A DNA stretch of 64,000 nt, from NCBI GenBank assembly GCA_005116965.1, contig SWDG01000022.1, positions 118,768 to 182,767 on the forward strand, read 5' to 3'. This document shows, one piece after another, positions 1 to 64,000 of the stretch; the first letter of the stretch is position 1, and every line of letters starts with the position of its first letter. The translations under genes and the position numbers were made by a program. The notes beneath the pieces were generated by a model. The model was not told where the DNA came from and searched no databases. It saw nothing but the letters and a program-made list of their open reading frames with translations. This stretch comes from Nitrospira sp. (GTDB lineage Bacteria; Nitrospirota; Nitrospiria; Nitrospirales; Nitrospiraceae).

Positions 1-1317
1 GAAGATTCCAGGAACGAGTTCGAATCGACGACTCAACCGAGTCAGCCAGGTTTCGACTCTCAAGGGCAAGCCACGGCGCCGCTCTTCTCTCTGGTTTCAC
101 CTCAGGTACTGGCCCAGGCGAATGATCAGACGAATGTTCACACGGAAGGCAAGGGGGAATTGCTTGAGGACAATCACGGGGCTGAGGGGGAAACCGAGCC
201 AGGCGACGGGTTTACAAAGTCTCCGCTGATATCGACTATGACTACGAATTCTTCAGTGACAGTATCCGATCTACCAGAAGACCACGCTCATGCCGACCAT
301 GATCTACTGGCCCACGAACCAGATGCTCCGGTGATTCACACCGACGGCGATTCGCACAAGGCTCAAGTCGTCAAGCCGGCTTCCCATATGGTTGCCGATG
401 ATGGCGGACCCGAGACTGCGAATCGTGTTGAAACTCGCCCAGTGCCTGTGGAGTTGCAGTCCGGTCCGGCTCTTCCTCAGCTCGAGGCGATTGTGCGTCA
501 GGCTCCCCCTGCCTCTCTGGGGGTAGGGTTACCGGATGGCAAGCCGGAAAGTACAAAACCTGATTCTGTGCTACGCGATGGGGGCTCATCCGATCGCTCC
601 AATTTAGTTCAGACGAACTGGCATGGGCAATCCCTTCAGGATGCTCAGAATAGTGGAGTGAGGACGCAGTGGGGAGTCCAACAGGGGCAGCGCTTGAGCG
701 TGGATGGGGTCGAGCATTTCAGCGAGCTCTGGAGAGATCAACAGAATCCTCAGCGCGAACAGAGCGAAATCATGCTTCCTCAGGCGACGGTCATTGATCG
801 CCAAGTTTCTAGCGGGTCGGCGACCGAGTCGATGATGGCGGGTGCTCACGGGCGTGTCGTCTCCAGTCCACAGCCTTCTCCTGCTCCCGCTGTTATGAGT
901 CCGGCACCTTTGTTCCTGCCTGCGCAGGATGCAACTGAGTCGTCGGTGCGGTTTATGACGCGATCGGTCGTGTTTGATGTGGCACAGCCTGACCTAGGCC
1001 ACGTGAATATTCGCGTGGCGATGACGAACGATATGGTGCACACCCATTTGTCAGCCGACAGACTTGAGGTGGGGCAATTTCTCGTCAACGGACAAGATCG
1101 CCTGCAAGCCGCGTTTCAAGCAAACGGATTGGACATGGGACAGTTCCGTGTAGACATCGATCGTCAGAGTGCCGGTCGCTCGTTCCAGCAGGACTCTTCT
1201 CAGGAACAAGGACACACCTGGAATCAGAGGCCGGACGAAATGAAGTGGGGGCAGAGTCCAGATCGACAGGATGCCCCCCACAGATCGCTCCATGGCCTCT
1301 TGAATATCGTGGCGTAG
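1..1317 (+). CDS. fliK: Flagellar hook-length control protein FliK, 5' end outside window
   Basis: FliK measures hook length and switches the export gate from hook to filament substrates. The frame is open to base 1 with no stop, so the N-terminus lies upstream and 438 residues are visible. The first 300 or so residues are low-complexity and rich in Q, S, P and D, as in FliK ruler regions. The last 120 residues hold the conserved hook-length domain, recognisable from DLGHVNIRVAMTND and the later VGQFLVNGQDRLQAAF. flgD starts 21 bases after the stop and flgE follows, the usual fliK-flgD-flgE order. Family identity rests mainly on the C-terminal domain and the neighbours. Confidence 0.85.
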   Translation, partial: EDSRNEFESTTQPSQPGFDSQGQATAPLFSLVSPQVLAQANDQTNVHTEGKGELLEDNHGAEGETEPGDGFTKSPLISTMTTNSSVTVSDLPEDHAHADHDLLAHEPDAPVIHTDGDSHKAQVVKPASHMVADDGGPETANRVETRPVPVELQSGPALPQLEAIVRQAPPASLGVGLPDGKPESTKPDSVLRDGGSSDRSNLVQTNWHGQSLQDAQNSGVRTQWGVQQGQRLSVDGVEHFSELWRDQQNPQREQSEIMLPQATVIDRQVSSGSATESMMAGAHGRVVSSPQPSPAPAVMSPAPLFLPAQDATESSVRFMTRSVVFDVAQPDLGHVNIRVAMTNDMVHTHLSADRLEVGQFLVNGQDRLQAAFQANGLDMGQFRVDIDRQSAGRSFQQDSSQEQGHTWNQRPDEMKWGQSPDRQDAPHRSLHGLLNIVA

Positions 1318-1338
1318 ATCGGAAGGGAGATATCAGAG

Positions 1339-1992
1339 ATGATCGATGTATCGACACTCAACTCGGCGGGAACCCCGGAGACATCGAACAAAACTGGACC
1401 TCGACAGTTGGGCCAGGATGACTTTCTCAAATTGCTGATCACGCAACTGAAAAACCAAGATCCCTTAAAACCGACAGACAATGCTGAATTTGTTTCACAG
1501 CTCACGCAATTCAGTCAGTTGGAGCAAACCGCGAAGCAGGCACAGTTGCTTCAGCAGAGCCTCGACGCACAAGCCGCGTCGCTGCAGTACACGCTGCTTC
1601 CGATGATCGGTCGCACCGTCACTGTCGGCCAGTCGCTCGTTCAGCTTGAGAAAGGACCTACTCCTATCGGGTATTCGCTCGACAGCAATGCGACGAACGT
1701 TCGCATCAGCATTATGGATCAGCAAGGACAAATCGTGCGGAGTCTAGACTATCGTGATCGATCCGAAGGGCCACAGGTTGCTGAGTGGGATGGGAGGAGC
1801 CAGAATGGGACCCTCATGCCGTCTGGTCTCTACCGCTATCTTGTCACAGCCACGGATCAAGAGGGAAAGCCTGTGAAGGTAGAGGGCCGTGCCTCCCTGA
1901 CAGTCACTGGGGTTCGCATGGAAGAGGGGCAAGCTAAACTTCTTGCCGGTGATTTGGCTATTGATCCATCATCGATCATCGAGCTGCGATAA
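1339..1992 (+). CDS. flgD: Hook-capping scaffold protein FlgD
   Basis: FlgD forms the temporary cap under which hook subunits assemble outside the cell. The 217-residue length is typical. The N-terminal signature is clear: LGQDDFLKLLITQLKNQDPL followed by a short linker and EFVSQLTQFSQLEQ. Residues 80-215 form the FlgD Ig/tudor-like region, with a WDGRSQNG turn and PSGLYRYLVTATD. An AAGGGAG-type Shine-Dalgarno precedes the ATG. It lies between fliK and flgE and is very probably cotranscribed with both. Confidence 0.95.
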   Translation: MIDVSTLNSAGTPETSNKTGPRQLGQDDFLKLLITQLKNQDPLKPTDNAEFVSQLTQFSQLEQTAKQAQLLQQSLDAQAASLQYTLLPMIGRTVTVGQSLVQLEKGPTPIGYSLDSNATNVRISIMDQQGQIVRSLDYRDRSEGPQVAEWDGRSQNGTLMPSGLYRYLVTATDQEGKPVKVEGRASLTVTGVRMEEGQAKLLAGDLAIDPSSIIELR

Positions 1993-2015
1993 CAAGAAAG
2001 AGGAGGGTTATACCG

Positions 2016-3374
2016 ATGGGAATTCTGTCGTCGCTTTTTACGGGCGTCAGCGGGTTGAACGCAAACGGAAATGCGTTGTCAGTGGTGGGGAACAATATTG
2101 CGAATCTCAGCACAGTCGGGTTTAAATCCAGCCGCTCTGTGTTTGCCGATTTAATCAGCTCATCGTTGGGAGGCGCGGGTGGCGCGATTCAGACTGGTTT
2201 GGGGGTGGCGCTCAACGGCGTGCAAGGGAACTTCAGCCAAGGGTCGCTCAGTACCACCAGTAACGCGCTGGATTTGGCCATCGACGGTAACGGATTCTTT
2301 GTCCTCAGGGATCCAGCCGGCGCGGCATTCTATTCTCGAGCCGGACAGTTTCATCTGGATGCGCAGAACCGCATCGTCGACCCCAGCGGATTCTTCCTCC
2401 AGGGCTATCAGGTCAATACCAGCGGTCTCATTACCGCCAGCATCGGTGGAGTCACGCTCCCTACCACAACGGCTCCGCCTAACCCGACCAGCACCGTCGA
2501 TATCGGCGCCAATCTCAATTCACAATCAACGACTGGTACTTTCTCGCTCGCAGATCCGGCCGGAACAGCTCAGTTTTCAACATCGCTCACCGCCTATGAT
2601 TCTGTCGGCAACACCCATCTCCTGACCACATATTTTACGAAGACCGCGGCGAATACCTGGACCTATAACGTCCTAGGCAGTTCGAACGAGGTCGTCACCG
2701 GCAATTACCATTCATCGAATGTGAATGCTTCCCTGGGGCTTGTGCGGTTGGCATCCGGTTCTCTGACGTTCACGACATCCGGTGCACTTGATACGGAGAG
2801 CGTGGTGACAAGCTATGATAGCGGCACTGCCGGAGGAACCGCTGGGGGCACGGTTGGGCAATCTCAAATCGATTTTGTCGGCGCGACTGCGGATCAGGCC
2901 GTTGCCTTCAATTTCGGCACAAGTGTGACGACTGATGGAGGGACCGGACTAAACCTCACCACCCAATTCGGCGCGGCTTCAGGGTTGGTTCAGCAAGCCC
3001 AAAATGGGTTTGGTGCCGGAGCGCTCCAGACCTTCAGCGTAGAGACCAACGGGATGGTCAATGGCCGATTCTCCAACGGGCAGGTTCGTCCCTTGGCTCA
3101 GCTGGCGTTGGCACGGTTTCCGGATCCGTTGGGGCTCGTGCGAACCGGAAAGAATACTTTTGCCGAGTCGGGCACGTCTGGGCAACCGTTGGTTGGAGCT
3201 GCCACATCGGCAGGCCTTGGGCGAATCCTGGCCAACACACTTGAGCTGTCCAATGTCGACCTCGGTGAAAGTTTTATCGATATGATCGCAGCGCAACGAG
3301 GGTTCCAGGCGAACTCACGCGTGATCACTACATCCGACGAAATATTACAAGAATTGGTCAATCTGAAACGGTAG
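2016..3374 (+). CDS. flgE: Flagellar hook protein FlgE
   Basis: FlgE is the structural subunit of the hook, the universal joint outside the outer membrane. The 452-residue protein has the rod/hook N-terminal motif NNIANLSTVGFKSSR, a FlgE/F/G-type core (LDLAIDGNGFFVLRDP) and the C-terminal helix SNVDLGESFIDMIAAQRGFQ. The centre is longer and rich in S, T and G, as expected for the surface D2 domain. The start is well supported by AGGAGGG eight bases upstream. A strong hairpin follows the stop, so fliK-flgD-flgE probably ends here as a transcription unit. Confidence 0.96.
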   Translation: MGILSSLFTGVSGLNANGNALSVVGNNIANLSTVGFKSSRSVFADLISSSLGGAGGAIQTGLGVALNGVQGNFSQGSLSTTSNALDLAIDGNGFFVLRDPAGAAFYSRAGQFHLDAQNRIVDPSGFFLQGYQVNTSGLITASIGGVTLPTTTAPPNPTSTVDIGANLNSQSTTGTFSLADPAGTAQFSTSLTAYDSVGNTHLLTTYFTKTAANTWTYNVLGSSNEVVTGNYHSSNVNASLGLVRLASGSLTFTTSGALDTESVVTSYDSGTAGGTAGGTVGQSQIDFVGATADQAVAFNFGTSVTTDGGTGLNLTTQFGAASGLVQQAQNGFGAGALQTFSVETNGMVNGRFSNGQVRPLAQLALARFPDPLGLVRTGKNTFAESGTSGQPLVGAATSAGLGRILANTLELSNVDLGESFIDMIAAQRGFQANSRVITTSDEILQELVNLKR

Positions 3375-3393
3375 ATGTATTCTTTCTTGGTGG

Positions 3394-3420
3394 GGCTGGG
3401 AGTGATCGTCACTCCCGGCC
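3394..3420 (+). terminator. Hairpin after flgE, probable transcript end
   Basis: A 12-bp stem (GGCTGGGAGTGA paired with TCACTCCCGGCC, one G-U pair) has a 3-base TCG loop and lies 20 bases after the flgE stop. No run of T follows, so it may act as an mRNA-stabilising or Rho-associated hairpin rather than a classic intrinsic terminator. A new promoter follows before fliL. The rest of the 305-base gap (3375-3679) shows only a small cttgac/gtcaag inverted repeat and no gene. Confidence 0.6.
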
Positions 3421-3624
3421 AGCCTCTCCTTCACTCCGCCCTCTCATCCGGTGTCGGTCTCTACTCTTGGCCATCGTCCTGCACCCTGTCAGCTTCTTGA
3501 CGGTGTCAAGAGGTTGCTTGACAGCGCGCGTGTGCACTCTGTCATGCGTGGTGTATGTCGTATGGAAGCATGCGCCAGATATGATGATTCGTGATTTCTG
3601 CTATCGGTGAGTCGCAACGTGTAG

Positions 3625-3640
3625 TGGCATATGCATTGCA
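3625..3640 (+). promoter_or_regulatory. Sigma-54 promoter for fliL operon
   Basis: TGGCATATGCATTGCA matches the sigma-54 consensus TGGCACG-N4-TTGCA, with exactly ten bases between the GG (-24) and GC (-12) pairs. The predicted start is near 3651, giving a leader of about 29 bases to the fliL ATG. The second sigma-54 site in this window, before flgF, has the same spacing. Confidence 0.8.
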
Positions 3641-3679
3641 GTCTCCGCACCGGGCCAACGAGTCAATCGAGGAGGAGTT

Positions 3680-4231
3680 ATGGCAGATGCAGCCGCAGTT
3701 GACGAAAAAGCTCCCGCAGCGGCCCCCGCTGCGGCGTTCCCCATCAAACTGCTCATTATTGTCTCAGTGATTGCCTTGGTATTCGGGGTGGGTGGGGCAT
3801 TCGTGGCAGTCAAATTCCTGGGAGGAGCCAGTCAAGGGGGTGAACATTCAGAGGATCATAAAGGTGATGCCGAGGCAAAGGTCGAGTCGAAGAGCGAGGC
3901 TGGTGGAAAACATGGTGAGGCTGCTTCGCCCGGTGTCATGTTCGATTTGGATCCCTTCATTGTCAATCTCGCAGACACCCCGGACGTGCGGTATTTGAAG
4001 TTGACCCTCAAGCTCGATGTAGACGGCGAAGCGGTGTCTACTGAACTGTCCACGCGGATTCCTCAGATACGAGATGCGGTTCTGGTCTTGCTCAGCAGCA
4101 AGGACGTCAATGCGGTCAGAACGACGCAGGGAAAATTCCAGCTGCGTGATGAAATTACTCAGCGCATCAACGGGCTTCTGAAAAAGCCAGGAGTCCGATC
4201 GGTCTATTTCACGGAATTTGTCGTTCAGTAA
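3680..4231 (+). CDS. fliL: Flagellar basal-body protein FliL
   Basis: FliL is a single-pass inner-membrane protein that sits next to the stators and supports torque. The 183-residue protein has a short Ala/Pro-rich cytoplasmic start, one membrane segment at about residues 23-45 (KLLIIVSVIALVFGVGGAFV), a charged His/Lys/Glu-rich linker and a periplasmic FliL domain with FDLDPFIVNLAD and RYLKLTLKLDVD. A GGAGGAG Shine-Dalgarno precedes the ATG closely. It is the first gene behind the sigma-54 promoter at 3625, and fliM begins 11 bases after its stop. Confidence 0.95.
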   Translation: MADAAAVDEKAPAAAPAAAFPIKLLIIVSVIALVFGVGGAFVAVKFLGGASQGGEHSEDHKGDAEAKVESKSEAGGKHGEAASPGVMFDLDPFIVNLADTPDVRYLKLTLKLDVDGEAVSTELSTRIPQIRDAVLVLLSSKDVNAVRTTQGKFQLRDEITQRINGLLKKPGVRSVYFTEFVVQ

Positions 4232-4242
4232 CAGCGGATACT

Positions 4243-5217
4243 ATGGAAAAGATTCTCTCCCAGGACGAAATCGATGCGCTGTTAAAGGGCGTCGTCTCCG
4301 GTGAGGTGGACACGGCTCCGAAGGAGGCTGCCGAAGAGGCACCGAGTATCAAGGGATACGATCTATTCAACCAGGAGCGAATCATCCGTGGGCGAATGCC
4401 GACCATGGAGATGATCAACGACCGATTCATTCGCCGCCAATCAGTTGTCTGGACCGGCATGTTTCGACAGGCCATTGATTTTGCTGTCGTCGGGACGCAG
4501 GTGATCAAATTCGGTGAGTTTTTGAAAAAGGTTCCGATGCCCTCATCGTTGAACGTGTTTCATATGGCGCCATTACGGGGTAGCGCACTCTTCGTGATGG
4601 ACGCGTTCCTTGTGTACCTGATCGTGGACTATTTTTTTGGGGGTAAGGGGCAGACCCACGTGAAGCCTGAGGGGCGAGACTTCACGCCCGTCCAACTGCG
4701 GATCATTAAAAAGTTGTTGCTCCAATCGCTTGTCGATCTGGAAAAGGCGTGGCATGCCGTCGTGCCGATCAAGGTGGAGTATATGCGCTCTGAGAGCAAC
4801 CCTCAGTTCGCGATGGTGGTGACCGCATCTGAAATCGTCATCGTTGTCACGTTACAGGTTATTTTGGGAGAAACGGCCAGGGAGCTCTACATCGTCTATC
4901 CCTACAGTATGCTCGAACCGATCAAAGAGAAGCTCTATTCCGGTCTCGTCTCCGATCAGCTCGATCAAAACGGCGAGTGGGGTCAGCGATTCCAAGAGCG
5001 ATTGCACGAGTGTCCACTTCCGATTGCGGTGCGACTGGGGACCGCTACGGTCACGGTGAAAGACGTGATGAATTTTTCGCCGGGCGACGTGATCTTACTC
5101 GACCAGCATCCAGGAGATCCTCTCGACTGCTATATCGAGGGGCACCACAAATTTCAGGGCAGTCCTGGAATTTACAAGGGCAATCACGCGTGCCGCGTGA
5201 CCAAAGTATTGAACTAG
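4243..5217 (+). CDS. fliM: Flagellar motor switch protein FliM
   Basis: FliM is the C-ring switch protein that binds CheY-P and sets rotation direction. At 324 residues it has the family length. It opens with EKILSQDEIDALLKGV, the extreme N-terminal CheY-binding peptide. The CheC-like middle domain follows (ERIIRGRMPTMEMINDRF), then a C-terminal SpoA domain (VRLGTATVTVKDVMNFSPGD). fliN comes next. It supplies the target for the CheY and CheZ encoded at 57-58 kb in the same window. Confidence 0.97.
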   Translation: MEKILSQDEIDALLKGVVSGEVDTAPKEAAEEAPSIKGYDLFNQERIIRGRMPTMEMINDRFIRRQSVVWTGMFRQAIDFAVVGTQVIKFGEFLKKVPMPSSLNVFHMAPLRGSALFVMDAFLVYLIVDYFFGGKGQTHVKPEGRDFTPVQLRIIKKLLLQSLVDLEKAWHAVVPIKVEYMRSESNPQFAMVVTASEIVIVVTLQVILGETARELYIVYPYSMLEPIKEKLYSGLVSDQLDQNGEWGQRFQERLHECPLPIAVRLGTATVTVKDVMNFSPGDVILLDQHPGDPLDCYIEGHHKFQGSPGIYKGNHACRVTKVLN

Positions 5218-5242
5218 TCGTGACACCATCGAGAGAGTGACT

Positions 5243-5611
5243 ATGGCTGAATCAGACTCCGCAACGCATTTCGATTCCCAGACCACCGGGAGCCCATCCC
5301 CGCAGCCGGCTTCGTTTCCGTCTGTCCAAAGCGCGGAGACGGGCGGAACTCCTAAGAATATCGATTTTATTCTGGATATTCCCATGAGCGTCACCGTGTA
5401 TGTCGGATCCACAAAGATGGCCATTCGGGATCTGTTGCAACTCGCTCAAGGCTCCGTCATTGAGCTGGATAAACTCGCAGGCGAGCCGATGGAAGTGATG
5501 GTGAACAACAAGTTGGTGGCGCGCGGTGAAGTCGTGGTCGTCAACGAGAAATTCGGTATTCGCTTGACGGATGTGGTGAGTGCGGCGGAACGCGTGCAAC
5601 ACCTGCGCTGA
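5243..5611 (+). CDS. fliN: Flagellar motor switch protein FliN
   Basis: FliN forms the base of the C-ring with FliM and helps dock export cargo. Residues 1-35 are a variable Ser/Pro/Gln-rich tail. The C-terminal 75 residues are a SpoA domain (ILDIPMSVTVYVGSTKMAIRD, then LAGEPMEVMVNNKLVARGEV). I prefer the ATG at 5243, which has GAGAG seven bases upstream, over the in-frame GTG two codons earlier, which lies directly against that site. The resulting protein has 122 residues, within the FliN range. Confidence 0.95.
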   Translation: MAESDSATHFDSQTTGSPSPQPASFPSVQSAETGGTPKNIDFILDIPMSVTVYVGSTKMAIRDLLQLAQGSVIELDKLAGEPMEVMVNNKLVARGEVVVVNEKFGIRLTDVVSAAERVQHLR

Positions 5612-5630
5612 ATCATCCGAAGGAGAGGCC

Positions 5631-6038
5631 GTGATTGATCTGTGGGAAAGTCTGTTCCGCACCGTCTCAGCCCTGGCCATCGTGCTGGTGTTGATGGGGG
5701 TTGTCGCAGCGACGGTCCGGCGAGTGATGGGGCAACGATTGGGAATTGCCGGTGGGCGTCCGCTCGTACGAGTCTTGGCAAGTGGCTATATCGCTCCGCG
5801 CAAGACCATTTCCGTCGTGTCGGTTGCGGGAGAGTATTTGATTGTGGGGACGACCGCGACCGATCTTGTTCCGCTCGGACGCATCAGCGATTCAGCCGAA
5901 TTGCGGGAATTACTCTCTCTCACCAGCGAGAACGCCTCCACCGAGGCGGCGCCGGCCTCTCAGGAAAGGTTTGCGTCCTGGCTACGGCGTCTCCCGTTCG
6001 GTGCGTTGCATCATAACAAAGGACTTCATGGCCGATAA
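5631..6038 (+). CDS. fliO: Flagellar export protein FliO
   Basis: FliO is a small membrane protein that helps assemble the FliP pore of the type III export gate. The GTG at 5631 has AAGGAGAG four bases upstream and fits better than any earlier start. The 135-residue product has one membrane segment at about residues 12-34 and a cytoplasmic domain with GRPLVRVLASGYIAPRKTIS and GEYLIVGTTATDLVPLG. FliO diverges strongly in sequence, so position between fliN and fliP is part of the evidence. Its end overlaps the fliP start by 11 bases. Confidence 0.88.
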   Translation: MIDLWESLFRTVSALAIVLVLMGVVAATVRRVMGQRLGIAGGRPLVRVLASGYIAPRKTISVVSVAGEYLIVGTTATDLVPLGRISDSAELRELLSLTSENASTEAAPASQERFASWLRRLPFGALHHNKGLHGR

Positions 6039-6795
6039 GCACGAGTCGCACACGCACATATTCTGGGGGATTCTCCTCGGATGGATCATGCTGCTTGTGA
6101 TGCCGCTTTCAGAAGCGGTGGCCGGCGGTCCATCGGTGAGCCTCGACTTTGGCGCAGATGGCCCGAAACAAACCGCAGTGGTGATCCAGATTCTCATTCT
6201 GCTCACGGTGCTCTCCTTGGCACCGGCCTTGTTCATCATGGTGACGTCCTTTACCAGGATCGTGATCGTGTTGGCCTTTCTCCGTCAAGCACTGGGAACG
6301 CAGTCGGTTCCTCCCAATCAAGTGTTGCTGTCGTTGGCACTGTTCCTGACGATGTTCATCATGGCTCCAGTGGGGCAGGCCGTCTACACCAACGCGCTCC
6401 AACCATTGATGGCTGAGCAGATCTCCTATGAAGATGCGTGGAAGAAGGGCATCGAGCCGGTGCGGGGCTTTATGCTGCGTCAGGTAAGGGAAAAGGATCT
6501 CGAACTCTTCATCAAGCTGAGTCACGTGCCAAAACCAGATCGGGTTGAGGACGTGCCAACCCAGGCGATCATACCGGCCTTCATTCTGAGCGAGCTACGG
6601 ATTGCCTTTCAAATTGGATTCTTAATCTATATCCCCTTTCTCATCGTCGATATGGTCGTGGCCAGTATTCTCATGTCTATGGGCATGATGCTTCTTCCAC
6701 CTGTTGTGATCTCGCTGCCGTTCAAGCTGATCTTGTTCGTTTTGGCCGATGGGTGGTACTTGGTCGTGGGGTCAATGGTGCGCAGCTTTCAGTGA
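6028..6795 (+). CDS. fliP: Flagellar export gate protein FliP
   Basis: FliP is the main pore subunit of the flagellar type III export gate. From the ATG at 6028 the protein has 255 residues, a cleavable signal-like segment (residues 9-31) and four later membrane segments. The family signature is clear: ALFIMVTSFTRIVIVLAFLR, LALFLTMFIMAP and AFQIGFLIYIPFLIVDMVVA. An upstream in-frame start would run far into fliO and is not needed. The TGA stop is embedded in a TGAAGCG repeat unit, after which a palindromic repeat separates it from fliQ. Confidence 0.96.
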   Translation: MADKHESHTHIFWGILLGWIMLLVMPLSEAVAGGPSVSLDFGADGPKQTAVVIQILILLTVLSLAPALFIMVTSFTRIVIVLAFLRQALGTQSVPPNQVLLSLALFLTMFIMAPVGQAVYTNALQPLMAEQISYEDAWKKGIEPVRGFMLRQVREKDLELFIKLSHVPKPDRVEDVPTQAIIPAFILSELRIAFQIGFLIYIPFLIVDMVVASILMSMGMMLLPPVVISLPFKLILFVLADGWYLVVGSMVRSFQ

Positions 6796-6796
6796 A

Positions 6797-6860
6797 GCGT
6801 GGATCGTGAAACGTGAAGCGTATTTCCCAATATTCTGACGAACGACGCTTCACGAACGAC
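6797..6860. repeat. CGTGAAGCGT palindromic repeat (family A, copy 1)
   Basis: CGTGAAGCGT at 6812-6821 pairs perfectly with ACGCTTCACG at 6845-6854. Flanking GTGAAAC and GAACGAC units are typical of the other copies at 59.1, 61.7, 62.3 and 62.5 kb. The element fills almost the whole gap between fliP and fliQ, and it begins at the fliP stop codon. Confidence 0.8.
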
Positions 6861-6874
6861 AAGGAACGAAATCT

Positions 6875-7144
6875 ATGACGCCTGAGATGGTAACGGAACT
6901 GGCCAGGCAAGCGTTGGAAACGACGTTATTGGTGTCGTCCCCGATTCTGGGGCTTAGTTTGTTCATCGGCCTGGCCATTAGTGCGCTCCAGGCCATGACG
7001 CAACTGAACGAAGCCACGCTCACCTTTGTTCCGAAAGTGGTGGTCCTGTTTGTGGCGTTGCTGCTCTTTCTCCCCTGGATGCTGAACACCATGACCACGT
7101 ATATGGCCAATCTTCTCATGAATATTCCCAACTATGTGCATTAA
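6875..7144 (+). CDS. fliQ: Flagellar export gate protein FliQ
   Basis: FliQ is a two-helix membrane subunit that wraps the FliP-FliR pore. The 89-residue length and two hydrophobic segments (about 15-37 and 51-73) are characteristic, as is the conserved ISALQAMTQLNEATLTFVPK stretch. It keeps the fliP-fliQ-fliR order even though palindromic repeats lie on both sides of it. A good Shine-Dalgarno is not obvious; CAAGGAACG lies nearby. Confidence 0.95.
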   Translation: MTPEMVTELARQALETTLLVSSPILGLSLFIGLAISALQAMTQLNEATLTFVPKVVVLFVALLLFLPWMLNTMTTYMANLLMNIPNYVH

Positions 7145-7266
7145 CAGGATGTTGAAAAAGTCTTCCAGCTTCGTTCTCGCATCGCTCAAAGGCTCAACGT
7201 ACCGAAGCGTACACCTCGCCTCTTCGCTCGCTGTGGCCTTGCTGGAAGGCCTTTTTGAACATCCTG
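7145..7266. repeat. 122-bp imperfect palindrome between fliQ and fliR (family B)
   Basis: The left arm (7145-7169, starting CAGGATGTTGAAAAAG) is a near-perfect reverse complement of the right arm (7241-7266, ending CCTTTTTGAACATCCTG). The 71-base centre lacks a coding sequence but contains further short complementary blocks. It sits one base after the fliQ stop codon. Structure and location suggest a REP- or MITE-like non-autonomous element; I recall similar elements as abundant in Nitrospira genomes, but could not check here. Confidence 0.85.
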
Positions 7267-7356
7267 CGGGCTATGTGCATCCGGTCTATGACATCCAAGC
7301 TGTGTGGAGTTTCAGATATCAGAATAGTTCTTCAATATCCTGCTAGTACGAGGCGA

Positions 7357-8145
7357 ATGGCGTTGACGCAGACCATCCAGATTCTCCTTCCGGAATTCCA
7401 AGGATTCTTGGTCCTCATTTCCCGTATAGGTGGGCTGTTGGCTGCGTTGCCGGTGTTGAGTGGGCGAACTGTTCCGGCGAAAGTCAAACTGGCCCTCGTT
7501 CTGACGTTGGGAGTGCTGTTGGCTCCCTTAGTCCGACTTCCCGTCGTGCCCTATGATCCTGTCGTCTTGGCCGCCGGACTTGTCAGTGAAATGGTCATTG
7601 GTTTAGCGATCGGGCTGGCCGTACGATTATTTTTCGGTGCGCTCGAACTTGCCGGAGAGCTGATCGGCGTGCAGATGGGGTTCGGCGTGGTCCAACTATT
7701 CGATCCCACGACGGCCGAGCAGACCCCTATCATCGGCCAATACTTCACCCTTCTGGCGACCCTCCTCTTTCTCTCGCTGAACGGACATCTGCTGCTGGTG
7801 GCGACCATTATCTCAAGCTATGAGTCCATTCCAGCGTTCGGCGCGTCCGTCCCTGGTGAAATGGGCGAGGCTATTCTCCGCCTCTCTCAGAACATGTTCA
7901 TCCTGGGATTGAAGTTAGCGGCACCCGTGCTCGTTATCATTTTGCTGATCAATATTCTTCTTGCGTTGTTGGGACGGGCGGTCAGTCAGATCAATGTGTT
8001 TGTTCTAAGTTTTCCGGTCACCATCGCCGGCGGGTTGGCGGTGATGTCGTTGTCCGCGCCGTTTGTGACGGAACTGTTGGTCCGGGAAATCGAGCGACTG
8101 CAATTCACGATTGATGAGCTCCTGAGGGCGTTGGGACATGGCTGA
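7357..8145 (+). CDS. fliR: Flagellar export gate protein FliR
   Basis: FliR completes the FliP5-FliQ4-FliR1 core of the export gate. The ATG at 7357 (with an ACGAGG-type site upstream) gives 262 residues, the usual length. The open frame extends 34 codons further upstream, but that part reads through the end of the family B repeat and is not FliR-like. Six membrane segments are visible, with conserved GRTVPAKVKLALVLTLG and GFGVVQLFDPTT. The end overlaps flhB by eight bases, which suggests translational coupling. Confidence 0.95.
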   Translation: MALTQTIQILLPEFQGFLVLISRIGGLLAALPVLSGRTVPAKVKLALVLTLGVLLAPLVRLPVVPYDPVVLAAGLVSEMVIGLAIGLAVRLFFGALELAGELIGVQMGFGVVQLFDPTTAEQTPIIGQYFTLLATLLFLSLNGHLLLVATIISSYESIPAFGASVPGEMGEAILRLSQNMFILGLKLAAPVLVIILLINILLALLGRAVSQINVFVLSFPVTIAGGLAVMSLSAPFVTELLVREIERLQFTIDELLRALGHG

Positions 8146-9214
8146 GGATCGAAGTAATAAGACAGAACCCGCGACGCCGAAACGGAAAGAGGATGCGCGC
8201 AAGAAAGGACAGATCGCGATCAGTCGCGACCTCTCCACCGCAGTCATTCTCTTGAGCGGCATCGGGCTGCTGGCGGCCATGTTGCCGGTTGGTCTTCAGA
8301 AAATGACGGAGATGACTCGTCAAAGACTTACGCTCTCCTTTCCCTTAGCGTTCTACAAAAACATGTCGATCGAACAGGTGTACGAGGTCGTCATCCAGGC
8401 TGGCCTCACTGTGGTGACGCTGAGTCTTCCAGTCTTGATGGGGATTCTGGTGATGGGGAGCGGTGCGTCATTGCTGCAATCCGGGTTGTTATGGCGTGCC
8501 GATGCGATTCAACTGGATGCCCAACGCATCAGTCCGATCAAAGGATTATCCCGATTGTTCTCGTTGCGATCTGTGATCGAACTCGTGAAGGGGCTCCTCA
8601 AGATTGCGATCGTAACGAGTGTCGGTCTGTGGGTTGCACGGTATGACGTACTCCAGATTCCAGGGTTGGTCGGGTTCGATATGGGTACCGCCCTGGGTGT
8701 TACTGGAGGGCTCGCGTTGAAGGTCGGATTGGCCGTCGCTGGGGCGATCGCGGTCTTGGCCGGGTTTGACTATTTCTACCAACGCTATGAGTGGGAACGT
8801 AGTCTGCGGATGTCGAAGGAAGAGGTCAAGGAGGAACACAAGTCCGCAGAAGGCGACCCGCTCATCAAGGGTCGCGTGCGGGCCCTCCAACGAGAGCTGA
8901 CCAAGAAACGCATGATGGCTGCCGTGAAAACTGCGGATGTGGTGGTTACCAATCCGACACATTTGGCTGTTGCGCTGAAGTATGACACCACCACGATGGG
9001 AGCTCCTGTGGTGGTTGCTAAAGGAGCTGGCTTTGTCGCTGAACGCATTCGTGAGCTCGCTCGACATCACGGGGTGCCGGTTCTCGAACAGAAGTTCGTG
9101 GCCCGAACACTGTTTAAACTCGTTGAAGTTGGCAAGGAGATTCCAAGTGAGCTGTATCGTGCGGTTGCGGAGATTCTCGCGTTGGTGTATCGCGCCAGAG
9201 GTGTGACTCCATGA
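8138..9214 (+). CDS. flhB: Flagellar export switch protein FlhB
   Basis: FlhB is the specificity switch of the export apparatus and cleaves itself between Asn and Pro. The 358-residue protein starts with EDRSNKTEPATPKRKEDARK, the classic N-terminal signature. It has four membrane segments, and the cytoplasmic domain carries the intact autocleavage motif N272-P-T-H275. It works with FliK, encoded at the start of the window, which triggers the switch after hook completion. flhA follows after 23 bases. Confidence 0.97.
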   Translation: MAEDRSNKTEPATPKRKEDARKKGQIAISRDLSTAVILLSGIGLLAAMLPVGLQKMTEMTRQRLTLSFPLAFYKNMSIEQVYEVVIQAGLTVVTLSLPVLMGILVMGSGASLLQSGLLWRADAIQLDAQRISPIKGLSRLFSLRSVIELVKGLLKIAIVTSVGLWVARYDVLQIPGLVGFDMGTALGVTGGLALKVGLAVAGAIAVLAGFDYFYQRYEWERSLRMSKEEVKEEHKSAEGDPLIKGRVRALQRELTKKRMMAAVKTADVVVTNPTHLAVALKYDTTTMGAPVVVAKGAGFVAERIRELARHHGVPVLEQKFVARTLFKLVEVGKEIPSELYRAVAEILALVYRARGVTP

Positions 9215-9237
9215 GAATGTTACAGGTCTAGAGGATT

Positions 9238-11334
9238 ATGGCAACGGCAATAGAACCGATAGAACGGCCTCAGTTCATCAAGCATCCGGACATCGTTATC
9301 TCCGTCGGGGTGGTGGCCATCCTCATGGTGATGCTGTTGCCGTTGCCTCGATTTGTGCTGGATTTGTTGTTGAGTTTCGATATCACCTTGTCGGTGATTA
9401 TCTTGCTTGTCGGGCTTCAAGTACGGCGTCCGATCGAGTTCTCAGTGTTTCCATCCATCCTGTTAGTGATCACGCTATTCCGACTGTCTCTCAACATTGC
9501 GTCCACGCGGCTCATTTTGCTGCATGGCAACGAAGGGGCAGGAGCGGCCGGCGAGGTGATTCGGGCGTTCGGAAACTTTATCGTCGGGGGCAATTATACG
9601 GTCGGTCTAGTCGTATTCTCCATTCTCGTGATCATTAACTTCGTCGTGGTGACGAAGGGTGCCGGACGTGTAGCCGAGGTGGCCGCTCGCTTTACATTGG
9701 ATGCCATGCCCGGCAAGCAGATGAGTATCGATGCGGATTTGAATGCGGGTGTGATCAGTGAGGCGGACGCACGCCGCCGCCGCCGAGAAATTGCGCAAGA
9801 GGCTGATTTTTACGGCTCGATGGACGGTGCCAGCAAGTTCGTTCGAGGGGACGCCATTGCGGCCGTCATTATCGTCTTCGTCAACATCATCGGCGGATTG
9901 GCGATCGGTATTCTGCAACAGGGCATGAGCCCGGCACTCGCCGCTCAAACCTATACCGTGCTGACGGTTGGTGAGGGATTGGTGGCGCAGATCCCTGCCC
10001 TGATCGTGTCGACTGCTGCGGGTATCGTGGTGACTCGCGCCGCTTCTGAAATGGATTTGGGTGGGGAGATGACTCGGCAACTGTTGACCTCCCCCAAACC
10101 GGTGGGCATGGCTGCTGGTATTCTTCTCGCGCTTGGATTGGTGCCTGGGCTTCCGCATGTGGCGTTCTTAGCGTTAGGGAGCGCCCTCGCCTGGGTCGCC
10201 TACCACCTCCATCAACGCGAGCAGGTTCAAGCAGTTCCCACACCCACTCCCAGCATGCCCAAGACCGAGGAAGGTCAGACCCGAGTGATCCCGCTCGATC
10301 TTATGGAAGTGCAGGTCGGGTACGGTTTGATCGGTCTTGTTGAGGGAACGCAAGGCACCGCATTGCTCGATCGGATTAAAGCGCTCCGGCGGCAATTTGC
10401 GGAATCGATGGGCTTTGTCGTCCCTCCCATTCACATACGTGACAATCTCCAGCTGCGTCCGAACGAATACGCCATCATGTTGAAGGGAGTAGAGGTGGCC
10501 AAGGCTGACGTCTTGCCCGGCCATCTGTTAGCGATCGATCCAGGGACTGGTCAACGAGGCTTGGTGCAGGGCATTGCAACCAAGGAGCCTGCATTTGGGT
10601 TACCGGCACTCTGGGTGCCTGAAGATGCCAGGGAACAGGCTCAAATGGCGGGGTATACCGTGGTGGATGCGGGCTCGGCAATCGCGACACATCTATCCGA
10701 GTTGATCAAGCGCCATGGCTCTGAACTGTTGGGACGGCAGGAGGTGCAAACGCTTTTGGATGAAGTGGGAAAATCGCATCCGAAGTTGGTGGAGGAGCTT
10801 ATTCCCACGCTGGTGCCGCTGGGAACAGTCGTCAGGGTTCTCGGAAACTTGCTCAAGGAGGGCATTCCGATTCGAGATCTCCGGTCGATCCTTGAGGCAA
10901 TTTCTGATCATGCCACCACCACCAAGGATGCAGAAGTCCTGACAGAGTATGCACGGCAGGCGCTGGCTCGGACCATCACCAAACAGTATCTAGCACCTGA
11001 CGGTAGTCTGCAGGTCATTACCCTGGATCCGCGACTAGACCGGTCGTTGGCCGAACAAGCCGTGGCATTGCCGCCTGGGGCCATGTTGAACCTTGACCCC
11101 ACGCTCTCTCACAAGCTGTTGACTGGTCTCAAACAGGCAGCTGAACGGGTTGCGGCTCGCGGGCAGCAGCCGATCGTGCTCTGTTCGCAGGTTGTTCGCC
11201 GCCATCTCCGTCGACACAGCGATCGTCAGTTGCATGCCGTTCCCGTCATGGGACTCAACGAAGTGGATTCTTTTGTCCGCCTGCAGTCGTTAGATACGGT
11301 ACGGATCGACTTCGAATTGGCACAGCCATCATAA
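9238..11334 (+). CDS. flhA: Flagellar export protein FlhA
   Basis: FlhA is the largest export-gate component, with an N-terminal eight-helix membrane domain (about residues 15-320) and a cytoplasmic ring domain that docks chaperone-cargo complexes. At 698 residues it has normal length. The FHIPEP-family signature is present (LFRLSLNIASTRLIL), together with the conserved FDAM-like segment RFTLDAMPGKQMSIDADLNAG. It lies between flhB and flhF in the standard order. Confidence 0.97.
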   Translation: MATAIEPIERPQFIKHPDIVISVGVVAILMVMLLPLPRFVLDLLLSFDITLSVIILLVGLQVRRPIEFSVFPSILLVITLFRLSLNIASTRLILLHGNEGAGAAGEVIRAFGNFIVGGNYTVGLVVFSILVIINFVVVTKGAGRVAEVAARFTLDAMPGKQMSIDADLNAGVISEADARRRRREIAQEADFYGSMDGASKFVRGDAIAAVIIVFVNIIGGLAIGILQQGMSPALAAQTYTVLTVGEGLVAQIPALIVSTAAGIVVTRAASEMDLGGEMTRQLLTSPKPVGMAAGILLALGLVPGLPHVAFLALGSALAWVAYHLHQREQVQAVPTPTPSMPKTEEGQTRVIPLDLMEVQVGYGLIGLVEGTQGTALLDRIKALRRQFAESMGFVVPPIHIRDNLQLRPNEYAIMLKGVEVAKADVLPGHLLAIDPGTGQRGLVQGIATKEPAFGLPALWVPEDAREQAQMAGYTVVDAGSAIATHLSELIKRHGSELLGRQEVQTLLDEVGKSHPKLVEELIPTLVPLGTVVRVLGNLLKEGIPIRDLRSILEAISDHATTTKDAEVLTEYARQALARTITKQYLAPDGSLQVITLDPRLDRSLAEQAVALPPGAMLNLDPTLSHKLLTGLKQAAERVAARGQQPIVLCSQVVRRHLRRHSDRQLHAVPVMGLNEVDSFVRLQSLDTVRIDFELAQPS

Positions 11335-11342
11335 GGTAAGTC

Positions 11343-12677
11343 ATGAAGGTCAAAACATTTCACGCACTCACCATGCAGGATGCCATGCGCGCCATCAAGG
11401 AAGAACTGGGGCCGGATGCCATTATCTTGTCCGCGAAAGAGGTGCGTGAGGGCGGGCGAGTCGTACAGGCATTCAATCGACCTGTCCTGGAAGTGATGGC
11501 CGCATCCGATCAAGACGTCCCACGGTCCTCTCAGGCGGCAGACAAAGTGTCACATGGTGCAGCACCTAGGAGACCGTCTCATGAAAAGTTGGAAGCCGCG
11601 CCGACTTTTCAACAGACCCTGCACGGGATGCTGAAGCCGAATGCTGAGGCGGCGACACCGTCCGTCGGTCGGTCCGCCTCGTCGAAGCCATCTCGAGTGC
11701 AGGTGAAGCCGAATCGCCGCCGCCATTTCCGCACCGTCGTGAACGAATTGGGTCGCCTATTGGAGGATTTGTCGCGGGAAAATATCCGATCAATTGAAAG
11801 TCAACCGGTGCCGATGCTGGCCTGGTTGCGCCGCTCGCTGATCGAGCAGGGAATGAATGCTTCCACCGTGGATTTGCTGGTGAATGAGGCGTGCAAGACG
11901 GAACAAGTGTCCGGTCCATGCGATGATGAATCGATTCGTCTGGCGCTACAGCGTGAGATCTCAACTCGGGTGCGAACGAGCGAGCCGCTCCATAATGGAC
12001 AAGGATCTCCCTCAATCGGTCTTCTGATCGGACCCAGTGGAGCCGGAAAGACCGCGGCTGTGGCCAAGCTGGCTTCCTATTATCGTCTCGAGCAGGGGAG
12101 ATCCGTTGCGCTCATTACCTTTGATACATATCGGGACACTGCGGTGGAGCAGCTGCGTCGGTATGCCAAGGTCGTGGGGGTTCCGTTTGCTTGCGCTGTG
12201 TCGGCTCGACAGGTTCATCAAGGGCTCCGTCGTCATACGCGTGTAGATCTTGTGCTGATCGACATGCCTGGGATCGGACCAGAAGACCTGGCATTGGCGA
12301 AAGAACTTCGACAACTGCTTCCACAGGGGGCCATCACAACTCATCTGGTCCTTCCGGCTTCCACCAGGGAGCAGGAGCTTTGTCGGATCACGAGACGCCT
12401 CAATGATCTACCCCAGCTGCGTCTTCTGTTCACGAAACTCGACGAGACGGAATCGTTTGGCACCATCTTTGAAGTCGCGCATCAAACCGGGGTGCCGCTT
12501 TCCTATTGGAGTATCGGACGGCGAGTTCCCGGCGATATCGAGGTTGCCTCATCGGAACGATTGGCGGCGTTGTTGACTGCGGAACGCTCGACCAATTCTC
12601 AGGTGCTTGTCAATCGGGTCGGTCAATCATCAGGCGCAATTCCTGCATTAGTGGAAGCGGCAATTCATCACGGATAA
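11343..12677 (+). CDS. flhF: SRP-family GTPase FlhF
   Basis: FlhF is a signal-recognition-type GTPase that places the flagellum at the cell pole. The 444-residue protein has an N-terminal basic B domain starting MKVKTFHALTMQDAMRAIK, an N domain around residues 130-210 and the GTPase G domain. The P loop GPSGAGKT starts at residue 230 and the base-specificity motif TKLDE is present. The region where SRP GTPases usually carry DTAGR reads DMPGIGPED here. flhG follows, and together they imply polar flagellation with controlled number. Confidence 0.94.
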   Translation: MKVKTFHALTMQDAMRAIKEELGPDAIILSAKEVREGGRVVQAFNRPVLEVMAASDQDVPRSSQAADKVSHGAAPRRPSHEKLEAAPTFQQTLHGMLKPNAEAATPSVGRSASSKPSRVQVKPNRRRHFRTVVNELGRLLEDLSRENIRSIESQPVPMLAWLRRSLIEQGMNASTVDLLVNEACKTEQVSGPCDDESIRLALQREISTRVRTSEPLHNGQGSPSIGLLIGPSGAGKTAAVAKLASYYRLEQGRSVALITFDTYRDTAVEQLRRYAKVVGVPFACAVSARQVHQGLRRHTRVDLVLIDMPGIGPEDLALAKELRQLLPQGAITTHLVLPASTREQELCRITRRLNDLPQLRLLFTKLDETESFGTIFEVAHQTGVPLSYWSIGRRVPGDIEVASSERLAALLTAERSTNSQVLVNRVGQSSGAIPALVEAAIHHG

Positions 12678-12696
12678 TCTGGTTGGAGGTCTCGCT

Positions 12697-13566
12697 ATGC
12701 CGTTTGGAACAAGAAGGTCTGCTCTTATGTCGGAGGATCTGAGTCGTGGAGATGGTTCATCCACTCGCGTCATCGCGGTGTCCAGCGGCAAGGGAGGAGT
12801 CGGAAAGTCTAATGTCGTGGCGAACCTTGCGGTTGCACTCACGAGGGTTGGGAAGCGGGTGCTGATTTTGGATGCCGACCTCGGCTTAGGTAATCTCGAT
12901 GTCCTTCTGGGGCTAGTTCCGCAGCATACGATCGAAGACGTTTTGAGAGGCACACATACGCTTGATGAGATCGTGCTCAGCGGCCCAGCAGGCATCCATG
13001 TGCTTCCGGCCAGTTCCGGTGTTGCCCGTCTGACGGCGCTGACAGAAGCCCAACAGGTGATGATTCAGGAACAGTTGGCCCAGCTCACGTCAGAGATGGA
13101 TGTGCTCTTGATCGATACCGGGGCGGGCATCTCGCCGAACGTCACCTTTTTTGCCTCTGCGGCAGATGAGACGATCATCGTCGTCTCGCCGGAGCCGACA
13201 TCGCTCACGGATGCCTATGCGCTGATCAAAGTCTTGGCTCGCCAGTATCGAGAACGCCGTTTCAAAGTACTGGTGAATCAGGCGAAGAGTCCCCGTGAAG
13301 CGGCTGAAGTGTTCGGGAAGTTGGATGTGGCGGTGGATCATTTTCTTCATGTGGCCGTCGAATTAGTCGGGGCGATCCCTTATGACGACTATGTGCATTT
13401 GGCCGTCATGCAGCAGAAGGCGCTCTGTGAGTTATTCCCAGAGGCACCAGCAGCCCAAGCATTCAGGAGGTTGGCGCATCAGGTGATTCAGTGGCCGAGG
13501 CCTGGTCTCCCCAAAAGTTCCGTACAGCTTGTTTGGCAACGAGCGGTGACGCCGGCCAGTAACTGA
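12697..13566 (+). CDS. flhG: MinD-like ATPase FlhG (FleN), flagellar number regulator
   Basis: FlhG is a MinD/ParA-type ATPase that limits flagellar number and in many species restrains FleQ-type activators and FlhF. The 289-residue protein has a deviant Walker A motif, GKGGVGKS at residues 31-38, and the ParA signature DADLGLGNLDVLLG. The flhF-flhG-fliA order is conserved across polar flagellates. A start at the Met of residue 11 is also possible. A second MinD-like gene is encoded at 55.7 kb on the other strand. Confidence 0.93.
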   Translation: MPFGTRRSALMSEDLSRGDGSSTRVIAVSSGKGGVGKSNVVANLAVALTRVGKRVLILDADLGLGNLDVLLGLVPQHTIEDVLRGTHTLDEIVLSGPAGIHVLPASSGVARLTALTEAQQVMIQEQLAQLTSEMDVLLIDTGAGISPNVTFFASAADETIIVVSPEPTSLTDAYALIKVLARQYRERRFKVLVNQAKSPREAAEVFGKLDVAVDHFLHVAVELVGAIPYDDYVHLAVMQQKALCELFPEAPAAQAFRRLAHQVIQWPRPGLPKSSVQLVWQRAVTPASN

Positions 13567-13590
13567 CCAACGATCGGACATGAAAAGATC

Positions 13591-14340
13591 ATGAGCAAGA
13601 CTGCCTTACCACACGAGCGAAAATCATTTTTGGCCCAGGGAGCCAGACGCGAAGAGTTGATCAAGGAGTTTGCCCATGTTATTCGCGCGATGGCCCATCG
13701 GCTGGCCTTCCGTCTCCCGGCGTATCTCGACGCGGAGGATCTGATTTCGGTTGGCACCATTGGACTCATGGATGCCATGGATAAGTATGATCCCACACGA
13801 GAAGCGAAGTTTAAGACTTATGCGGAGTTCAGAATTCGTGGCGCCATGCTCGATGAGATTCGATCGATGGATTGGATCCCGAGATCGGTTCATGAACGTA
13901 TCGGCTTGCTCCAAAAGACGCACACGATGCTGATGAGCCGATTGGGTCGGCCGCCCCATGATGAAGAGGTGGCGACGGAACTGAAGATGTCCCTGGAAGA
14001 GCTGGATGATTTCATTACACGGGCCAGAGGGGCGGTGATGATCAGTGTGGACGATTTAGGCCTCCATGAACCAGACGGGCATAAAGTGGTCAAGATGTTG
14101 GCCGATACGCACACGCCGGATCCCCTGTCCTCATTGGTCAACGAGCGTGAACGTGAATTGATAGCTGACGCTATCCACAAGTTGCCGGAAAAAGAGCGGC
14201 TCGTTCTGACCTTGTATTACTACGAGGAGCTTACGATGAAGGAAATCGGAGAGTTGCTAAAGGTCACTGAATCACGGGTTTGCCAAATCCATACTAAGGC
14301 TATCATCCAGCTCAAGGCACACTTGCATAAACCGAGTTGA
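13591..14340 (+). CDS. fliA: Flagellar sigma factor FliA (sigma-28)
   Basis: FliA directs RNA polymerase to late flagellar and chemotaxis promoters. The 249-residue protein has region 2 (AYLDAEDLISVGTIGLMDAMDK, shown here only in part of the family pattern), region 3 and a region 4 helix-turn-helix (LTMKEIGELLKVTESRVCQI). Its likely targets in this window are the TCAAG-N14/15-NCCGATAR sites listed separately, including flgM, which encodes its anti-sigma factor. It ends the fliL-to-fliA gene run. Confidence 0.96.
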   Translation: MSKTALPHERKSFLAQGARREELIKEFAHVIRAMAHRLAFRLPAYLDAEDLISVGTIGLMDAMDKYDPTREAKFKTYAEFRIRGAMLDEIRSMDWIPRSVHERIGLLQKTHTMLMSRLGRPPHDEEVATELKMSLEELDDFITRARGAVMISVDDLGLHEPDGHKVVKMLADTHTPDPLSSLVNERERELIADAIHKLPEKERLVLTLYYYEELTMKEIGELLKVTESRVCQIHTKAIIQLKAHLHKPS

Positions 14341-14364
14341 TTCTCTCGGTCGACCGACTCAACT
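14335..14364 (+). terminator. Possible hairpin at the end of fliA
   Basis: AGTTGA (14335-14340) pairs with TCAACT (14359-14364) around a self-complementary TCGGTCGACCGA core. The hairpin overlaps the fliA stop codon. No U tract follows, so termination is only a suggestion supported by the long gene-free gap that follows. Confidence 0.4.
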
Positions 14365-14930
14365 GGGTGCTCGATTGTCAGCGTGGTGAGGCTATTCGCG
14401 ATAGTCCGCGATGGCTCGGCTTCAGTTCTGAGTCGTAGAACCCCGTACCACTCTCGACGAGCACCTGGTATAGCCAGGTCTTCAATCAGCAATCAAGATC
14501 ATGCACATGAAGGTCTCACATCATACGCTCCCACGATCGGAGTAACGATCTCTAGCATGGTGGCGTGCCTCAGCAACGGTGTGTGGCAGAAGCATGGTGT
14601 GGATGGGGACGACACTGGCCGATTCTGGGAGCCTGGCCGACGTCCTCGCGAATAGTCGAGTAAACGAAGCGGGGCACACACGAATCATGGCTGCTCCATT
14701 GCCATGGTTGACGCGACTCGCCGTATGTCCCTTTCCTACAGTTTCCGGTCGGCATGAGGCGTCCCTCATCGGTCACCGCTAGGAATAATTTTCACCTCAG
14801 TGGGTAGAATTCACCTTCGCAGCATGACGGGGCGATCCCTTACCACCCTGTTGCTCCACAGCAGAAGTCAGTTCATGCCTGCATTTGGCTGAGTTCGCAT
14901 TCGATATACAGTAATCTCTGTTCGGAACGA
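14365..14930. other. Gene-free stretch of about 570 bases before flgF
   Basis: Only short frames exist here, on both strands, none with a recognisable product or a convincing ribosome site. TTCACCT occurs twice at 14,790-14,820, and AATTTTCACC lies close to a partial inverted copy. Length and position upstream of a sigma-54 promoter would fit enhancer sites for a FleQ-type activator, but no site was identified. I see no RNA gene. Confidence 0.4.
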
Positions 14931-14933
14931 AAC

Positions 14934-14949
14934 TGGCATAAGGTTTGCT
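14934..14949 (+). promoter_or_regulatory. Sigma-54 promoter for the flgF operon
   Basis: TGGCATAAGGTTTGCT has GG at 14935-14936 and GC at 14947-14948, separated by exactly ten bases, as sigma-54 requires. The predicted start is near 14960 and the flgF ATG is at 14979, preceded by AAAAGGAG. The promoter probably drives flgF-flgG-flgA-flgH-flgI-flgJ. Confidence 0.8.
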
Positions 14950-14978
14950 GTCTCTCGAAGGCAAAAGGAGTCGGCAAT

Positions 14979-15749
14979 ATGAATCGAGGTATCTATTCCA
15001 TCTTGTCTGGAGCACTCGCCCATGAACGGCGCATGCAAGTGTTTGCGAACAATATGGCCAATGTGAATACCGCTGGGTTCAAGCAGGATGAGCAGGCCTT
15101 CAAAGCCATACTTCCACGGTACCATGCGGTCGCTCCCACTGGTGGCCGAACTGTGGGATTGGCCCAACAGATCACGGCCAGACCATTCGGACCATCTGAG
15201 CGCGCGTTTGTCGCACCACATCAGATCAAGACCACATTTGAGCCCGGTCGCATCCGATTGACCGGCAATCCGCTGGACGTCGCCATTCAAGGACAAGGGT
15301 TTTTTGAGGTACAGACGCCGCAAGGGTCTCGATACACCCGCAACGGCATGCTGTCGCTGGATAATCAACGTCGGTTGGTGACAGGACTTGGTTATCCCGT
15401 GATGGGGACGAGGGGTGAGATCAAGATTCCTCCCGGGAAATTGGAGATTACGACACAGGGAGACATCAAAGTCGATGACAAGCCTGTCGCGACAATCAAA
15501 ATCATGGAATTTGCGGATGAAGACATGCCGCAGAAGTCGTCGGAAGGGCTGTTCTTCTCGGAAAAAGGCACGGTGAGCAAGAATCCGCAGATTCAGGTTG
15601 GGCACATCGAAGAGTCCAACGTCAATTCCATCGGCGAGATGGTGAAGATGCTTCAGGGTATGCGCAACTATGAATCAACGCAAAAGCTGATTCAATCGCT
15701 TGATCGTATGACCGAGGTCACGATTCAAGATGTCGGACGAGTGCTCTAA
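14979..15749 (+). CDS. flgF: Flagellar rod protein FlgF
   Basis: FlgF is a proximal rod subunit that assembles in the periplasm. The 256-residue protein has the rod N-terminal motif NNMANVNTAGFKQDEQAF, the central LDVAIQGQGFFEVQTPQG core and the C-terminal helix SNVNSIGEMVKMLQGMRNYE. It is more divergent than the FlgG encoded just downstream, which supports the FlgF name, but the two families are close. A strong AAAGGAG site and the sigma-54 promoter precede it. Confidence 0.88.
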   Translation: MNRGIYSILSGALAHERRMQVFANNMANVNTAGFKQDEQAFKAILPRYHAVAPTGGRTVGLAQQITARPFGPSERAFVAPHQIKTTFEPGRIRLTGNPLDVAIQGQGFFEVQTPQGSRYTRNGMLSLDNQRRLVTGLGYPVMGTRGEIKIPPGKLEITTQGDIKVDDKPVATIKIMEFADEDMPQKSSEGLFFSEKGTVSKNPQIQVGHIEESNVNSIGEMVKMLQGMRNYESTQKLIQSLDRMTEVTIQDVGRVL

Positions 15750-15760
15750 GACTGTGAAGT

Positions 15761-15815
15761 GTCGTTGGTCGTTCGTAAACATCAGCTACCGCGTTTTTTG
15801 TTCTACGAACGGCGA
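15761..15815. repeat. Small inverted repeat between flgF and flgG
   Basis: CGTTCGTA near 15770 pairs with TACGAACG near 15807 across a loop containing a TTTTTT run. The CGTTCGT units resemble the edges of the family A repeats elsewhere in the window, so this may be a decayed copy. It lies within an operon and is not likely to stop transcription completely. Confidence 0.45.
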
Positions 15816-15833
15816 GATATGTAGGAGGATTCC

Positions 15834-16625
15834 ATGATTCGTGCCATGTGGACCGCAGCGACCGGAATGACGGCTCAGCAGATCAACGTCGACACGGTTG
15901 CCCATAACCTCGCCAACGTCAACACCAACTCTTTCAAACGCAGCCGAGCTGAGTTTGCGGACCTGCTGTATCAGATTCAACGACTTCCCGGTACCAGCGC
16001 CTCCAATGTCGGGGTCTTTCCAGTCGGCATCCAGGTCGGTGCAGGGGTGCGCCCAACGACTGTTGCGAAAGAATGGATTCAGGGGAATATGCGCCAAACG
16101 AACAACGAGACGGATCTGGCGATCGATGGAGCAGGGTTTTTTCAAGTCTCCCGTCCTGATGGGACGATCATGTATACCCGAAATGGATCGTTTAAGCGTG
16201 ACAATGTGGGCAATCTCGTGACTGGCGACGGGGATCTTCTCAATCCCGTGATTACAATCCCTTCCGGCGCGCTCAAGGTGGATATCGGGCAGGACGGTAC
16301 GGTCTCGGTTTTGCTGCCAGGTGTGACGCAGTCCTCACAAGTCGGGCAAATACAGCTGACACGGTTCGACAATCCTTCCGGCTTGGTCGCTATGGGGAGC
16401 AATCTCTTTATTGATAGCTTTGCCTCCGGCCCTCCGACGCAGGGGACCGGTGGCTTCACCACCGGATTCGGGACGATCCAGCAGGGATTCTTGGAGAGTT
16501 CGAATGTAAATCTCGCCGAAGAAATGGTCAATATGATCATCGCTCAGCGAAGCTACGAGATTAACTCCAAGACGATTCAGGCTTCCGACGAAATGATGGC
16601 CATTGCGAACAATCTCAGACGGTAA
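15834..16625 (+). CDS. flgG: Distal rod protein FlgG
   Basis: FlgG builds the distal rod that crosses the periplasm through the L and P rings. The 263-residue length and sequence are typical: MIRAMWTAATGMTAQQINVD at the start, then NLANVNTNSFKRSRAEF, the core TDLAIDGAGFFQVSRPDG and the C-terminal helix SNVNLAEEMVNMIIAQRSYE. The ATG has TAGGAGG six bases upstream. It sits in the standard flgF-flgG-flgA-flgH series. Confidence 0.97.
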   Translation: MIRAMWTAATGMTAQQINVDTVAHNLANVNTNSFKRSRAEFADLLYQIQRLPGTSASNVGVFPVGIQVGAGVRPTTVAKEWIQGNMRQTNNETDLAIDGAGFFQVSRPDGTIMYTRNGSFKRDNVGNLVTGDGDLLNPVITIPSGALKVDIGQDGTVSVLLPGVTQSSQVGQIQLTRFDNPSGLVAMGSNLFIDSFASGPPTQGTGGFTTGFGTIQQGFLESSNVNLAEEMVNMIIAQRSYEINSKTIQASDEMMAIANNLRR

Positions 16626-16635
16626 GGAGCGGCTC

Positions 16636-17436
16636 ATGTCTAGGATTTGGATGACGATGATCATGCTCCTTGCATCTGTAGGCTTCGACGTGATGACGTC
16701 ACGTGCGGGGCCTAGTGGCGAGTCTCGATTGATCTCGTCGGCGTCCCGAGGTCCGATTCATCGGGCAACCGACACCGTTGTGGACCGAGTGGCTGTCAGT
16801 GAGGTCAACCCTGATCTGATTCGGAAGGTTATTCAGAAACATCTGGAGAGCGAATGGGGGCACAAGGTTAAGACGGTACAGGTGACGGTATTGGAGCCTG
16901 CGGATTCGGTGACGATTCCCGGCGTGACGGTGGAGTTGCAGGTCATTCCTAACTCGCTGGAAGAAGGTCTAGGACGGCGGAGGTTTCATGTGGAGGCGGT
17001 GGCAAATGGGAAATCTCAGAAAACGATCCAGGTCGTTGCCGATATTGCGGCGATGATTGACGCGGTTGTTATCACCCGCTTTCTGAAGGCCGACGAACTG
17101 ATTGATATGAGCGATCTCAAAACGGTCGGACTGCGGATTCAGCAGGTGAATCATCCCTTCATTACCGATCAAGGAGAGGTCATCGGAAAAAGCGCATCAC
17201 GGCCTCTTCCACCCGAGACACCGCTACGCCCAGCCTTTGTGAAGCCTCCATTGGTGATCAAGAAGGGTGATCGAGTCCTCATCGAGGCACGGCGGGGAGG
17301 GCTGTCGATTCGGGCTAATGGCATGACGAAAGCGAACGGACAAGTCGGACAGACCATCATGGTCACCAATCTGGATTCCGGTCGAGAACTAAGAGCCAAA
17401 GTGGTGGCTCCAAGTCTTGTTGAGGTGGAGTTCTAG
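16636..17436 (+). CDS. flgA: P-ring assembly chaperone FlgA
   Basis: FlgA is a periplasmic chaperone for P-ring formation by FlgI. The ATG at 16636, with AAGGAG upstream, gives 266 residues and a signal peptide at residues 1-23 (MIMLLASVGFDVMTSRA). The C-terminal half is an SAF domain: VVITRFLKADELIDMSDLKTV and the terminal GQVGQTIMVTNLDSGRELRA. An 11-codon upstream extension would overlap flgG and lacks a signal-like start. flgH, the L-ring gene, follows. Confidence 0.93.
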   Translation: MSRIWMTMIMLLASVGFDVMTSRAGPSGESRLISSASRGPIHRATDTVVDRVAVSEVNPDLIRKVIQKHLESEWGHKVKTVQVTVLEPADSVTIPGVTVELQVIPNSLEEGLGRRRFHVEAVANGKSQKTIQVVADIAAMIDAVVITRFLKADELIDMSDLKTVGLRIQQVNHPFITDQGEVIGKSASRPLPPETPLRPAFVKPPLVIKKGDRVLIEARRGGLSIRANGMTKANGQVGQTIMVTNLDSGRELRAKVVAPSLVEVEF

Positions 17437-17443
17437 CTGAATC

Positions 17444-18160
17444 GTGCCAGAGAACACCATGCACTTTCACAGTAATCTGTCTGTTCATATGGCCGTACGT
17501 AGCCTGATCATCACCATCGCCCTGCAAGGATGTTCAAGCCCGCCGAGCCCGTCGAGCAAGGTGACTGTGCCGCTGCTCCCTCCTCCAAGGACGCTGGGCT
17601 CGCTCTGGCAAGAAGAAAACGGACGAGCCTATCTCTATGAGGACATGCGTGCCATGCGGATCGGGGATATTCTGACCGTGAAAATCTCCGAAGTTCATAA
17701 AGGGTCAAAGTCAGCCGATACGGCAGTTCAACGGGATTCGACGATTAAGAACGGCATGGTCGGCAGCGGTATGGGATATATCGGGCTTCCAGGGATCCGC
17801 TTCAGCGATGAAACGAAGCGTGGATTCGGAATCAATGCGAGTGCCAATAACAAGTTCGATGGGAAAGGTTCCACCAATCGTGAAGGCACATTGACAGGGA
17901 CCATCTCTGCGATTGTGACGGAGGTGCTTCCCAACGGGGATCTTCGGATCGAGGGGCGGCGAGAGGTCAGCGTCAACAGTGAAAAACAGCTGATGACGAT
18001 CGGTGGGATTGTCCGGCGTGTCGATGTAGATACCAAGAATACAGTGGCCTCAAGTGCCATTGCGGACGCTAAAATCGAATACTCAGGCCTGGGTGTGCTG
18101 GACGATGTGCAGCGACCAGGGTGGTTGATCCGTATTCTTAATTGGGTCTATCCGTTCTGA
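17444..18160 (+). CDS. flgH: L-ring lipoprotein FlgH
   Basis: FlgH forms the L ring in the outer membrane. The product has a lipoprotein signal with lipobox ALQGC, so it should be cut and lipidated at that Cys. The body carries the FlgH pattern: SLWQEENGRAYLYEDMRAMR, IGDILTVKISE and GLGVLDDVQRPGW near the end. The start is uncertain: GTG at 17444, ATG at 17459 and ATG at 17489 are in frame and all keep the lipobox. The shortest start leaves a 15-residue signal. Confidence 0.92.
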   Translation: MPENTMHFHSNLSVHMAVRSLIITIALQGCSSPPSPSSKVTVPLLPPPRTLGSLWQEENGRAYLYEDMRAMRIGDILTVKISEVHKGSKSADTAVQRDSTIKNGMVGSGMGYIGLPGIRFSDETKRGFGINASANNKFDGKGSTNREGTLTGTISAIVTEVLPNGDLRIEGRREVSVNSEKQLMTIGGIVRRVDVDTKNTVASSAIADAKIEYSGLGVLDDVQRPGWLIRILNWVYPF

Positions 18161-18174
18161 GGAGAAGAGGGGCG

Positions 18175-18450
18175 ATGATGGTTCCGCCGAGACGCAAACC
18201 GACTCCGAGAAGCATGCTCAAGCGGCGTCCTTTGAATCTCCATACGCTCCAAATGATGGTGCAGAGTGGGGTTGTCCGACGGGCTGATTTCGATCGTCCC
18301 ACGTTTGGGAGCCGAACGCAATTTCATGCGTTTGATGATGCTGATCACGCCTCGGGGAAAGAATTGGCTTCTGAACAAGGATGGCTGTCGCGCATCATAC
18401 TTGGTCCTCGGCTACAGGTCTCTGTTCCCAAACGTTCGTGGAGAGGATAG
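18175..18450 (+). CDS. Small basic protein between flgH and flgI, unknown
   Basis: A 91-residue open frame fills the gap between flgH and flgI. It has a strong purine-rich GAGGAGAAGAGG site just before a tandem ATG-ATG start. The first 20 residues are rich in Arg, Lys and Pro (PPRRKPTPRSMLKRR). The rest contains TLQMMVQSGVVRRADFDRP and no signal peptide or membrane segment. I do not recognise the family. Its position inside the ring operon suggests a flagellar role, but this is inference. It could be specific to this lineage or spurious. Confidence 0.5.
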   Translation: MMVPPRRKPTPRSMLKRRPLNLHTLQMMVQSGVVRRADFDRPTFGSRTQFHAFDDADHASGKELASEQGWLSRIILGPRLQVSVPKRSWRG

Positions 18451-18461
18451 GTGCCTCACAC

Positions 18462-19601
18462 ATGTTCATACGGTGGATTTCTCTAGTCAGTGTGCTGGTC
18501 CTGACCGGTGGTTTATTGACACCCTCCGGCGCCGATGCGGTGAGGATCAAGGATATCGGCGTGATTGAAGGAGTCCGCGAAAACCAGCTGCTTGGGTACG
18601 GGTTGGTGGTTGGTCTGGACAGTACCGGCGATCGAGTCATCGGCGGACAGTTCACGATTCAGGCGATGATGTCCATGTTGAATAAAATGGGTGTCAATCT
18701 GGTGATCGACCCCATTCAGTTACTGACAAGAAATATTGCCTCGGTGATGGTGACTGCCAAACTTCCTCCATTCTCAAAGCCAGGAATGACGCTGGACGTC
18801 ATGGTGTCGTCGATGGCGAACGCCAAAAGCCTGCAAGGCGGGACGCTCCTGCTCACGCCGTTAAAAGCAGCTAATCAGCAAGTATTTGCGGTCGCGCAGG
18901 GACCAGTCTCAATCGGTGGTTTTCTCGGTGGGACGGGAGGGGCTGGCGGCGCGACGGTGACGAAGAATCATCAGGCGGCCGGTGTGGTTCCCGGTGGCGC
19001 CATTATCGAGAAGGAGCTCCCTGTCGACATTGACTCATGGGCAACCGTTTCTGTGCTGCTCCGACAACCAGATTTTACGACTGCTATCAGGACTGCCGAG
19101 GCCATCGAGAGTGCCTTTGGGAAAGGCAGTGCATCAGCCACGAATGCCGGATCTGTGAAGGCGACGATCCCTCAAGTGTTTCAGGGGCGCGTCGTCGAAT
19201 ATATCGCATCGATTGAGGGGCTCGATGTGACCGTCGATTCTGTAGCCAAAGTCGTGGTGAATGAACGGACCGGCACGGTGGTGCTGGGAGAACATGTGCG
19301 GATTTCCACATGCGCGATTTCTCACGGTAATCTCACGATCTCTGTCAAGAACACATTGAACGTGTCGCAGCCGACGGCGCCGCTCATTGGTTCGTCCGCA
19401 GGACAGACAACCGTCACACCGGATGTGCAGACAGAGGTCAAAGAGCAGGAATCGAGGCTCCTGGTGGTGGATGAGACGGTAACATTGGGGGAAGTCGTAC
19501 GGGCTCTCAATGCAGTAGGAGTGACGCCGCGTGATCTTGTCGCAATACTTTCGGCTTTGAGGTCGGCAGGAGCGCTGCAAGCGAACCTTGAAATTATTTA
19601 G
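18462..19601 (+). CDS. flgI: P-ring protein FlgI
   Basis: FlgI makes the periplasmic P ring around the rod. The ATG at 18462 gives 379 residues with a Sec signal peptide (about residues 1-26, ending SGADA). The mature protein begins VRIKDIGVIEGVRENQLLGYG, a strong FlgI hallmark, and continues with GLDSTGDRVIG and, near the end, LVAILSALRSAGALQANLEI. An upstream in-frame start would remove the signal from the N-terminus. It depends on FlgA encoded upstream. Confidence 0.97.
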   Translation: MFIRWISLVSVLVLTGGLLTPSGADAVRIKDIGVIEGVRENQLLGYGLVVGLDSTGDRVIGGQFTIQAMMSMLNKMGVNLVIDPIQLLTRNIASVMVTAKLPPFSKPGMTLDVMVSSMANAKSLQGGTLLLTPLKAANQQVFAVAQGPVSIGGFLGGTGGAGGATVTKNHQAAGVVPGGAIIEKELPVDIDSWATVSVLLRQPDFTTAIRTAEAIESAFGKGSASATNAGSVKATIPQVFQGRVVEYIASIEGLDVTVDSVAKVVVNERTGTVVLGEHVRISTCAISHGNLTISVKNTLNVSQPTAPLIGSSAGQTTVTPDVQTEVKEQESRLLVVDETVTLGEVVRALNAVGVTPRDLVAILSALRSAGALQANLEII

Positions 19602-19618
19602 ATGGACGAAGAGTACAT

Positions 19619-20008
19619 ATGAAAACTCTAGAACAATACGGAGTCCATTCAGGGCTCTCTTCACCAGCATACGTGGATCCTGGATTGACCGGACGCGCTG
19701 GTCATCTTGTGTCTCAGGTGAATGCCTCAACATCGCAGGACCCTGCTGCGGCACGTCAACAAATGGTCCAAGCTGGGCGGCAGTTCGAAGCGTATTTTGT
19801 CTCGTATTTACTGAAGGTTATGAGGGAAACGGTTCCTGAGGGAAGCATCACCAACAAGCAAGGAGCGTATTTTTACTCATTTTATGACGAGGAAATTGGG
19901 AAACGGGCAGCCGAGTCTGGGGGGATAGGCATTGCCAAGATGGTTCAGGAGTATGCGCAACAATATTTTGCATCATCGCCCCCGGAACGCTCAAGTTCTT
20001 CTGGGTAG
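19619..20008 (+). CDS. flgJ: Rod-binding protein FlgJ, no muramidase domain
   Basis: The 129-residue protein matches the rod-cap half of FlgJ: QAGRQFEAYFVSYLLKVMRE and the later YFYSFYDEEIGKRAAESGGI. Classic enterobacterial FlgJ is about 310 residues and carries a C-terminal peptidoglycan hydrolase domain. That domain is absent, as in many other phyla, so a separate hydrolase must open the wall. It is the last gene before the flgM promoter. Confidence 0.9.
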   Translation: MKTLEQYGVHSGLSSPAYVDPGLTGRAGHLVSQVNASTSQDPAAARQQMVQAGRQFEAYFVSYLLKVMRETVPEGSITNKQGAYFYSFYDEEIGKRAAESGGIGIAKMVQEYAQQYFASSPPERSSSSG

Positions 20009-20018
20009 AAACCGATAA
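19991..20018 (+). promoter_or_regulatory. Sigma-28 promoter before flgM
   Basis: TCAAG at 19991 and ACCGATAA at 20011 are 20 bases apart, start to start. The motif matches the pattern at csrA, fliC and pilZ and overlaps the 3' end of flgJ. It would drive flgM, flgN, flgK and flgL, which is the expected late class. Confidence 0.75.
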
Positions 20019-20095
20019 GAAGCTCGACCGGGGTAAAGTCCATAATTCTCTCAGACTGAGAGCTGAGAGGCGAGAACCGGGGAAGGAGCGGTAAC

Positions 20096-20401
20096 ATGCA
20101 GATTTCAGGTCATGGGAAGGTGGATCATCTTGCCAAACTGTTACTTGGGGTTCAGGACACCGAGGGGGCAAGTAGTCGGCAAGTGGCTGCTCGCACCCAG
20201 GTGGGTAAAGATGAGGTTCAGATTTCAGCTCAAGCGAAGGAACTTCAACGGATCCGGGAGCTGGCCAATCAGCCTGACCCTGGACGGGCTGAACAGGTGG
20301 AGCGCATCAGGCGTGCGCTTGACAGCGGCACGTACGATATCAGTGGCCGCGCGGTTGGCGATGCCATCGTGAAACAGGTTCTAACCGACGCGGTACTCTG
20401 A
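20096..20401 (+). CDS. flgM: Anti-sigma-28 factor FlgM
   Basis: FlgM holds FliA inactive in the cytoplasm until the hook is finished and FlgM is exported. The 101-residue protein has the family pattern: a disordered N-terminal half, then DEVQISAQAKELQRI, and the C-terminal helices VERIRRALDSGTYDISGRAV. GAAGGAGCGG lies before the ATG. A sigma-28 site upstream would give negative feedback. The neighbours flgN and flgK match the usual late-gene cluster. Confidence 0.93.
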   Translation: MQISGHGKVDHLAKLLLGVQDTEGASSRQVAARTQVGKDEVQISAQAKELQRIRELANQPDPGRAEQVERIRRALDSGTYDISGRAVGDAIVKQVLTDAVL

Positions 20402-20421
20402 GCATCTTCGATCCGGCGTAG

Positions 20422-20985
20422 GTGGGAAAGCGACGAACGGGTCTCCGATATGGCCCATGGATGGGCAGGTTGTCGATCGTGAATGCGTCAATTTCTCTCG
20501 AACAGTTGACCCATCTCCTCACCCGCGAATCCGTGCAGTGCGATCTCCTGTCACAAAACATCACTCAAGAGAGGGAAGCCATCAAGTGCATGGCGCTTCA
20601 GGATTTCGTCTCGATCAATCAATCAAGGATTTCAATTCTTGAGTGCTTTCACAGTCTGAAGGAAGAACTGGATGGTCTGCTTGACCGCTTGGCAGTTGCC
20701 TACCACGTACCAGAAGCGGGGCGAACGCTGACAGAAATTCTACGTCAGACTCAAAGCCCACAGGCAGACACTATTCTAGAACAGTATGAGCGGCTTGCGG
20801 AGAAGGTCCGTGCAGTGAAGCGCGATATCGCGGTCAACCAAGTACTGATCAAGAGCGTTCAATCATTTCTTATTCGGGCGATGGAGGCTCACCGCCAACC
20901 GCCTCCGGGGGATGACCTCTATACCGTGTCGGGTTCTCGAAGCAAGAGCGGCATGCCGGCAGCGTTGATCAAACGGCAGGGGTGA
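20422..20985 (+). CDS. flgN: FlgN-like export chaperone for FlgK and FlgL
   Basis: FlgN keeps the hook-filament junction proteins soluble and delivers them for export. The 187-residue product is mostly alpha-helical, with heptad-like stretches around residues 25-80 and 105-150 (LEQLTHLLTRESVQCDLLSQ, QADTILEQYERLAEKVRAVK). FlgN diverges strongly, so position between flgM and flgK supports the call. The start is uncertain: GTG at 20422, ATG at 20461 and GTG at 20479 are all possible, and none has a strong Shine-Dalgarno. Confidence 0.78.
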   Translation: MGKRRTGLRYGPWMGRLSIVNASISLEQLTHLLTRESVQCDLLSQNITQEREAIKCMALQDFVSINQSRISILECFHSLKEELDGLLDRLAVAYHVPEAGRTLTEILRQTQSPQADTILEQYERLAEKVRAVKRDIAVNQVLIKSVQSFLIRAMEAHRQPPPGDDLYTVSGSRSKSGMPAALIKRQG

Positions 20986-20991
20986 CTATCG

Positions 20992-23016
20992 ATGGGACTG
21001 AATAGCTTACTCGATGTTGCGAAGTCAGCTCTTTTCACTGCTCAACAGGCGTTGACGGTGACCGGTCACAACATCAGTAACGTCAACACGCCAGGTTTTT
21101 CCAGACAGGAAGTCATCCTAACAGAAGAACGGCCTGTTGACGGCAGTCCTGGGCAAGTCGGTACCGGCGTAAAAATTGAGCAAATCCGTCGGGCCGTGGA
21201 TATATTTCTGAACCGTGAACTGACAAACTCTCAGGAAGGCTTAGGCCAATTTACCGTCACCAGCGATGAACTGCGGAGATTGGAGAGTTTGTTTAGGGAT
21301 ACGAGCGGGCAGGGCTTGGCGGGACAACTGAATGAGTTTTTTAAGGCGCTGCAGGATGCGACGACGACGCCTTCCCAGACTACCCCTCGCTCAGTGGTTG
21401 TAGCAAAAGCCTCGACGCTGGCGAGCACCTTCCATCAGATCAATGCAGATTTAACCGATACTCGTCGTGCCATTGACGTACAAATCGGTGTAAACATTAC
21501 TGAGATCAACGGTCTGACGAGAAAGATCGCTGACTTTAATACCCAGATTAAATCCGCCGAGGTCAGCGGTCAGAACGCCAATGATCTTCGCGATAAGCGC
21601 GACTTGGCCGTCAATGAATTAGCCACGAGGATCGAGGTGTCGACTCTCGATCGTATTGATGGGACTGTTTCGGTTTTCACGGCTCGCGGATTGGTCCTGG
21701 TCGATCAAGAAACAACGCGGAATCTGGTCGGGGTGGAATCCACGGACAACCAAGGTCTTCTGGATATCGGATACGACATCGGAGGAAATCAGCCGAGCAT
21801 CATTACCGACTTGATCACCGGTGGGAGGGTTCGTGGACTTATTGATGTACGAGACGGCACGATTCCTTCGGTTCAGCAAGGAATCGATGCGTTGGCTGGA
21901 TCTCTCCTGAATGAGGTCAACCAAGTTCACCGTGCGGGGTATGGCCTCGACGGGTCAACCGGGCAGGACTTCTTCTCCGGTTTGTCCGTCACGACTAAAG
22001 CGCCCTCCACGAATGTTGGAACTGGTGCAATAGGCAATGGAGCGGTAACTGCGCCGAGTCTTCTGACCTTTCATGACTATGAGATCAGGTTCAGTGGGGG
22101 CAACAATTACTCGATTGTTGATGCAAGCACCGGGATCGGTATCAAGGGCAATTACACAGGAACCGTAATCGTTCCTCCAACGGTGGATGCACCGTTGAAC
22201 ATCGTCACGGGAGCGAATGATACCTTGGTTGTGACGGTAGACGGCACGACGTCGGGAAGTATTACACTGAACGGTGCTGCATCACCAGGACGGCCGTATG
22301 CCTCCGGCTCAGCGCTGGCGGCGGAGATCGAGAGCAAAATCAACGCTGATTCGACGCTTGCGGCGGCCGGTCGACGAGTGGCGGTAATATTTGACAGCAC
22401 GACGAATCGATTGGTGTTGCAGCCGAATTCAGCCGGAGGTACGAGTTCCGTAGACGTGATCGGTGGAACCGCGCGGGCGAGTCTGGGGCTATCGACCGGG
22501 ACCAGCACGTCCGCGTCCGGAACATATAGCGATCCTCAAACGTTCCACATTGATGGAATTGCAGTGACCCTTAGTGGGGCACCTGCCGCGAACGACGTTC
22601 TGAGCCTTAATTCGCGGGAGAATGCCGCCCGTGATCTCACTGTTGCGCTATCAGACCCATCCAAGCTCGCGCTCTCATCGACGCGCGCGGGTGTTCCGGG
22701 GAACAATCAGAACGGATTGGCGCTGGTTGCACTCCAGTCAAAAACTCTCACCGGCCTTAACAATACCACGCTCATCGACGCCTACCGTAAAACCGCGACC
22801 GACCTTGGCGTGGCCTCACAGGTGGCGAGTCAGCGCCTTGACGGAGAGGAAGTTCGTCATGAACAGTTACAGAACTTCCGCGCGCAAGTGTCGGGTGTCT
22901 CGCTCGATGAAGAACTGGTCAATCTTCTTAAGTATCAACGGGCATTTGAGGCCGCGTCACGCATGATCGTCGCTGCCGATGAAATGATGTCGACCTTGAT
23001 CTCGCTTAAACGATAG
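20992..23016 (+). CDS. flgK: Hook-filament junction protein FlgK (HAP1)
   Basis: FlgK is the first junction protein on top of the hook. Its ends are conserved: SALFTAQQALTVTGHNISNV with NTPGFSRQEV at the start, and LLKYQRAFEAASRMIVAADE at the end. The protein has 674 residues, longer than typical FlgK (about 550). The extra length lies near residues 350-540 and includes a segment (NDTLVVTVDGTTSGSITLNG, then a KINADSTLAAAGRRVAV block) also found in FlgL of this window. These modules are probably surface exposed. Confidence 0.96.
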   Translation: MGLNSLLDVAKSALFTAQQALTVTGHNISNVNTPGFSRQEVILTEERPVDGSPGQVGTGVKIEQIRRAVDIFLNRELTNSQEGLGQFTVTSDELRRLESLFRDTSGQGLAGQLNEFFKALQDATTTPSQTTPRSVVVAKASTLASTFHQINADLTDTRRAIDVQIGVNITEINGLTRKIADFNTQIKSAEVSGQNANDLRDKRDLAVNELATRIEVSTLDRIDGTVSVFTARGLVLVDQETTRNLVGVESTDNQGLLDIGYDIGGNQPSIITDLITGGRVRGLIDVRDGTIPSVQQGIDALAGSLLNEVNQVHRAGYGLDGSTGQDFFSGLSVTTKAPSTNVGTGAIGNGAVTAPSLLTFHDYEIRFSGGNNYSIVDASTGIGIKGNYTGTVIVPPTVDAPLNIVTGANDTLVVTVDGTTSGSITLNGAASPGRPYASGSALAAEIESKINADSTLAAAGRRVAVIFDSTTNRLVLQPNSAGGTSSVDVIGGTARASLGLSTGTSTSASGTYSDPQTFHIDGIAVTLSGAPAANDVLSLNSRENAARDLTVALSDPSKLALSSTRAGVPGNNQNGLALVALQSKTLTGLNNTTLIDAYRKTATDLGVASQVASQRLDGEEVRHEQLQNFRAQVSGVSLDEELVNLLKYQRAFEAASRMIVAADEMMSTLISLKR

Positions 23017-23031
23017 GCGAAGGAGCATGCT

Positions 23032-24801
23032 ATGCGTGTGACGGAACAACAGGTTTTTGGATTCTTACTCAACAACTATCAACGAGCTCGATCCAGAGCG
23101 TTAGAGTTGCAGGAGCATCTTGCCACTGGCAAGCAGGTGCTGCAACCTTCCGATGATCCCGGCCGTTTCCACCGGATCGTTGGAGAAAAAACGACTCTGG
23201 CAAAACTAGAGCAGCATCTTCGCAACGTGGGGGCGGCAAACACGCGGGTTGACTTGGCGGATACCTCGCTCCAAGGGACGACGACGACTCTCTCTCGAAT
23301 GAGACAGCTGGCGGTTCAATATGCGTCCGATACCAATGGCGCGGCGGATCGGGCCACCGGTGGACATGAAATCAAAGAGTTGCTCCAACATCTGCTCCAA
23401 TTAGGAAACACCGAGTTTGATGAGAACCAACCAGTGTTCGGTGGTACGAGCCGCCACGGGTTCGCTGAGGGATTGGCGCTGGCTACGCCGGTTACAGTGA
23501 CGAACGCCGTCGCAGATACCTTGACGGTCAAGGTCGACGGTGTCACATCGGGCACGATCGACCTAACCGGCGGTACCGAGACGCTTGGCGGTCCCGAATT
23601 AGCCGCGAGAGTGCAGAGCCGTATCAATGCCGATTCAGCCTTAGTTGCAGCGGGGAAAAGCGTCTCTGTTACCTATGCAGAGGATCGCTTGGCCATTTCT
23701 TCCAATTCTGAAGGGCCGACTTCGAAGGTAGAAGTGGTGGGCGGTTCGGCTCGTACCCTGCTTGGGTTCAACGGCGGTAGTGCCGGCGTCGGTACCGCGA
23801 CTTTTGTAACAACGGTGACGACGGACGCGGCAGCCGCGAACAGTGGTGGCGCGTTGATCTCGCAGGGGGAGATCGTGAATGCGAGTGCGACCTCTTTTGA
23901 TAATTATGCCGTAAGCTTTACAGGGCCTGGATCTTTCGACATCGTCAATATTTCAGCACCAGTGACGGTGACCGCCAACTCCGCCAATGCTGGTCGTTTG
24001 GGCCCAATCGATGCTGGCATCATTGATCCTCAGCGGATTACTCTCGACACGTATGAAGTACAGTTCACTTCAGCCTCACAGTATTCCGTCTTGAATACGA
24101 CCACGGGAGCGACCCTTTCGACTGGGAACTCCTATGTGTCTGGCGGTGCCATCGAATTCGATGGCCTCCGCGTGGTGCTTGCAAATGGGCAACAGGGAGG
24201 ACCCGCCACTGGAGATCGATTCTCAGTCGCAGTGACTCCGGAAACAGTACGTTCCAATCAGTCATACACATCAGGTGGCCCGATCGTTTTTGACGGAATT
24301 CAATTGAGCATCACCAACGGCGCTTCAGCGCCGGCTGCGGGAGATCTGTTCCGTGTCGTAGCACACACGAAGTATGCAGGAGATTCCGGAAGCCATCTCG
24401 TTGAAGTGGCGGACGGGGAGGTTATTTCCACCAACGTGCCAGGCGATAGAGCGTTCAGTGGATCCACCGTCAATCTCTTCGATACAGCGCAACGTCTCCT
24501 CGCGGCGTTACGAGGAAACTTCAAAGCCGGAATTGTTGAGAGCTTGGGTGATCTTGACCGAGCCATCAGCCAAGTGTCTGCAGCGTTGGGCACGATCGGT
24601 GCCGTGACGAACCGATTGGAGTCGACGTCTGTGGCCTTGCAGGAGTCCAAAGATGTGGCGACAAACCAGTTGTCGTCATTCGAAGACATCGATCTGGCAC
24701 GAACCATTTCGGATTTGACGCTGCAAGAGTACGCGATTCAGGCGGCGGGTGCCACGCTTGGTCGCCTGTTTGATAACTCTCTCCTCAAGCATCTGCGGTG
24801 A
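23032..24801 (+). CDS. flgL: Hook-filament junction protein FlgL (HAP3), enlarged
   Basis: FlgL is the second junction protein and is flagellin-like. The N-terminal helix (LEQHLRNVGAANTRVDLADT) and C-terminal helix (LQEYAIQAAGATLGRLFDNS) are typical. At 589 residues it is almost twice the common 300. The centre carries a block homologous to one in FlgK (ADTLTVKVDGVTSGTIDLTG) and two tandem modules of the pattern SYxSGGxIxFDGIxxxxxNG, near residues 365 and 415. An AAGGAG site supports the start. Role from the ends is secure. Confidence 0.95.
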   Translation: MRVTEQQVFGFLLNNYQRARSRALELQEHLATGKQVLQPSDDPGRFHRIVGEKTTLAKLEQHLRNVGAANTRVDLADTSLQGTTTTLSRMRQLAVQYASDTNGAADRATGGHEIKELLQHLLQLGNTEFDENQPVFGGTSRHGFAEGLALATPVTVTNAVADTLTVKVDGVTSGTIDLTGGTETLGGPELAARVQSRINADSALVAAGKSVSVTYAEDRLAISSNSEGPTSKVEVVGGSARTLLGFNGGSAGVGTATFVTTVTTDAAAANSGGALISQGEIVNASATSFDNYAVSFTGPGSFDIVNISAPVTVTANSANAGRLGPIDAGIIDPQRITLDTYEVQFTSASQYSVLNTTTGATLSTGNSYVSGGAIEFDGLRVVLANGQQGGPATGDRFSVAVTPETVRSNQSYTSGGPIVFDGIQLSITNGASAPAAGDLFRVVAHTKYAGDSGSHLVEVADGEVISTNVPGDRAFSGSTVNLFDTAQRLLAALRGNFKAGIVESLGDLDRAISQVSAALGTIGAVTNRLESTSVALQESKDVATNQLSSFEDIDLARTISDLTLQEYAIQAAGATLGRLFDNSLLKHLR

Positions 24802-24810
24802 GTCCGCTTC

Positions 24811-24838
24811 TCAAGTTTGTTTCACGTATGGCCGATAG
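24811..24838 (+). promoter_or_regulatory. Sigma-28 promoter before csrA
   Basis: TCAAG at 24811 and GCCGATAG at 24831 are 20 bases apart. The predicted start is near 24846, leaving a leader of about 28 bases before the csrA ATG. It suggests that csrA-fliW is made with the late flagellar genes. Confidence 0.7.
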
Positions 24839-24873
24839 TCCAATGTGCCAGTATGTAATTAGGGACGTCTTGT

Positions 24874-25116
24874 ATGTTAGTGCTCACACGACGACGTGGA
24901 GAAGGGGTGACGATTGGTCCCGATATTCGTGTGATCGTCCTTGGTGTGAAGGGCGGGCAAGTGAGACTGGGAATCGAAGCTCCATCTACGGTGGCTGTTC
25001 ATCGAGAAGAAGTCTATGCACGGATTCAGGATGAGAACCGATTGGCTGCGAAGACCCAGGCTGTGCCTCTGGATGCCTTTCGCCGATTAATCCATCCGAA
25101 ACAGCGCATTGCCTAA
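24874..25116 (+). CDS. csrA: Carbon storage regulator CsrA
   Basis: CsrA is a small dimeric RNA-binding protein that blocks or stabilises mRNAs at GGA-containing hairpins. The 80-residue protein starts [20 protein letters not shown] and continues with [19 protein letters not shown], both diagnostic. The basic residues Arg6-8 and Arg44-like contact positions are retained in the pattern. It is next to fliW, whose product antagonises CsrA, and flagellin mRNA is the best-known target of this pair. Confidence 0.96.
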
Positions 25117-25129
25117 TGAGGTTGCATCA

Positions 25130-25612
25130 GTGAAATGTGCGTCGACCCGTTTTGGTTCATTCGAGGTTCCCAGTGAGAATCTCATTACGTTTCCGTCAGG
25201 GGTCCTTGGCTTTCCTGAGCAGCACCGGTATGTGATGTTGGATCACGATACCGAGGCTCCCATCAAGTGGCTTCAATCGGTTGAAGAGCCAGAACTGGCC
25301 TTTGTCATTCTGGATCCAATCACGTTTCATTCTAACTATCATGTTGAGGTATCCACTGATGCATTGGTAGAGATCAAGGCGCATGTGGGAGAGGAGTTAG
25401 CCATTGCGGTGATCTTGACCATTCCTTCAGATGATCCGGGTCGGATCACTGCGAATCTGCGAGGTCCGCTACTCATCAGTCATAAAACAAAACTGGGCAA
25501 GCAGCTGGTCCTTTCAGAGGAGTTTCCCACCAGACACCCGTTGTTTCCCATTTCCGGTTCCCCATCGCCAGAACCCGCGTCGACTTCTCCCTCTGTTGAA
25601 TGTAAAGTCTAG
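25130..25612 (+). CDS. fliW: Flagellar assembly factor FliW
   Basis: FliW binds CsrA and flagellin, so free flagellin releases FliW's hold on CsrA and shuts flagellin translation. The preferred start is GTG at 25130, with TGAGG nine bases upstream. An in-frame TTG at 25109 overlaps csrA and is less likely. The 160-residue product has GSFEVPSENLITFPSGVLGF and FVILDPITF, typical of FliW, and a variable C-terminal tail. Coupling to csrA is very close. Confidence 0.94.
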   Translation: MKCASTRFGSFEVPSENLITFPSGVLGFPEQHRYVMLDHDTEAPIKWLQSVEEPELAFVILDPITFHSNYHVEVSTDALVEIKAHVGEELAIAVILTIPSDDPGRITANLRGPLLISHKTKLGKQLVLSEEFPTRHPLFPISGSPSPEPASTSPSVECKV

Positions 25613-25732
25613 CTGATGCATGTTGTGATCGTTTTGCTGCTCTAGTCGTTCGCTAACATCCTAACATCGACCGTCCGACCTGAGGTAATCGCCTACCGAA
25701 GCTCGGAGTGCCTCCCTCAAAGAAAACAGATC

Positions 25733-25763
25733 CCCCGTTTCGCCTGGTCTGTGGCGAGCGGGG
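25733..25763. terminator. Hairpin between convergent fliW and kinase genes
   Basis: CCCCGTTTCGCC (25733-25744) pairs with GGCGAGCGGGG (25753-25763) with one bulged base. It lies between two gene ends that face each other and could stop transcription from both sides. No clear T tract is present on either side. Nothing else is seen in the 199-base gap. Confidence 0.5.
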
Positions 25764-25811
25764 TGTGTCCTCTCAGAAACACATATTTGCTATGAACATT
25801 GTTGAGCTTGA

Positions 25812-28697
25812 TCAGGCAGCTGCCTGACCGATCGGTTGATAGCCCTGCCGGTAGGATTCAAGCACACGAATGAGTCGTGTAACTTCAACTTCGAGCTGCG
25901 CGTAGACGGGAGGAGCGTCGTGGAGCACGTTGAGGCGACCAACGGCTTCGAGACGACCGGCGGTGAGTGCGACTTCGGAGGCGCAAAGGTTTCCGGCGGT
26001 GCCTTTGAAGGTGTGTGCCATCCGCTCGACTGTGACTGAGTCGGCATCGGCCAACGCCGTTCTGATGTCGGCCAGCATGGTCTGGTAGCGATCAAGAAAC
26101 AGGCAGACGAGTTGAGCGAATAATTCGCTGTCGCTGCCGATGTTCTGGTACATTTTGGCAGGGTCAAAGATTCCTCTGGTTGGGTCAGCCGTGGTGGGAA
26201 TTGGTTTATGCTTGCCGGTCACTACTGCATCTGGTGGCGTGGATATCCAACGAGCGAGGGTGTTCCGTAGTTCGTCTAGTTTGATCGGTTTGGCAAGATA
26301 ATCATCCATTCCGATTGTCAAACACCGCTCGCGATCCCCCTGCATGGCATTGGCGGTGACCGCAATGATCGGAATATGCGGAGTCGATTGTGGTGACGTG
26401 TCTGAATGGTTTGGGCTTCCAACGGGCACGTCATGCGATGCCATTGCCGCTTCATTTTTGCGAATGCATTGAGTTGTCTCAAATCCATCCATAACGGGCA
26501 TCTGACAATCCATCAGAATGGCGGCATAGTCTCCCTTGGTGAGGGCAGTCAGTGCTTCTTGACCGTTTTCGACGACGTCTGGCTGGTAGCCAAGTTTTTC
26601 CATCATCCGTACAGCGAGCTTTTGATTGACGATGTTGTCTTCCACGATCAAAATGCGTCGATGCTGCACATTCTCCGCGACCGTATGCCGAGTGACGAGT
26701 TGAGGCACGACCGAAAGAGTTTGAGCCGTCTGTGGCTCTTGGCTCTTAGGCAGACCGAGAACAGTCCGTAGACAGTCGCGTAATTCATCATGGCGGATGG
26801 GTTTCGGCAGGTAGCCCATCGCGCCCGCCTGGCGGGCCTGTTCCGCATGGCCACGCTGTAGGATCGAGGTCATCACGACGAGGCGAATGCCGGATCCAGC
26901 TGGGTGACTTTGCAGCTCTCGTGCAAGTTGCAACCCGTCCTTTCCAGGCATGATGACGTCCAAGATCGCGAGATCGTACGGCGTTCCCCGCTGCGCCGCC
27001 TCCGCGATGCGATGCAAAGCTGATTCGGCATCTTCTGCAAGGTCGTCCACCATTCCCCAACCGGATACCAGATGGTGGAGGATCACGCGATTCGACTCAT
27101 TGTCATCGACGATCAAGACACGCTTTCCGGTGAGATCTCCGGTCGGGAGAATCGCACATGGAGAATCGACTTGTTTCTGGAGGCGCGCGGTGCACCAGAA
27201 AGTGCTACCCTTTCCCTCAGTGCTGCGCACTCCGATCTGCCCACCCATTAATTCCACGAGTTGCTTGGAAATGGACAGGCCAAGGCCGGTGCCGCCATAT
27301 TTTCTGGTTGTGGAGCTGTCCGCCTGCACAAACGGACGGAACAGTTTGTCTTGAGTATTGGAATTGATTCCAATGCCGCTGTCCGTGACTTCGAAGCGAA
27401 TGACGGTTGTGTCGAGGAGGTCTTCTTCGAGATAGGCCTGCAGGGTCACCTCGCCCTTGTCCGTAAACTTCACCGCGTTGGCAACTAAATTGGTGAGTAT
27501 CTGACGTAGGCGACCTGGGTCACCTTTGAGTCCCGTCGGAACTGCGGCGTGTACCAGTCCAGTTAGCTCCAGCCCTTTCGTCTCTGCCCGCTCAGCGAAT
27601 TGTGCTAATACCTGCTCCACCGTGGTTCTCAGATTGAAGTCGAGGCGTTCCAGTTCCAGCTTTCCTGCCTCGATCTTGCTGCATTCGAGTACGTCGTTGA
27701 TCAGCTGCAACAGTGCTTCGCCGCATTGTCGAATGGTCTCTGCGTAGGATTGTTGTTCGGACGTCAAGGATGTCTCCATCAACAGGCTCGTCATGCCGAT
27801 CACCCCGTTCATGGGGGTGCGTAGTTCATGACTGATGGTCGCGAGAAATGCTGTCTTGACGCGTGCCGATTCCTTCGCCACCTCCAGGGCTTGGTCCAGG
27901 CAGCGGTTGCTCTGGAGAAGTTGGTCGGCGGAGAGTTGGAGCGCCTGCTGTGCCTTATGGACGCTCGTCATATCGGTCGCATAGCCTCGCACGACGCCAT
28001 GCGTGAGAACTGGGCAGAAGGTCCATGAAAAACTGGATTCGGGGAGCACAACGGCTTCATCATGAACGACATAGTTTGTGGCAAGACAGCGTTGCACGAT
28101 GTTCGGAAGGTTGCGCGGGGCGACGTTGGGAAATCCTTCGAGGCTATATCCGAATTGAGTGAGCAGTGAGATCATCGCTGGATTGGCATACAGCAGGCTC
28201 ATATGCCGGTCTAGTTCGATCATCGGTAAGGGACTTTCCTCAGCGATCGCGGCCAACCGATTGCAATCCTGCTCCAATTCTCGTTCATGAGACAAGTCTC
28301 GGATGCTGAGAATCAGTACAGTCTTCCCATCGAATGTACCGGGTGCGCAGGTCCATTCTATGGGAACGGGATGAGTTGCTTTCCGCAAGAGAAGATGATG
28401 CGTCACCGAAGTTGGACGGCGGCTTTTTAGTACTCCGTTCAGTTGTGCTGTAATAGTGCTGGAGTCTGATTTGGTGAGTGTCGACCATAGGGATGGAAAG
28501 GAGCGGACCGTGGAGGAAGGAAATCGTGGCCCGAGCAATCGATGACTCTCCCGATTAGCTGCCAGTACGGTGAGATCAGTATCAAGAATGACGGTGGCCA
28601 GTGGAAGCCCTTCGAGAAGATCGAGACTTGCCGACGCTGTAGGACGTGAAGCGGCAAGGCGACGTCCGACGCGTTTGCGTCCAGATGATTTCATCAT
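25812..28697 (-). CDS. Hybrid histidine kinase: PAS-PAS-HisKA-HATPase-REC-REC-HPt
   Basis: A 961-residue BarA-type phosphorelay kinase. Two PAS-like domains occupy about residues 25-130 and 150-260 and there is no clear membrane segment, so sensing may be cytoplasmic. The phospho-His is H290 in SHELRTPMNG. The HATPase has DSGIGI and GGTGLGLSISKQLVELMGG. Two receiver domains carry D580 (ILDVIMPGKDG) and D730 (LMDCQMPVMDG). The HPt histidine is H895 in AHTFKGTAGN. All phosphorelay residues look intact. The start overlaps the HD-GYP stop by four bases (ATGA), so both are one unit. Confidence 0.93.
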   Translation of the reverse strand: MMKSSGRKRVGRRLAASRPTASASLDLLEGLPLATVILDTDLTVLAANRESHRLLGPRFPSSTVRSFPSLWSTLTKSDSSTITAQLNGVLKSRRPTSVTHHLLLRKATHPVPIEWTCAPGTFDGKTVLILSIRDLSHERELEQDCNRLAAIAEESPLPMIELDRHMSLLYANPAMISLLTQFGYSLEGFPNVAPRNLPNIVQRCLATNYVVHDEAVVLPESSFSWTFCPVLTHGVVRGYATDMTSVHKAQQALQLSADQLLQSNRCLDQALEVAKESARVKTAFLATISHELRTPMNGVIGMTSLLMETSLTSEQQSYAETIRQCGEALLQLINDVLECSKIEAGKLELERLDFNLRTTVEQVLAQFAERAETKGLELTGLVHAAVPTGLKGDPGRLRQILTNLVANAVKFTDKGEVTLQAYLEEDLLDTTVIRFEVTDSGIGINSNTQDKLFRPFVQADSSTTRKYGGTGLGLSISKQLVELMGGQIGVRSTEGKGSTFWCTARLQKQVDSPCAILPTGDLTGKRVLIVDDNESNRVILHHLVSGWGMVDDLAEDAESALHRIAEAAQRGTPYDLAILDVIMPGKDGLQLARELQSHPAGSGIRLVVMTSILQRGHAEQARQAGAMGYLPKPIRHDELRDCLRTVLGLPKSQEPQTAQTLSVVPQLVTRHTVAENVQHRRILIVEDNIVNQKLAVRMMEKLGYQPDVVENGQEALTALTKGDYAAILMDCQMPVMDGFETTQCIRKNEAAMASHDVPVGSPNHSDTSPQSTPHIPIIAVTANAMQGDRERCLTIGMDDYLAKPIKLDELRNTLARWISTPPDAVVTGKHKPIPTTADPTRGIFDPAKMYQNIGSDSELFAQLVCLFLDRYQTMLADIRTALADADSVTVERMAHTFKGTAGNLCASEVALTAGRLEAVGRLNVLHDAPPVYAQLEVEVTRLIRVLESYRQGYQPIGQAAA

Positions 28698-29953
28698 GCA
28701 GCTCGTGAAAGGCCTTGGTCGAGGTGTATGCCGATATTGACTCGTTCTTTGCTTGGGTCTAGGACACGCAGCACCGTTCGGATCGTGTGGTCGGGAGATG
28801 GTGTCGCCAGGTCGATGTCAATCGGCGTGGCATACGAACCTCCTTGCGGGTCGGTTGTGACTTTGACCAGGGGTTTGAGTCGTTGCTGAGGGTTGACTCC
28901 GATGACGACCGCCTGTTCGCCGGTATTGAGTTTGACGAGGCTTCCGACTGGGTAGACTCCGATGCTTCGGATCAGGATCTCTACAAGGGATTTTTCAAAT
29001 AACCCTTGTTCTCCAGCCAAAAACAGTTGCCGAACGGCATCGTGTGGAATCATGGCCTGGCGTGTGCCGCGCCGACTCACCATGCCGTCATAAAAATCGA
29101 CGATGCCGACGATCTGCGCCAGGTGAAAAATCTGATCGTTGCCTAACTTGGCTGGATATCCGCTTCCATTGGCGCGCTCATGATGCTCTCTGACGATGCG
29201 TAAGACGTCCTCGTGCAGGCCTGGTTGCTCGGAAAGGAGTGCGACGCCAAGCTTACAATGCTGCTCGAGCAGGGTCTTATCTTGTCCGCTACATTCCTCC
29301 CGCTTGCGAACAAGATTTCGCGGGAGACGGACATATCCCGCGTCATGGAGTAACGCGCCCATGCCGATCTGTTCTTGTGCCGGTTGATCCAACCCGCTTT
29401 CAACGGCCACCACGAGCGACAAGATGCAGGTATCGAGTGCATGAGTCGTCAGTGAGCGGTCGAACTGCTTAATTTTCTGAATAGCGAGCTGAGTGGCCAT
29501 TGCCGCACGGTTGTTGAGAACTTGGTCCAACATGTGTGACACGATGGCTTTGGTGGCTTCGGGAGACGGAGGAATGCCACGCTCAAGATCCTCGAAAATG
29601 CGCTCAACCGCTTCTTGAGCCTGAGCGTAGATCACCGTGGAGGAATGATCGTGAGGTTCAGCCTCCGGCATCAGTTCGGGTGTGTGATCTGGAGGAGCTG
29701 GGATATCGGCATTGGGAGGTTGCTGGCTTGCAAGGTGTTGTGTAGTCGCTGGGGGCTCCGATGGGAGGTCTAGTCCTTTGCTGGTATCGATGCTCACCAT
29801 CCTGATCCCATGTTGCTTCATGAGTTGGATGGTCTGTTGATCTTTGACCAGGCGCTTATGGGAGAGGAAGGGGGTTCGGTACCACGGGACATCCATCTCT
29901 GTGATGAACATGCCAGGAATCAGCTGCTCGATTGGGATACGTTTTAATGTCAT
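28694..29953 (-). CDS. HD-GYP cyclic-di-GMP phosphodiesterase
   Basis: HD-GYP proteins hydrolyse c-di-GMP. The 419-residue protein has an N-terminal DUF3391-type region (IPIEQLIPGMFITEMDVPWY) and an HD-GYP domain at about residues 180-340. The HD pair is in LLHDAGYVRLP, and the second signature HHERANGSGYP begins at H257. The metal-binding residues look complete, so activity is likely. It is encoded upstream of the hybrid kinase with a four-base overlap, behind a near-perfect sigma-28 promoter. This links c-di-GMP breakdown to the motile stage. Confidence 0.93.
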   Translation of the reverse strand: MTLKRIPIEQLIPGMFITEMDVPWYRTPFLSHKRLVKDQQTIQLMKQHGIRMVSIDTSKGLDLPSEPPATTQHLASQQPPNADIPAPPDHTPELMPEAEPHDHSSTVIYAQAQEAVERIFEDLERGIPPSPEATKAIVSHMLDQVLNNRAAMATQLAIQKIKQFDRSLTTHALDTCILSLVVAVESGLDQPAQEQIGMGALLHDAGYVRLPRNLVRKREECSGQDKTLLEQHCKLGVALLSEQPGLHEDVLRIVREHHERANGSGYPAKLGNDQIFHLAQIVGIVDFYDGMVSRRGTRQAMIPHDAVRQLFLAGEQGLFEKSLVEILIRSIGVYPVGSLVKLNTGEQAVVIGVNPQQRLKPLVKVTTDPQGGSYATPIDIDLATPSPDHTIRTVLRVLDPSKERVNIGIHLDQGLSRAA

Positions 29954-30023
29954 AAGTCGTCGGACTCCTAGTCAGAGAAGGTCTCTAGTCGGACGTGGCG
30001 ACAGAGGAAAGATCCCACGGGCA

Positions 30024-30051
30024 TTATCGGCGGGGGAGGCCTCGAACTTGA
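30024..30051 (-). promoter_or_regulatory. Sigma-28 promoter for HD-GYP and kinase genes
   Basis: Read on the minus strand, TCAAG (30051-30047) is followed by N15 and GCCGATAA (30031-30024), the best match to the window consensus. The predicted start near 30017 gives a leader of about 64 bases before the HD-GYP ATG at 29953. It shows these two signalling genes are probably part of the FliA regulon. Confidence 0.78.
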
Positions 30052-30121
30052 TCGTGGTTTCTGCACCATGCCGTATTGTGATTGGTTTGCAGTCACGGCT
30101 CACGGCTCAGTGCGCTGAGAC

Positions 30122-30149
30122 TCAAGATTGACCGATGACGTTCCGATAG
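30122..30149 (+). promoter_or_regulatory. Sigma-28 promoter before the YcgR-like pilZ gene
   Basis: TCAAG at 30122 and TCCGATAG at 30142 are 20 bases apart. The predicted start near 30156 gives a leader of about 43 bases to the ATG at 30199. It diverges from the HD-GYP promoter only 71 bases away, so both could share regulation. Confidence 0.68.
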
Positions 30150-30198
30150 AGGTCATCAGAGTTGGTACGTGTCGGGTGATGGTGTTGGAGCGAGGGCT

Positions 30199-30921
30199 AT
30201 GAACGACATCGTAGTGTCCGTCCCCCCTGCAGCATCCTTTTTATCAGTCGGACTGGCGCTGAAACTGTCCTTCACGCGCGATCAGCAGAAGGTCATGTAC
30301 GGCACGACGCTTCTTGGATGGAAGGATCATGCGTGGCTTGTCTGTGAATGGCCGCTTCAGCTCGGCTATGACCAGCAGATTGCCGGTGGCACCCCATGCA
30401 CCGTTAGTTATTTGCATGACGGGAAGTTGGTCGGGTATCGCAGTGAAATACGTGAGCTGATTGCGTTGCCAGTTCCGTTGCTCTTTGTCGCCTACCCGAA
30501 AGCAGTCGAAGAGATGCATCTGCGGAAACATCTCCGTGTCTCTGCCAACGAACCGACCTTGATGATGCGAGCGACTCATGACAATCCGTCAGGATCCGCG
30601 CTGCCTACCACCGACTATTTCGGTGGTCTGTTAAAGGATCTCAGCGAGGGAGGGTGCAGTGTGCTCATGGTTCGCACACCAACCTGGCTTCGACCAGGCA
30701 CGACAGTGCACATGGAGTTCGAATTACCGGGCTTGGGGCATATCACCAATCTGACTGGTATCGTGAAAAATGCCGATACGCGGCAAGGTGGGGATATCAT
30801 CGGTATCGAGTTTCAATTCAATCAGACGGAGTACATCGAATATCGCGGATGGGGTGGGTCGGTTCGGCAGGCCATAGAACAATGGACAGCACAGAAATCC
30901 ATGCCGTCATTTCCAGAGTAG
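30199..30921 (+). CDS. YcgR-like PilZ protein, probable c-di-GMP flagellar brake
   Basis: YcgR-type proteins bind c-di-GMP and slow or bias the flagellar motor. The 240-residue protein has an N-terminal YcgR-like domain (about residues 1-110, with GYRSEIRELIALPVPLLFVA) and a C-terminal PilZ domain. The c-di-GMP motifs are intact: RKHLR (RxxxR) and DLSEGG (DxSxxG). The ATG at 30199 has GGAGCGAGG upstream, so I prefer it to a GTG ten codons earlier. Divergence from the HD-GYP gene and a sigma-28 site support a motility role. Confidence 0.87.
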   Translation: MNDIVVSVPPAASFLSVGLALKLSFTRDQQKVMYGTTLLGWKDHAWLVCEWPLQLGYDQQIAGGTPCTVSYLHDGKLVGYRSEIRELIALPVPLLFVAYPKAVEEMHLRKHLRVSANEPTLMMRATHDNPSGSALPTTDYFGGLLKDLSEGGCSVLMVRTPTWLRPGTTVHMEFELPGLGHITNLTGIVKNADTRQGGDIIGIEFQFNQTEYIEYRGWGGSVRQAIEQWTAQKSMPSFPE

Positions 30922-31072
30922 ACAGATCTCGCTCTCACCAAATAAGCCTTGACACCGTTCCATAGGGCAGTTCCTTCCCCTGCTGCGCGGAAAAACTTGC
31001 CGCCGAAGGCCGCTGTTCCTGATTCAACCCTCCGTTTTTACCCAAATCCTCAAGCATTCACCACTGTACGTC

Positions 31073-31088
31073 TGGCACACAACTTGAT
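31073..31088 (+). promoter_or_regulatory. Weak sigma-54-like site before the glycosylation island
   Basis: TGGCACACAACTTGAT has a perfect -24 TGGCAC and correct ten-base spacing, but the -12 element reads TTGA instead of TTGC. It lies 28 bases before the first island ATG. The gap 30922-31115 contains no other promoter I can recognise. Treat as a candidate only. Confidence 0.4.
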
Positions 31089-31115
31089 AGGCAGACAGTG
31101 AGAGGAGTAGCTCAC

Positions 31116-31598
31116 ATGCCCATCAGTCCCACTGTGTTGCTTGCCGAGGGAGTCATTATTCACCATCCTGAGTTGGTCAATCTCTACGGATGCTCTGTCG
31201 GAGAAGAGACCAAGATCGGTGCGTTCGTCGAGATTCAGAAGCGGGCGTGTATCGGTCGTCGATGTAAGATTTCTTCGCATTCGTTCGTCTGCGAGGGCGT
31301 GACGATCGAGGATGAAGTCTTCGTGGGGCACGGAGTCGTCTTCATCAACGATCGCTACCCGCGCGCTGCCATCGGAGATCGTCTTCAAACGGACCAGGAC
31401 TGGAGTGTCATTGGGACGGTCGTCAAGCGTGGTGCATCGATCGGGAGCGGGGCGGTCATTCTTTGCGGGGTGACGATTGGGGAAGAAGCCCAGATTGGAG
31501 CCGGGGCAGTGGTTACGCATGATGTCCCGCCTCGCGCCACGGTGACTGGAGTCCCTGCTCGCGTTGCAGTAGTTAATCATAGGGAGCATCGAGCATGA
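31116..31598 (+). CDS. Left-handed beta-helix sugar N-acetyltransferase (WbpD/WlbB-like)
   Basis: Hexapeptide-repeat acyltransferases of this type acetylate the 3-amino group of a UDP-sugar. The 160-residue protein shows repeated [LIV]GxxxxI units, for example CSVGEETKIGAFVEIQKRAC and GASIGSGAVILCGVTIGEEA, plus the loop FINDRYPRA usual in WbpD/WlbB-like enzymes. The ATG at 31116 has AGAGGAG upstream. It overlaps the next gene by four bases. The first three island genes together match the Wbp/Wlb D-B-E set, but substrate is not proven. Confidence 0.85.
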   Translation: MPISPTVLLAEGVIIHHPELVNLYGCSVGEETKIGAFVEIQKRACIGRRCKISSHSFVCEGVTIEDEVFVGHGVVFINDRYPRAAIGDRLQTDQDWSVIGTVVKRGASIGSGAVILCGVTIGEEAQIGAGAVVTHDVPPRATVTGVPARVAVVNHREHRA

Positions 31599-32632
31599 TC
31601 GGTATCGGAGTCATAGGATTTGGGTATTGGGGACCGAACCTTGTTCGCAATTTCCACGAGATGATGGATTCCCGCGTCTTAGCGGTGAGCGATCAGCGCA
31701 TGGATCGCCTGGCCCTCGCGGCGTCACGCTATCCAGGCATCGGCATCATGCAAAATCCAAGTGAGCTGATCCGGTCGCCTGCGGTTGACGCAGTCGTCAT
31801 CGCGACGCCGGTGTCCACGCATTTTCAATTGGCCATGGAAGCGCTCAGAGCAGGCAAGCATGTGCTTGTTGAAAAACCATTGGCCATGACAAGCGAACAG
31901 TCGTGGCAATTGATCGAGGAAGCCGAGAGACGTCACCTTGTACTCATGGTGGACCACACGTTTGTCTATACCGGCAGTGTACGGAAGATGAAGGAACTGA
32001 TCGATGCCGGCGAAGTGGGAGACCTCTACTACTACGATTCGGTCCGAGTGAATCTTGGATTATTTCAGCATGATGTCAATGTGCTCTGGGATCTTGCCGT
32101 GCACGATCTGTCTATCATGGATCATTTGTTGCCGACTCGTCCTCGGGCGGTTTCCGCGACCGGCATGCGCCATTTCACGCAGGAGCCTGAAAATATTGCG
32201 TATCTCACGCTGTTCTACGATTCCTCCCTTATTGCGCATATCCATGTGAACTGGCTGGCTCCTGTGAAAGTTCGGCGGACACTTATTGGGGGAAGTCAAA
32301 AAATGATCATCTACGATGATGTTGAGCCTAGTGAAAAGGTCAAGGTCTATGACAGGGGTGTGACCACAGAGTCTCAACAGGCTCACAGCGAGGTCGTCTA
32401 CAAAATGCAGATGGGCTACAGAGCCGGTGACATGTGGGCACCGCAGCTGGATTTGTCGGAAGCGCTCAAGACGGGAGCGCGACATTTTCTCGATTGCATC
32501 GCTCGATGCGAGGTGCCGGTGACTAATGGCGAGGTCGGTGCTCGCATCGTGCAAGTTTTAGAGGCGGCATCGCGGTCGATGCGCGATCGAGGACGGCTCA
32601 TTGAGCTTGACACGCTGAAGGTGGCTGCATGA
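31595..32632 (+). CDS. Gfo/Idh/MocA sugar-nucleotide dehydrogenase (WbpB/WlbA-like)
   Basis: Members of this family oxidise C3 of a UDP-sugar before transamination. The 345-residue protein has the NAD-binding start IGVIGFGYWGPNLVRNFHEM and the catalytic-region motif AGKHVLVEKPLAMT, with Lys of EKP as expected. The segment WDLAVHDLSIMDHLLP holds the conserved His/Asp region. It overlaps the acyltransferase upstream (ATGA) and the aminotransferase downstream. A UDP-sugar C6 dehydrogenase needed by the full WbpA-E pathway is not in this window. Confidence 0.87.
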   Translation: MIGIGVIGFGYWGPNLVRNFHEMMDSRVLAVSDQRMDRLALAASRYPGIGIMQNPSELIRSPAVDAVVIATPVSTHFQLAMEALRAGKHVLVEKPLAMTSEQSWQLIEEAERRHLVLMVDHTFVYTGSVRKMKELIDAGEVGDLYYYDSVRVNLGLFQHDVNVLWDLAVHDLSIMDHLLPTRPRAVSATGMRHFTQEPENIAYLTLFYDSSLIAHIHVNWLAPVKVRRTLIGGSQKMIIYDDVEPSEKVKVYDRGVTTESQQAHSEVVYKMQMGYRAGDMWAPQLDLSEALKTGARHFLDCIARCEVPVTNGEVGARIVQVLEAASRSMRDRGRLIELDTLKVAA

Positions 32633-33744
32633 TCCCATTTGTCGATCTTCAGGGACAATATCAAGCGATCCGTGATGAGGTCCGGGCATCGATCGATTCC
32701 GTTCTGGACAGTGGACAGTATGTCCTGGGTCCAGAAGTTATGTCGTTTGAAGAGGAATTCGCAGCTTATACGGGGACAGCCTTTGGGGTTGGAGTGAACT
32801 CTGGGACCAGCGCATTACATCTGGCCCTGCTGGCTGCGGGTGTTGGTCCTGGCGATGAAGTCATCACCGTCCCATTCACCTTCGTTGCAACGGTGGCTGC
32901 CGTGCGCTACGTAGGCGCGAGGCCAATCTTTGTGGATATTGAACCAGGCTCGTTCACAATGGATGTGGGCCAGCTTGAGGCTGCGCTCACCCCGCACACC
33001 AAGGCCATTATTCCGGTTCATCTCTATGGGCAATCGGTTGATATGGATCCGATTCTCGCAATAGCAAGGCGGCGCGGCATTGTAGTGATTGAAGATGCTG
33101 CACAGGCACACGGGGCTCGCTACAAGGGGCGTCCCGTCGGTGGACTGGGCGATTACGGGTGCTTTAGTTTTTATCCAGGGAAAAATCTTGGGGCCTATGG
33201 TGAGGGCGGCATGATCGTCACGAATGATGCCCAAGCGGCTGAACGTCTGCGCATGTTGCGCGATTGGGGAGCCAAAGAAAAGTATCACCACGAGTGCCTC
33301 GGATTCAATTATCGTATGGAAGGCATTCAAGGGGCTATTCTGCGCGTGAAACTGCGGCGATTGGACATCTGGAATAAGGCAAGGCGCACAGCGGCCACGC
33401 TCTATCATGAGTTCTTGAAGTCCGGACTTGTCACGGTGCCTTGGTTACGGCCTCACAACGAACATGTCTTTCACATCTACGCCGTACGCGTACGGGAACG
33501 AGAGGCACTCAGGCTGTTTCTGCAGAAGCGCGGCATTCAAACCGGGATTCACTATCCCATTCCCGTGCATTTGCAAAAAAGCTATTCAGATCCGAGGTAT
33601 CCGTCGGGGTCATTGCCCTGTGCCGAGGCCGCGTCTCGTGAAGTGCTATCGCTTCCACTGTTTCCAGAAATCACCAAGGCGCAGATCGAAACCGTCGCCC
33701 AGTCGGTAACCGAGTTTGTCGGATTGCAATCGGTGGCGGCATGA
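32629..33744 (+). CDS. DegT-family PLP sugar aminotransferase (WbpE-like)
   Basis: The enzyme probably installs an amino group on a keto-sugar nucleotide made by the upstream dehydrogenase. The 371-residue protein has the fold's hallmarks: GVNSGTSALHLALLAAGVGPGDEV, the IEDAAQAHGA segment and the PLP lysine K185 in FYPGKNLGAYGEGG. The start overlaps the previous stop by four bases, as does the end with the formyltransferase. Sequence pattern fits WbpE/WlbC-type enzymes acting at C3; exact sugar is not known. Confidence 0.9.
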   Translation: MIPFVDLQGQYQAIRDEVRASIDSVLDSGQYVLGPEVMSFEEEFAAYTGTAFGVGVNSGTSALHLALLAAGVGPGDEVITVPFTFVATVAAVRYVGARPIFVDIEPGSFTMDVGQLEAALTPHTKAIIPVHLYGQSVDMDPILAIARRRGIVVIEDAAQAHGARYKGRPVGGLGDYGCFSFYPGKNLGAYGEGGMIVTNDAQAAERLRMLRDWGAKEKYHHECLGFNYRMEGIQGAILRVKLRRLDIWNKARRTAATLYHEFLKSGLVTVPWLRPHNEHVFHIYAVRVREREALRLFLQKRGIQTGIHYPIPVHLQKSYSDPRYPSGSLPCAEAASREVLSLPLFPEITKAQIETVAQSVTEFVGLQSVAA

Positions 33745-34748
33745 AGGTGTTCTTCATCGGCGGCACAAAGCGAGGGGTTATGACACTGCAGGCGCTCATC
33801 GAACAGGGAGTGCATGTCGTTGGAGTTCTGAGCCTGACACAGGATGCGCATGAACAGGATCGTTGCGAAGGCCAGATAGAAGATCTCGCACACGCGCATG
33901 GCATCCCAGTACGCGAAGCGAAGTACGTGCGCGACGGCGCGCTGGGCCGATGGGCGGTAGAGGAAAGAGAGGCAGAGGCTGCTATTGGTGTCGGTGTGCG
34001 CATACTCCTACCCAAAGCGTTCTATATGGCCTTTCCACATGGCTGTTGGGGCATTCACGATAGTCTCTTGCCTGAGTATCGAGGCTTTGCGCCGCTGAAC
34101 TGGGCGATCCTCAACGATGAGGCACGTACCGGCGTGACCGTGTTTCAGATCTCGGACCAAATGGACGGAGGCGATATCCTGTTACAACAGGAAGTGTCCA
34201 TCGGACCAGCTGATACAGCCCCTCAAGTGTATGAGCGGATTTGCGACGCGACCGTATCGGTGGCGATCGAAGGAGTTCGGCAGCTGGCCGAGGGGCTGGC
34301 AAGGCCGATCCCACAAGACTACTCTGCAGGGTCCTTTACCTGCGCGCGCACTCCTGTCGATGGGCAGATCGATTGGACGCAGCCTTCACGCCGAGTCTTC
34401 AACCAGATCCGAGCGCTGACATTCCCTTACCCTGGGGCCTTTACACACTATCGGGGCCAGCGATTGATCGTCTTGGCCGCGGAAGAGATCGCGAATCCAC
34501 CCCGCTTCGCGGGACGGATTCCTGGTCGCGTTGTGAAAATTCTTGATGGTCTTGGGGTTGACGTCTTGACCGGAGACGGTGTGCTCAGAATCACCCAAAT
34601 CTCAATGGATGGCCGCGCCTCATCCCGAGCCGATAAAGTGATTCGATCGGTAAAGACGAGTCTTGGACTTACGGAATCGGATTTTCAAAACCGTATCGCT
34701 GAGCTGGAACGACGACTGGAGGCCATGACGGTTCATGCGACTCACTGA
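33741..34748 (+). CDS. Sugar N-formyltransferase-like protein, catalytic Asn replaced
   Basis: The 335-residue protein has an N10-formyl-THF formyltransferase N domain and a C-terminal Fmt-like domain. It most likely formylates an amino sugar, given its neighbours. The canonical N-x-H-x-S-LLP motif reads G104-I-H106-D-S-LLPEYRG, so the usual catalytic Asn is Gly. His106 and Asp142 (QMDGGDI) are kept. The loss may lower activity or mark a distinct subfamily. The end overlaps the next gene by 14 bases. It is not the housekeeping Met-tRNA enzyme by context. Confidence 0.82.
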   Translation: MKVFFIGGTKRGVMTLQALIEQGVHVVGVLSLTQDAHEQDRCEGQIEDLAHAHGIPVREAKYVRDGALGRWAVEEREAEAAIGVGVRILLPKAFYMAFPHGCWGIHDSLLPEYRGFAPLNWAILNDEARTGVTVFQISDQMDGGDILLQQEVSIGPADTAPQVYERICDATVSVAIEGVRQLAEGLARPIPQDYSAGSFTCARTPVDGQIDWTQPSRRVFNQIRALTFPYPGAFTHYRGQRLIVLAAEEIANPPRFAGRIPGRVVKILDGLGVDVLTGDGVLRITQISMDGRASSRADKVIRSVKTSLGLTESDFQNRIAELERRLEAMTVHATH

Positions 34749-35706
34749 TGCGAGGGTGTTGATTACGGGAGGAGCAGGGTTGATCGGCTCGCATATCGCC
34801 GACTGCATGATTCGCGAAGGAGCAAGCGAAATCGTCGTGCTGGATAATTTCTCGCGTGGCAGTCGCGACAATCTTTCCTGGGCTCTCCAACATGGCAGGG
34901 TTGACATCATCACGGGAGACATCCGGGACCGGAAGACCGTTGCAACAGCGATGCGGAATATTGATCTCGTCTTCCACCAAGCAGCCATTCGTATTACCCA
35001 ATGTGCGCAGGAGCCGCGGATGGCGCTGGAAGTGCTTGCCGATGGCACGTTCAATGTCCTAGAAGCGGCTATGGAGGCGGGCGTTAGGAAAATTGTTGCA
35101 GCCTCCTCAGCGTCGATCTATGGATTGGCCGATGATTTTCCGACTGTAGAGTCTCACCATCCTTACAACAACCGTACGTTATATGGAGCAGCCAAGACCT
35201 TCAAAGAAGGGCTGTTGCGGAGTTTTCACGAGATGTATGGGCTTAACTATGTCGCACTTCGATACTTCAATGTGTACGGACCTCGCATGGATGTCCATGG
35301 TGCCTATACGGAAGTCCTGATCCGCTGGATGGAGCGCATCGCACAAGGACAGTCTCCGTTGATTCTGGGTGACGGCACACAGACGATGGATTTTGTTTAC
35401 GTTGAAGACATTGCCCGCGCCAACATTCTGGCTGCGCAAGCTGACGTGATGGATGAGGTGTTTAACGTGGCCACCGGTGTCGAAACTAGCTTGAATGACT
35501 TGGCGAGACAACTGCTCGCGGTGATGGGTTCCCGGCTGCAACCGGAGTATGGCCCGACGCGGGCGATCAACCCGGTTCCGCGACGATGGGCTTCGATCGA
35601 GAAGGCCGCCGCTCTGTTGAATTTCAAAGCCCGCACGTCCTTGGAAGAAGGACTCAGAGCCTTGGTGCAGTGGTGGCGGGCATCGCTCGATGCGAAGGCG
35701 GCATAA
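34735..35706 (+). CDS. NAD-dependent sugar epimerase/dehydratase (UDP-glucose 4-epimerase type)
   Basis: An extended short-chain dehydrogenase of 323 residues. It has the NAD motif GGAGLIGSH, the Ser of ASSASIYG and the catalytic YGAAK. A DDNFSRG-like loop (LDNFSRGSRDN) and YFNVYGPRMD are typical of UDP-hexose 4-epimerases. It probably supplies a galacto-configured UDP-sugar or works on a modified UDP-HexNAc. It sits between the formyltransferase (overlap) and gmd (12-base gap), so it belongs to the same operon. Confidence 0.85.
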   Translation: MRLTDARVLITGGAGLIGSHIADCMIREGASEIVVLDNFSRGSRDNLSWALQHGRVDIITGDIRDRKTVATAMRNIDLVFHQAAIRITQCAQEPRMALEVLADGTFNVLEAAMEAGVRKIVAASSASIYGLADDFPTVESHHPYNNRTLYGAAKTFKEGLLRSFHEMYGLNYVALRYFNVYGPRMDVHGAYTEVLIRWMERIAQGQSPLILGDGTQTMDFVYVEDIARANILAAQADVMDEVFNVATGVETSLNDLARQLLAVMGSRLQPEYGPTRAINPVPRRWASIEKAAALLNFKARTSLEEGLRALVQWWRASLDAKAA

Positions 35707-35718
35707 GAAGGAGCAGGC

Positions 35719-36750
35719 ATGAAACGCGCGCTCGTTACTGGGATTACAGGTCAGGACGGATCTTATTTGACCGAACTGCTGCTGGCGAAGGGCTACGAGG
35801 TGCATGGCCTGATCCGTCGTGCCAGCACCTTCAACACGGGGCGCATCGATCATCTGTTTCAGGACCCGCATCACTCTGATGCCAGGCTGCACCTTCATTA
35901 CGGCGATCTGTCGAACTCGGAACAACTCACGAACGTCATTTACAACATTCGTCCGGACGAAGTGTATCACCTGGGGGCTCAGTCCCATGTGAAAGTCAGT
36001 TTCGATATGCCGGAATACACCGGTGATATCACAGGCCTTGGGACAACGCGACTTCTTGAAGCTATTCGTCGCAGCGGCATTACGACGCGTTTCTATCAAG
36101 CGTCCAGTTCTGAACTCTATGGTGATTCACCGGCACCTCAACACGAGTTGACAGCATTCCGCCCGCGCAGTCCCTATGGAGCAGCCAAGCTGTATGCCTA
36201 CTGGATGGCGACGAACTATCGCCAAGGGTATGGGGTGTGGGCGTGTAACGGAATTCTCTTCAATCATGAGAGTCCTAGACGTGGGCCAACCTTCGTGACG
36301 CGGAAGATTACGATGGGTGTCGCCAATATCTTGGCAGGCAAACAACAGAAACTCTTTCTCGGAAATCTGGATGCGCGGCGTGACTGGGGATATGCGCCGG
36401 ATTATGTCGAAGCCATGTGGCGGATGCTGCAGCAGGACCGACCGGATGATTACGTGATAGGAACAGGAGAAGTCCACACGGTTCGAGAATTCGTCGAAGC
36501 GGCCTTCAGCCACGTCGGGCTGGATTGGGAACAGTGGGTCGCCATCGACCCCCGCTATTACCGCCCGACCGAGGTGGACGATCTCCGGGCCAACCCTTCT
36601 AAGGCCAAAAGACAACTCGGCTGGGAGCCCAAGGTCACCTTTAGGGACTTGGTAAAGTTGATGGTCGATCACGACGTGGAGACCGTGCGGGGCGGCACAG
36701 CAGTGCTCTCTGCGGTATCAGGAAAACCCATCGCGTCACTGGCGGCTTGA
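35719..36750 (+). CDS. gmd: GDP-mannose 4,6-dehydratase
   Basis: Gmd converts GDP-mannose to GDP-4-keto-6-deoxymannose, the branch point for GDP-fucose, perosamine and colitose. The 343-residue protein has [24 protein letters not shown], the substrate-binding [15 protein letters not shown] stretch and RPTEVDDL near the end. YGAAK is the catalytic Tyr-Lys pair. These motifs are diagnostic for Gmd. It is followed by a reductase/epimerase, a ColD-like dehydratase and a perosamine-synthase-like aminotransferase, all of which could use its product. Confidence 0.95.
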
Positions 36751-36763
36751 AAGCAAGGGAGCT

Positions 36764-37747
36764 ATGGAATTCTGGACGGGGCGTACAGTGCTGGTGACTG
36801 GGGGCAACGGGTTCATCGGCAGCCATGTGGTGGAACAGTTGGTAGCGGCAGGGGCGGTCGTCACGTCGACGGCGTCGTCAGAACGGACGAAATACCGTTA
36901 CCTGGATAGGGTACGCCATGCGATTCGCACGGTCGTGGGTGATCTCGCCGATCCGGTCTGTGCACAAGAAGCCGTGAGGGGACAGGAGATCGTCATGCAT
37001 CTCGCCGCGCGGGTTGGTGGGCTGCAGTACAATCTGGCTCATCCCGGCTCAATTTTTCGTGACAACATGGCGGCGTTCTTGTCTGTCATCGAAGCCGCAC
37101 GGCAGGAGAGGGTGGATCGATTTTTGGTTACGAGCTCGGCCTGTGTCTATCCACGAGATTGTTCGGTCCCGACACCGGAGGCGGAGGGGTTCGTCGGTCG
37201 GCCGGAGCCGAGCAATGAGGGGTATGGGTGGGTCAAGCGCATGGAAGAATTTCTCGGTGGCGCTTATGCCAGGGAATATGGCATGCAGGTACGTGTGGCG
37301 CGTCCCTACAATGCCTATGGTCCACGGGACAACTTTGATGAATCCTCCAGCCATGTCATTCCGGCGCTGATCCGGCGGGTAGTGCGGGGCGACAATCCAC
37401 TGGTTGTCTGGGGAGACGGCCTTGCGACGCGCAGTTTTCTATACGTGACGGACTTTGCCCGCGGTCTGCTGGCAGCAACCGAGCGTGGAGCCAACGCGGA
37501 GCCCATCAATCTCGGCAGCGACGAAGAAGTGACGATCTGCCACCTCGCGCAGTTGGTCGTCGAAGAATCGGACAGCGCGGCCAGAATTCTGTTCGATTCG
37601 TCAAAACCGGTGGGCCAGCCTCGCCGTGCCTGCGAGACCAGTAGGGCCGGACGACTTCTAGATTTTCGAGCATCGGTGCCATTGCGGGATGGTTTGCGTG
37701 AAACCATCCAATGGTATCGAACGTACCAAGCAGCAGTGGCTGCTTGA
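36764..37747 (+). CDS. GDP-4-keto-6-deoxy-sugar epimerase/reductase-like SDR (Fcl/ColC type)
   Basis: A 327-residue extended short-chain dehydrogenase. The start TVLVTGGNGFIGSHVVEQL is the NAD(P) site. The stretch LAARVGGLQYNLAHP resembles the LAAKVGGI-type signature of GDP-fucose synthase (Fcl). SSACVYPRD and YGWVK give the catalytic Ser and Tyr-Lys. Following gmd and preceding a ColD-like gene, it could be the ColC-type epimerase/reductase that finishes a GDP-3,6-dideoxyhexose. Substrate is inferred from context only. Confidence 0.78.
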   Translation: MEFWTGRTVLVTGGNGFIGSHVVEQLVAAGAVVTSTASSERTKYRYLDRVRHAIRTVVGDLADPVCAQEAVRGQEIVMHLAARVGGLQYNLAHPGSIFRDNMAAFLSVIEAARQERVDRFLVTSSACVYPRDCSVPTPEAEGFVGRPEPSNEGYGWVKRMEEFLGGAYAREYGMQVRVARPYNAYGPRDNFDESSSHVIPALIRRVVRGDNPLVVWGDGLATRSFLYVTDFARGLLAATERGANAEPINLGSDEEVTICHLAQLVVEESDSAARILFDSSKPVGQPRRACETSRAGRLLDFRASVPLRDGLRETIQWYRTYQAAVAA

Positions 37748-39069
37748 TGAGACCCACGAACATGATGATGAAGAAACACACGATTGGGATAGGAGCAGAT
37801 TATCGCCAAGATCTGCGACGCCTGATCGCTTCTGCGCTGCAGAACAGACAGGAGTGTTCTGCCGTCGAAGGCTTGGAGCTGTGCCGCTCAACGCTTGGGG
37901 AGGAGGAATTCCTCGCCGCAGTTGACGTGCTGCTGGACGGACACCTGACTATGGGGCCCCAGACGGAGGCGTTCGAGGCCGAATGGTCAGCTTGGCTGCC
38001 AACAGACTTCTCGTTGATGGTCAATTCTGGGTCATCGGCAAATCTCTTGATGCTGTCAGCCCTGACATTTCCCGGAAATCCTGATGGATTGAGGCCTGGT
38101 GACGAAGTCATTCTTCCAGCTGTCGGTTGGTCCACGTCGTTGTTTCCGATCTCCCAGACCGGTTGTGTCCCTGTTCTGGTAGACGTGGATCGCGACACCC
38201 TCAATCTCAGCCCCGAGAAAGTCGAGGAGGCAGTCACTGACAAAACTCGCGCCATTCTGGCGATTCATCTTCTGGGCAATCCGTGTGACATTCCGGCTCT
38301 GCAAACAATTGCAGACCGGCACGGTCTCTATCTGTTGGAAGATTGTTGTGAAGCCCATGGAGCCTCCATCGAGGGACGCCGAGTCGGCACCTTCGGTGCC
38401 CTCGCAGCCTTCAGTTTTTATTACTCACATCACATGACGAGTATTGAAGGTGGGATGGTCTGTGGGCAGGATCGGTCTACTTGGCGCGATGGGCTCGTGT
38501 CCCAGCGGGCGCACGGATGGATTAGAGGGCGGAGCGACCGTGACCAGTGGGCCAAGAACTATCCTGACATTGATCCTCGATGGCTCTTTGCGACAACGGG
38601 CTACAATGTCCGTCCAACCGATCTGAATGCCGCCATCGGCCGCGCTCAATTGCGAAAACTTTCAGGATTCATCGAACAACGGGTTGCGATCCGCCGTCGC
38701 CTGCTGGATCGGTTGAGACCGTACGAGTCTTGGTTGGCCGTTCAGCGTGAGCTTCCAGGGCACAGTCACGCGGCCTTTGGTTTGTCGCTTATGGTACGGC
38801 CTGATGCCCCGTTCGGGCGAAAGAAATTGCAAGCATTTTTGGAAGCCCGTCGGATTGAAACTAGGCCTATCGTGGGAGGCAACTTCGCACGACAGCCGGT
38901 AATGGGACATGTCCCGCATCGTTGCAGTGGCCTGCTGGCCAATGCCGATCTCGTTCATTGCAATGGCCTGATGATCGGCAACCATGCGGATCTGACGGCC
39001 GCCCAAGAAGATCACTTGATTGCGTGCATCGCTGAATTCATGGAGTCGCACGCACTGCGCGCGGCGTAG
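37747..39069 (+). CDS. ColD/RfbH-like sugar 3-dehydratase (PLP fold, His replaces Lys)
   Basis: This 440-residue protein has the DegT aminotransferase fold (VNSGSSANLLMLSALTF, LLEDCCEAHGA). In the place of the PLP lysine it reads FYYSHHMTSIEGG, with H228 aligned to the Lys. That substitution is the hallmark of ColD and E1/RfbH, which remove the C3 hydroxyl of a 4-keto-6-deoxy sugar using PMP. Further ColD-like stretches are RAHGWIRG, GYNVRPTDLN and RIETRPIVGGNF. With gmd two genes upstream, a GDP-4-keto-3,6-dideoxymannose product is likely. The start overlaps the upstream stop (TGATG). Confidence 0.86.
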   Translation: MRPTNMMMKKHTIGIGADYRQDLRRLIASALQNRQECSAVEGLELCRSTLGEEEFLAAVDVLLDGHLTMGPQTEAFEAEWSAWLPTDFSLMVNSGSSANLLMLSALTFPGNPDGLRPGDEVILPAVGWSTSLFPISQTGCVPVLVDVDRDTLNLSPEKVEEAVTDKTRAILAIHLLGNPCDIPALQTIADRHGLYLLEDCCEAHGASIEGRRVGTFGALAAFSFYYSHHMTSIEGGMVCGQDRSTWRDGLVSQRAHGWIRGRSDRDQWAKNYPDIDPRWLFATTGYNVRPTDLNAAIGRAQLRKLSGFIEQRVAIRRRLLDRLRPYESWLAVQRELPGHSHAAFGLSLMVRPDAPFGRKKLQAFLEARRIETRPIVGGNFARQPVMGHVPHRCSGLLANADLVHCNGLMIGNHADLTAAQEDHLIACIAEFMESHALRAA

Positions 39070-39084
39070 GAGCTGGAAGTGGCC

Positions 39085-40257
39085 ATGTCGATTCCGTTGA
39101 CGAAACTTTCCGTTGCCGACGAAGAACGTGCGGCCGTCGAGGCCGTCCTCCGCTCAGGCTGGCTCACGCAGGGGCCGCAGGTGGCGGCCTTCGAACAGGA
39201 GTTTGCCGCTGCGGTCGGTTCCGCTCATGCTTGTGCGGTTTCGAACTGCACCACTGCGCTGCACCTTGCCTTACGAGCGGTAGGCGTCAGACCGGGCGAT
39301 GAGGTTATCACTGTCAGTCATTCGTTCATTGCCACAGCCAACAGTATCCGCCACTGCGGCGCCCGGCCGGTCTTAATCGATATTGGGCAAGATGGTTTCA
39401 ATATTGATCCATCCTTGATCGCTGCCGCCATTACCTCGCGTACGAAAGCGGTGCTCTGTGTCCATCAGATGGGCATGCCGTGCGATCTTGGCAGGATCCT
39501 ACCGATCGTCCACGCACATGGGCTTGCGTTGATTGAAGATGCGGCCTGCGCGATTGGAAGCGAAATCCGCCTCGATGGACGATGGGAGCGCATCGGTCGG
39601 CCGCACGGCGACATCGCCTGTTTTTCGTTTCATCCGCGTAAGGTGATCACGGCCGGGGAGGGCGGCATGCTGACCACAGCCAATCCGGAATATGATCGCC
39701 TTTTCCGATTGTGGCGCCAGCATGGAATGACCGTCACCGACCGGCAGCGGCACGACACGAGTCAGGTGATCTTCGAAGCTTATGATGATCTTGGGTACAA
39801 CTATCGGATGACGGATCTCCAAGCCGCGCTCGGTCGAGCGCAACTTGCCAAACTGTCTGAGGTCATCCATGAACGGCGCCGACTCGCCACGCGCTATCAC
39901 GACCTGCTTGCGACGCGCACGGAGTGCATGGCTCCGAGTGAGCCGGAATGGGCCCGCAGTAACTGGCAAAGCTACTGCGTCGGCCTTCCGAAAGACTGTG
40001 ACCAGCGCAGCGCCATGCAGGTGCTGCTGGCCCGAGGCATTACCACGAGGCGCGGCATCATGTGTGCTCACCGTGAACCGACATACGCCAAGGAGCCATG
40101 GAGACAGGGGAGCGCATTAGTGCACAGCGAACGGGCCCAGGACTGCTCGATCCTGCTGCCGCTATATCCAGGCATTACTCGAGATGAGCAGGATTGGGTG
40201 GTGCAGCAGCTCGAGGTCGTTACGAGGGAAACTCTGCCGGTGAGAGGGAACCAATGA
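39085..40257 (+). CDS. DegT-family aminotransferase, perosamine-synthase-like
   Basis: A PLP-dependent sugar aminotransferase of 390 residues. It has AVSNCTTALHLALRAVGVRP, the IEDAACAIGSE segment and the PLP lysine K186 in FHPRKVITAGEGG. The pattern is close to GDP-perosamine synthases and related 4-aminotransferases, which act on the Gmd product. With the formyltransferase in the same operon, an N-formylperosamine-like sugar is one possible outcome. A GTG two codons upstream fits the AGGAG spacing better, so the true start may be 39079. The stop overlaps the next ATG. Confidence 0.85.
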   Translation: MSIPLTKLSVADEERAAVEAVLRSGWLTQGPQVAAFEQEFAAAVGSAHACAVSNCTTALHLALRAVGVRPGDEVITVSHSFIATANSIRHCGARPVLIDIGQDGFNIDPSLIAAAITSRTKAVLCVHQMGMPCDLGRILPIVHAHGLALIEDAACAIGSEIRLDGRWERIGRPHGDIACFSFHPRKVITAGEGGMLTTANPEYDRLFRLWRQHGMTVTDRQRHDTSQVIFEAYDDLGYNYRMTDLQAALGRAQLAKLSEVIHERRRLATRYHDLLATRTECMAPSEPEWARSNWQSYCVGLPKDCDQRSAMQVLLARGITTRRGIMCAHREPTYAKEPWRQGSALVHSERAQDCSILLPLYPGITRDEQDWVVQQLEVVTRETLPVRGNQ

Positions 40258-43200
40258 AGATTCTGTTTTTTGCGCCAGATGCCATGCGTCCCAACGGAGA
40301 AGGTTCGTATGCGCACCATAATATCCGTGCGGGTCTGCTCCAACTCGGTCACGAGATCATCGATTTCGACTATCGAGGCGCTATGCAATCATTCGGCCAG
40401 GAGGGTACGACTCAGCAGGTCAAAAAGCTCCTCACACGCACGCGTCCCGACCTGTTCTTCCATATGCACTACATGGACGAGCTCTCTCCGGAACTTGCCT
40501 CCTATATCACAGAGGAGACCGATGTAGTGTTAGCGGTCTTCTTCAGCGACGATGATTGGAGGCTGTCCGATTCCCTTAAAATCGCGGGACAATATCATGC
40601 CGTCGTGACGACGTGCCGCGAGGCCGTCGATCGTTACCGCGAGCATGGAATCACGCAGGTCCTCTACGCGCCGTACGCATGCAATCCAGATCTGTATCAT
40701 CCACTGGAGGGGCTGAAGAAGTATGACGTCACGTTCGTGGGACAGGGTTATCGTGGAAGGCCAGAGCTGGTGCAGTGGCTCAAGGAGCAAGGGGTCAATA
40801 TTCAGGTATGGGGACAGGGGTGGGAAGAGCACCCTGCATTGCGGGACATTGCTGGAGGCTTCCTGCCTCATCAGGCCATGATCGAGGTATTTGCACAGTC
40901 CAAAATTGTCCTCGGTATGTCCTGGGTGTCGGGTGACGGTGTGACGCTCCAAATCAAAGGGAGAACGTTTGAGTATGCAGCCTGCAGGGCCTTCCAACTC
41001 ACGACTTATGATGAACGGTTGAAGCTGCTCTTTCGCGACGGAGACGAGATCGTCTTTTATCGGGATCGAGAAGAGTTATTGAAGAAGATCCGGCACTATC
41101 TTGTCCATCCGGAAGAGCGGGAGCACATAGCCCAGGCGGCCTACCTGCGCGCTCTCGGGGATCATACCTGGACGCAGCGGCTCAAACAGATTTTGGGGGA
41201 GATCATTCAATTCCAGCGTGTGAGAGGAGATGCCTTCCAGTATTCGATGGGATCGGCAACTCCCTCGGTGGCCGTGATCACGTACGTCTATAACGGTGCG
41301 AGGTATATCGAGGAACTGATTCAGTCCGTTCTAACCCAGACCTACCAAGACTTTGAATTCCTCATTCTAGATGATGGATCTACCGACGACACGAGGGACA
41401 TCGTCTCGCGCTATCTCCATGAGCATCGCATCCGGTATGTCTATCAGGAAAATATCGGTCGCAATCTCGATGCCTTTCACGAACTAATCAATCGGAGCGT
41501 AGCGCTCACATCGGCACCGTATGTCTGTTTTGCCGGGGCTGATGATGTGTTTCTCCCGGATAAGTTAGCGATGCAGGTGGCGGCTTTCTCCGGTAATTCG
41601 GAGTTAGACATTGTGTTTTCTGATGGATACCACATTGATGCTGACGGGCGCCCGCTGGGATCGGATTTTGGCTTCACCGAGTCGAAGACCTTCACAGCTC
41701 GCAGCTTATTGCGCACGCTCTTCAAGAAAAACATCATCGCGCATCCCACGGTCATGATGACCCGCCAGTCCATCATCGCTATGGGTGGATTTGAAGGCGG
41801 CTATGCGACGGATCCTCACTTCTGGCTTAAATCAGCTCCGTTCCTACGATTTCGGTATCTCGATCGCAAACTGATCAAATACCGAATTCATGAACAGGGT
41901 GCTTCCACCAGTTCCCGCAACAGAACAGTGCCGGAAACCGTCGCCTTGCTGACGAAAATGCGTAAGCGCTACACCATCGCCGATTTGTACCCCGAAATTG
42001 CGGACTGTGCTGATAAGGGCGCGGCGCTGTACAGCGCGTACCTCCATTTTGGAAATGTGCTCTTTACCGCGAACATTCCGGTTCCGGCGCTCGCTGTCTT
42101 GGAATATGCCTGTGCGCTGGAGCATCGCCCGGGCGGAGTGGAGGCGATGAACAACGCCGCCGTCGCCCTGTGGTTGATGGGAATCCATGACAAGAGCTTG
42201 CGACTGTGGGCCTCATTGGAGGAGCGTGTGTCGACCTCAACGCAAGTCGCGCATAACCTCTCAGTCGTGAAGCAGCTTCAACGTGGCTTGCAACGTGTGC
42301 AAGATGGATTCATTTTGCTATCGGAATCGTCACAAGAGAACGAGTTGCTAAGACACCTCGATCCGCCGAATGACCTGGCGGCGGACCACCGCCAGGCAGG
42401 ATGGCCATTGCTCGGTATTCAGAGATTTCAGGGCGACAGGGCCCAGCAGAAGCTCCCCGTGTCCTCCTGTGAGGCAAACAGAGAAAGGCCTGAAGGCGCT
42501 CCGTTGGTTTCGGTCATCATGCCAACGCATAACCGGCCGCAACAATTACAGCGGGCGGTAGCGAGTGTTTTGGCACAGACGTACCAGGATTTTGAAGTCA
42601 TCGTGATCAACGACGCGGGTTGCGAGGTGGAGTCAGCGCTAGCCGGTCTGAATGCCGCTGGACGGGTCACATATGTTCGACATGCAGTTAACCGTGGGCT
42701 ATCTGCCGCTCGCAATACCGGACTCAAGCTCGCACGTGGGAAATATGTCGCATACCTGGACGACGATGACCGGTATTTGCCTGACCACCTGGAAACGCTT
42801 GTCAGTTTCTTGAAAACACACCACGAACGGGCCGTCTACACCGATGCCTGGCGTGTACATGAACAACGGCAGGGAGATCAGTACATTGAGACCAAGCGCG
42901 ACGTTCCCTATTCCTATGAGTTCGATGCTGCACGGCTGCTCATCTCCAACTATTTCCCGGTCTTGACCGTAATGCATGAACGGGCTTGTCTTGAGGTGAC
43001 AGGTTTGTTCGATGAATCACTGACTTCTCATGAAGACTGGGATCTCTGGATCAGGATTTCACGACGGTATCCCTTCAAGCATCTGAAGAGGGTGACCGCG
43101 GAGTTCACGTGGCGGACTGATGGTTCGTCCATGACCAGTAGCCGGCGTCCGGATTTCTTGCGGACTGCGGCAATTATCTACGACAAATATCGTTCAGATT

Positions 43201-44900
43201 CGGAAGCGATTCCTGGTGTACGCGAGGCGCAGAAGTGCATCTTGCAGGAATTCCAGGCAAATCTCGTGGGGACGCCAGTCATGACCTGTTCCATTATTAT
43301 TCCAACCTGGAACAAGGTCGAATTGACTCGACAATGTCTGACTGCTCTCGCCGCTGCCACCACGGACGTTTCGTTTGAGGTGATCATCGTCGACAATGGT
43401 TCCACGGACGGCACCAGGGAGTTTCTGTCGGAGCTAAAAGGCGATGTCCAGATTATCCTGAACGACCAGAACTTGGGGTTTGCAAAAGCCTGCAACCAAG
43501 GAGCACGAGCCGCACGCGGTAAGTACCTGGTGTTTCTAAACAACGACACGATTCCGCAGTCGCAGTGGCTCAACCCGTTGGTGAGCGAAGTTGATGAGCA
43601 CTCGGACGTCGGGATTGTGGGTAGTAAGTTACTGTTTGCCGATGGGTCCATCCAGCATGCGGGGGTGGTCTTCATGCGGTCCATTATGAGTCCCTATCAC
43701 ATCTACCGATCAGTTCCTGGTTCTAAGCCTGGCGTCAATCAACGGTGTGCGTTCCAGGCAGTCACTGCGGCCTGTATGCTGATTCGACAAGAGCTTTTTG
43801 AGGAGGTGCAAGGATTCGACGAAGCCTTCATCAATGGGTTTGAAGATGTAGATCTCTGCTTGAAGGTTCGAGAGAAGGGCTATCAGGTGATCTACCAGCC
43901 ACGGAGCGTCGTCTATCACTTGGAAAGCCAGACTCCCGGTCGAAAGGAGCACGACGAACAGAACAGCCAACTGCTCCTAGAAAGATGGGGCACCCATTGG
44001 TGGCTGGGGGACGAAGATCTTCACTATTACCAGAATGGATTCAAATTAGTGCGTGGCAGTCAGGATGTCAAATTCGCGACGCAATTGGAGCCTATGACTG
44101 ATATCTATGATCGTGCTTCCTGGGCCCATATCGCGGCCGCGCAAACCGCTGCACTGAAGAAGGATTGGGCGGCTGTGAAACGTGAGCTGCGGATGGTGGA
44201 GAATTGGCCGAACGACCAGTTTGTGCTGTCCTGGGGTGCGATGGTGGCCGAGCGTCTCCAAGAGCCGATTAGCCGTACCAAGTTTCTCTCGCGCTATGTG
44301 GCGTTGGTCGATGCGCCGGTTGAGCGGATCGCGCTGATCCGTGCCTTGCTGGAACAGAAGGATCTGGTGGGGGCAGAGGAACAGCTCCGGATCTTACTCG
44401 CGTCTTCCCCGAATCATGCAGAAGGGCTGTTGCTGAGAGGCATTCTCCACATGCAACGGGAACAATACGAGCCAGCGGAGACGGCCTTTGGTTCGGCGAT
44501 GCGAGAGGGAGCCGATCGCAAGAAATGTCTCATGGGAATGGGAATGGCTGCAATGGGACGGGCCTACACACAGGGAGCCTGGGAGCACTTTCTCCACGTG
44601 TTAGAGGAGTATCCAGATGATGCCGAAGCCATCCATTGGCTCGTACGCGCCGGTACGGCACAAAACCGCTGGGATGAGCTGAGCCGGCATTTGTGCAAGT
44701 ATTTGGTGCGCAATCCAGCTGACTTGGCGATCCGTTTTGCGCTGGCGGGTGCGTTGGTTCGAGGAGAGCAAATCGAGGCGGCAAGTCTAGAATACGAAAC
44801 GCTTCGTGCGCTCGCACCGACGTTTGATGGTTTGAACGAACTCGGTCAAGCCATCGCAAGAAAACAAGCCGTGTCCACAATGGAAGCCGCGCACTCTTGA
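40254..44900 (+). CDS. Giant multi-domain glycosyltransferase (CgeB-like + three GT2 + TPR)
   Basis: The 1,548-residue protein appears to join four transferase modules. Residues 1-330 are CgeB-like. GT2-A begins near 339 (VAVITYVYNGARYIEEL, DDGSTDDT, GADDVFLPDK). GT2-B begins near 752 (VSVIMPTHNRPQQLQRA, YLDDDDRYLPDH). GT2-C begins near 1012 (CSIIIPTWNKVELTRQ, FLNNDTIPQSQW, GFEDVDLCLKV). Helical repeat regions lie between GT2-A and GT2-B and at 1290-1548, the latter TPR-like. No membrane segment or signal peptide is seen, so it should act in the cytoplasm, fitting flagellin glycosylation before export. Each GT2 module keeps Asp-rich motifs. Confidence 0.88.
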   Translation: MKILFFAPDAMRPNGEGSYAHHNIRAGLLQLGHEIIDFDYRGAMQSFGQEGTTQQVKKLLTRTRPDLFFHMHYMDELSPELASYITEETDVVLAVFFSDDDWRLSDSLKIAGQYHAVVTTCREAVDRYREHGITQVLYAPYACNPDLYHPLEGLKKYDVTFVGQGYRGRPELVQWLKEQGVNIQVWGQGWEEHPALRDIAGGFLPHQAMIEVFAQSKIVLGMSWVSGDGVTLQIKGRTFEYAACRAFQLTTYDERLKLLFRDGDEIVFYRDREELLKKIRHYLVHPEEREHIAQAAYLRALGDHTWTQRLKQILGEIIQFQRVRGDAFQYSMGSATPSVAVITYVYNGARYIEELIQSVLTQTYQDFEFLILDDGSTDDTRDIVSRYLHEHRIRYVYQENIGRNLDAFHELINRSVALTSAPYVCFAGADDVFLPDKLAMQVAAFSGNSELDIVFSDGYHIDADGRPLGSDFGFTESKTFTARSLLRTLFKKNIIAHPTVMMTRQSIIAMGGFEGGYATDPHFWLKSAPFLRFRYLDRKLIKYRIHEQGASTSSRNRTVPETVALLTKMRKRYTIADLYPEIADCADKGAALYSAYLHFGNVLFTANIPVPALAVLEYACALEHRPGGVEAMNNAAVALWLMGIHDKSLRLWASLEERVSTSTQVAHNLSVVKQLQRGLQRVQDGFILLSESSQENELLRHLDPPNDLAADHRQAGWPLLGIQRFQGDRAQQKLPVSSCEANRERPEGAPLVSVIMPTHNRPQQLQRAVASVLAQTYQDFEVIVINDAGCEVESALAGLNAAGRVTYVRHAVNRGLSAARNTGLKLARGKYVAYLDDDDRYLPDHLETLVSFLKTHHERAVYTDAWRVHEQRQGDQYIETKRDVPYSYEFDAARLLISNYFPVLTVMHERACLEVTGLFDESLTSHEDWDLWIRISRRYPFKHLKRVTAEFTWRTDGSSMTSSRRPDFLRTAAIIYDKYRSDSEAIPGVREAQKCILQEFQANLVGTPVMTCSIIIPTWNKVELTRQCLTALAAATTDVSFEVIIVDNGSTDGTREFLSELKGDVQIILNDQNLGFAKACNQGARAARGKYLVFLNNDTIPQSQWLNPLVSEVDEHSDVGIVGSKLLFADGSIQHAGVVFMRSIMSPYHIYRSVPGSKPGVNQRCAFQAVTAACMLIRQELFEEVQGFDEAFINGFEDVDLCLKVREKGYQVIYQPRSVVYHLESQTPGRKEHDEQNSQLLLERWGTHWWLGDEDLHYYQNGFKLVRGSQDVKFATQLEPMTDIYDRASWAHIAAAQTAALKKDWAAVKRELRMVENWPNDQFVLSWGAMVAERLQEPISRTKFLSRYVALVDAPVERIALIRALLEQKDLVGAEEQLRILLASSPNHAEGLLLRGILHMQREQYEPAETAFGSAMREGADRKKCLMGMGMAAMGRAYTQGAWEHFLHVLEEYPDDAEAIHWLVRAGTAQNRWDELSRHLCKYLVRNPADLAIRFALAGALVRGEQIEAASLEYETLRALAPTFDGLNELGQAIARKQAVSTMEAAHS

Positions 44901-44990
44901 ATTGACTCAGCGTGCCGTGTGCCCTGGATGTGTCGAAGACGGCTCCGAAGATTGCTTCACTGCTTTCGGGCGAACTGAAGATACGAAGGA

Positions 44991-46166
44991 ATGCCACGCG
45001 CACTTGTCATACAACTGGCCCGATTGGGGGATCTGGTGCAATCGCTGCCGGTCATTATGCAGCTCCGGGTCCGTCATCCCGAGACGCAATTGGATCTACT
45101 CTGTCCGTCTCATCTTGCTGAGATGGGACGTCTGCTGCCTGGTATTGAGAAGGTCCTTGAGTGGGATGGAGCGGCCTGGCAGCGCCGGGCAATGGCCGCT
45201 CAGCAGGACTTACGCGCGGAGCATCTCGCCGAGGTCGAAACAACCTTGATGGCGTTGGCGCCAGACCGATACGACTGTGCCTATGTCCTCAATCAACATC
45301 GTCGGGCGTTGGTGGCCGGCTCCTTACTGGCTCGAGAGGTGAAAGGACCCTTGCTGCATGGGCCACTCGGCGAGACGCTGGCACCTTGGGCTGCCTACGT
45401 ACGCGATGTGGCGCAGCGGCGTCTAGGGCAACGTGTGCACTTGGCTGATGCCTTCTGTGGGCTCTGTGGAGTGTCTCCACCTGGGGATATCCTTCCTCTC
45501 AATCCTCCCGCTGTCCGATTGCCTGACGATTTGGAACCGATCGGCAAACATGGTGATCCGTGGATCGCGCTTATCGTGGGAGCAGGGGAGACCGAACGGT
45601 GTGTGCCCACGGAGGTCTGGCGCCAGTGGATCACCTCATTTCTTGCCTCCGCGCCGCAGGGACGTGTCGTCCTTGTCGGGACAGAGCGCGAACGATCCGC
45701 AGAGATTCAATCGCTGCTGCCTCCATCGGCTCTGGGTCGGATTTGGGACACGACAGGTCGTACGTCGCTGTCGCAGCTTGCGGCCATTCTTGTTCGCTGC
45801 CATCGAGTCGTCGGCTCGGATACAGGTCCTCTGCATCTCGCTGCGGCGCTCGGCAGGCCGGTGATCGGTTGGTATTTTGCACGGGCACGGGTCCATGAAA
45901 CGGGACCGTATGGAACGAACCATTGGGTGTGGCAAGCAGAGCAAGGAGATGTGGACGAACGGGGGATGCTCGCGCCATGCCAATGGCCGGTCGATGAGAC
46001 CATCGCGCTTCTGTCTTATCAAACGCCTACACCTACAGAGCATTGGTCGTTGTGGGCAAGTTACCGGGATGAGTTGGGAGCCTACTATATCGAGGCAGGG
46101 CATGAAGCGATCGCGCCGCTTCAGCGAGCGCAGATCTGGCAGGAACTACAGCCGTCTCCGGTGTGA
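44991..46166 (+). CDS. GT9-family (heptosyltransferase-like) glycosyltransferase
   Basis: A 391-residue GT9 protein. The N-terminal domain starts ALVIQLARLGDLVQSLPVIM, the usual acceptor-binding start of heptosyltransferases. The C-terminal nucleotide-sugar domain has GAGETERCVPTEVW and SDTGPLHLAAALGRPVIGWY. It is preceded by ACGAAGGA close to the ATG and a 90-base gap after the giant transferase. Its sugar donor is unknown. Lipopolysaccharide core synthesis is an alternative role, but its place between flagellin-linked genes favours flagellin glycan work. Confidence 0.86.
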   Translation: MPRALVIQLARLGDLVQSLPVIMQLRVRHPETQLDLLCPSHLAEMGRLLPGIEKVLEWDGAAWQRRAMAAQQDLRAEHLAEVETTLMALAPDRYDCAYVLNQHRRALVAGSLLAREVKGPLLHGPLGETLAPWAAYVRDVAQRRLGQRVHLADAFCGLCGVSPPGDILPLNPPAVRLPDDLEPIGKHGDPWIALIVGAGETERCVPTEVWRQWITSFLASAPQGRVVLVGTERERSAEIQSLLPPSALGRIWDTTGRTSLSQLAAILVRCHRVVGSDTGPLHLAAALGRPVIGWYFARARVHETGPYGTNHWVWQAEQGDVDERGMLAPCQWPVDETIALLSYQTPTPTEHWSLWASYRDELGAYYIEAGHEAIAPLQRAQIWQELQPSPV

Positions 46167-46178
46167 CAAGAGGGTGCG

Positions 46179-47996
46179 GTGGAGTATCTGAATCAAAACA
46201 TAGAACGCCTTCATCACTCATCTTCAGCTCTTATTCGTGCTGTGAAGGAAAGTTCCGGTGGGGTACTCGCGGTTGTGCCCTCTCGCGAAGGCTCCCCTTC
46301 GGCCATGTACCAAGGGCAATGGGTCCATAGCGCCTACGATCCCAAGAAAGAGGCCAGATCCTGGGCTGAACAACAAGTCAAGGAATGGAAAACCGGAGAG
46401 TGGGGCGTTGTTCTCGGCGTCGGGCTGCTCTATCACGTAGAGGCACTGGCTCTTGTGAAGCCCCACGATTCTCGCCTCGCCGTCGTGGTCCCTGATGTCG
46501 CGGTCTTCAAAGATGTGCTGGGCGCTCGCTCTCTTGGAGCATGGCTCAATACGGTTCAGTGGATCATCGGCACACCTGAGGAAATGGCCGAGCAGCTGGC
46601 GTCACAATCGGCACCCCTCCGGTTCTTTACATATGGGCCGGCCGCGCGACTGCATGCCGAAGCGCATCAGCGGCTTGAGACGAACCTACGCCGACTCGTG
46701 GCCAGCAAAGCAGGAGGCCAGTTGCATGTTGCAGTGGTCGGCCCGATCTATGGGGGATCCTTACCGATTGCTCGGTATGTCGTGTCGGCGTTGAACGAGC
46801 TGGGGCATCGGGTCAGCTGGCTTGACCACAGTGCCCATCACACGAGCTACGAGGCCTTTGGATCCTTCCGCGAGGATCGGCATCGCCTGACAGTGCAGGG
46901 CCGTTTTGCCGACGTCCTGAGTCTGAGCACGATGGCCCACCTTGCAGAAGATCCTCCAGATCTCGTTCTGGCCATCGCACAGGCTCCGTTGACGTTGGCG
47001 GTCTTACAGCATCTGCGGAAGAAGAAGTTTCCGACGGCGATGTGGTTTGTGGAAAACTACCGACACCTCACCTACTGGCAGCAACTAGCTGGGGGGTATG
47101 ACTACTGGTTCGTCATTCAACAATCCGAATGTATCGAGGCATTGAAACGCGCCGGGGCGGCTCACGTCCATTACCTTCCCATGGCGGCGGACCCCAGTGT
47201 CCATCATCCCGTATCGCTATCACCCACCGAGGAACAGGAATACGGCGCTGATGTGTCATTTGTCGGAGCAGGGTATGCGAATCGAAGGACTCTGTTGCCG
47301 CAGTGGCTCTCTCCTGAGTGGACCTTCAAGCTATGGGGGAATGAATGGGATGGAGTCAGTGACCTTTCCAGAGTCCTCCAACGGAACGGCGCTCGTATCG
47401 ACACCGAGACGTGCATGAAGGTATTCAATGCGACAGCTGTGAATCTGAACCCACATTCCTCTTCCGGCATGGGCTTGGATCCTCAACCGGATTTCGTCAA
47501 TCCTCGCACCTTTGAGCTGGCCGCGTGCGGAGCGTTTCAACTGGTCGATGAGAGAGCGCTCCTTCCCGAGCTCTTTACGCCTGAGGAAGTCGTGCGTTTC
47601 CGTCGAGCTGAAGAGGTACCAGAGTTGATCCGGATGTGGCTCAAGGAATCGCCTGCTCGACGAGCCTTTGCCGAGGCTTCACGCCGGCGTGTCTTGCGAG
47701 ACCATACCTATCGGCACCGTCTGCAAGAGCTCCTGGCGGTCGTCGGTATGCGCCAGCCAGATCGAATCGGCTCGATCTTGCGAGGGGACCGATCGACGAC
47801 AGTACTGAAGGAACGAGCTGCGATGATGCCCGAACTCATTCCGTTACTCAGCAAGTTTCCGCCCGGCCAACGAGTCGAGCTGAAAGATCTTGCCGCAGAT
47901 ATTCGAACGCGAGCACCAGGTCGCCAACTTGCCCGCGAAGAGTTGTTGGTGTTGATGCTGGACAGTTATCGAGCTGAACAAAGAGACTTGGTATGA
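46179..47996 (+). CDS. CgeB-like glycosyltransferase with Maf-like N-terminal region
   Basis: A 605-residue protein. Residues 60-130 (WGVVLGVGLLYHVEALALVK, then VVVPDVAVFKDVLGA) resemble the N-terminal DUF115-type region of motility accessory (Maf) proteins. From about residue 185 it is a CgeB-type GT-B protein (VAVVGPIYGGSLPIARYVVS, MWFVENYRHLTYW), ending with the CgeB signature VNPRTFELAACGAFQLVDER. The start is GTG with AGAGGG close upstream. The end overlaps the next gene by four bases. Maf proteins transfer nonulosonic acids to flagellin, but no sialic-type biosynthesis genes occur here. Confidence 0.78.
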   Translation: MEYLNQNIERLHHSSSALIRAVKESSGGVLAVVPSREGSPSAMYQGQWVHSAYDPKKEARSWAEQQVKEWKTGEWGVVLGVGLLYHVEALALVKPHDSRLAVVVPDVAVFKDVLGARSLGAWLNTVQWIIGTPEEMAEQLASQSAPLRFFTYGPAARLHAEAHQRLETNLRRLVASKAGGQLHVAVVGPIYGGSLPIARYVVSALNELGHRVSWLDHSAHHTSYEAFGSFREDRHRLTVQGRFADVLSLSTMAHLAEDPPDLVLAIAQAPLTLAVLQHLRKKKFPTAMWFVENYRHLTYWQQLAGGYDYWFVIQQSECIEALKRAGAAHVHYLPMAADPSVHHPVSLSPTEEQEYGADVSFVGAGYANRRTLLPQWLSPEWTFKLWGNEWDGVSDLSRVLQRNGARIDTETCMKVFNATAVNLNPHSSSGMGLDPQPDFVNPRTFELAACGAFQLVDERALLPELFTPEEVVRFRRAEEVPELIRMWLKESPARRAFAEASRRRVLRDHTYRHRLQELLAVVGMRQPDRIGSILRGDRSTTVLKERAAMMPELIPLLSKFPPGQRVELKDLAADIRTRAPGRQLAREELLVLMLDSYRAEQRDLV

Positions 47997-49726
47997 AGAC
48001 ATCAGGAGCAAATACACAAGGTGATGACCGACAGGTCGTGTCCAACGTCCAGATGAAACAGGTCATGATCATCAACATTACTCGTATGGGCGATCTCGTG
48101 CAGATGGGAGCGCTCTTGAGCCGACTGCAAGAAGAATGGCCGGGCGTTGCCGTGGACTTGGTAGTGGATCGCCGGTTCGCTCCAATCACTGCGCTGCTGA
48201 AGGGTTTGCGAGATGTGATCGCGTTCGACTTTCATGCTCTGATCGATGACAGTCGGGCAGCGGTCAAGGATGTGACCGCGCTCTATCAGGATGTGGCGAG
48301 AAGGGCCAAGCCATTGATGGAACGTCGGTATGATCGGGTCATCAATTTAACCTTTAACCAGCCGAGTGCACTGTTGGCGGGCTATATCGGAGCTTCGGAC
48401 ACTCGTGGAGCCCGAAGTGCGTGGGATGGCGGCATGGTTGTGGACAATCCATGGATGGCGTATTTCTGCGACTTCCATCAATTCCGTCGGTTCAATCGAT
48501 TTAATCTTGTCGATATCTACGCCTTGGGCGGGAGCGGGCCGGGTGTGTTTAGTCCGTTGCAGCTTTCAATTGCCGAAGAGGCGCGAGCGTGGGCGCGGCA
48601 GGCTCTCGAGGGGACTCCCGATTGGATTGCCGTTCAGGCCGGGGCGAGTGACAGTATGAAGGCGTGGCATCCGCGTCTTTTTGGACTCACGCTCGCGCGC
48701 CTCAGTAAACAATGGCACGGGGGGATTGTCTTCATTGGGAGTACCGAAGAGGAAGCGGCTATTGCCGAAGTCACGCAAGTGTATAAAAAGGCTGGCGGGC
48801 AGAACCCGGTCAAGAATATGGCAGGCCGTACGACCGTGAGCCAGCTTGCCGGATTGTTGGTGGAGTGCCGAGTTCTGTTGACGAATGATACTGGCCCCAT
48901 GCATGTCAGCGTGGCGGCGGGCACACCTGTCATCGATCTTTCCGTGGGGCATGTCGATTTTCAGGAAACTGGACCCTATGGCCCAGGCCACTGGGTTGTT
49001 CAGCCGGATCTTGAATGTGCCCCCTGTGGATTCGAGCAGATCTGTGCCCACCATGCCTGTAAAGATCGCATTGTGCCAGACTTTGTGGGGGATCTGTTGC
49101 TGCATGTATTACAGAACACGCCCTGGGCATCACGGGAGTCGGGAGTGCGCCTGTATCAGTCTGGTGTGGATGAGGATGGGTTGGGCACATTTCGGCTCCA
49201 GTTGGGCAGGGAACCTCTTGTGACCACGTGGTATGCGCGCTTCTGGCGTCGGTATTGGTATGAGAGTCACACCGGGCTCTGTAGTAATGTGCCGGCTCCT
49301 GAAGGGCCGCCGCCAGATGCAACAGAAGCACAGGAACTCATTCGACGCCTGCGACCGCTTCTGACAAACGCCTGCAGAAGGGCAGACGAGATTGCCCGCC
49401 TTGCCGTTCGAGTACCCGTGAATGTGTCAGAGTTGAAGAGACTGCAGCGCGAGCAGAGAGCGGAGCAGGACCGGCTGTTTCTGCTTGGCATGAGCACCGC
49501 AGCTACGGCACCGGTAACGGCGGCGTTTGTTCGGCAACTTCACAATGACAACGTTGAAGGAGTGGGCCGGCTGGCGCGGCATCAGGCTGGTGCCTATCGA
49601 GCCTGGCTGACACGTATAACCGAGATTGATCGACTTCTTATACGTTCAATCGACGGACATTCGTCTCTCCAGCCTGATCTGAGGCGAAATATAGTGCCGG
49701 TGGGAGTTGAACCGCGAGTGGCGTGA
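47993..49726 (+). CDS. GT9-family glycosyltransferase with C-terminal extension
   Basis: A 577-residue protein. Residues 20-380 form a GT9 module: QVMIINITRMGDLVQMGALL, VQAGASDSMKAWHPRLFGL and TNDTGPMHVSVAAGTPVIDL. CAPCGFEQICAHHACK is a Cys-rich patch near residue 345 often seen in heptosyltransferase-like proteins. The remaining 190 residues are helical and Arg/Glu-rich, possibly partner-binding. It overlaps the CgeB-like gene by four bases and ends the island, 27 bases before the unknown gene upstream of flagellin. Confidence 0.84.
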   Translation: MKTSGANTQGDDRQVVSNVQMKQVMIINITRMGDLVQMGALLSRLQEEWPGVAVDLVVDRRFAPITALLKGLRDVIAFDFHALIDDSRAAVKDVTALYQDVARRAKPLMERRYDRVINLTFNQPSALLAGYIGASDTRGARSAWDGGMVVDNPWMAYFCDFHQFRRFNRFNLVDIYALGGSGPGVFSPLQLSIAEEARAWARQALEGTPDWIAVQAGASDSMKAWHPRLFGLTLARLSKQWHGGIVFIGSTEEEAAIAEVTQVYKKAGGQNPVKNMAGRTTVSQLAGLLVECRVLLTNDTGPMHVSVAAGTPVIDLSVGHVDFQETGPYGPGHWVVQPDLECAPCGFEQICAHHACKDRIVPDFVGDLLLHVLQNTPWASRESGVRLYQSGVDEDGLGTFRLQLGREPLVTTWYARFWRRYWYESHTGLCSNVPAPEGPPPDATEAQELIRRLRPLLTNACRRADEIARLAVRVPVNVSELKRLQREQRAEQDRLFLLGMSTAATAPVTAAFVRQLHNDNVEGVGRLARHQAGAYRAWLTRITEIDRLLIRSIDGHSSLQPDLRRNIVPVGVEPRVA

Positions 49727-49753
49727 CCTGGTGGATATCAAAGGAGATACCGT

Positions 49754-50281
49754 ATGAACGTTACATTAGATAATGATCAATGGGAAGCTGCCCACAGCAC
49801 GACGTTGGGCGAGATTCTAGCCGACCTGAGCGAGCGGGCGCATGCACAGTTGAGAATCGTGACGACCGTGACGCTTGATCGTCGTCGGATTACCGATCGA
49901 GACATTGATCCGATGTTACTCCAGGAGTTATCCGGAAAGTATCGCGAGCTTGTCGCGACGTCGGCCACGCAACAAGCCATTCTCGAGTCCGCACAAGGGG
50001 CCATTGACCGGTTCCGAGAACTCGTTGTCGAGGAAGGCACTTCGTTAGTCGGCCAGCTTCGATTGGGTGTGCAGGATCTGTCGTTGTTGGACCTCTGGTT
50101 GGGTAAGGTCGCAGATGTCGTCGAGATCATCGGAAACGGTCCGAAACAACCGGGAACGGAATCCCCTGCACACGTCGTCGCAGGATGGATGGAAGAGTTT
50201 TTGGAAGCGAGGCGCCTCCGCGATACCGTCCGTATGGCGGACCTTCTTGAGTATGAAGTCTTACCGAGGCTGTCCCACTAG
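49754..50281 (+). CDS. Unknown helical protein upstream of flagellin
   Basis: A 175-residue acidic, mainly helical protein with no signal peptide or membrane segment. It has AAGGAG upstream of its ATG. The middle part (residues 55-125, for example QELSGKYRELVATSATQQAI) could be a coiled coil. I do not recognise a family. It lies between the last glycosyltransferase and the fliC promoter, so it could assist flagellin modification or secretion, but this is inference from position. Confidence 0.7.
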   Translation: MNVTLDNDQWEAAHSTTLGEILADLSERAHAQLRIVTTVTLDRRRITDRDIDPMLLQELSGKYRELVATSATQQAILESAQGAIDRFRELVVEEGTSLVGQLRLGVQDLSLLDLWLGKVADVVEIIGNGPKQPGTESPAHVVAGWMEEFLEARRLRDTVRMADLLEYEVLPRLSH

Positions 50282-50348
50282 AAGCCCGATGCTCATTCTT
50301 TTCCGTTGTGGCAAGGTAACCGTGATCTGTGCGAATTCCTTCAAAAGC

Positions 50349-50375
50349 TCAAGTCCCCTCGCGATTGGCCGATAA
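50349..50375 (+). promoter_or_regulatory. Sigma-28 promoter before fliC
   Basis: TCAAG at 50349 and GCCGATAA at 50368 are 19 bases apart. GCCGATAA is the textbook sigma-28 -10 element. The predicted start near 50382 leaves a leader of about 90 bases before the flagellin ATG. Confidence 0.82.
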
Positions 50376-50417
50376 GACAGGCACGCCACGTACGGGCGTA
50401 AGGGAATACGGCTTCTG

Positions 50418-50467
50418 CACGGATGTCGGAAGCGCAGCAAAAGGTCTTGTTCTAGTGTCAAGGAGGA
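50418..50467 (+). promoter_or_regulatory. Two candidate CsrA binding sites in the fliC leader
   Basis: CACGGATGT (50418-50426) matches most of the CsrA consensus ACARGGAUGU. A second CAAGGAGG (50459-50466) overlaps the flagellin Shine-Dalgarno AGGAGG. An upstream site plus one over the ribosome site is the arrangement known for hag of Bacillus subtilis. csrA and fliW are in the same window. Confidence 0.55.
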
Positions 50468-50473
50468 AGCGTA

Positions 50474-51301
50474 ATGTCACTGATCGTCAATAACAATCCC
50501 GCGTCTATCGCGGCTCAGCGAAATCTCTCGGTCAACACCCTGCAGCTCAACCGTTCGGTTGAACGGCTGTCATCCGGTCTTCGGGTGACACGTGCCGCGG
50601 ATGATGCCGCCGGTCTTGGTCTGTCTGAGACCTTGCGGGCGCAGATTCGCAGCATCAACCAGGCGACTCGAAACGCCTCGGACGGCATCAGCTTGACGCA
50701 GATCGCCGACGGTGCCGCTGCGACCATCGGGTCGTTGCTGGCTCGTCTCCGGGAACTGTCTGCGCAGTCCGCCAGCGGCACGGTGGGCAATACGGAGCGG
50801 TCCTACATCGATCTAGAGTTTGTCGCCCTTCGTTCGGAAATCGACCGTATTGCGCAGGTCACTGAATTCAACGGGCAAGCGCTGACCAGCGGCAGCTCGA
50901 TCAGTTTCTCGATCGCGATCGGGTTCCGCAGTGGTACGGGCAACACGCTGAGCCTGGCCCTCAACGACATCACCACATCGTCGTTGGGACTCTCCAGCGT
51001 CAACGTGTCGACCTCTGCCAATGCGACCAGCGCATTAGCAAATGTCGACAATGCCATCAGCGCTGTTGCGAGCGCCAGAGCCGAATACGGGTCGATTCAG
51101 AATCGGTTCGAGGCCACGATTGCCAATCTGCAGATCACGAGTGAGAACCTCACGGCTGCAGAATCACGGATCCGCGATGCGGATATTGCACTTGAGACCT
51201 CCATATTCACCAAGAACCAGATCTTGGTGCAGGCGGGCATTGCGACGTTGGCACAAGCCAACACGCTCCCGCAACAAGCGCTGGCTTTACTCAGAGGATA
51301 A
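50474..51301 (+). CDS. fliC: Flagellin, short form
   Basis: The filament subunit. At 275 residues it holds little beyond the conserved D0 and D1 domains. The N-terminus (LNRSVERLSSGLRVTRAADD) and C-terminus (VQAGIATLAQANTLPQQALA) are canonical. The centre (residues 130-195) is rich in Ser and Thr, for example TSSLGLSSVNVSTSANATSA, giving possible O-glycan sites. It is the only flagellin in this window. A sigma-28 promoter and AGGAGG precede it; flaG and fliD follow. Confidence 0.97.
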   Translation: MSLIVNNNPASIAAQRNLSVNTLQLNRSVERLSSGLRVTRAADDAAGLGLSETLRAQIRSINQATRNASDGISLTQIADGAAATIGSLLARLRELSAQSASGTVGNTERSYIDLEFVALRSEIDRIAQVTEFNGQALTSGSSISFSIAIGFRSGTGNTLSLALNDITTSSLGLSSVNVSTSANATSALANVDNAISAVASARAEYGSIQNRFEATIANLQITSENLTAAESRIRDADIALETSIFTKNQILVQAGIATLAQANTLPQQALALLRG

Positions 51302-51321
51302 TGGCCGCACGCCGTCCACCG

Positions 51322-51345
51322 GCCCTCTCCTGAATAGGGGAGGGC
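51322..51345 (+). terminator. Hairpin after fliC
   Basis: GCCCTCTCCT pairs with AGGGGAGGGC (one G-U pair) around a GAAT loop, 20 bases after the flagellin stop. Without a U tract it may act as a partial terminator or 3' stabiliser, which would raise flagellin over the downstream flaG-fliD-fliS genes. Confidence 0.55.
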
Positions 51346-51377
51346 TCCGGTGAACGGAGTGATTCAAGGGGGTATGT

Positions 51378-51728
51378 ATGATCACCAATGTAACATCGAA
51401 GGTGAATCTCCCGGCCACTGCCAATAACAAAAGTCACACCAGTGCTCCTCCCAGGAACAAGCCTGTGGAAGAACCGTCCCATGGTTCTGACTTTTCTCCC
51501 ACGGATCGGGTAGCGCTTGAGCATGCCGTGAGTAAAGTGAAGGAAGCGTTCCAGCAATCTGGTTCGCACTTGCAGATAGAGGTGGACCCAGATCTCAATC
51601 GGGTTGTCGTGAAAGTTCTCAGCGGAGAGTCCGGTGAAGTGATTCGGCAGATTCCTCCCAAAGAGGTGATCGATCTGGCCAAGAATCTCTCAGGATTAAA
51701 AGGGGCGCTATTTGGAGAACATGCCTAA
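51378..51728 (+). CDS. flaG: FlaG family protein
   Basis: FlaG proteins influence filament length and are usually encoded between flagellin and fliD. The 116-residue product has a disordered start and a conserved C-terminal domain: LQIEVDPDLNRVVVKVLSGE and GEVIRQIPPKEVIDLAKNL, both diagnostic for the family. AAGGGGG precedes the ATG. It is followed by fliD after 21 bases. Confidence 0.92.
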   Translation: MITNVTSKVNLPATANNKSHTSAPPRNKPVEEPSHGSDFSPTDRVALEHAVSKVKEAFQQSGSHLQIEVDPDLNRVVVKVLSGESGEVIRQIPPKEVIDLAKNLSGLKGALFGEHA

Positions 51729-51749
51729 CCTGGCGCACAAGGACGTGAC

Positions 51750-53147
51750 ATGCCGACCATAAGTTTTGGGGGACTCGGTAACGGGCTGGATTTTGGACAG
51801 GTCGTCGATCAACTGGTGAAGGTCGCTCAGTTACCAGTCGATCGGTTGACCAAGAAGAAAACCGATCTCAATAGCAAATTCACTGATCTCACCACGGTGA
51901 GCACCAAAGTGGCGGCGTTGCAGAGTGCCGCCCAGGCCCTCAAGCTACCGACATCGTTTGATAAAACGACGGCTTCAGTGACGGACCAGACCGTGCTGTC
52001 CGTCACGGCATCTTCGTCATCCACAACGGGAACGTACAGCATCCGGGTGGTTCAACTCGCACAATCTCATCAAATCGTCAGTAAGGCGGCGAAAGCGGTC
52101 TCGTCCGCGACTGCGGACATCGTCAGCGGAGGCTCGGCCACGTTCACGTTTAAAGTGGGATCCGGGTCGAATCAGACCGTGACCTTGGGTTCGTCGAGTA
52201 CGGTGACTGACTTGCGTGACCAGATCAATACGCTGGGAGTCGGTGTCACGGCGTCGCTCATCAATACCGGTACGGAAGCCGCGCCCTCCTATCGCCTCGC
52301 GCTCTCGTCCAACAATACGGGCAGTGAGAATGCCATTACGGTTGTGTCCGACGACACGGATTTGGATCTGCTGAACGGAAGCGGCACCGGGGGAATCGAC
52401 ACGCTGGCAGCGGCTCAGAATGCACAAATCCAGATCGGCGATCAGGCGCTCAATCCGCTGACGATTGAGCGCAGCTCCAATACGATCTCTGAAGCAATTC
52501 CAGGACTCGCGCTCACGCTTACAAAAACGACTGGAACGGAGACGGTTCAGGTGAGCCTGTCTCAGGATGTGGATGCAGTCAAGACGAACATCCAGGCCTT
52601 GGCAACGGCGTACAACGAGGTGGTGAAATTTATCAACGAGCGAACCACCTATGACGTGACAACGAAACAAGGAGGGGTGTTTTTCAACGAGGGATCGGCC
52701 AGGACGGTATTGTCTCAGCTCAGAACAGCGCTGTCATCCTCGGTTAGTGGCGCCACGGTGTATTCAGGTGTTGGGCAGATAGGGTTTAAAACTGGACGAG
52801 ATGGAACGATTACCGTCGACGATGGGACGCTCACCACTGCTTTGAGCACAAACTACAATGGAGTGAAGGCACTCTTCAGCAACCAGGGAGCGGCCACCGG
52901 TCTTGCTCAGTCCCTCGTGTCCGCCGTTGACGCATTAAACGATGTCACCGGTGGAGCGCTCACGCTTCGGAAGAACGGTTTAACCAGCGAGATTGCACGT
53001 GTCGGAAGCGATATCGCCCGGCAAGAGGATTCCGTCAGCAAGTACGAAGAGCGGCTGAGGCGTCAGTTCTCGGCATTGGATGGGCTGCTACGACAGCTTC
53101 AGGGGCAAAGCAGCTTCCTTCAATCACAATCTTCGTCGCAACAATAG
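51750..53147 (+). CDS. fliD: Filament cap protein FliD (HAP2)
   Basis: FliD forms the cap that folds flagellin at the filament tip. The 465-residue protein starts with SFGGLGNGLDFGQVVDQLVK and has the N-terminal FliD domain, a flagellin-hook IN-type repeat near residues 130-190 (NQTVTLGSSSTVTDLRDQIN) and a C-terminal coiled region (KYEERLRRQFSALDGLLRQL). The order flaG-fliD-fliS-fliT is standard. It is similar in size to most FliD proteins. Confidence 0.96.
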   Translation: MPTISFGGLGNGLDFGQVVDQLVKVAQLPVDRLTKKKTDLNSKFTDLTTVSTKVAALQSAAQALKLPTSFDKTTASVTDQTVLSVTASSSSTTGTYSIRVVQLAQSHQIVSKAAKAVSSATADIVSGGSATFTFKVGSGSNQTVTLGSSSTVTDLRDQINTLGVGVTASLINTGTEAAPSYRLALSSNNTGSENAITVVSDDTDLDLLNGSGTGGIDTLAAAQNAQIQIGDQALNPLTIERSSNTISEAIPGLALTLTKTTGTETVQVSLSQDVDAVKTNIQALATAYNEVVKFINERTTYDVTTKQGGVFFNEGSARTVLSQLRTALSSSVSGATVYSGVGQIGFKTGRDGTITVDDGTLTTALSTNYNGVKALFSNQGAATGLAQSLVSAVDALNDVTGGALTLRKNGLTSEIARVGSDIARQEDSVSKYEERLRRQFSALDGLLRQLQGQSSFLQSQSSSQQ

Positions 53148-53166
53148 TAAGAACGAGGAACCACGT

Positions 53167-53559
53167 ATGCTCACTCAGTACGCCCGTCAATATGAACAGA
53201 CTCAGGTCGTCACGGCCTCCGGTGTTCAACTCATTGTCCTGTTGTACGATGGCGCCATCCAATCGATTGAACTCGCCAGGACCGGGATCGAGTCGAACAA
53301 TCCAAAGGACAAAGGCCGATTCCTCGGACGAGCCATTTCCATCATCGGAGAGCTCAACAGTGTGCTTGATTTCGAACAAGGCGGTGAGATTGCGCGTTCG
53401 TTACACCGCCTCTACGAGTATATGCTCAGCGAACTGGTCACGGCCAATCTCCGCAATGAAGCGCGCCAGCTCGATGGCCCGCATCGTTGCCTGACCACGC
53501 TTCGTGAGGGGTGGAGGGAGATCGCGACGCAGCAGACTCGTCTGGCTGGTGTACGATGA
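53167..53559 (+). CDS. fliS: Flagellin export chaperone FliS
   Basis: FliS binds flagellin in the cytoplasm and prevents early polymerisation. The 130-residue protein has the family pattern: ARQYEQTQVVTASGVQLIVL, LLYDGAIQSIELAR and LHRLYEYMLSELVTANLRNE. The ATG at 53167 has GAGGAA upstream; an earlier in-frame start would lie inside fliD. The stop overlaps the start of the next gene. Confidence 0.95.
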   Translation: MLTQYARQYEQTQVVTASGVQLIVLLYDGAIQSIELARTGIESNNPKDKGRFLGRAISIIGELNSVLDFEQGGEIARSLHRLYEYMLSELVTANLRNEARQLDGPHRCLTTLREGWREIATQQTRLAGVR

Positions 53560-53882
53560 GCCTCAGAGGCGGGAATAGTCAGGCGGACATCGTGCGGCTC
53601 ACGAAGACTGCGGTGGAGGCGGCTGAGCGTGGGCAGTGGGATGCCGTTGCGCGATGTTATGGCGAGCGTGGTGCCCTCTTGACAGCCATGCAGACGCCGC
53701 TGCAAGAGGCGAGCGATTTGCTGAAGCTGGATGAACAGATCCGCGATCGTGTGCGAACTGCGCAAGCGGTGTTGGTATCGTTGTTGGGAGAGGCGGCGGC
53801 GACGAGACAGCGTCTTCACGGTCTTCAGCAACGACTCGGAGGGCAGCCTTCGACCCCGGTGACCGTATCCATGAAAGCGTAG
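53556..53882 (+). CDS. fliT: FliT-like flagellar chaperone
   Basis: A 108-residue helical protein whose ATG overlaps the fliS stop by four bases (ATGA). Sequence conservation in FliT is weak, so the call rests on size, helical character (RLTKTAVEAAERGQWDAVAR, EASDLLKLDEQIRDRVRTAQ) and the fliD-fliS-fliT order. FliT chaperones FliD and in enterobacteria also restrains FlhDC, which is not present in this kind of organism. Confidence 0.75.
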   Translation: MSLRGGNSQADIVRLTKTAVEAAERGQWDAVARCYGERGALLTAMQTPLQEASDLLKLDEQIRDRVRTAQAVLVSLLGEAAATRQRLHGLQQRLGGQPSTPVTVSMKA

Positions 53883-53934
53883 CAGAGGGGCGCAGACACC
53901 TTCCGATGCGAACAGGCTATCCGAAGCATTGGCC

Positions 53935-55038
53935 ATGGTCACACAGGAGTTGGCGCACGCTCAGGATGAACTCCAACAGTACCACCAAAGGCTGACCGCG
54001 TTGCATCATCTTACCGATGCACTTGCGTCCTCACCGGACGAAGAAGCGATCATCAAGGTTCTGACGAAAGGATTGCCGCCCCTGGTCGATCCCGTCATGG
54101 TTGGAGTTGCGAGATCACAACGCAACCGAGTATGGATCTGGTCGGACTCCCAGAGTCGTGAACGGGAGGCGCATGTGCGCCGGTACCTACTTCGTAGGCT
54201 CGGTCAATCTCCGTCTCACGATGCTGAATCGAACGCTCCTCTGCGGGGTTGCCGTTCGCGGCATCTTCGACTCGTTCCACCGTCGGCGTTGCACGCGCCC
54301 ATACAAGAACAGGATTCGACACTGGGACAAGAGGTGCCTCTTAGCCTCGGATCGGAGGAGAGCGGCCTCCTCCTTGTTCAACTGAAAGATCAAGATCATT
54401 TTACTCCACGCGAACGAGAAGCGCTCGAGACAGTCGGTGCCGCTCTGTCGCTTGCCCTGCGTTATGCCGAGACACATCAGCAAGCAAGGACGCACGCTCT
54501 TCGCGACCCACTCACGGACTTGCTTAACCCTCAGGCATTCGAGCGTGCGCTGATGCGGGAGTTGAGTGTTGGACTTCGTTACGGTGTGCCGGCTTGTCTG
54601 TTGCTGCTGGACTTGGATTTCTTCAGGATTGTCAATGACCGACTCGGCCATACCGCAGGGGATCAGGTGCTCAAGATGGCCGCTGATCTCATACGAGGGA
54701 CAGTGCGTGATAGCGATATAGTTGGTCGATACAGAGGCAACACCTTCGCGGTCGTACTGCCGCATACCAATAGGCAACAGGCTCATTCTCTTGCGGAGAG
54801 GCTGCGAGAGCGTGTTGAGCGGTACCCCTTTACGATTGAGACTGGGCAGGTCCGTACCACGGCAAGTATCGGCTTGGCTGCGGTTCCAGATACCACTGTG
54901 GTGTCAGTTTCGGAGTGGATCATGGTTGGCGATGTCGCTCTGAATGATGCAAAGTCCCAAGGACGGAACCGGGTGATTCTTCATGCTCCGAAACCGCCTG
55001 GAGTTGCGTGCGCTCTGGCACTGAGTTGTGCAGCATAG
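53935..55038 (+). CDS. GAF-like and degenerate GGDEF protein with intact I-site
   Basis: The 367-residue protein has a GAF-like region at about residues 20-170 and a GGDEF domain at about 185-345 (RDPLTDLLNPQAFERALMRE, LLLDLDFFRIVNDRLGH). The active-site GGDEF reads RGNTF (residues 267-271), so c-di-GMP synthesis is unlikely. The inhibitory-site motif RDSD (258-261), an RxxD five residues upstream, is kept. It may therefore be a c-di-GMP receptor. A TTG two codons upstream is an alternative start. A PilZ gene follows and overlaps the end of the frame region. Confidence 0.85.
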   Translation: MVTQELAHAQDELQQYHQRLTALHHLTDALASSPDEEAIIKVLTKGLPPLVDPVMVGVARSQRNRVWIWSDSQSREREAHVRRYLLRRLGQSPSHDAESNAPLRGCRSRHLRLVPPSALHAPIQEQDSTLGQEVPLSLGSEESGLLLVQLKDQDHFTPREREALETVGAALSLALRYAETHQQARTHALRDPLTDLLNPQAFERALMRELSVGLRYGVPACLLLLDLDFFRIVNDRLGHTAGDQVLKMAADLIRGTVRDSDIVGRYRGNTFAVVLPHTNRQQAHSLAERLRERVERYPFTIETGQVRTTASIGLAAVPDTTVVSVSEWIMVGDVALNDAKSQGRNRVILHAPKPPGVACALALSCAA

Positions 55039-55057
55039 CCCTGAAAGTGACCTGATC

Positions 55058-55663
55058 ATGGCATCTCCTGTCACGACATCGTCCGTCCCATCCACGAGCG
55101 CCACCGATGAACGGCGCGAATGGATCAGAATCGATGGTCGAGTGCTGATGGAATATCGCGTGGTGGCTGAGATAGGAACGGAGGCTCCTGTCTCAGCCAA
55201 CAACGCCACTCCAGAGACGATCTCCGCGGTCGTTACGCAGCCGACTGTGGATCTGTGCGCGCACGCAGGAGAGTCATTGATCGACTCACCGGTGCTTCCA
55301 TGGATCATGAAAGTCGACTATTTACTTGAAGTCATCCTCAACTCGTTGGCAATCAGTCATCCGGCAAGTGTGAACATGGCGCGACCGATGGATGTCAATC
55401 TGAGCGGGGGGGGAGTAGGATTCGTCGCCTCTCGGGAATTCATGACCGGTGAGCAGCTGGCAATCAAGATGATTCTTCCGCCATTCAGGCTCATCCAGAC
55501 GCTCACGAGAGTGATTCGTTCGGTCCCTCAGGCAGACGGCCAAGGGTTTGCTATCGCCACTGAATTCATCGACCTGAAGGCCGATGATCAAGAACATTTG
55601 ATTCGCCACATTCTTCAGACACAAGCCGAACGATTGAGAGCCCGCCGGCAGTCCGTTCAGTGA
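55058..55663 (+). CDS. PilZ-domain protein with long insertion
   Basis: The 201-residue protein carries the two PilZ motifs, an Arg-rich start of the domain (ERREWIRIDGR) and NLSGGG (NxSxxG) in DVNLSGGGVGFVASRE. They are separated by about 100 residues, much more than usual, by a segment that ends with a helical VDYLLEVILNSLAISH stretch. c-di-GMP binding is plausible but less certain than for the YcgR-like protein. ATG 55058 is chosen; a GTG ten codons upstream overlaps the GGDEF gene. Confidence 0.7.
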   Translation: MASPVTTSSVPSTSATDERREWIRIDGRVLMEYRVVAEIGTEAPVSANNATPETISAVVTQPTVDLCAHAGESLIDSPVLPWIMKVDYLLEVILNSLAISHPASVNMARPMDVNLSGGGVGFVASREFMTGEQLAIKMILPPFRLIQTLTRVIRSVPQADGQGFAIATEFIDLKADDQEHLIRHILQTQAERLRARRQSVQ

Positions 55664-55688
55664 ATTCCAATCATTGCTGGGAGGATAG

Positions 55689-56588
55689 CTATGCCGCTTG
55701 AGCAGGAGTGGCCGTGAGGAGTTGGAGTAGCGTCTCACCTGTCTTCACCAGCGCAGTGGCAGCAGGAGAAGTGGGCGCATGCTGAACCAGTGGGACGTAC
55801 GCACGTACCGCCTGTTCCATCGCCGGGTCGTCTGGAATCTCACCAAGTAGAGTTAAGTCTCCGCCAACATACTCTTTGAGTAGTTTCTTTAGCTGGAGCA
55901 CGTTGACGCGGGCACGTCCGGACACGCGATTGAGGATGAGGGCTGGCTGAAACGCTCGTAGCGTCGTTTCCGCGATCGTGCGACCGGATTCATCTGTTTT
56001 ACCTGCGACATCCAATACTTCTTCCACGCTGCTGTAATCACGGTTCGCAAGACCTTCTACCAAGACATCCCGCATCACGAACATCGACAAGACCCGACGA
56101 ATCGCCGCCAGTTTGATGAACCGGTAGAGATCCAGGACAGAGGTAGGGTCCGGGGTTGCGACTGCGACGTGATAGTCGGCCATCAGAAAAAAATCGAGTG
56201 TATGATAACTCGCTCCGGCTCCGATATCGACGACGATCACGTCCGCGTGGATATCCTGAAAATTCCGGATGAGGCGCTTCTTCTGCGCATAGGCCATGTT
56301 GGCCGTCGCCAAGGTGTCGCCCGTGCCGGGAATAATCCGTAAGTTCGGGTGAATGGGGAGCGGGTGAGCCAGATCATCCAGCTGCTCAATGCGATGGTTG
56401 AGGAAGTCGGTCAGGGTACGTGGCGGATTGAGGAGGCCGACTAGCACATGCGCGTCGGCGCCGCCGACGTCAAGGTCTACGAGCACTACCTGTTTTCCCT
56501 TCTGTGCCAGGACGAGAGCCAGGTTGGCCGACACCACACTTTTCCCCACGCCACCTTTTCCCGATGCGACAGAGATCACCTGAGCCAT
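55689..56588 (-). CDS. Second MinD/ParA-like ATPase
   Basis: The 299-residue protein has the deviant Walker A motif GKGGVGKS at residues 10-17 and the ParA-type DLDVGGADAHVLVG loop. It is different from FlhG at 12.7 kb: it has a longer middle (MFVMRDVLVEGLANRDYSSV) and lies opposite to its neighbours, convergent with the PilZ gene. Function is unknown; positioning of chemoreceptor arrays or a second control of flagellar number are possible. AGGAACTGAACGCA precedes the ATG on the minus strand. Confidence 0.85.
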   Translation of the reverse strand: MAQVISVASGKGGVGKSVVSANLALVLAQKGKQVVLVDLDVGGADAHVLVGLLNPPRTLTDFLNHRIEQLDDLAHPLPIHPNLRIIPGTGDTLATANMAYAQKKRLIRNFQDIHADVIVVDIGAGASYHTLDFFLMADYHVAVATPDPTSVLDLYRFIKLAAIRRVLSMFVMRDVLVEGLANRDYSSVEEVLDVAGKTDESGRTIAETTLRAFQPALILNRVSGRARVNVLQLKKLLKEYVGGDLTLLGEIPDDPAMEQAVRAYVPLVQHAPTSPAATALVKTGETLLQLLTATPAQAA

Positions 56589-56728
56589 TGCGTTCAGTTC
56601 CTATTGGTTTGGGCCCAGTAGCACATCCTTTGTCGGTTGGAAGCGGAGAAACATGAATGGACATCGGTCATCTGAGTCGAATAGGTGCCAACCTCCCCTT
56701 GTTGGCTGAGATCCGCTTCTATCGGGTC

Positions 56729-56756
56729 CTCAAGTTTGCGAACCACCACACCGATA
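56729..56756 (+). promoter_or_regulatory. Sigma-28 promoter before the HTH gene
   Basis: TCAAG at 56729 and ACCGATAC at 56749 are 20 bases apart. The predicted start near 56763 lies only about five bases before the ATG at 56768, so the transcript would be almost leaderless. This site argues against the longer start at 56657. Confidence 0.62.
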
Positions 56757-56767
56757 CCTCAGTCGTC

Positions 56768-57001
56768 ATGAATAATGAAATATCCACAGCAACAGCGAGT
56801 CAGACCGAGGAGGCCACGGCGCACGAAGGAGAAATTCTTACGGTGACAGAGGTGGCTCGGTTTCTCCGGGTACCAAAGTCCACCGTCTATAAGCTCGCCC
56901 GAGTTGGTGAATTGCCAGCGTCAAAGATCGGAAAGCACTGGCGGTTCCTTCGCCGTGATATCCATGAATGGATGCATGGCCGGTCTCGGCAGAGCGAATG
57001 A
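56768..57001 (+). CDS. Excisionase-type helix-turn-helix protein
   Basis: A small DNA-binding protein of 77 residues with an HTH_17/MerR-type domain over most of its length: ILTVTEVARFLRVPKSTVYK, then LARVGELPASKIGKHWRF and RRDIHEWM. Such proteins often act as excisionases or small regulators. No integrase or phage gene is near, so a regulatory role is more likely. A frame extension back to ATG 56657 exists, but the sigma-28 site inside it supports the short form. It precedes cheY by about 300 bases, a gap with only a promoter in it. Confidence 0.72.
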   Translation: MNNEISTATASQTEEATAHEGEILTVTEVARFLRVPKSTVYKLARVGELPASKIGKHWRFLRRDIHEWMHGRSRQSE

Positions 57002-57179
57002 CCTGCGAGTGGCTGTCTGGTTGATCGTCACAAGGACTCGATGTTCTCTCTCATAGACGGCAAGACGCCAAGGTCATGAGTGGTGGACATGATTCTGCCG
57101 GCGACGGTCTCTCGGGAACAAGCATTCTTCCACGCATAGTGCCCATGTCCAAGTCAGCAAGGAGGCGAGCCGTTCCGGC

Positions 57180-57207
57180 TCAGGTGGCTGGACGAATATA
57201 CCGATAT
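57180..57207 (+). promoter_or_regulatory. Candidate sigma-28 promoter before cheY
   Basis: TCAGG at 57180 and ACCGATAT at 57200 are 20 bases apart, one mismatch from the window's -35 pattern. The predicted start near 57214 gives a leader of about 97 bases to cheY. The rest of the 57002-57310 gap contains only an unsupported 63-codon frame. Confidence 0.55.
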
Positions 57208-57310
57208 CTGATGAAGCGCCAAGGGGTAGTGGAAGGGTCCGACAATCCCACCATGGAGAGACCGTGAGTTGTCGCCGCTGTGTGAGACAAGCAAGTGATA
57301 AGGAGGCAGT

Positions 57311-57691
57311 ATGCCAGTTGATCTAAGCATGAAGGTCCTGGTGGTCGATGACATGGTGACGATGAGGAGAATCGTCAAAAATATCCTGAAACAGTTGGGG
57401 TTTGGCAATGTAGACGAAGCAGAAAACGGACAAGAAGCGCTGCAGAAGCTGCGGGCCGATACGTTCGGGTTTGTGGTGTCTGATTGGAACATGCCGATCA
57501 TGACTGGCATCGAGATGCTCCGGGCCATTCGGGCAGATGAAAAGCTCAAGACCATTCCTGTGCTGATGGTGACCGCCGAGGCGCAACAAAACAATTTGAT
57601 CGAAGCGGTGCAGGCAGGCGTCAGTAACTACATCGTCAAGCCTTTTACGGCTGAGACCATGCAGGAGAAGATTGGGAAGATCTTCAAGTAG
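57311..57691 (+). CDS. cheY: Chemotaxis response regulator CheY
   Basis: CheY-P binds FliM and changes motor rotation. The 126-residue single receiver domain has the acidic pair VVDDM, phospho-acceptor D58 ([11 protein letters not shown]), the conserved Thr in MVTAEA and Lys in VKPFT. SDWNMP followed by TG is especially CheY-like. AAGGAGG lies upstream of the ATG. cheZ follows after 44 bases, with motA and motB behind. The kinase CheA is not in the window. Confidence 0.95.
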
Positions 57692-57735
57692 TCCGTGAGC
57701 CAGCAGGTCCGGGCTCATGCCGGAGTGGAGATGAG

Positions 57736-58332
57736 GTGGGGACTGTGTGCAACCAAGACCAAAAATTATACGAAGAACTCGGTGCATTAGCCCGTTTTGT
57801 AGACAACGCGAGGAACGCCATCTCGGCGGCCAGCCCCCAGATCATTTCCAGCAGTATGCAACTTCCGACTGCGGCCTCCCATTTGAGTGACCTGAGCAAG
57901 ATGACGGAGGACGGCACGCTCGAAGTCATGCGTTTGACGGAGATGATGCAGGATAGTCACGGGCAGATCGCGAAGGATCTTTCCGCGATCGTTGAGGTTC
58001 TGCGGGCGATTGATTGCGTCACTCTTGCTGAACGCCTCGGGAAGGTAGCCTCCGTTCTCGCGCAGGACGATAAATATCTGATGGAAATCATGACGGCTCT
58101 CTCCTTTCAAGATCTGGTGGCCCAGCGAGTGAAGAAACTCGTGACCATTCTTGACGAAGTGCAAGGAAAACTGATGGAACTCGTCGTCGTGTTTGGCCTG
58201 CAGGAAAGCCCCGAAGCGGCCAGTGAGGCGGGGACTGCTGGGGATTTGCTGAAACAACTCGAAGAATCGAAAACGACGGCCATGAAACAGAAAGTCGCCG
58301 ACGATATTCTGGCACAGTTTGGATTCAAGTAA
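57736..58332 (+). CDS. cheZ: CheY-P phosphatase CheZ
   Basis: CheZ removes phosphate from CheY. The 198-residue protein is helical. The catalytic region reads ALSFQDLVAQRVKKLV, with Q125 in the position of the catalytic Gln of E. coli CheZ (Q147). The last residues, ADDILAQFGFK, match the CheY-binding C-terminal peptide. The family is divergent, but both motifs plus the cheY neighbour make the call good. The start is GTG, with GAGGTGGGG around it and a second GTG two codons later. Confidence 0.88.
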   Translation: MGTVCNQDQKLYEELGALARFVDNARNAISAASPQIISSSMQLPTAASHLSDLSKMTEDGTLEVMRLTEMMQDSHGQIAKDLSAIVEVLRAIDCVTLAERLGKVASVLAQDDKYLMEIMTALSFQDLVAQRVKKLVTILDEVQGKLMELVVVFGLQESPEAASEAGTAGDLLKQLEESKTTAMKQKVADDILAQFGFK

Positions 58333-58345
58333 GGACTGTTGAGCG

Positions 58346-59116
58346 ATGGATATCGCAACCATTATTGGGATCATCCTTGCCTTGGGCTCCATTATCGGAG
58401 GCCAAATTCTGGAGGGTGGGCATGTCAGCTCGATTATGCAGCTCACCGCCCTCATCATCGTGGCGGGCGGGACGTTCGGCGCGGTGTGTGTACAGAATCC
58501 ACTGTCGGTGGTCATTAAGGCGTTCGGTGCGCTGTCTCTGGCGATCACAGGCCCCCATATCGACAATAAGGGAACCATTAAGCTGATCCTAGACCTTGCG
58601 AACGTCTCGCGAAAACAAGGCTTATTGGCGCTCGAAGGGAAACTCAAAGACATCAAAGATCCCTTCATAAAGAAGGGGATTCAGCTCATTGTCGACGGAA
58701 CCGATCCGAAAGCCGTGCACGAGATTCTCGAAATCGAGGTCGAACATCATGAAGAGCAAGGCGTCCATGCGGCCAAGGTATGGGAAGCGGCGGGTGGGTA
58801 CGCACCGTGCGTCGGCATTATTGGTGCTGTGCTTGGGCTGATTCACGTGATGGAGAATCTGGCCGATCCCTCCGCGCTCGGGGGTGGTATTGCCGTCGCC
58901 TTCGTCGCGACCGTGTATGGCGTTGGCTTGGCGAACCTCTTCTTTCTGCCGTTGGCCAATAAAATCAAGTTTAAGCTGAAAGAGGAGGCGGGATCACGCA
59001 ACGTCATCATCATGGGGCTTGTAGGACTTGCTCAGGGTGAAAACCCCAGATTGCTCCAGGAAAAGCTGGAAAGCGTACTCCCGCACAGCGAACGCACGAA
59101 GGAGACGAAGAAGTGA
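58346..59116 (+). CDS. motA: Flagellar stator protein MotA/PomA
   Basis: MotA and MotB form the ion channel that powers the motor. The 256-residue protein has four membrane segments (about 2-22, 31-51, 148-170 and 180-202) and a large cytoplasmic loop with conserved GPHIDNKGTIKL and LVDGTDPKAVHEILEIE. The segment AAGGYAPCVGIIGAVLGLIH is the pore-lining helix region. The length is close to PomA (sodium type), but the ion is not decided by sequence seen here. motB follows after a family A repeat. Confidence 0.94.
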   Translation: MDIATIIGIILALGSIIGGQILEGGHVSSIMQLTALIIVAGGTFGAVCVQNPLSVVIKAFGALSLAITGPHIDNKGTIKLILDLANVSRKQGLLALEGKLKDIKDPFIKKGIQLIVDGTDPKAVHEILEIEVEHHEEQGVHAAKVWEAAGGYAPCVGIIGAVLGLIHVMENLADPSALGGGIAVAFVATVYGVGLANLFFLPLANKIKFKLKEEAGSRNVIIMGLVGLAQGENPRLLQEKLESVLPHSERTKETKK

Positions 59117-59120
59117 CTCG

Positions 59121-59184
59121 TCGTTCGTGAAGCGTATCTTGTTCCGAACTCGGGCGCTTCACGTTTCACGTTTCACGCTTCACG
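59121..59184. repeat. Family A palindromic repeat, copy 2, between motA and motB
   Basis: CGTTCGTGAAGCGTATC faces GCGCTTCACGTTTCACG on the other arm. The right side contains two tandem TTTCACG units and a final CGCTTCACG. It starts within five bases of the motA stop and ends just before the motB Shine-Dalgarno region. Confidence 0.8.
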
Positions 59185-59191
59185 ATCGTAA

Positions 59192-60031
59192 ATGTCCAAG
59201 AAGAAGCACGAAGAGCATGAAAATCACGAGCGGTGGCTGGTCTCCTATGCCGACTTTATCACGTTGCTGTTTGCGTTCTTCGTCGTGATGTACTCGATCT
59301 CGTCGGTCAATGTCGGAAAGTACCGAACCGTCAGCGAATCGATCAAAGCTGCGCTGAATCCAATCGTTAGTCCTCCATCCTCACCAACACCGTTGGCACT
59401 GAGTACAAGCAAAGCTGCGCTGACGGCTCCAGATTCACCTGGGAGCAAAGAGGTCGCCATCCGCAAACTGAGGAATTTGGTCAAAGGCATCAAGGCGTCG
59501 CCTCAATTAGCGATGGTGCGGATCACCGAAAAGGTGAATGGCGATATCGTGATCACCATTCCGGACCAGCTCCTCTTTAATAGCGGAGAAGCCGCCGTGC
59601 GTTCTGAGGCGCTGCGGTTTCTTGAGGGGCTTGGCACGGCCATTATTGAATTGAATCGGCATACCAGGATCGAGGGGCATACGGACAATGTTCCTATTCG
59701 TACTACGCAGTTTCCGTCCAATTGGGAATTATCCTCAACACGGGCCGTGATGGTCGTGCGAGTGCTGTCCGAGCTTTACGGAGTACCGGCGGATCACTTG
59801 GCGGCCGTTGGGCATGCCGAGACTAGGCCCGTGACGGCCAATGCAGATGCGGAACAGAGGGCGAAGAACCGTCGAGTCGAGGTCGTCATTCTTGAGCAGG
59901 CTCCGCCTGCCCCTATTCTTCAGACGGAGAACAATTCGGATGTGTTCGGGCGATCGACGGATGATGGGTCGTCGAACGCGTCACAGTTGGTTCCGGAATT
60001 ATCCGGAGAGGGGCGAGTGCCAACGCCATAG
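59192..60031 (+). CDS. motB: Flagellar stator protein MotB
   Basis: MotB anchors the stator to peptidoglycan. The 279-residue protein begins with a charged tail and one membrane helix, SYADFITLLFAFFVVMYS, with the essential ion-binding D21. Residues 135-245 form an OmpA-type peptidoglycan-binding domain: EGHTDNVPIRT, SNWELSSTRAV and NRRVEVVIL. The C-terminal 35 residues are a variable tail. The upstream gap is filled by a repeat, and the Shine-Dalgarno is weak. Confidence 0.95.
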   Translation: MSKKKHEEHENHERWLVSYADFITLLFAFFVVMYSISSVNVGKYRTVSESIKAALNPIVSPPSSPTPLALSTSKAALTAPDSPGSKEVAIRKLRNLVKGIKASPQLAMVRITEKVNGDIVITIPDQLLFNSGEAAVRSEALRFLEGLGTAIIELNRHTRIEGHTDNVPIRTTQFPSNWELSSTRAVMVVRVLSELYGVPADHLAAVGHAETRPVTANADAEQRAKNRRVEVVILEQAPPAPILQTENNSDVFGRSTDDGSSNASQLVPELSGEGRVPTP

Positions 60032-60059
60032 ATGGCGTAGGGATGTCCTGCAGCGGCAT

Positions 60060-60087
60060 TCAAGCCTCGTTCTCAAACAACCGACAG
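60060..60087 (+). promoter_or_regulatory. Candidate sigma-28 promoter before the STAS gene
   Basis: TCAAG at 60060 and ACCGACAG at 60080 are 20 bases apart. The -35 is perfect, and the -10 has C in place of T. The predicted start near 60094 is 32 bases before the ATG. Confidence 0.5.
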
Positions 60088-60125
60088 TATGATTCAGTGA
60101 TTGCAGTGAGGAGAGGGCTCGCGCT

Positions 60126-60428
60126 ATGACCACGGAGTCATTAACGGTACAATCGTCTCCAGCAGACGATCAGAACCCCAGACATCTCGCTCCAAAAGGG
60201 GATATCACCATATTTGAGGCGGGGGAATTTAAAGACTCGCTGACGAAACTGTTCAAAAACGATGGACTGGTCTCAGTAGACCTCAGTGGTGTTGCCAGAG
60301 TCGATACGGCGGCGATTCAGCTGCTGTTGGCCGCCAAGAAAGAAAACCGAATGTTCGTATCAGGCATTTCCGAAGACTTACAGACACGATTACATCAACT
60401 TGGATTTACCGGATCACTTGGCGAATGA
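60126..60428 (+). CDS. STAS-domain protein, chemotaxis-associated
   Basis: A 100-residue STAS (anti-sigma-antagonist-like) domain, seen from GDITIFEAGEFKDSLTKLF and LVSVDLSGVARVDTAAIQLL. The phosphorylatable Ser/Thr of classical SpoIIAA would align with the VDTAA segment, so Thr is available. In chemotaxis-type clusters such proteins sit next to CheA-like kinases. Here the neighbours are remnants, and its partner is not clear. GAGGAGAG precedes the ATG. The stop overlaps an ATG of a 26-codon frame (60425-60505) which may be what is left of the next gene. Confidence 0.8.
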   Translation: MTTESLTVQSSPADDQNPRHLAPKGDITIFEAGEFKDSLTKLFKNDGLVSVDLSGVARVDTAAIQLLLAAKKENRMFVSGISEDLQTRLHQLGFTGSLGE

Positions 60429-60556
60429 AGGTCAGCACCCTGGAGACGGCCAACCGCGAGTCCAGCGGCCTGCGCATGGATAGGAAGCAGCGTGTGACGC
60501 TCTGAAGACCCCGCCAAGTCTGAGTTGTTCAAGGCTGCGGCAAGGATTGTAAACGT

Positions 60557-60982
60557 ATGACAATGACTTCAGGAAACCGCCGCCAAAAAGTCGCAGGTGA
60601 ATCGCTCCCAGTCGAGAACGCGCCGCAGCCAGTACTTCAGGCACATCAACAAGCCTGGGAAACCTTCGGCGTCGATGCGGTACAGGTCATTCCGATTCTC
60701 AAGGCCCAGATGACGGCGGTGACACGGGAAACGGAGCGAGCCGCGATGGAGCTGATGGGGCATCTTCAAGTGTTGGCTTCTGTGAGTGAGACCATCACGG
60801 CCAAAGAGCGAGCGGCCAGTTTGTCAAAGGCGGTGATGGCGATGGGCGGCAGGATCGAGGTCCGGACAGAGCTGAAGACCGGATCGACGTTTTCAGTCGT
60901 CTTGCCGCAGACCACGCCGGTGGACCGCTCAACAGCCCAGCAATACCACATTATCAAGGAGGTCGTGACGCATGACTACTGA
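60557..60982 (+). pseudogene. Fused remnant: helical chemotaxis domain joined to a histidine-kinase tail
   Basis: The 141-residue frame joins two unrelated parts. Residues 25-95 (VIPILKAQMTAVTRETERAA, then SLSKAVMAM) look like the start of a helical chemotaxis-associated protein. Residues 96-118 (GGRIEVRTELKTGSTFSVVLP) look like the last strands of a HATPase domain, with no N, G1 or G2 box before them. The simplest reading is an in-frame deletion that removed the end of one gene and most of a kinase. The stop overlaps the next gene. It may still make a small protein. Confidence 0.6.
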
Positions 60983-61730
60983 GTCTCCGAGGATTTTGCT
61001 TGCCGATGATGAAGATACGTTCCGCAAAGCCACAGCCACGCTCTTGGAGCAGGAGGGGTATCGATGTGATAGCGCACAGGATTTTGAGCAAGCCAGCCGG
61101 TTATTGATGGGTGAGCATGATGTGCTCATCTCCGATATTCGCATGCCGGGCAATATGCAGTTCGAGTTTCTCCGCGATGTCCGAACGCGGTTCCCGTTGC
61201 TTCCGATCGTGTTGGTGACCGGCTATCCTTCCGTTCAAACGGCGGTTGAGGCGCTCCGTCTTGGGTTTACGGATTACTTGCTCAAGCCGGTGGATTGGCC
61301 GGATCTGCGCCGAGCGGTGGCCGACGCGGTCAAGAAGACCAGCCTTGTGCGTATGACGACCTCGGTGCGAGAAGAAGCCAGTCGGCTCGTGGCATCGTTG
61401 GAGCATCTTCAGGAAACCTTGCCTCAGCTGGGCAGTGGAGCCAACGAACGAGAGCTGGCCTGGTCGCTCGATACGTTCCTCGCCCAGAGTTTCTCGTCGA
61501 TGGCGGTCTTGTCTTCCCGGATCCGGTCCGTGCTGACCAGCCAAATGCAAGGCCGTGCCGAGGCACCCACGGATGTGTGCCGCATGATGGCATGCCCACG
61601 ACTCGCTGTGTATCGGGAAGCACTGGAGGGGACGGTAGAGGTATTGGAGAAGACCAAGATCGCCTTCCGGTCCAAGGATCTTGGGCTCTTGCGGGGAAAA
61701 ATCGAGCAGTTGCTCCGCGAAGATGCGTGA
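60972..61730 (+). CDS. Response regulator with unknown helical C-terminal domain
   Basis: A 252-residue protein. Residues 5-120 are a receiver domain with acidic ADDED, phospho-acceptor D55 (ISDIRMPGNMQ), VTGYPS and LLKPVDW. Residues 140-250 are helical (SLEHLQETLPQLGSGANERE) with no recognised DNA-binding or enzymatic domain, so output is unknown. It overlaps the upstream remnant by 11 bases, as if once coupled to a kinase gene. Its TGA stop lies in a TGAAGCG repeat unit; it is possible that the C-terminus was trimmed there. Confidence 0.82.
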   Translation: MTTESPRILLADDEDTFRKATATLLEQEGYRCDSAQDFEQASRLLMGEHDVLISDIRMPGNMQFEFLRDVRTRFPLLPIVLVTGYPSVQTAVEALRLGFTDYLLKPVDWPDLRRAVADAVKKTSLVRMTTSVREEASRLVASLEHLQETLPQLGSGANERELAWSLDTFLAQSFSSMAVLSSRIRSVLTSQMQGRAEAPTDVCRMMACPRLAVYREALEGTVEVLEKTKIAFRSKDLGLLRGKIEQLLREDA

Positions 61731-61799
61731 AGCGTCGCTCGTGAAACGTGAAACGTATCTCGTTTCTGAATTCAGACGCTTCACGTTTCACGCTTCACA
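61727..61799. repeat. Family A palindromic repeat, copy 3
   Basis: The left side reads CGTGAAACGTGAAACGTATC and the right side GACGCTTCACGTTTCACGC, forming a long interrupted stem. It begins on the stop codon of the response regulator (GCGTGAAGCG). Confidence 0.82.
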
Positions 61800-61836
61800 T
61801 TCTCCGTCCCACGTTGTCCGATCGCCCCCCCACCGG

Positions 61837-61863
61837 TCAAGATTTCTTCGCCCATACCGATAG
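61837..61863 (+). promoter_or_regulatory. Sigma-28 promoter before the MCP remnant
   Basis: TCAAG at 61837 and ACCGATAG at 61856 are 19 bases apart, as at fliC. The predicted start near 61870 gives a leader of about 139 bases. Chemoreceptor genes are typical sigma-28 targets, so the site supports the identity of the broken gene that follows. Confidence 0.7.
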
Positions 61864-62008
61864 AGTACCAAGCAATACATAGGACCTTGGTCGGGCGTGA
61901 CGGCCTGATCGCCTGGTGGACAGAAGAGAGATCTGTCAGCTGAAGGCGCATTCAGAAAGCACTCGAAACAGAGTGACTTTTCAGTGTGCTTTTTGCATTG
62001 GAGGCATC

Positions 62009-62435
62009 ATGAACAGATTCAAGAATCTCAGCACCAGGACCAAGTTGATGGTGAATATCGGGCTGTTCGTGCTGATCATGATCATCACGACGGGACTCTC
62101 GATCAAGGAGATGGGTGAGCTGAGCCAACGCATTGAAGTTATTTACAAAACGAACGTGCTCCCGATGGCGATACTCGGCGATCTGCGACACAGCACGCAA
62201 CGGGTGACCGGAGCCGTGGGACTGCATATTCTTGCTCACGACAGCGCCACGGCGGCGAAACGCATCGAGGAGATCGCCAGGCTCGACACGGCGTGAAGCG
62301 TCCGGATCTGGAGACGAGATACGCTTCACGAGGCCCGCTTCACGAACCAGGGTTCACGCGGCTGAGCCGGTCGGTGTCGTGGCAGGGAATGGGAAGGACC
62401 GCCGCGTGGCGGATGATGCGTTCGAAGAGTTCTAG
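62009..62435 (+). pseudogene. Methyl-accepting chemotaxis protein, remnant of both ends
   Basis: From ATG 62009 (GGAGGC upstream) 95 residues read as the start of a chemoreceptor: one membrane helix (LMVNIGLFVLIMIITTGLSI) and the first helix of a four-helix sensor domain, then a stop inside a family A repeat unit at 62294. In another frame, 62355-62435 encodes AAEPVGVVAGNGKDRR and ends DDAFEEF-stop, like the CheR-tethering tail of chemoreceptors. The whole second membrane helix, HAMP and signalling domain are missing. The two ends flank the repeat, so deletion linked to the repeat is likely. Confidence 0.68.
62293..62345. repeat. Family A palindromic repeat, copy 4, inside the MCP remnant
   Basis: CGTGAAGCGT lies opposite ATACGCTTCACG about 25 bases later, and a further GCTTCACGAA unit follows. 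The first unit supplies the TGA that ends the N-terminal MCP fragment. Confidence 0.78.
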
Positions 62436-62579
62436 AAGCGGTGAAGCGTATTGTGTGAAGCGTCCGGCCAGTGGTTTCGTGTTTCAGGTTTCTAGTTTCA
62501 TCTATAAAGCAGTTCGAGGTTTCAAGCATTTGGATAACCTGAAACGTGAAACTTCAAACTTGAAACATCCTATCTAGAA
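62436..62579. repeat. Mixed repeat block after the MCP remnant (copy 5)
   Basis: Two GTGAAGCG units lie at 62440-62465. A separate inverted pair, GTTTCAGGTT (62481-62490) and AACCTGAAAC (62536-62545), follows, within runs of GTTTC/GAAAC words. No coding sequence is seen. Confidence 0.7.
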
Positions 62580-63137
62580 CTACTCGAAGATCTCGGCGAG
62601 CAGCGCCTGAAAGCCAGGTAGGAGCGGGGTGGAGAGGGTGTCGTTTGCTTCTCGCGCAAGTTCTGCGGTCCGGACATATCCCTGGTCGGTCAGCCGATAG
62701 ATTTTGATGCCTTCCAATTCCGGGTCCACGATCCAGTATTCACGCACTCCGTAGCGTTCGTAGAGTTTGCGTTTGACGACCTCGTCGATTTTCCGGGTGC
62801 CGACGGAGAGAATTTCAACGACCAGATCCGGCGGCCCTTGAATGTTCTTCTCCGTGATGATGGCTGCACGGGCGGCGGAGATGAAGAGCAGATCCGGCTC
62901 GACGATATCCTCGTCGGAGAGGACTACATCGTAGGGAGCGGCGAACACCTCGCCCAGGCGATGAGTTGTGAGAAAATCCGCGAAGGCTGCGGACAGCCTG
63001 AAGGAAATCCTTTGATGTTGTGTGTTCGGCGAAGGGGTTATGAAGTGGTCTCCGTCGATGATCTCATGGCGTTTCCCGTCTTCGGGAAAGAGCAGGAAGT
63101 CGTCATAGTTGAACCGCACGCTGCGTGGAAGCGACAT
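62580..63137 (-). CDS. Uma2-family (DUF820) putative endonuclease
   Basis: A 185-residue protein with the Uma2/PD-(D/E)xK fold. It starts near FNYDDFLLFPEDGKRHEIID and has the catalytic-type pattern EPDLLFIS followed by PPDLVVEILS and the conserved RKLYERYGVREYWIVDP. Members are common and often multicopy in bacteria with unknown targets. The ATG at 63137 has GGAGAGAGG upstream on the minus strand; a start five codons earlier lacks this. It is not flagellar. The gene has its own orientation and diverges from the toxin-antitoxin pair. Confidence 0.9.
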   Translation of the reverse strand: MSLPRSVRFNYDDFLLFPEDGKRHEIIDGDHFITPSPNTQHQRISFRLSAAFADFLTTHRLGEVFAAPYDVVLSDEDIVEPDLLFISAARAAIITEKNIQGPPDLVVEILSVGTRKIDEVVKRKLYERYGVREYWIVDPELEGIKIYRLTDQGYVRTAELAREANDTLSTPLLPGFQALLAEIFE

Positions 63138-63232
63138 GAGACCTCTCTCCAAGGGAAGCGCACAACTGGATGCACTCTAGCAACCACCGGCCAGACGATC
63201 AAGTCGATGGACCACACGTCTTTCCCAGCCCC

Positions 63233-63261
63233 TTGACTGAACTTAAAAGTTAGTTTACTAT
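63233..63261 (+). promoter_or_regulatory. Sigma-70 type promoter of the antitoxin gene
   Basis: TTGACT (63233-63238), a 17-base spacer and TACTAT (63256-63261). The expected start falls on or next to the A of the antitoxin ATG at 63268, so the mRNA would be leaderless. No Shine-Dalgarno precedes that ATG. A nearby AACTTAAAAGTTAGTTT stretch is partly palindromic and could be an operator. Confidence 0.68.
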
Positions 63262-63267
63262 ACGACC

Positions 63268-63513
63268 ATGATAAAGCTAAACATTCATGAGGCGAAAACC
63301 CATCTTTCCAAGTATCTCACCAGACTCAAAGCCGGGGATCGAATCGTACTGTGCAAGCGCAATCAGCCTGTGGCACAGATCACTCCACTATCTGAAGTTC
63401 CGACACGTCCGCGTCCCATCGGTTTGGCCAAACAGACGTTCTCCGTTCCCGCGTCTTTTTTTGAGCCACTTCCCGATGACATGCTCGACACATTCGAGGG
63501 CGGGAAGGCGTGA
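63268..63513 (+). CDS. Phd/YefM-type antitoxin
   Basis: An 81-residue protein with the Phd-type N-terminal DNA-binding fold: IKLNIHEAKTHLSKYLTRLK, then GDRIVLCKRNQPVAQITPL. The disordered C-terminal part would wrap the toxin. It is expected to neutralise the PIN toxin encoded next and repress its own promoter. The stop overlaps the toxin start by four bases (GTGA). It is unrelated to the flagellar genes. Confidence 0.88.
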   Translation: MIKLNIHEAKTHLSKYLTRLKAGDRIVLCKRNQPVAQITPLSEVPTRPRPIGLAKQTFSVPASFFEPLPDDMLDTFEGGKA

Positions 63514-63896
63514 AATGTCTCCTCGATACCTGCACCTTCTTGTGGATTATCGCAGGCTCGCGCGAACTCTCTTCGACCGCAGCGAAGATGTTTACCGATC
63601 CCACCCATGAAATCTACCTCAGTGCAGTGTCGGTGTGGGAGATCTCGGTGAAACATTCGCTGGGAAAGCTTCCGCTGCCGGCTTCCCTCGATCGGTTTCT
63701 ATTGGCGCAGCGGGAGATGCATGGGATATCGATTCTGCCGCTCGAAGAACGGGCGGTGTTTCACTTGCACAAACTTCCCACGCTGCATCGCGACCCGTTC
63801 GATCGGATGTTGGTCTGCCAGGCCATTGAGCACGATTGCGTGCTGCTGACTCCCGATCCGCTCATCGTGCAATATCCTGTCAGAACGCAGTGGTAG
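63510..63896 (+). CDS. PIN-domain (VapC-type) toxin
   Basis: A 128-residue PIN-domain ribonuclease. The acidic residues are in place: LLDTCTFLW (first Asp), SVWEISVKHSLGKL (Glu), HRDPFDRMLVCQAIE (Asp) and LLTPDP near the end (Asp). These PIN proteins cleave RNA when not bound by the antitoxin. The GTG start overlaps the antitoxin stop, a usual arrangement for a coupled pair. About 100 bases remain to the window end with no gene seen. Confidence 0.9.
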   Translation: MKCLLDTCTFLWIIAGSRELSSTAAKMFTDPTHEIYLSAVSVWEISVKHSLGKLPLPASLDRFLLAQREMHGISILPLEERAVFHLHKLPTLHRDPFDRMLVCQAIEHDCVLLTPDPLIVQYPVRTQW

Positions 63897-64000
63897 TGCG
63901 GCATTGCTCCGCCGCTGTTCTTGTGGCTTCTGCATAGGGCTAATCAGACTTGGGAGAACACTCGATAGACGAGGCTTTATAAATCGTATATAGTATTGAA

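Follow-up and report, generated by a model that had tools for sequence, protein, structure and literature searches.

Upstream signals and the receptor head

A short reading frame in the chemotaxis cluster of a Nitrospira sp. raises the question of whether it encodes a chemoreceptor reduced to its two ends, and, if not, how the two ends came to lie together. The frame comprises 95 codons and runs on the forward strand from an ATG at 62009 to a TGA at 62294–62296 of the window, by which we mean the whole 64,000-nt stretch that was analyzed (assembly GCA_005116965.1, contig SWDG01000022.1, positions 118,768–182,767, forward strand). The scaffold carrying the window is called C4 here, and a separate 5.3 kb contig of the same genome is called C3. 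MCP1 denotes the receptor encoded between the response regulator gene and cheR, and MCP2 the receptor encoded between cheW and the histidine kinase gene.

Residues 1–93 of the frame (62009–62287) are 96% identical to the start of MCP1 of Nitrospira sp. CG24B, and homologues were found in the syntenic place in CG24B and at least five further relatives. The frame matches Pfam 4HB_MCP_1 (5.7e-11) over profile positions 1–88 of 181 only; it is half a four-helix-bundle sensor, the start of a membrane chemoreceptor, in agreement with the initial annotation, which had recognized an N-terminal membrane and sensor piece. According to Pfam, the frame ends mid-sensor with no second transmembrane helix, HAMP or signaling domain, and MCPsignal (PF00015) had zero matches in the frame or elsewhere on C4. 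Both the signaling domain and the complete sensor with two transmembrane helices and HAMP that are expected of a functional receptor are therefore lacking. Across the 93 MCP1 codons, dN/dS against CG24B is 0.10.

The expression signals reported earlier are in place. A ribosome-binding site GGAGG (62000–62004), also present in CG24B, precedes the ATG, and a sigma-28-like promoter, TCAAGATTTCTTCGCCCATACCGATAG, lies at 61837–61863 on the forward strand. The score of this promoter is unremarkable by itself, as about 100 other places in the 64-kb window score alike; the support comes from its position, which is kept before MCP1 in the aligned relatives (CG24B, G001, G007, G010, G016, and G060) with the motif YAAGRTTT-N11-CCGATAG ahead of a conserved leader hairpin. 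The hairpin, GGACAGAAGAGAGATCTGTC (61918–61937, forward strand; GGACAG-N8-CTGTCC-like), is found in most MCP1 leaders as GGRCAGG-loop-CCTGYC at 80–95 nt from the promoter start, including a copy at 5910–5929 of the CG24B locus (L060). Its stem shows paired changes on both strands (A-T to G-C), and its purine-rich loop is constant. Rfam gave no family for it, only chance matches far under the gathering scores. It possibly serves as a regulatory leader or a site of protein binding.

The intact receptor of CG24B

The syntenic gene in CG24B (NEWS02000004.1, L060 6001–8763) is intact and encodes an MCP1 of 920 amino acids with 4HB, HAMP, PAS, PAS, HAMP_2, and MCPsignal domains, with CZB and cheR downstream. 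CG24B has the upstream response regulator, promoter, leader, and first 93 residues in common with the window (91% DNA identity over 60832–62287), whereas its receptor is full length. Homology between the two ends at 62287, after residue 93, and the stretch of MCP1 missing from the window amounts to ~2.4 kb.

It had been proposed that more than 1 kb of coding sequence was lost between repeat copies. The intact gene should carry a repeat at each of the two breakpoints if such a deletion had taken place; no repeat was found in CG24B at the left breakpoint, and the junction in the window holds a single repeat copy. On this comparison, a deletion between repeat copies of one gene is not shown, and the proposal is contradicted further by the origin of the two ends from different genes, as described below. 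The comparison with relatives that had been recommended thus yielded an intact receptor and did not bear out the deletion within a single one. Among the other congeneric genomes (79 searched), none carried the truncated join of head, repeat, and tail; heads, tails, and repeats occurred separately only.

The tail and the palindromic repeat

Downstream of the frame, a receptor tail, AEPVGVVAGNGKDRRVADDAFEEF, lies at 62361–62435 on the forward strand; by context and by comparison with G006 and G069 it is the end of an MCP2. Taken together with its 3' flank, the tail is closest in DNA to the end of MCP2 in G006 (81% over 119 nt), and MCP2 of G069 ends with KEPVGVVAGNGKDRRSSSDNFEEF, followed by a Phd-VapC pair. 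The C-terminus of the window tail is AFEEF, and the intact receptors of the cluster that were examined have a similar xFxxF, such as EFEEF. Pentapeptides that tether CheR and CheB at the chemoreceptor C-terminus follow the rule xZxxZ, where Z is F, W, or Y (PMC7390727). The window tail fits this rule and is a putative CheR/CheB tether. The stretch that had been read as a C-terminal tail ending DDAFEEF is accordingly a genuine receptor tail, and the concern that it might lack similarity to chemoreceptors is dispelled.

Between head and tail, a palindromic repeat element (62293–62346, forward strand) is in frame with the tail and, just as had been noted, carries the TGA (62294–62296) that closes the head frame. 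The family, GTGAARCGT...ACGYTTCAC, accounts for 44 nine-mers per 92 kb vs 1.6 expected (~27-fold over chance), and the genome contains 16 full palindromes vs 0 for a reversed control pattern; congeners contain up to 39. The family is genus-wide, being abundant in part of Nitrospira and absent in others. Around the locus it occurs at 59127–59184, 61727–61799, 62293–62346, and 62441–62464 of the window and at 195027–195070 of C4, with in-frame copies or derivatives in the linkers of receptors and cheA and close to the start of a response regulator. The simplest explanation for the copy between head and tail is that the linker of the other receptor already contained it. Rickettsia palindromic elements and intragenic REPs (PMC3733652) are likewise short dispersed palindromes, some of them in frame in protein linkers. 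The literature searched held no description of the present family; the Nitrospira genome papers found mention CRISPR repeats and flagella instead.

Gene order, neighbors, and junctions

Gene identities, gene orders, breakpoints, and gaps were read directly from the assemblies. In relatives (G010, G012, and the single-contig G060), the order is CheZ-CheY-cheA-cheW-(MCP2)-kinase-response regulator-MCP1-cheR-cheD-cheB. On C4, a cut CheZ-like gene is followed by the kinase end, response regulator, and MCP1 head, then by the tail, Uma2, Phd, VapC, and kinase, then, after a gap of 100 N, by cheA, cheW, and an MCP2 head, and after another 100 N by a tail, CZB, and cheR. If P1 denotes the part up to CheZ, Q the cheA-cheW-MCP2 head, P2 the MCP2 tail to kinase, Z the kinase end-response regulator-MCP1 head, and R the tail-CZB-cheR, relatives have P1-Q-P2-Z-R vs P1-Z-P2-Q-R here.

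Upstream of the head, the N-terminal part of the CheZ-like gene (60557–60843, forward strand) is 48% identical to residues 6–106 of a 192-amino-acid CG24B protein, itself a weak match to Pfam CheZ under the cut-off. Next comes the end of a histidine kinase gene, 50 codons in length (60833–60982, forward strand; 96% identical to residues 280–330 of the CG24B kinase fragment). As a consequence of the joining of the two at the first junction, the 141-amino-acid frame at 60557–60982 is an in-frame fusion of the CheZ-like N-terminal part and the kinase end. The response regulator (60972–61730, forward strand) is intact and, judging from its syntenic orthologues, is the normal upstream neighbor of MCP1, with identities of 76–81% in G001, G004, G007, G010, G012, and G016 and 96% in CG24B.

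The genes after the tail point to MCP2. A Uma2-family gene (62580–63152, reverse strand; Pfam 5.8e-34) has counterparts downstream of MCP2 in G004 and G011, and the Pfam-assigned Phd/YefM antitoxin (63268–63513) and PIN-domain toxin VapC (63510–63896), both on the forward strand, are 95% identical to the pair downstream of MCP2 in G069. A Phd/VapC pair 84–85% identical to that of the window also lies just after the CheA HPt domain in G034 (C102, L077 12024–13811), and no catalytic core of CheA turned up in its vicinity. MCP2-type PAS chemoreceptors of Nitrospira (G006, G011, and G069) share the tail of the window and a downstream Uma2 or Phd-VapC; unlike in the window, the tail there closes a complete receptor starting after cheW. 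On C4 itself, the MCP2 head lies 8–9 kb further on, ahead of a 100-N gap; past this gap, the tail that stands before CZB-cheR, GKSVKALALGNGSERSGTSDEFEEF, resembles the MCP1 tail of G060, GKPVKTLAVANGLERRGTSEEFEEF. Tail types are mixed between receptors in the clade (CG24B and G068), and tail identity is therefore better judged from the genes downstream. Judging from similarity and context together, the feature is an MCP1 head joined to an MCP2 tail, not one shrunken receptor. The initial annotation was thus right about the head, the repeat, and the tail and mistaken in assigning them to a single chemoreceptor.

The P1/Z junction (J1) is a 12-nt sequence, GGTGATGGCGAT, at 60832–60843 on the forward strand, common to the CheZ-like and kinase sides, where the CG24B alignments overlap. 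At the Z/P2 junction (J2, 62287–62288), where the CG24B alignment stops, nothing obvious is shared between the MCP1 head and the linker of the other receptor. J1 and J2 contain no Ns, and P2/Q and Q/R are the two 100-N gaps. The P2 kinase ends at 187072 of C4 (GGTG), exactly where 60832 of the window would continue according to CG24B. The genes cut at the four junctions are CheZ, cheA (which lost its HPt domain at a gap), kinase, MCP1, and MCP2, while motA, motB, the response regulator, cheW, cheR, and cheB are full length. Since these neighbors are full length and dN/dS against CG24B is low (0.04–0.10 for motB, cheB, and the 93 MCP1 codons), the system does not look long dead.

Origin of the join

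The most likely explanation, to which we give a little better than an even chance, is an assembly mis-join among near-identical tandem receptors, and we infer that the blocks were swapped in the computer. The near-identical signaling domains would have dropped out during assembly, leaving contig ends and gaps, and the flanks would then have been paired incorrectly; the cell itself would have a complete, membrane-bound MCP1 expressed from the sigma-28 promoter and no 95-residue peptide. This is consistent with the ancestral order in three relatives, the fit of the kinase stop to the start of Z, the G060-like tail past the second gap, the absence of MCPsignal from C4 though MCP2 must have one, the receptor sequence at both ends of C3, the reciprocal junctions and the loss of the cheA HPt at gaps, the full-length and constrained neighbors, and the breakage or odd joining of two other same-clade assemblies here (CG24B and G068). 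The initial annotation had cautioned that an assembly problem needed excluding, and such a problem is now the favored reading. It has to contend with J1 and J2 being free of Ns and holding no exact repeat >13 nt in the fetched part of the genome, which is under usual assembler overlaps, with the mixing of tail types, and with MCP1 residues 94–560 and the CheA HPt domain, expected to be unique sequence, being absent from the whole assembly rather than misplaced. C3 was considered as the carrier of the missing MCP1 interior and rejected as an orthologue because its signaling domain is only 85% identical to that of CG24B MCP1, vs mostly 91–98% DNA identity for the cluster flanks. The same continuity at J1 and J2, the 12-nt microhomology, and the missing unique sequence argue for the main rival, a real and very recent cellular rearrangement, which we hold to be quite possible if less probable: J1 would have formed by microhomology-mediated joining and J2 by end-joining, placing a moved or copied response regulator-MCP1 head block before the MCP2 tail and making the 95-codon frame a newly formed piece of pseudogene. 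The new and ancestral orders may coexist in the population, which would also explain contigs ending exactly at branch points, and the cluster is variable in relatives (receptor number and Uma2 or Phd-VapC insertions). However, it requires a two-block swap with both reciprocal junctions at scaffold gaps and five genes cut at these junctions only, and none of the other congeneric genomes (79 searched) shows such a join. A tandem duplication of the response regulator-MCP1 block, which was also considered, accounts for the contig end at the kinase and not for the position of cheA-cheW-MCP2.

Loss of the middle of a single receptor through recombination of two repeat copies is very unlikely in our judgment: a repeat does lie at the junction and both ends are receptor-derived, but the orthologue has none at the left break, and the flank of the tail (Uma2 and Phd-VapC) belongs to MCP2, the neighbors downstream of MCP1 being CZB or cheR. 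We give the least credit of all to a retained functional membrane peptide, for instance a decoy or inhibitor pairing with full-length receptors. An intact promoter, leader hairpin, ribosome site, and frame would suit it, as would the low dN/dS; this constraint, however, is accounted for by the full length of the gene in CG24B, and the product would stop mid-sensor in a form met in none of the congeners. The suggestion that the 95-residue fragment might still be made as a membrane peptide thus found nothing positive in favor of a function, and a functional mini-receptor is unlikely under an assembly mis-join and a real rearrangement alike.

Related assemblies and implications

In CG24B (L060 2825–5007), cheA jumps mid-gene (after L060 3921) to the kinase end, and cheW and MCP2 are absent from the fetched region; the cluster may have been mis-joined here too, or the deletion may be real. 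The CG24B cheR contains a gap. In G068 (C9, ~3214–5806, L117), unrelated PEP-CTERM-like protein genes extend up to the palindromic repeat before tail-CZB-cheR, and a 100-N gap interrupts cheR, with another PEP-CTERM-like gene on its far side; the region is possibly a chimera.

A further reading, which we consider very unlikely, is that the swap is real and recurrent, with linker palindromes serving as exchange points that reshuffle the heads and tails of tandem receptors, so that receptors turn over rapidly in Nitrospira populations. It would fit the finding that, in CG24B, G060, G068, and this genome, tail types do not keep to one receptor position, MCP1 or MCP2. If the rearrangement proves true, the cluster would be a good place for studying receptor reshuffling. 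Tandem near-identical chemoreceptors can make an assembled genome appear to hold a minimal receptor that is convincing but probably false, and losses of cheA, CheZ, or receptors in Nitrospira assemblies should not be taken as real without reads.
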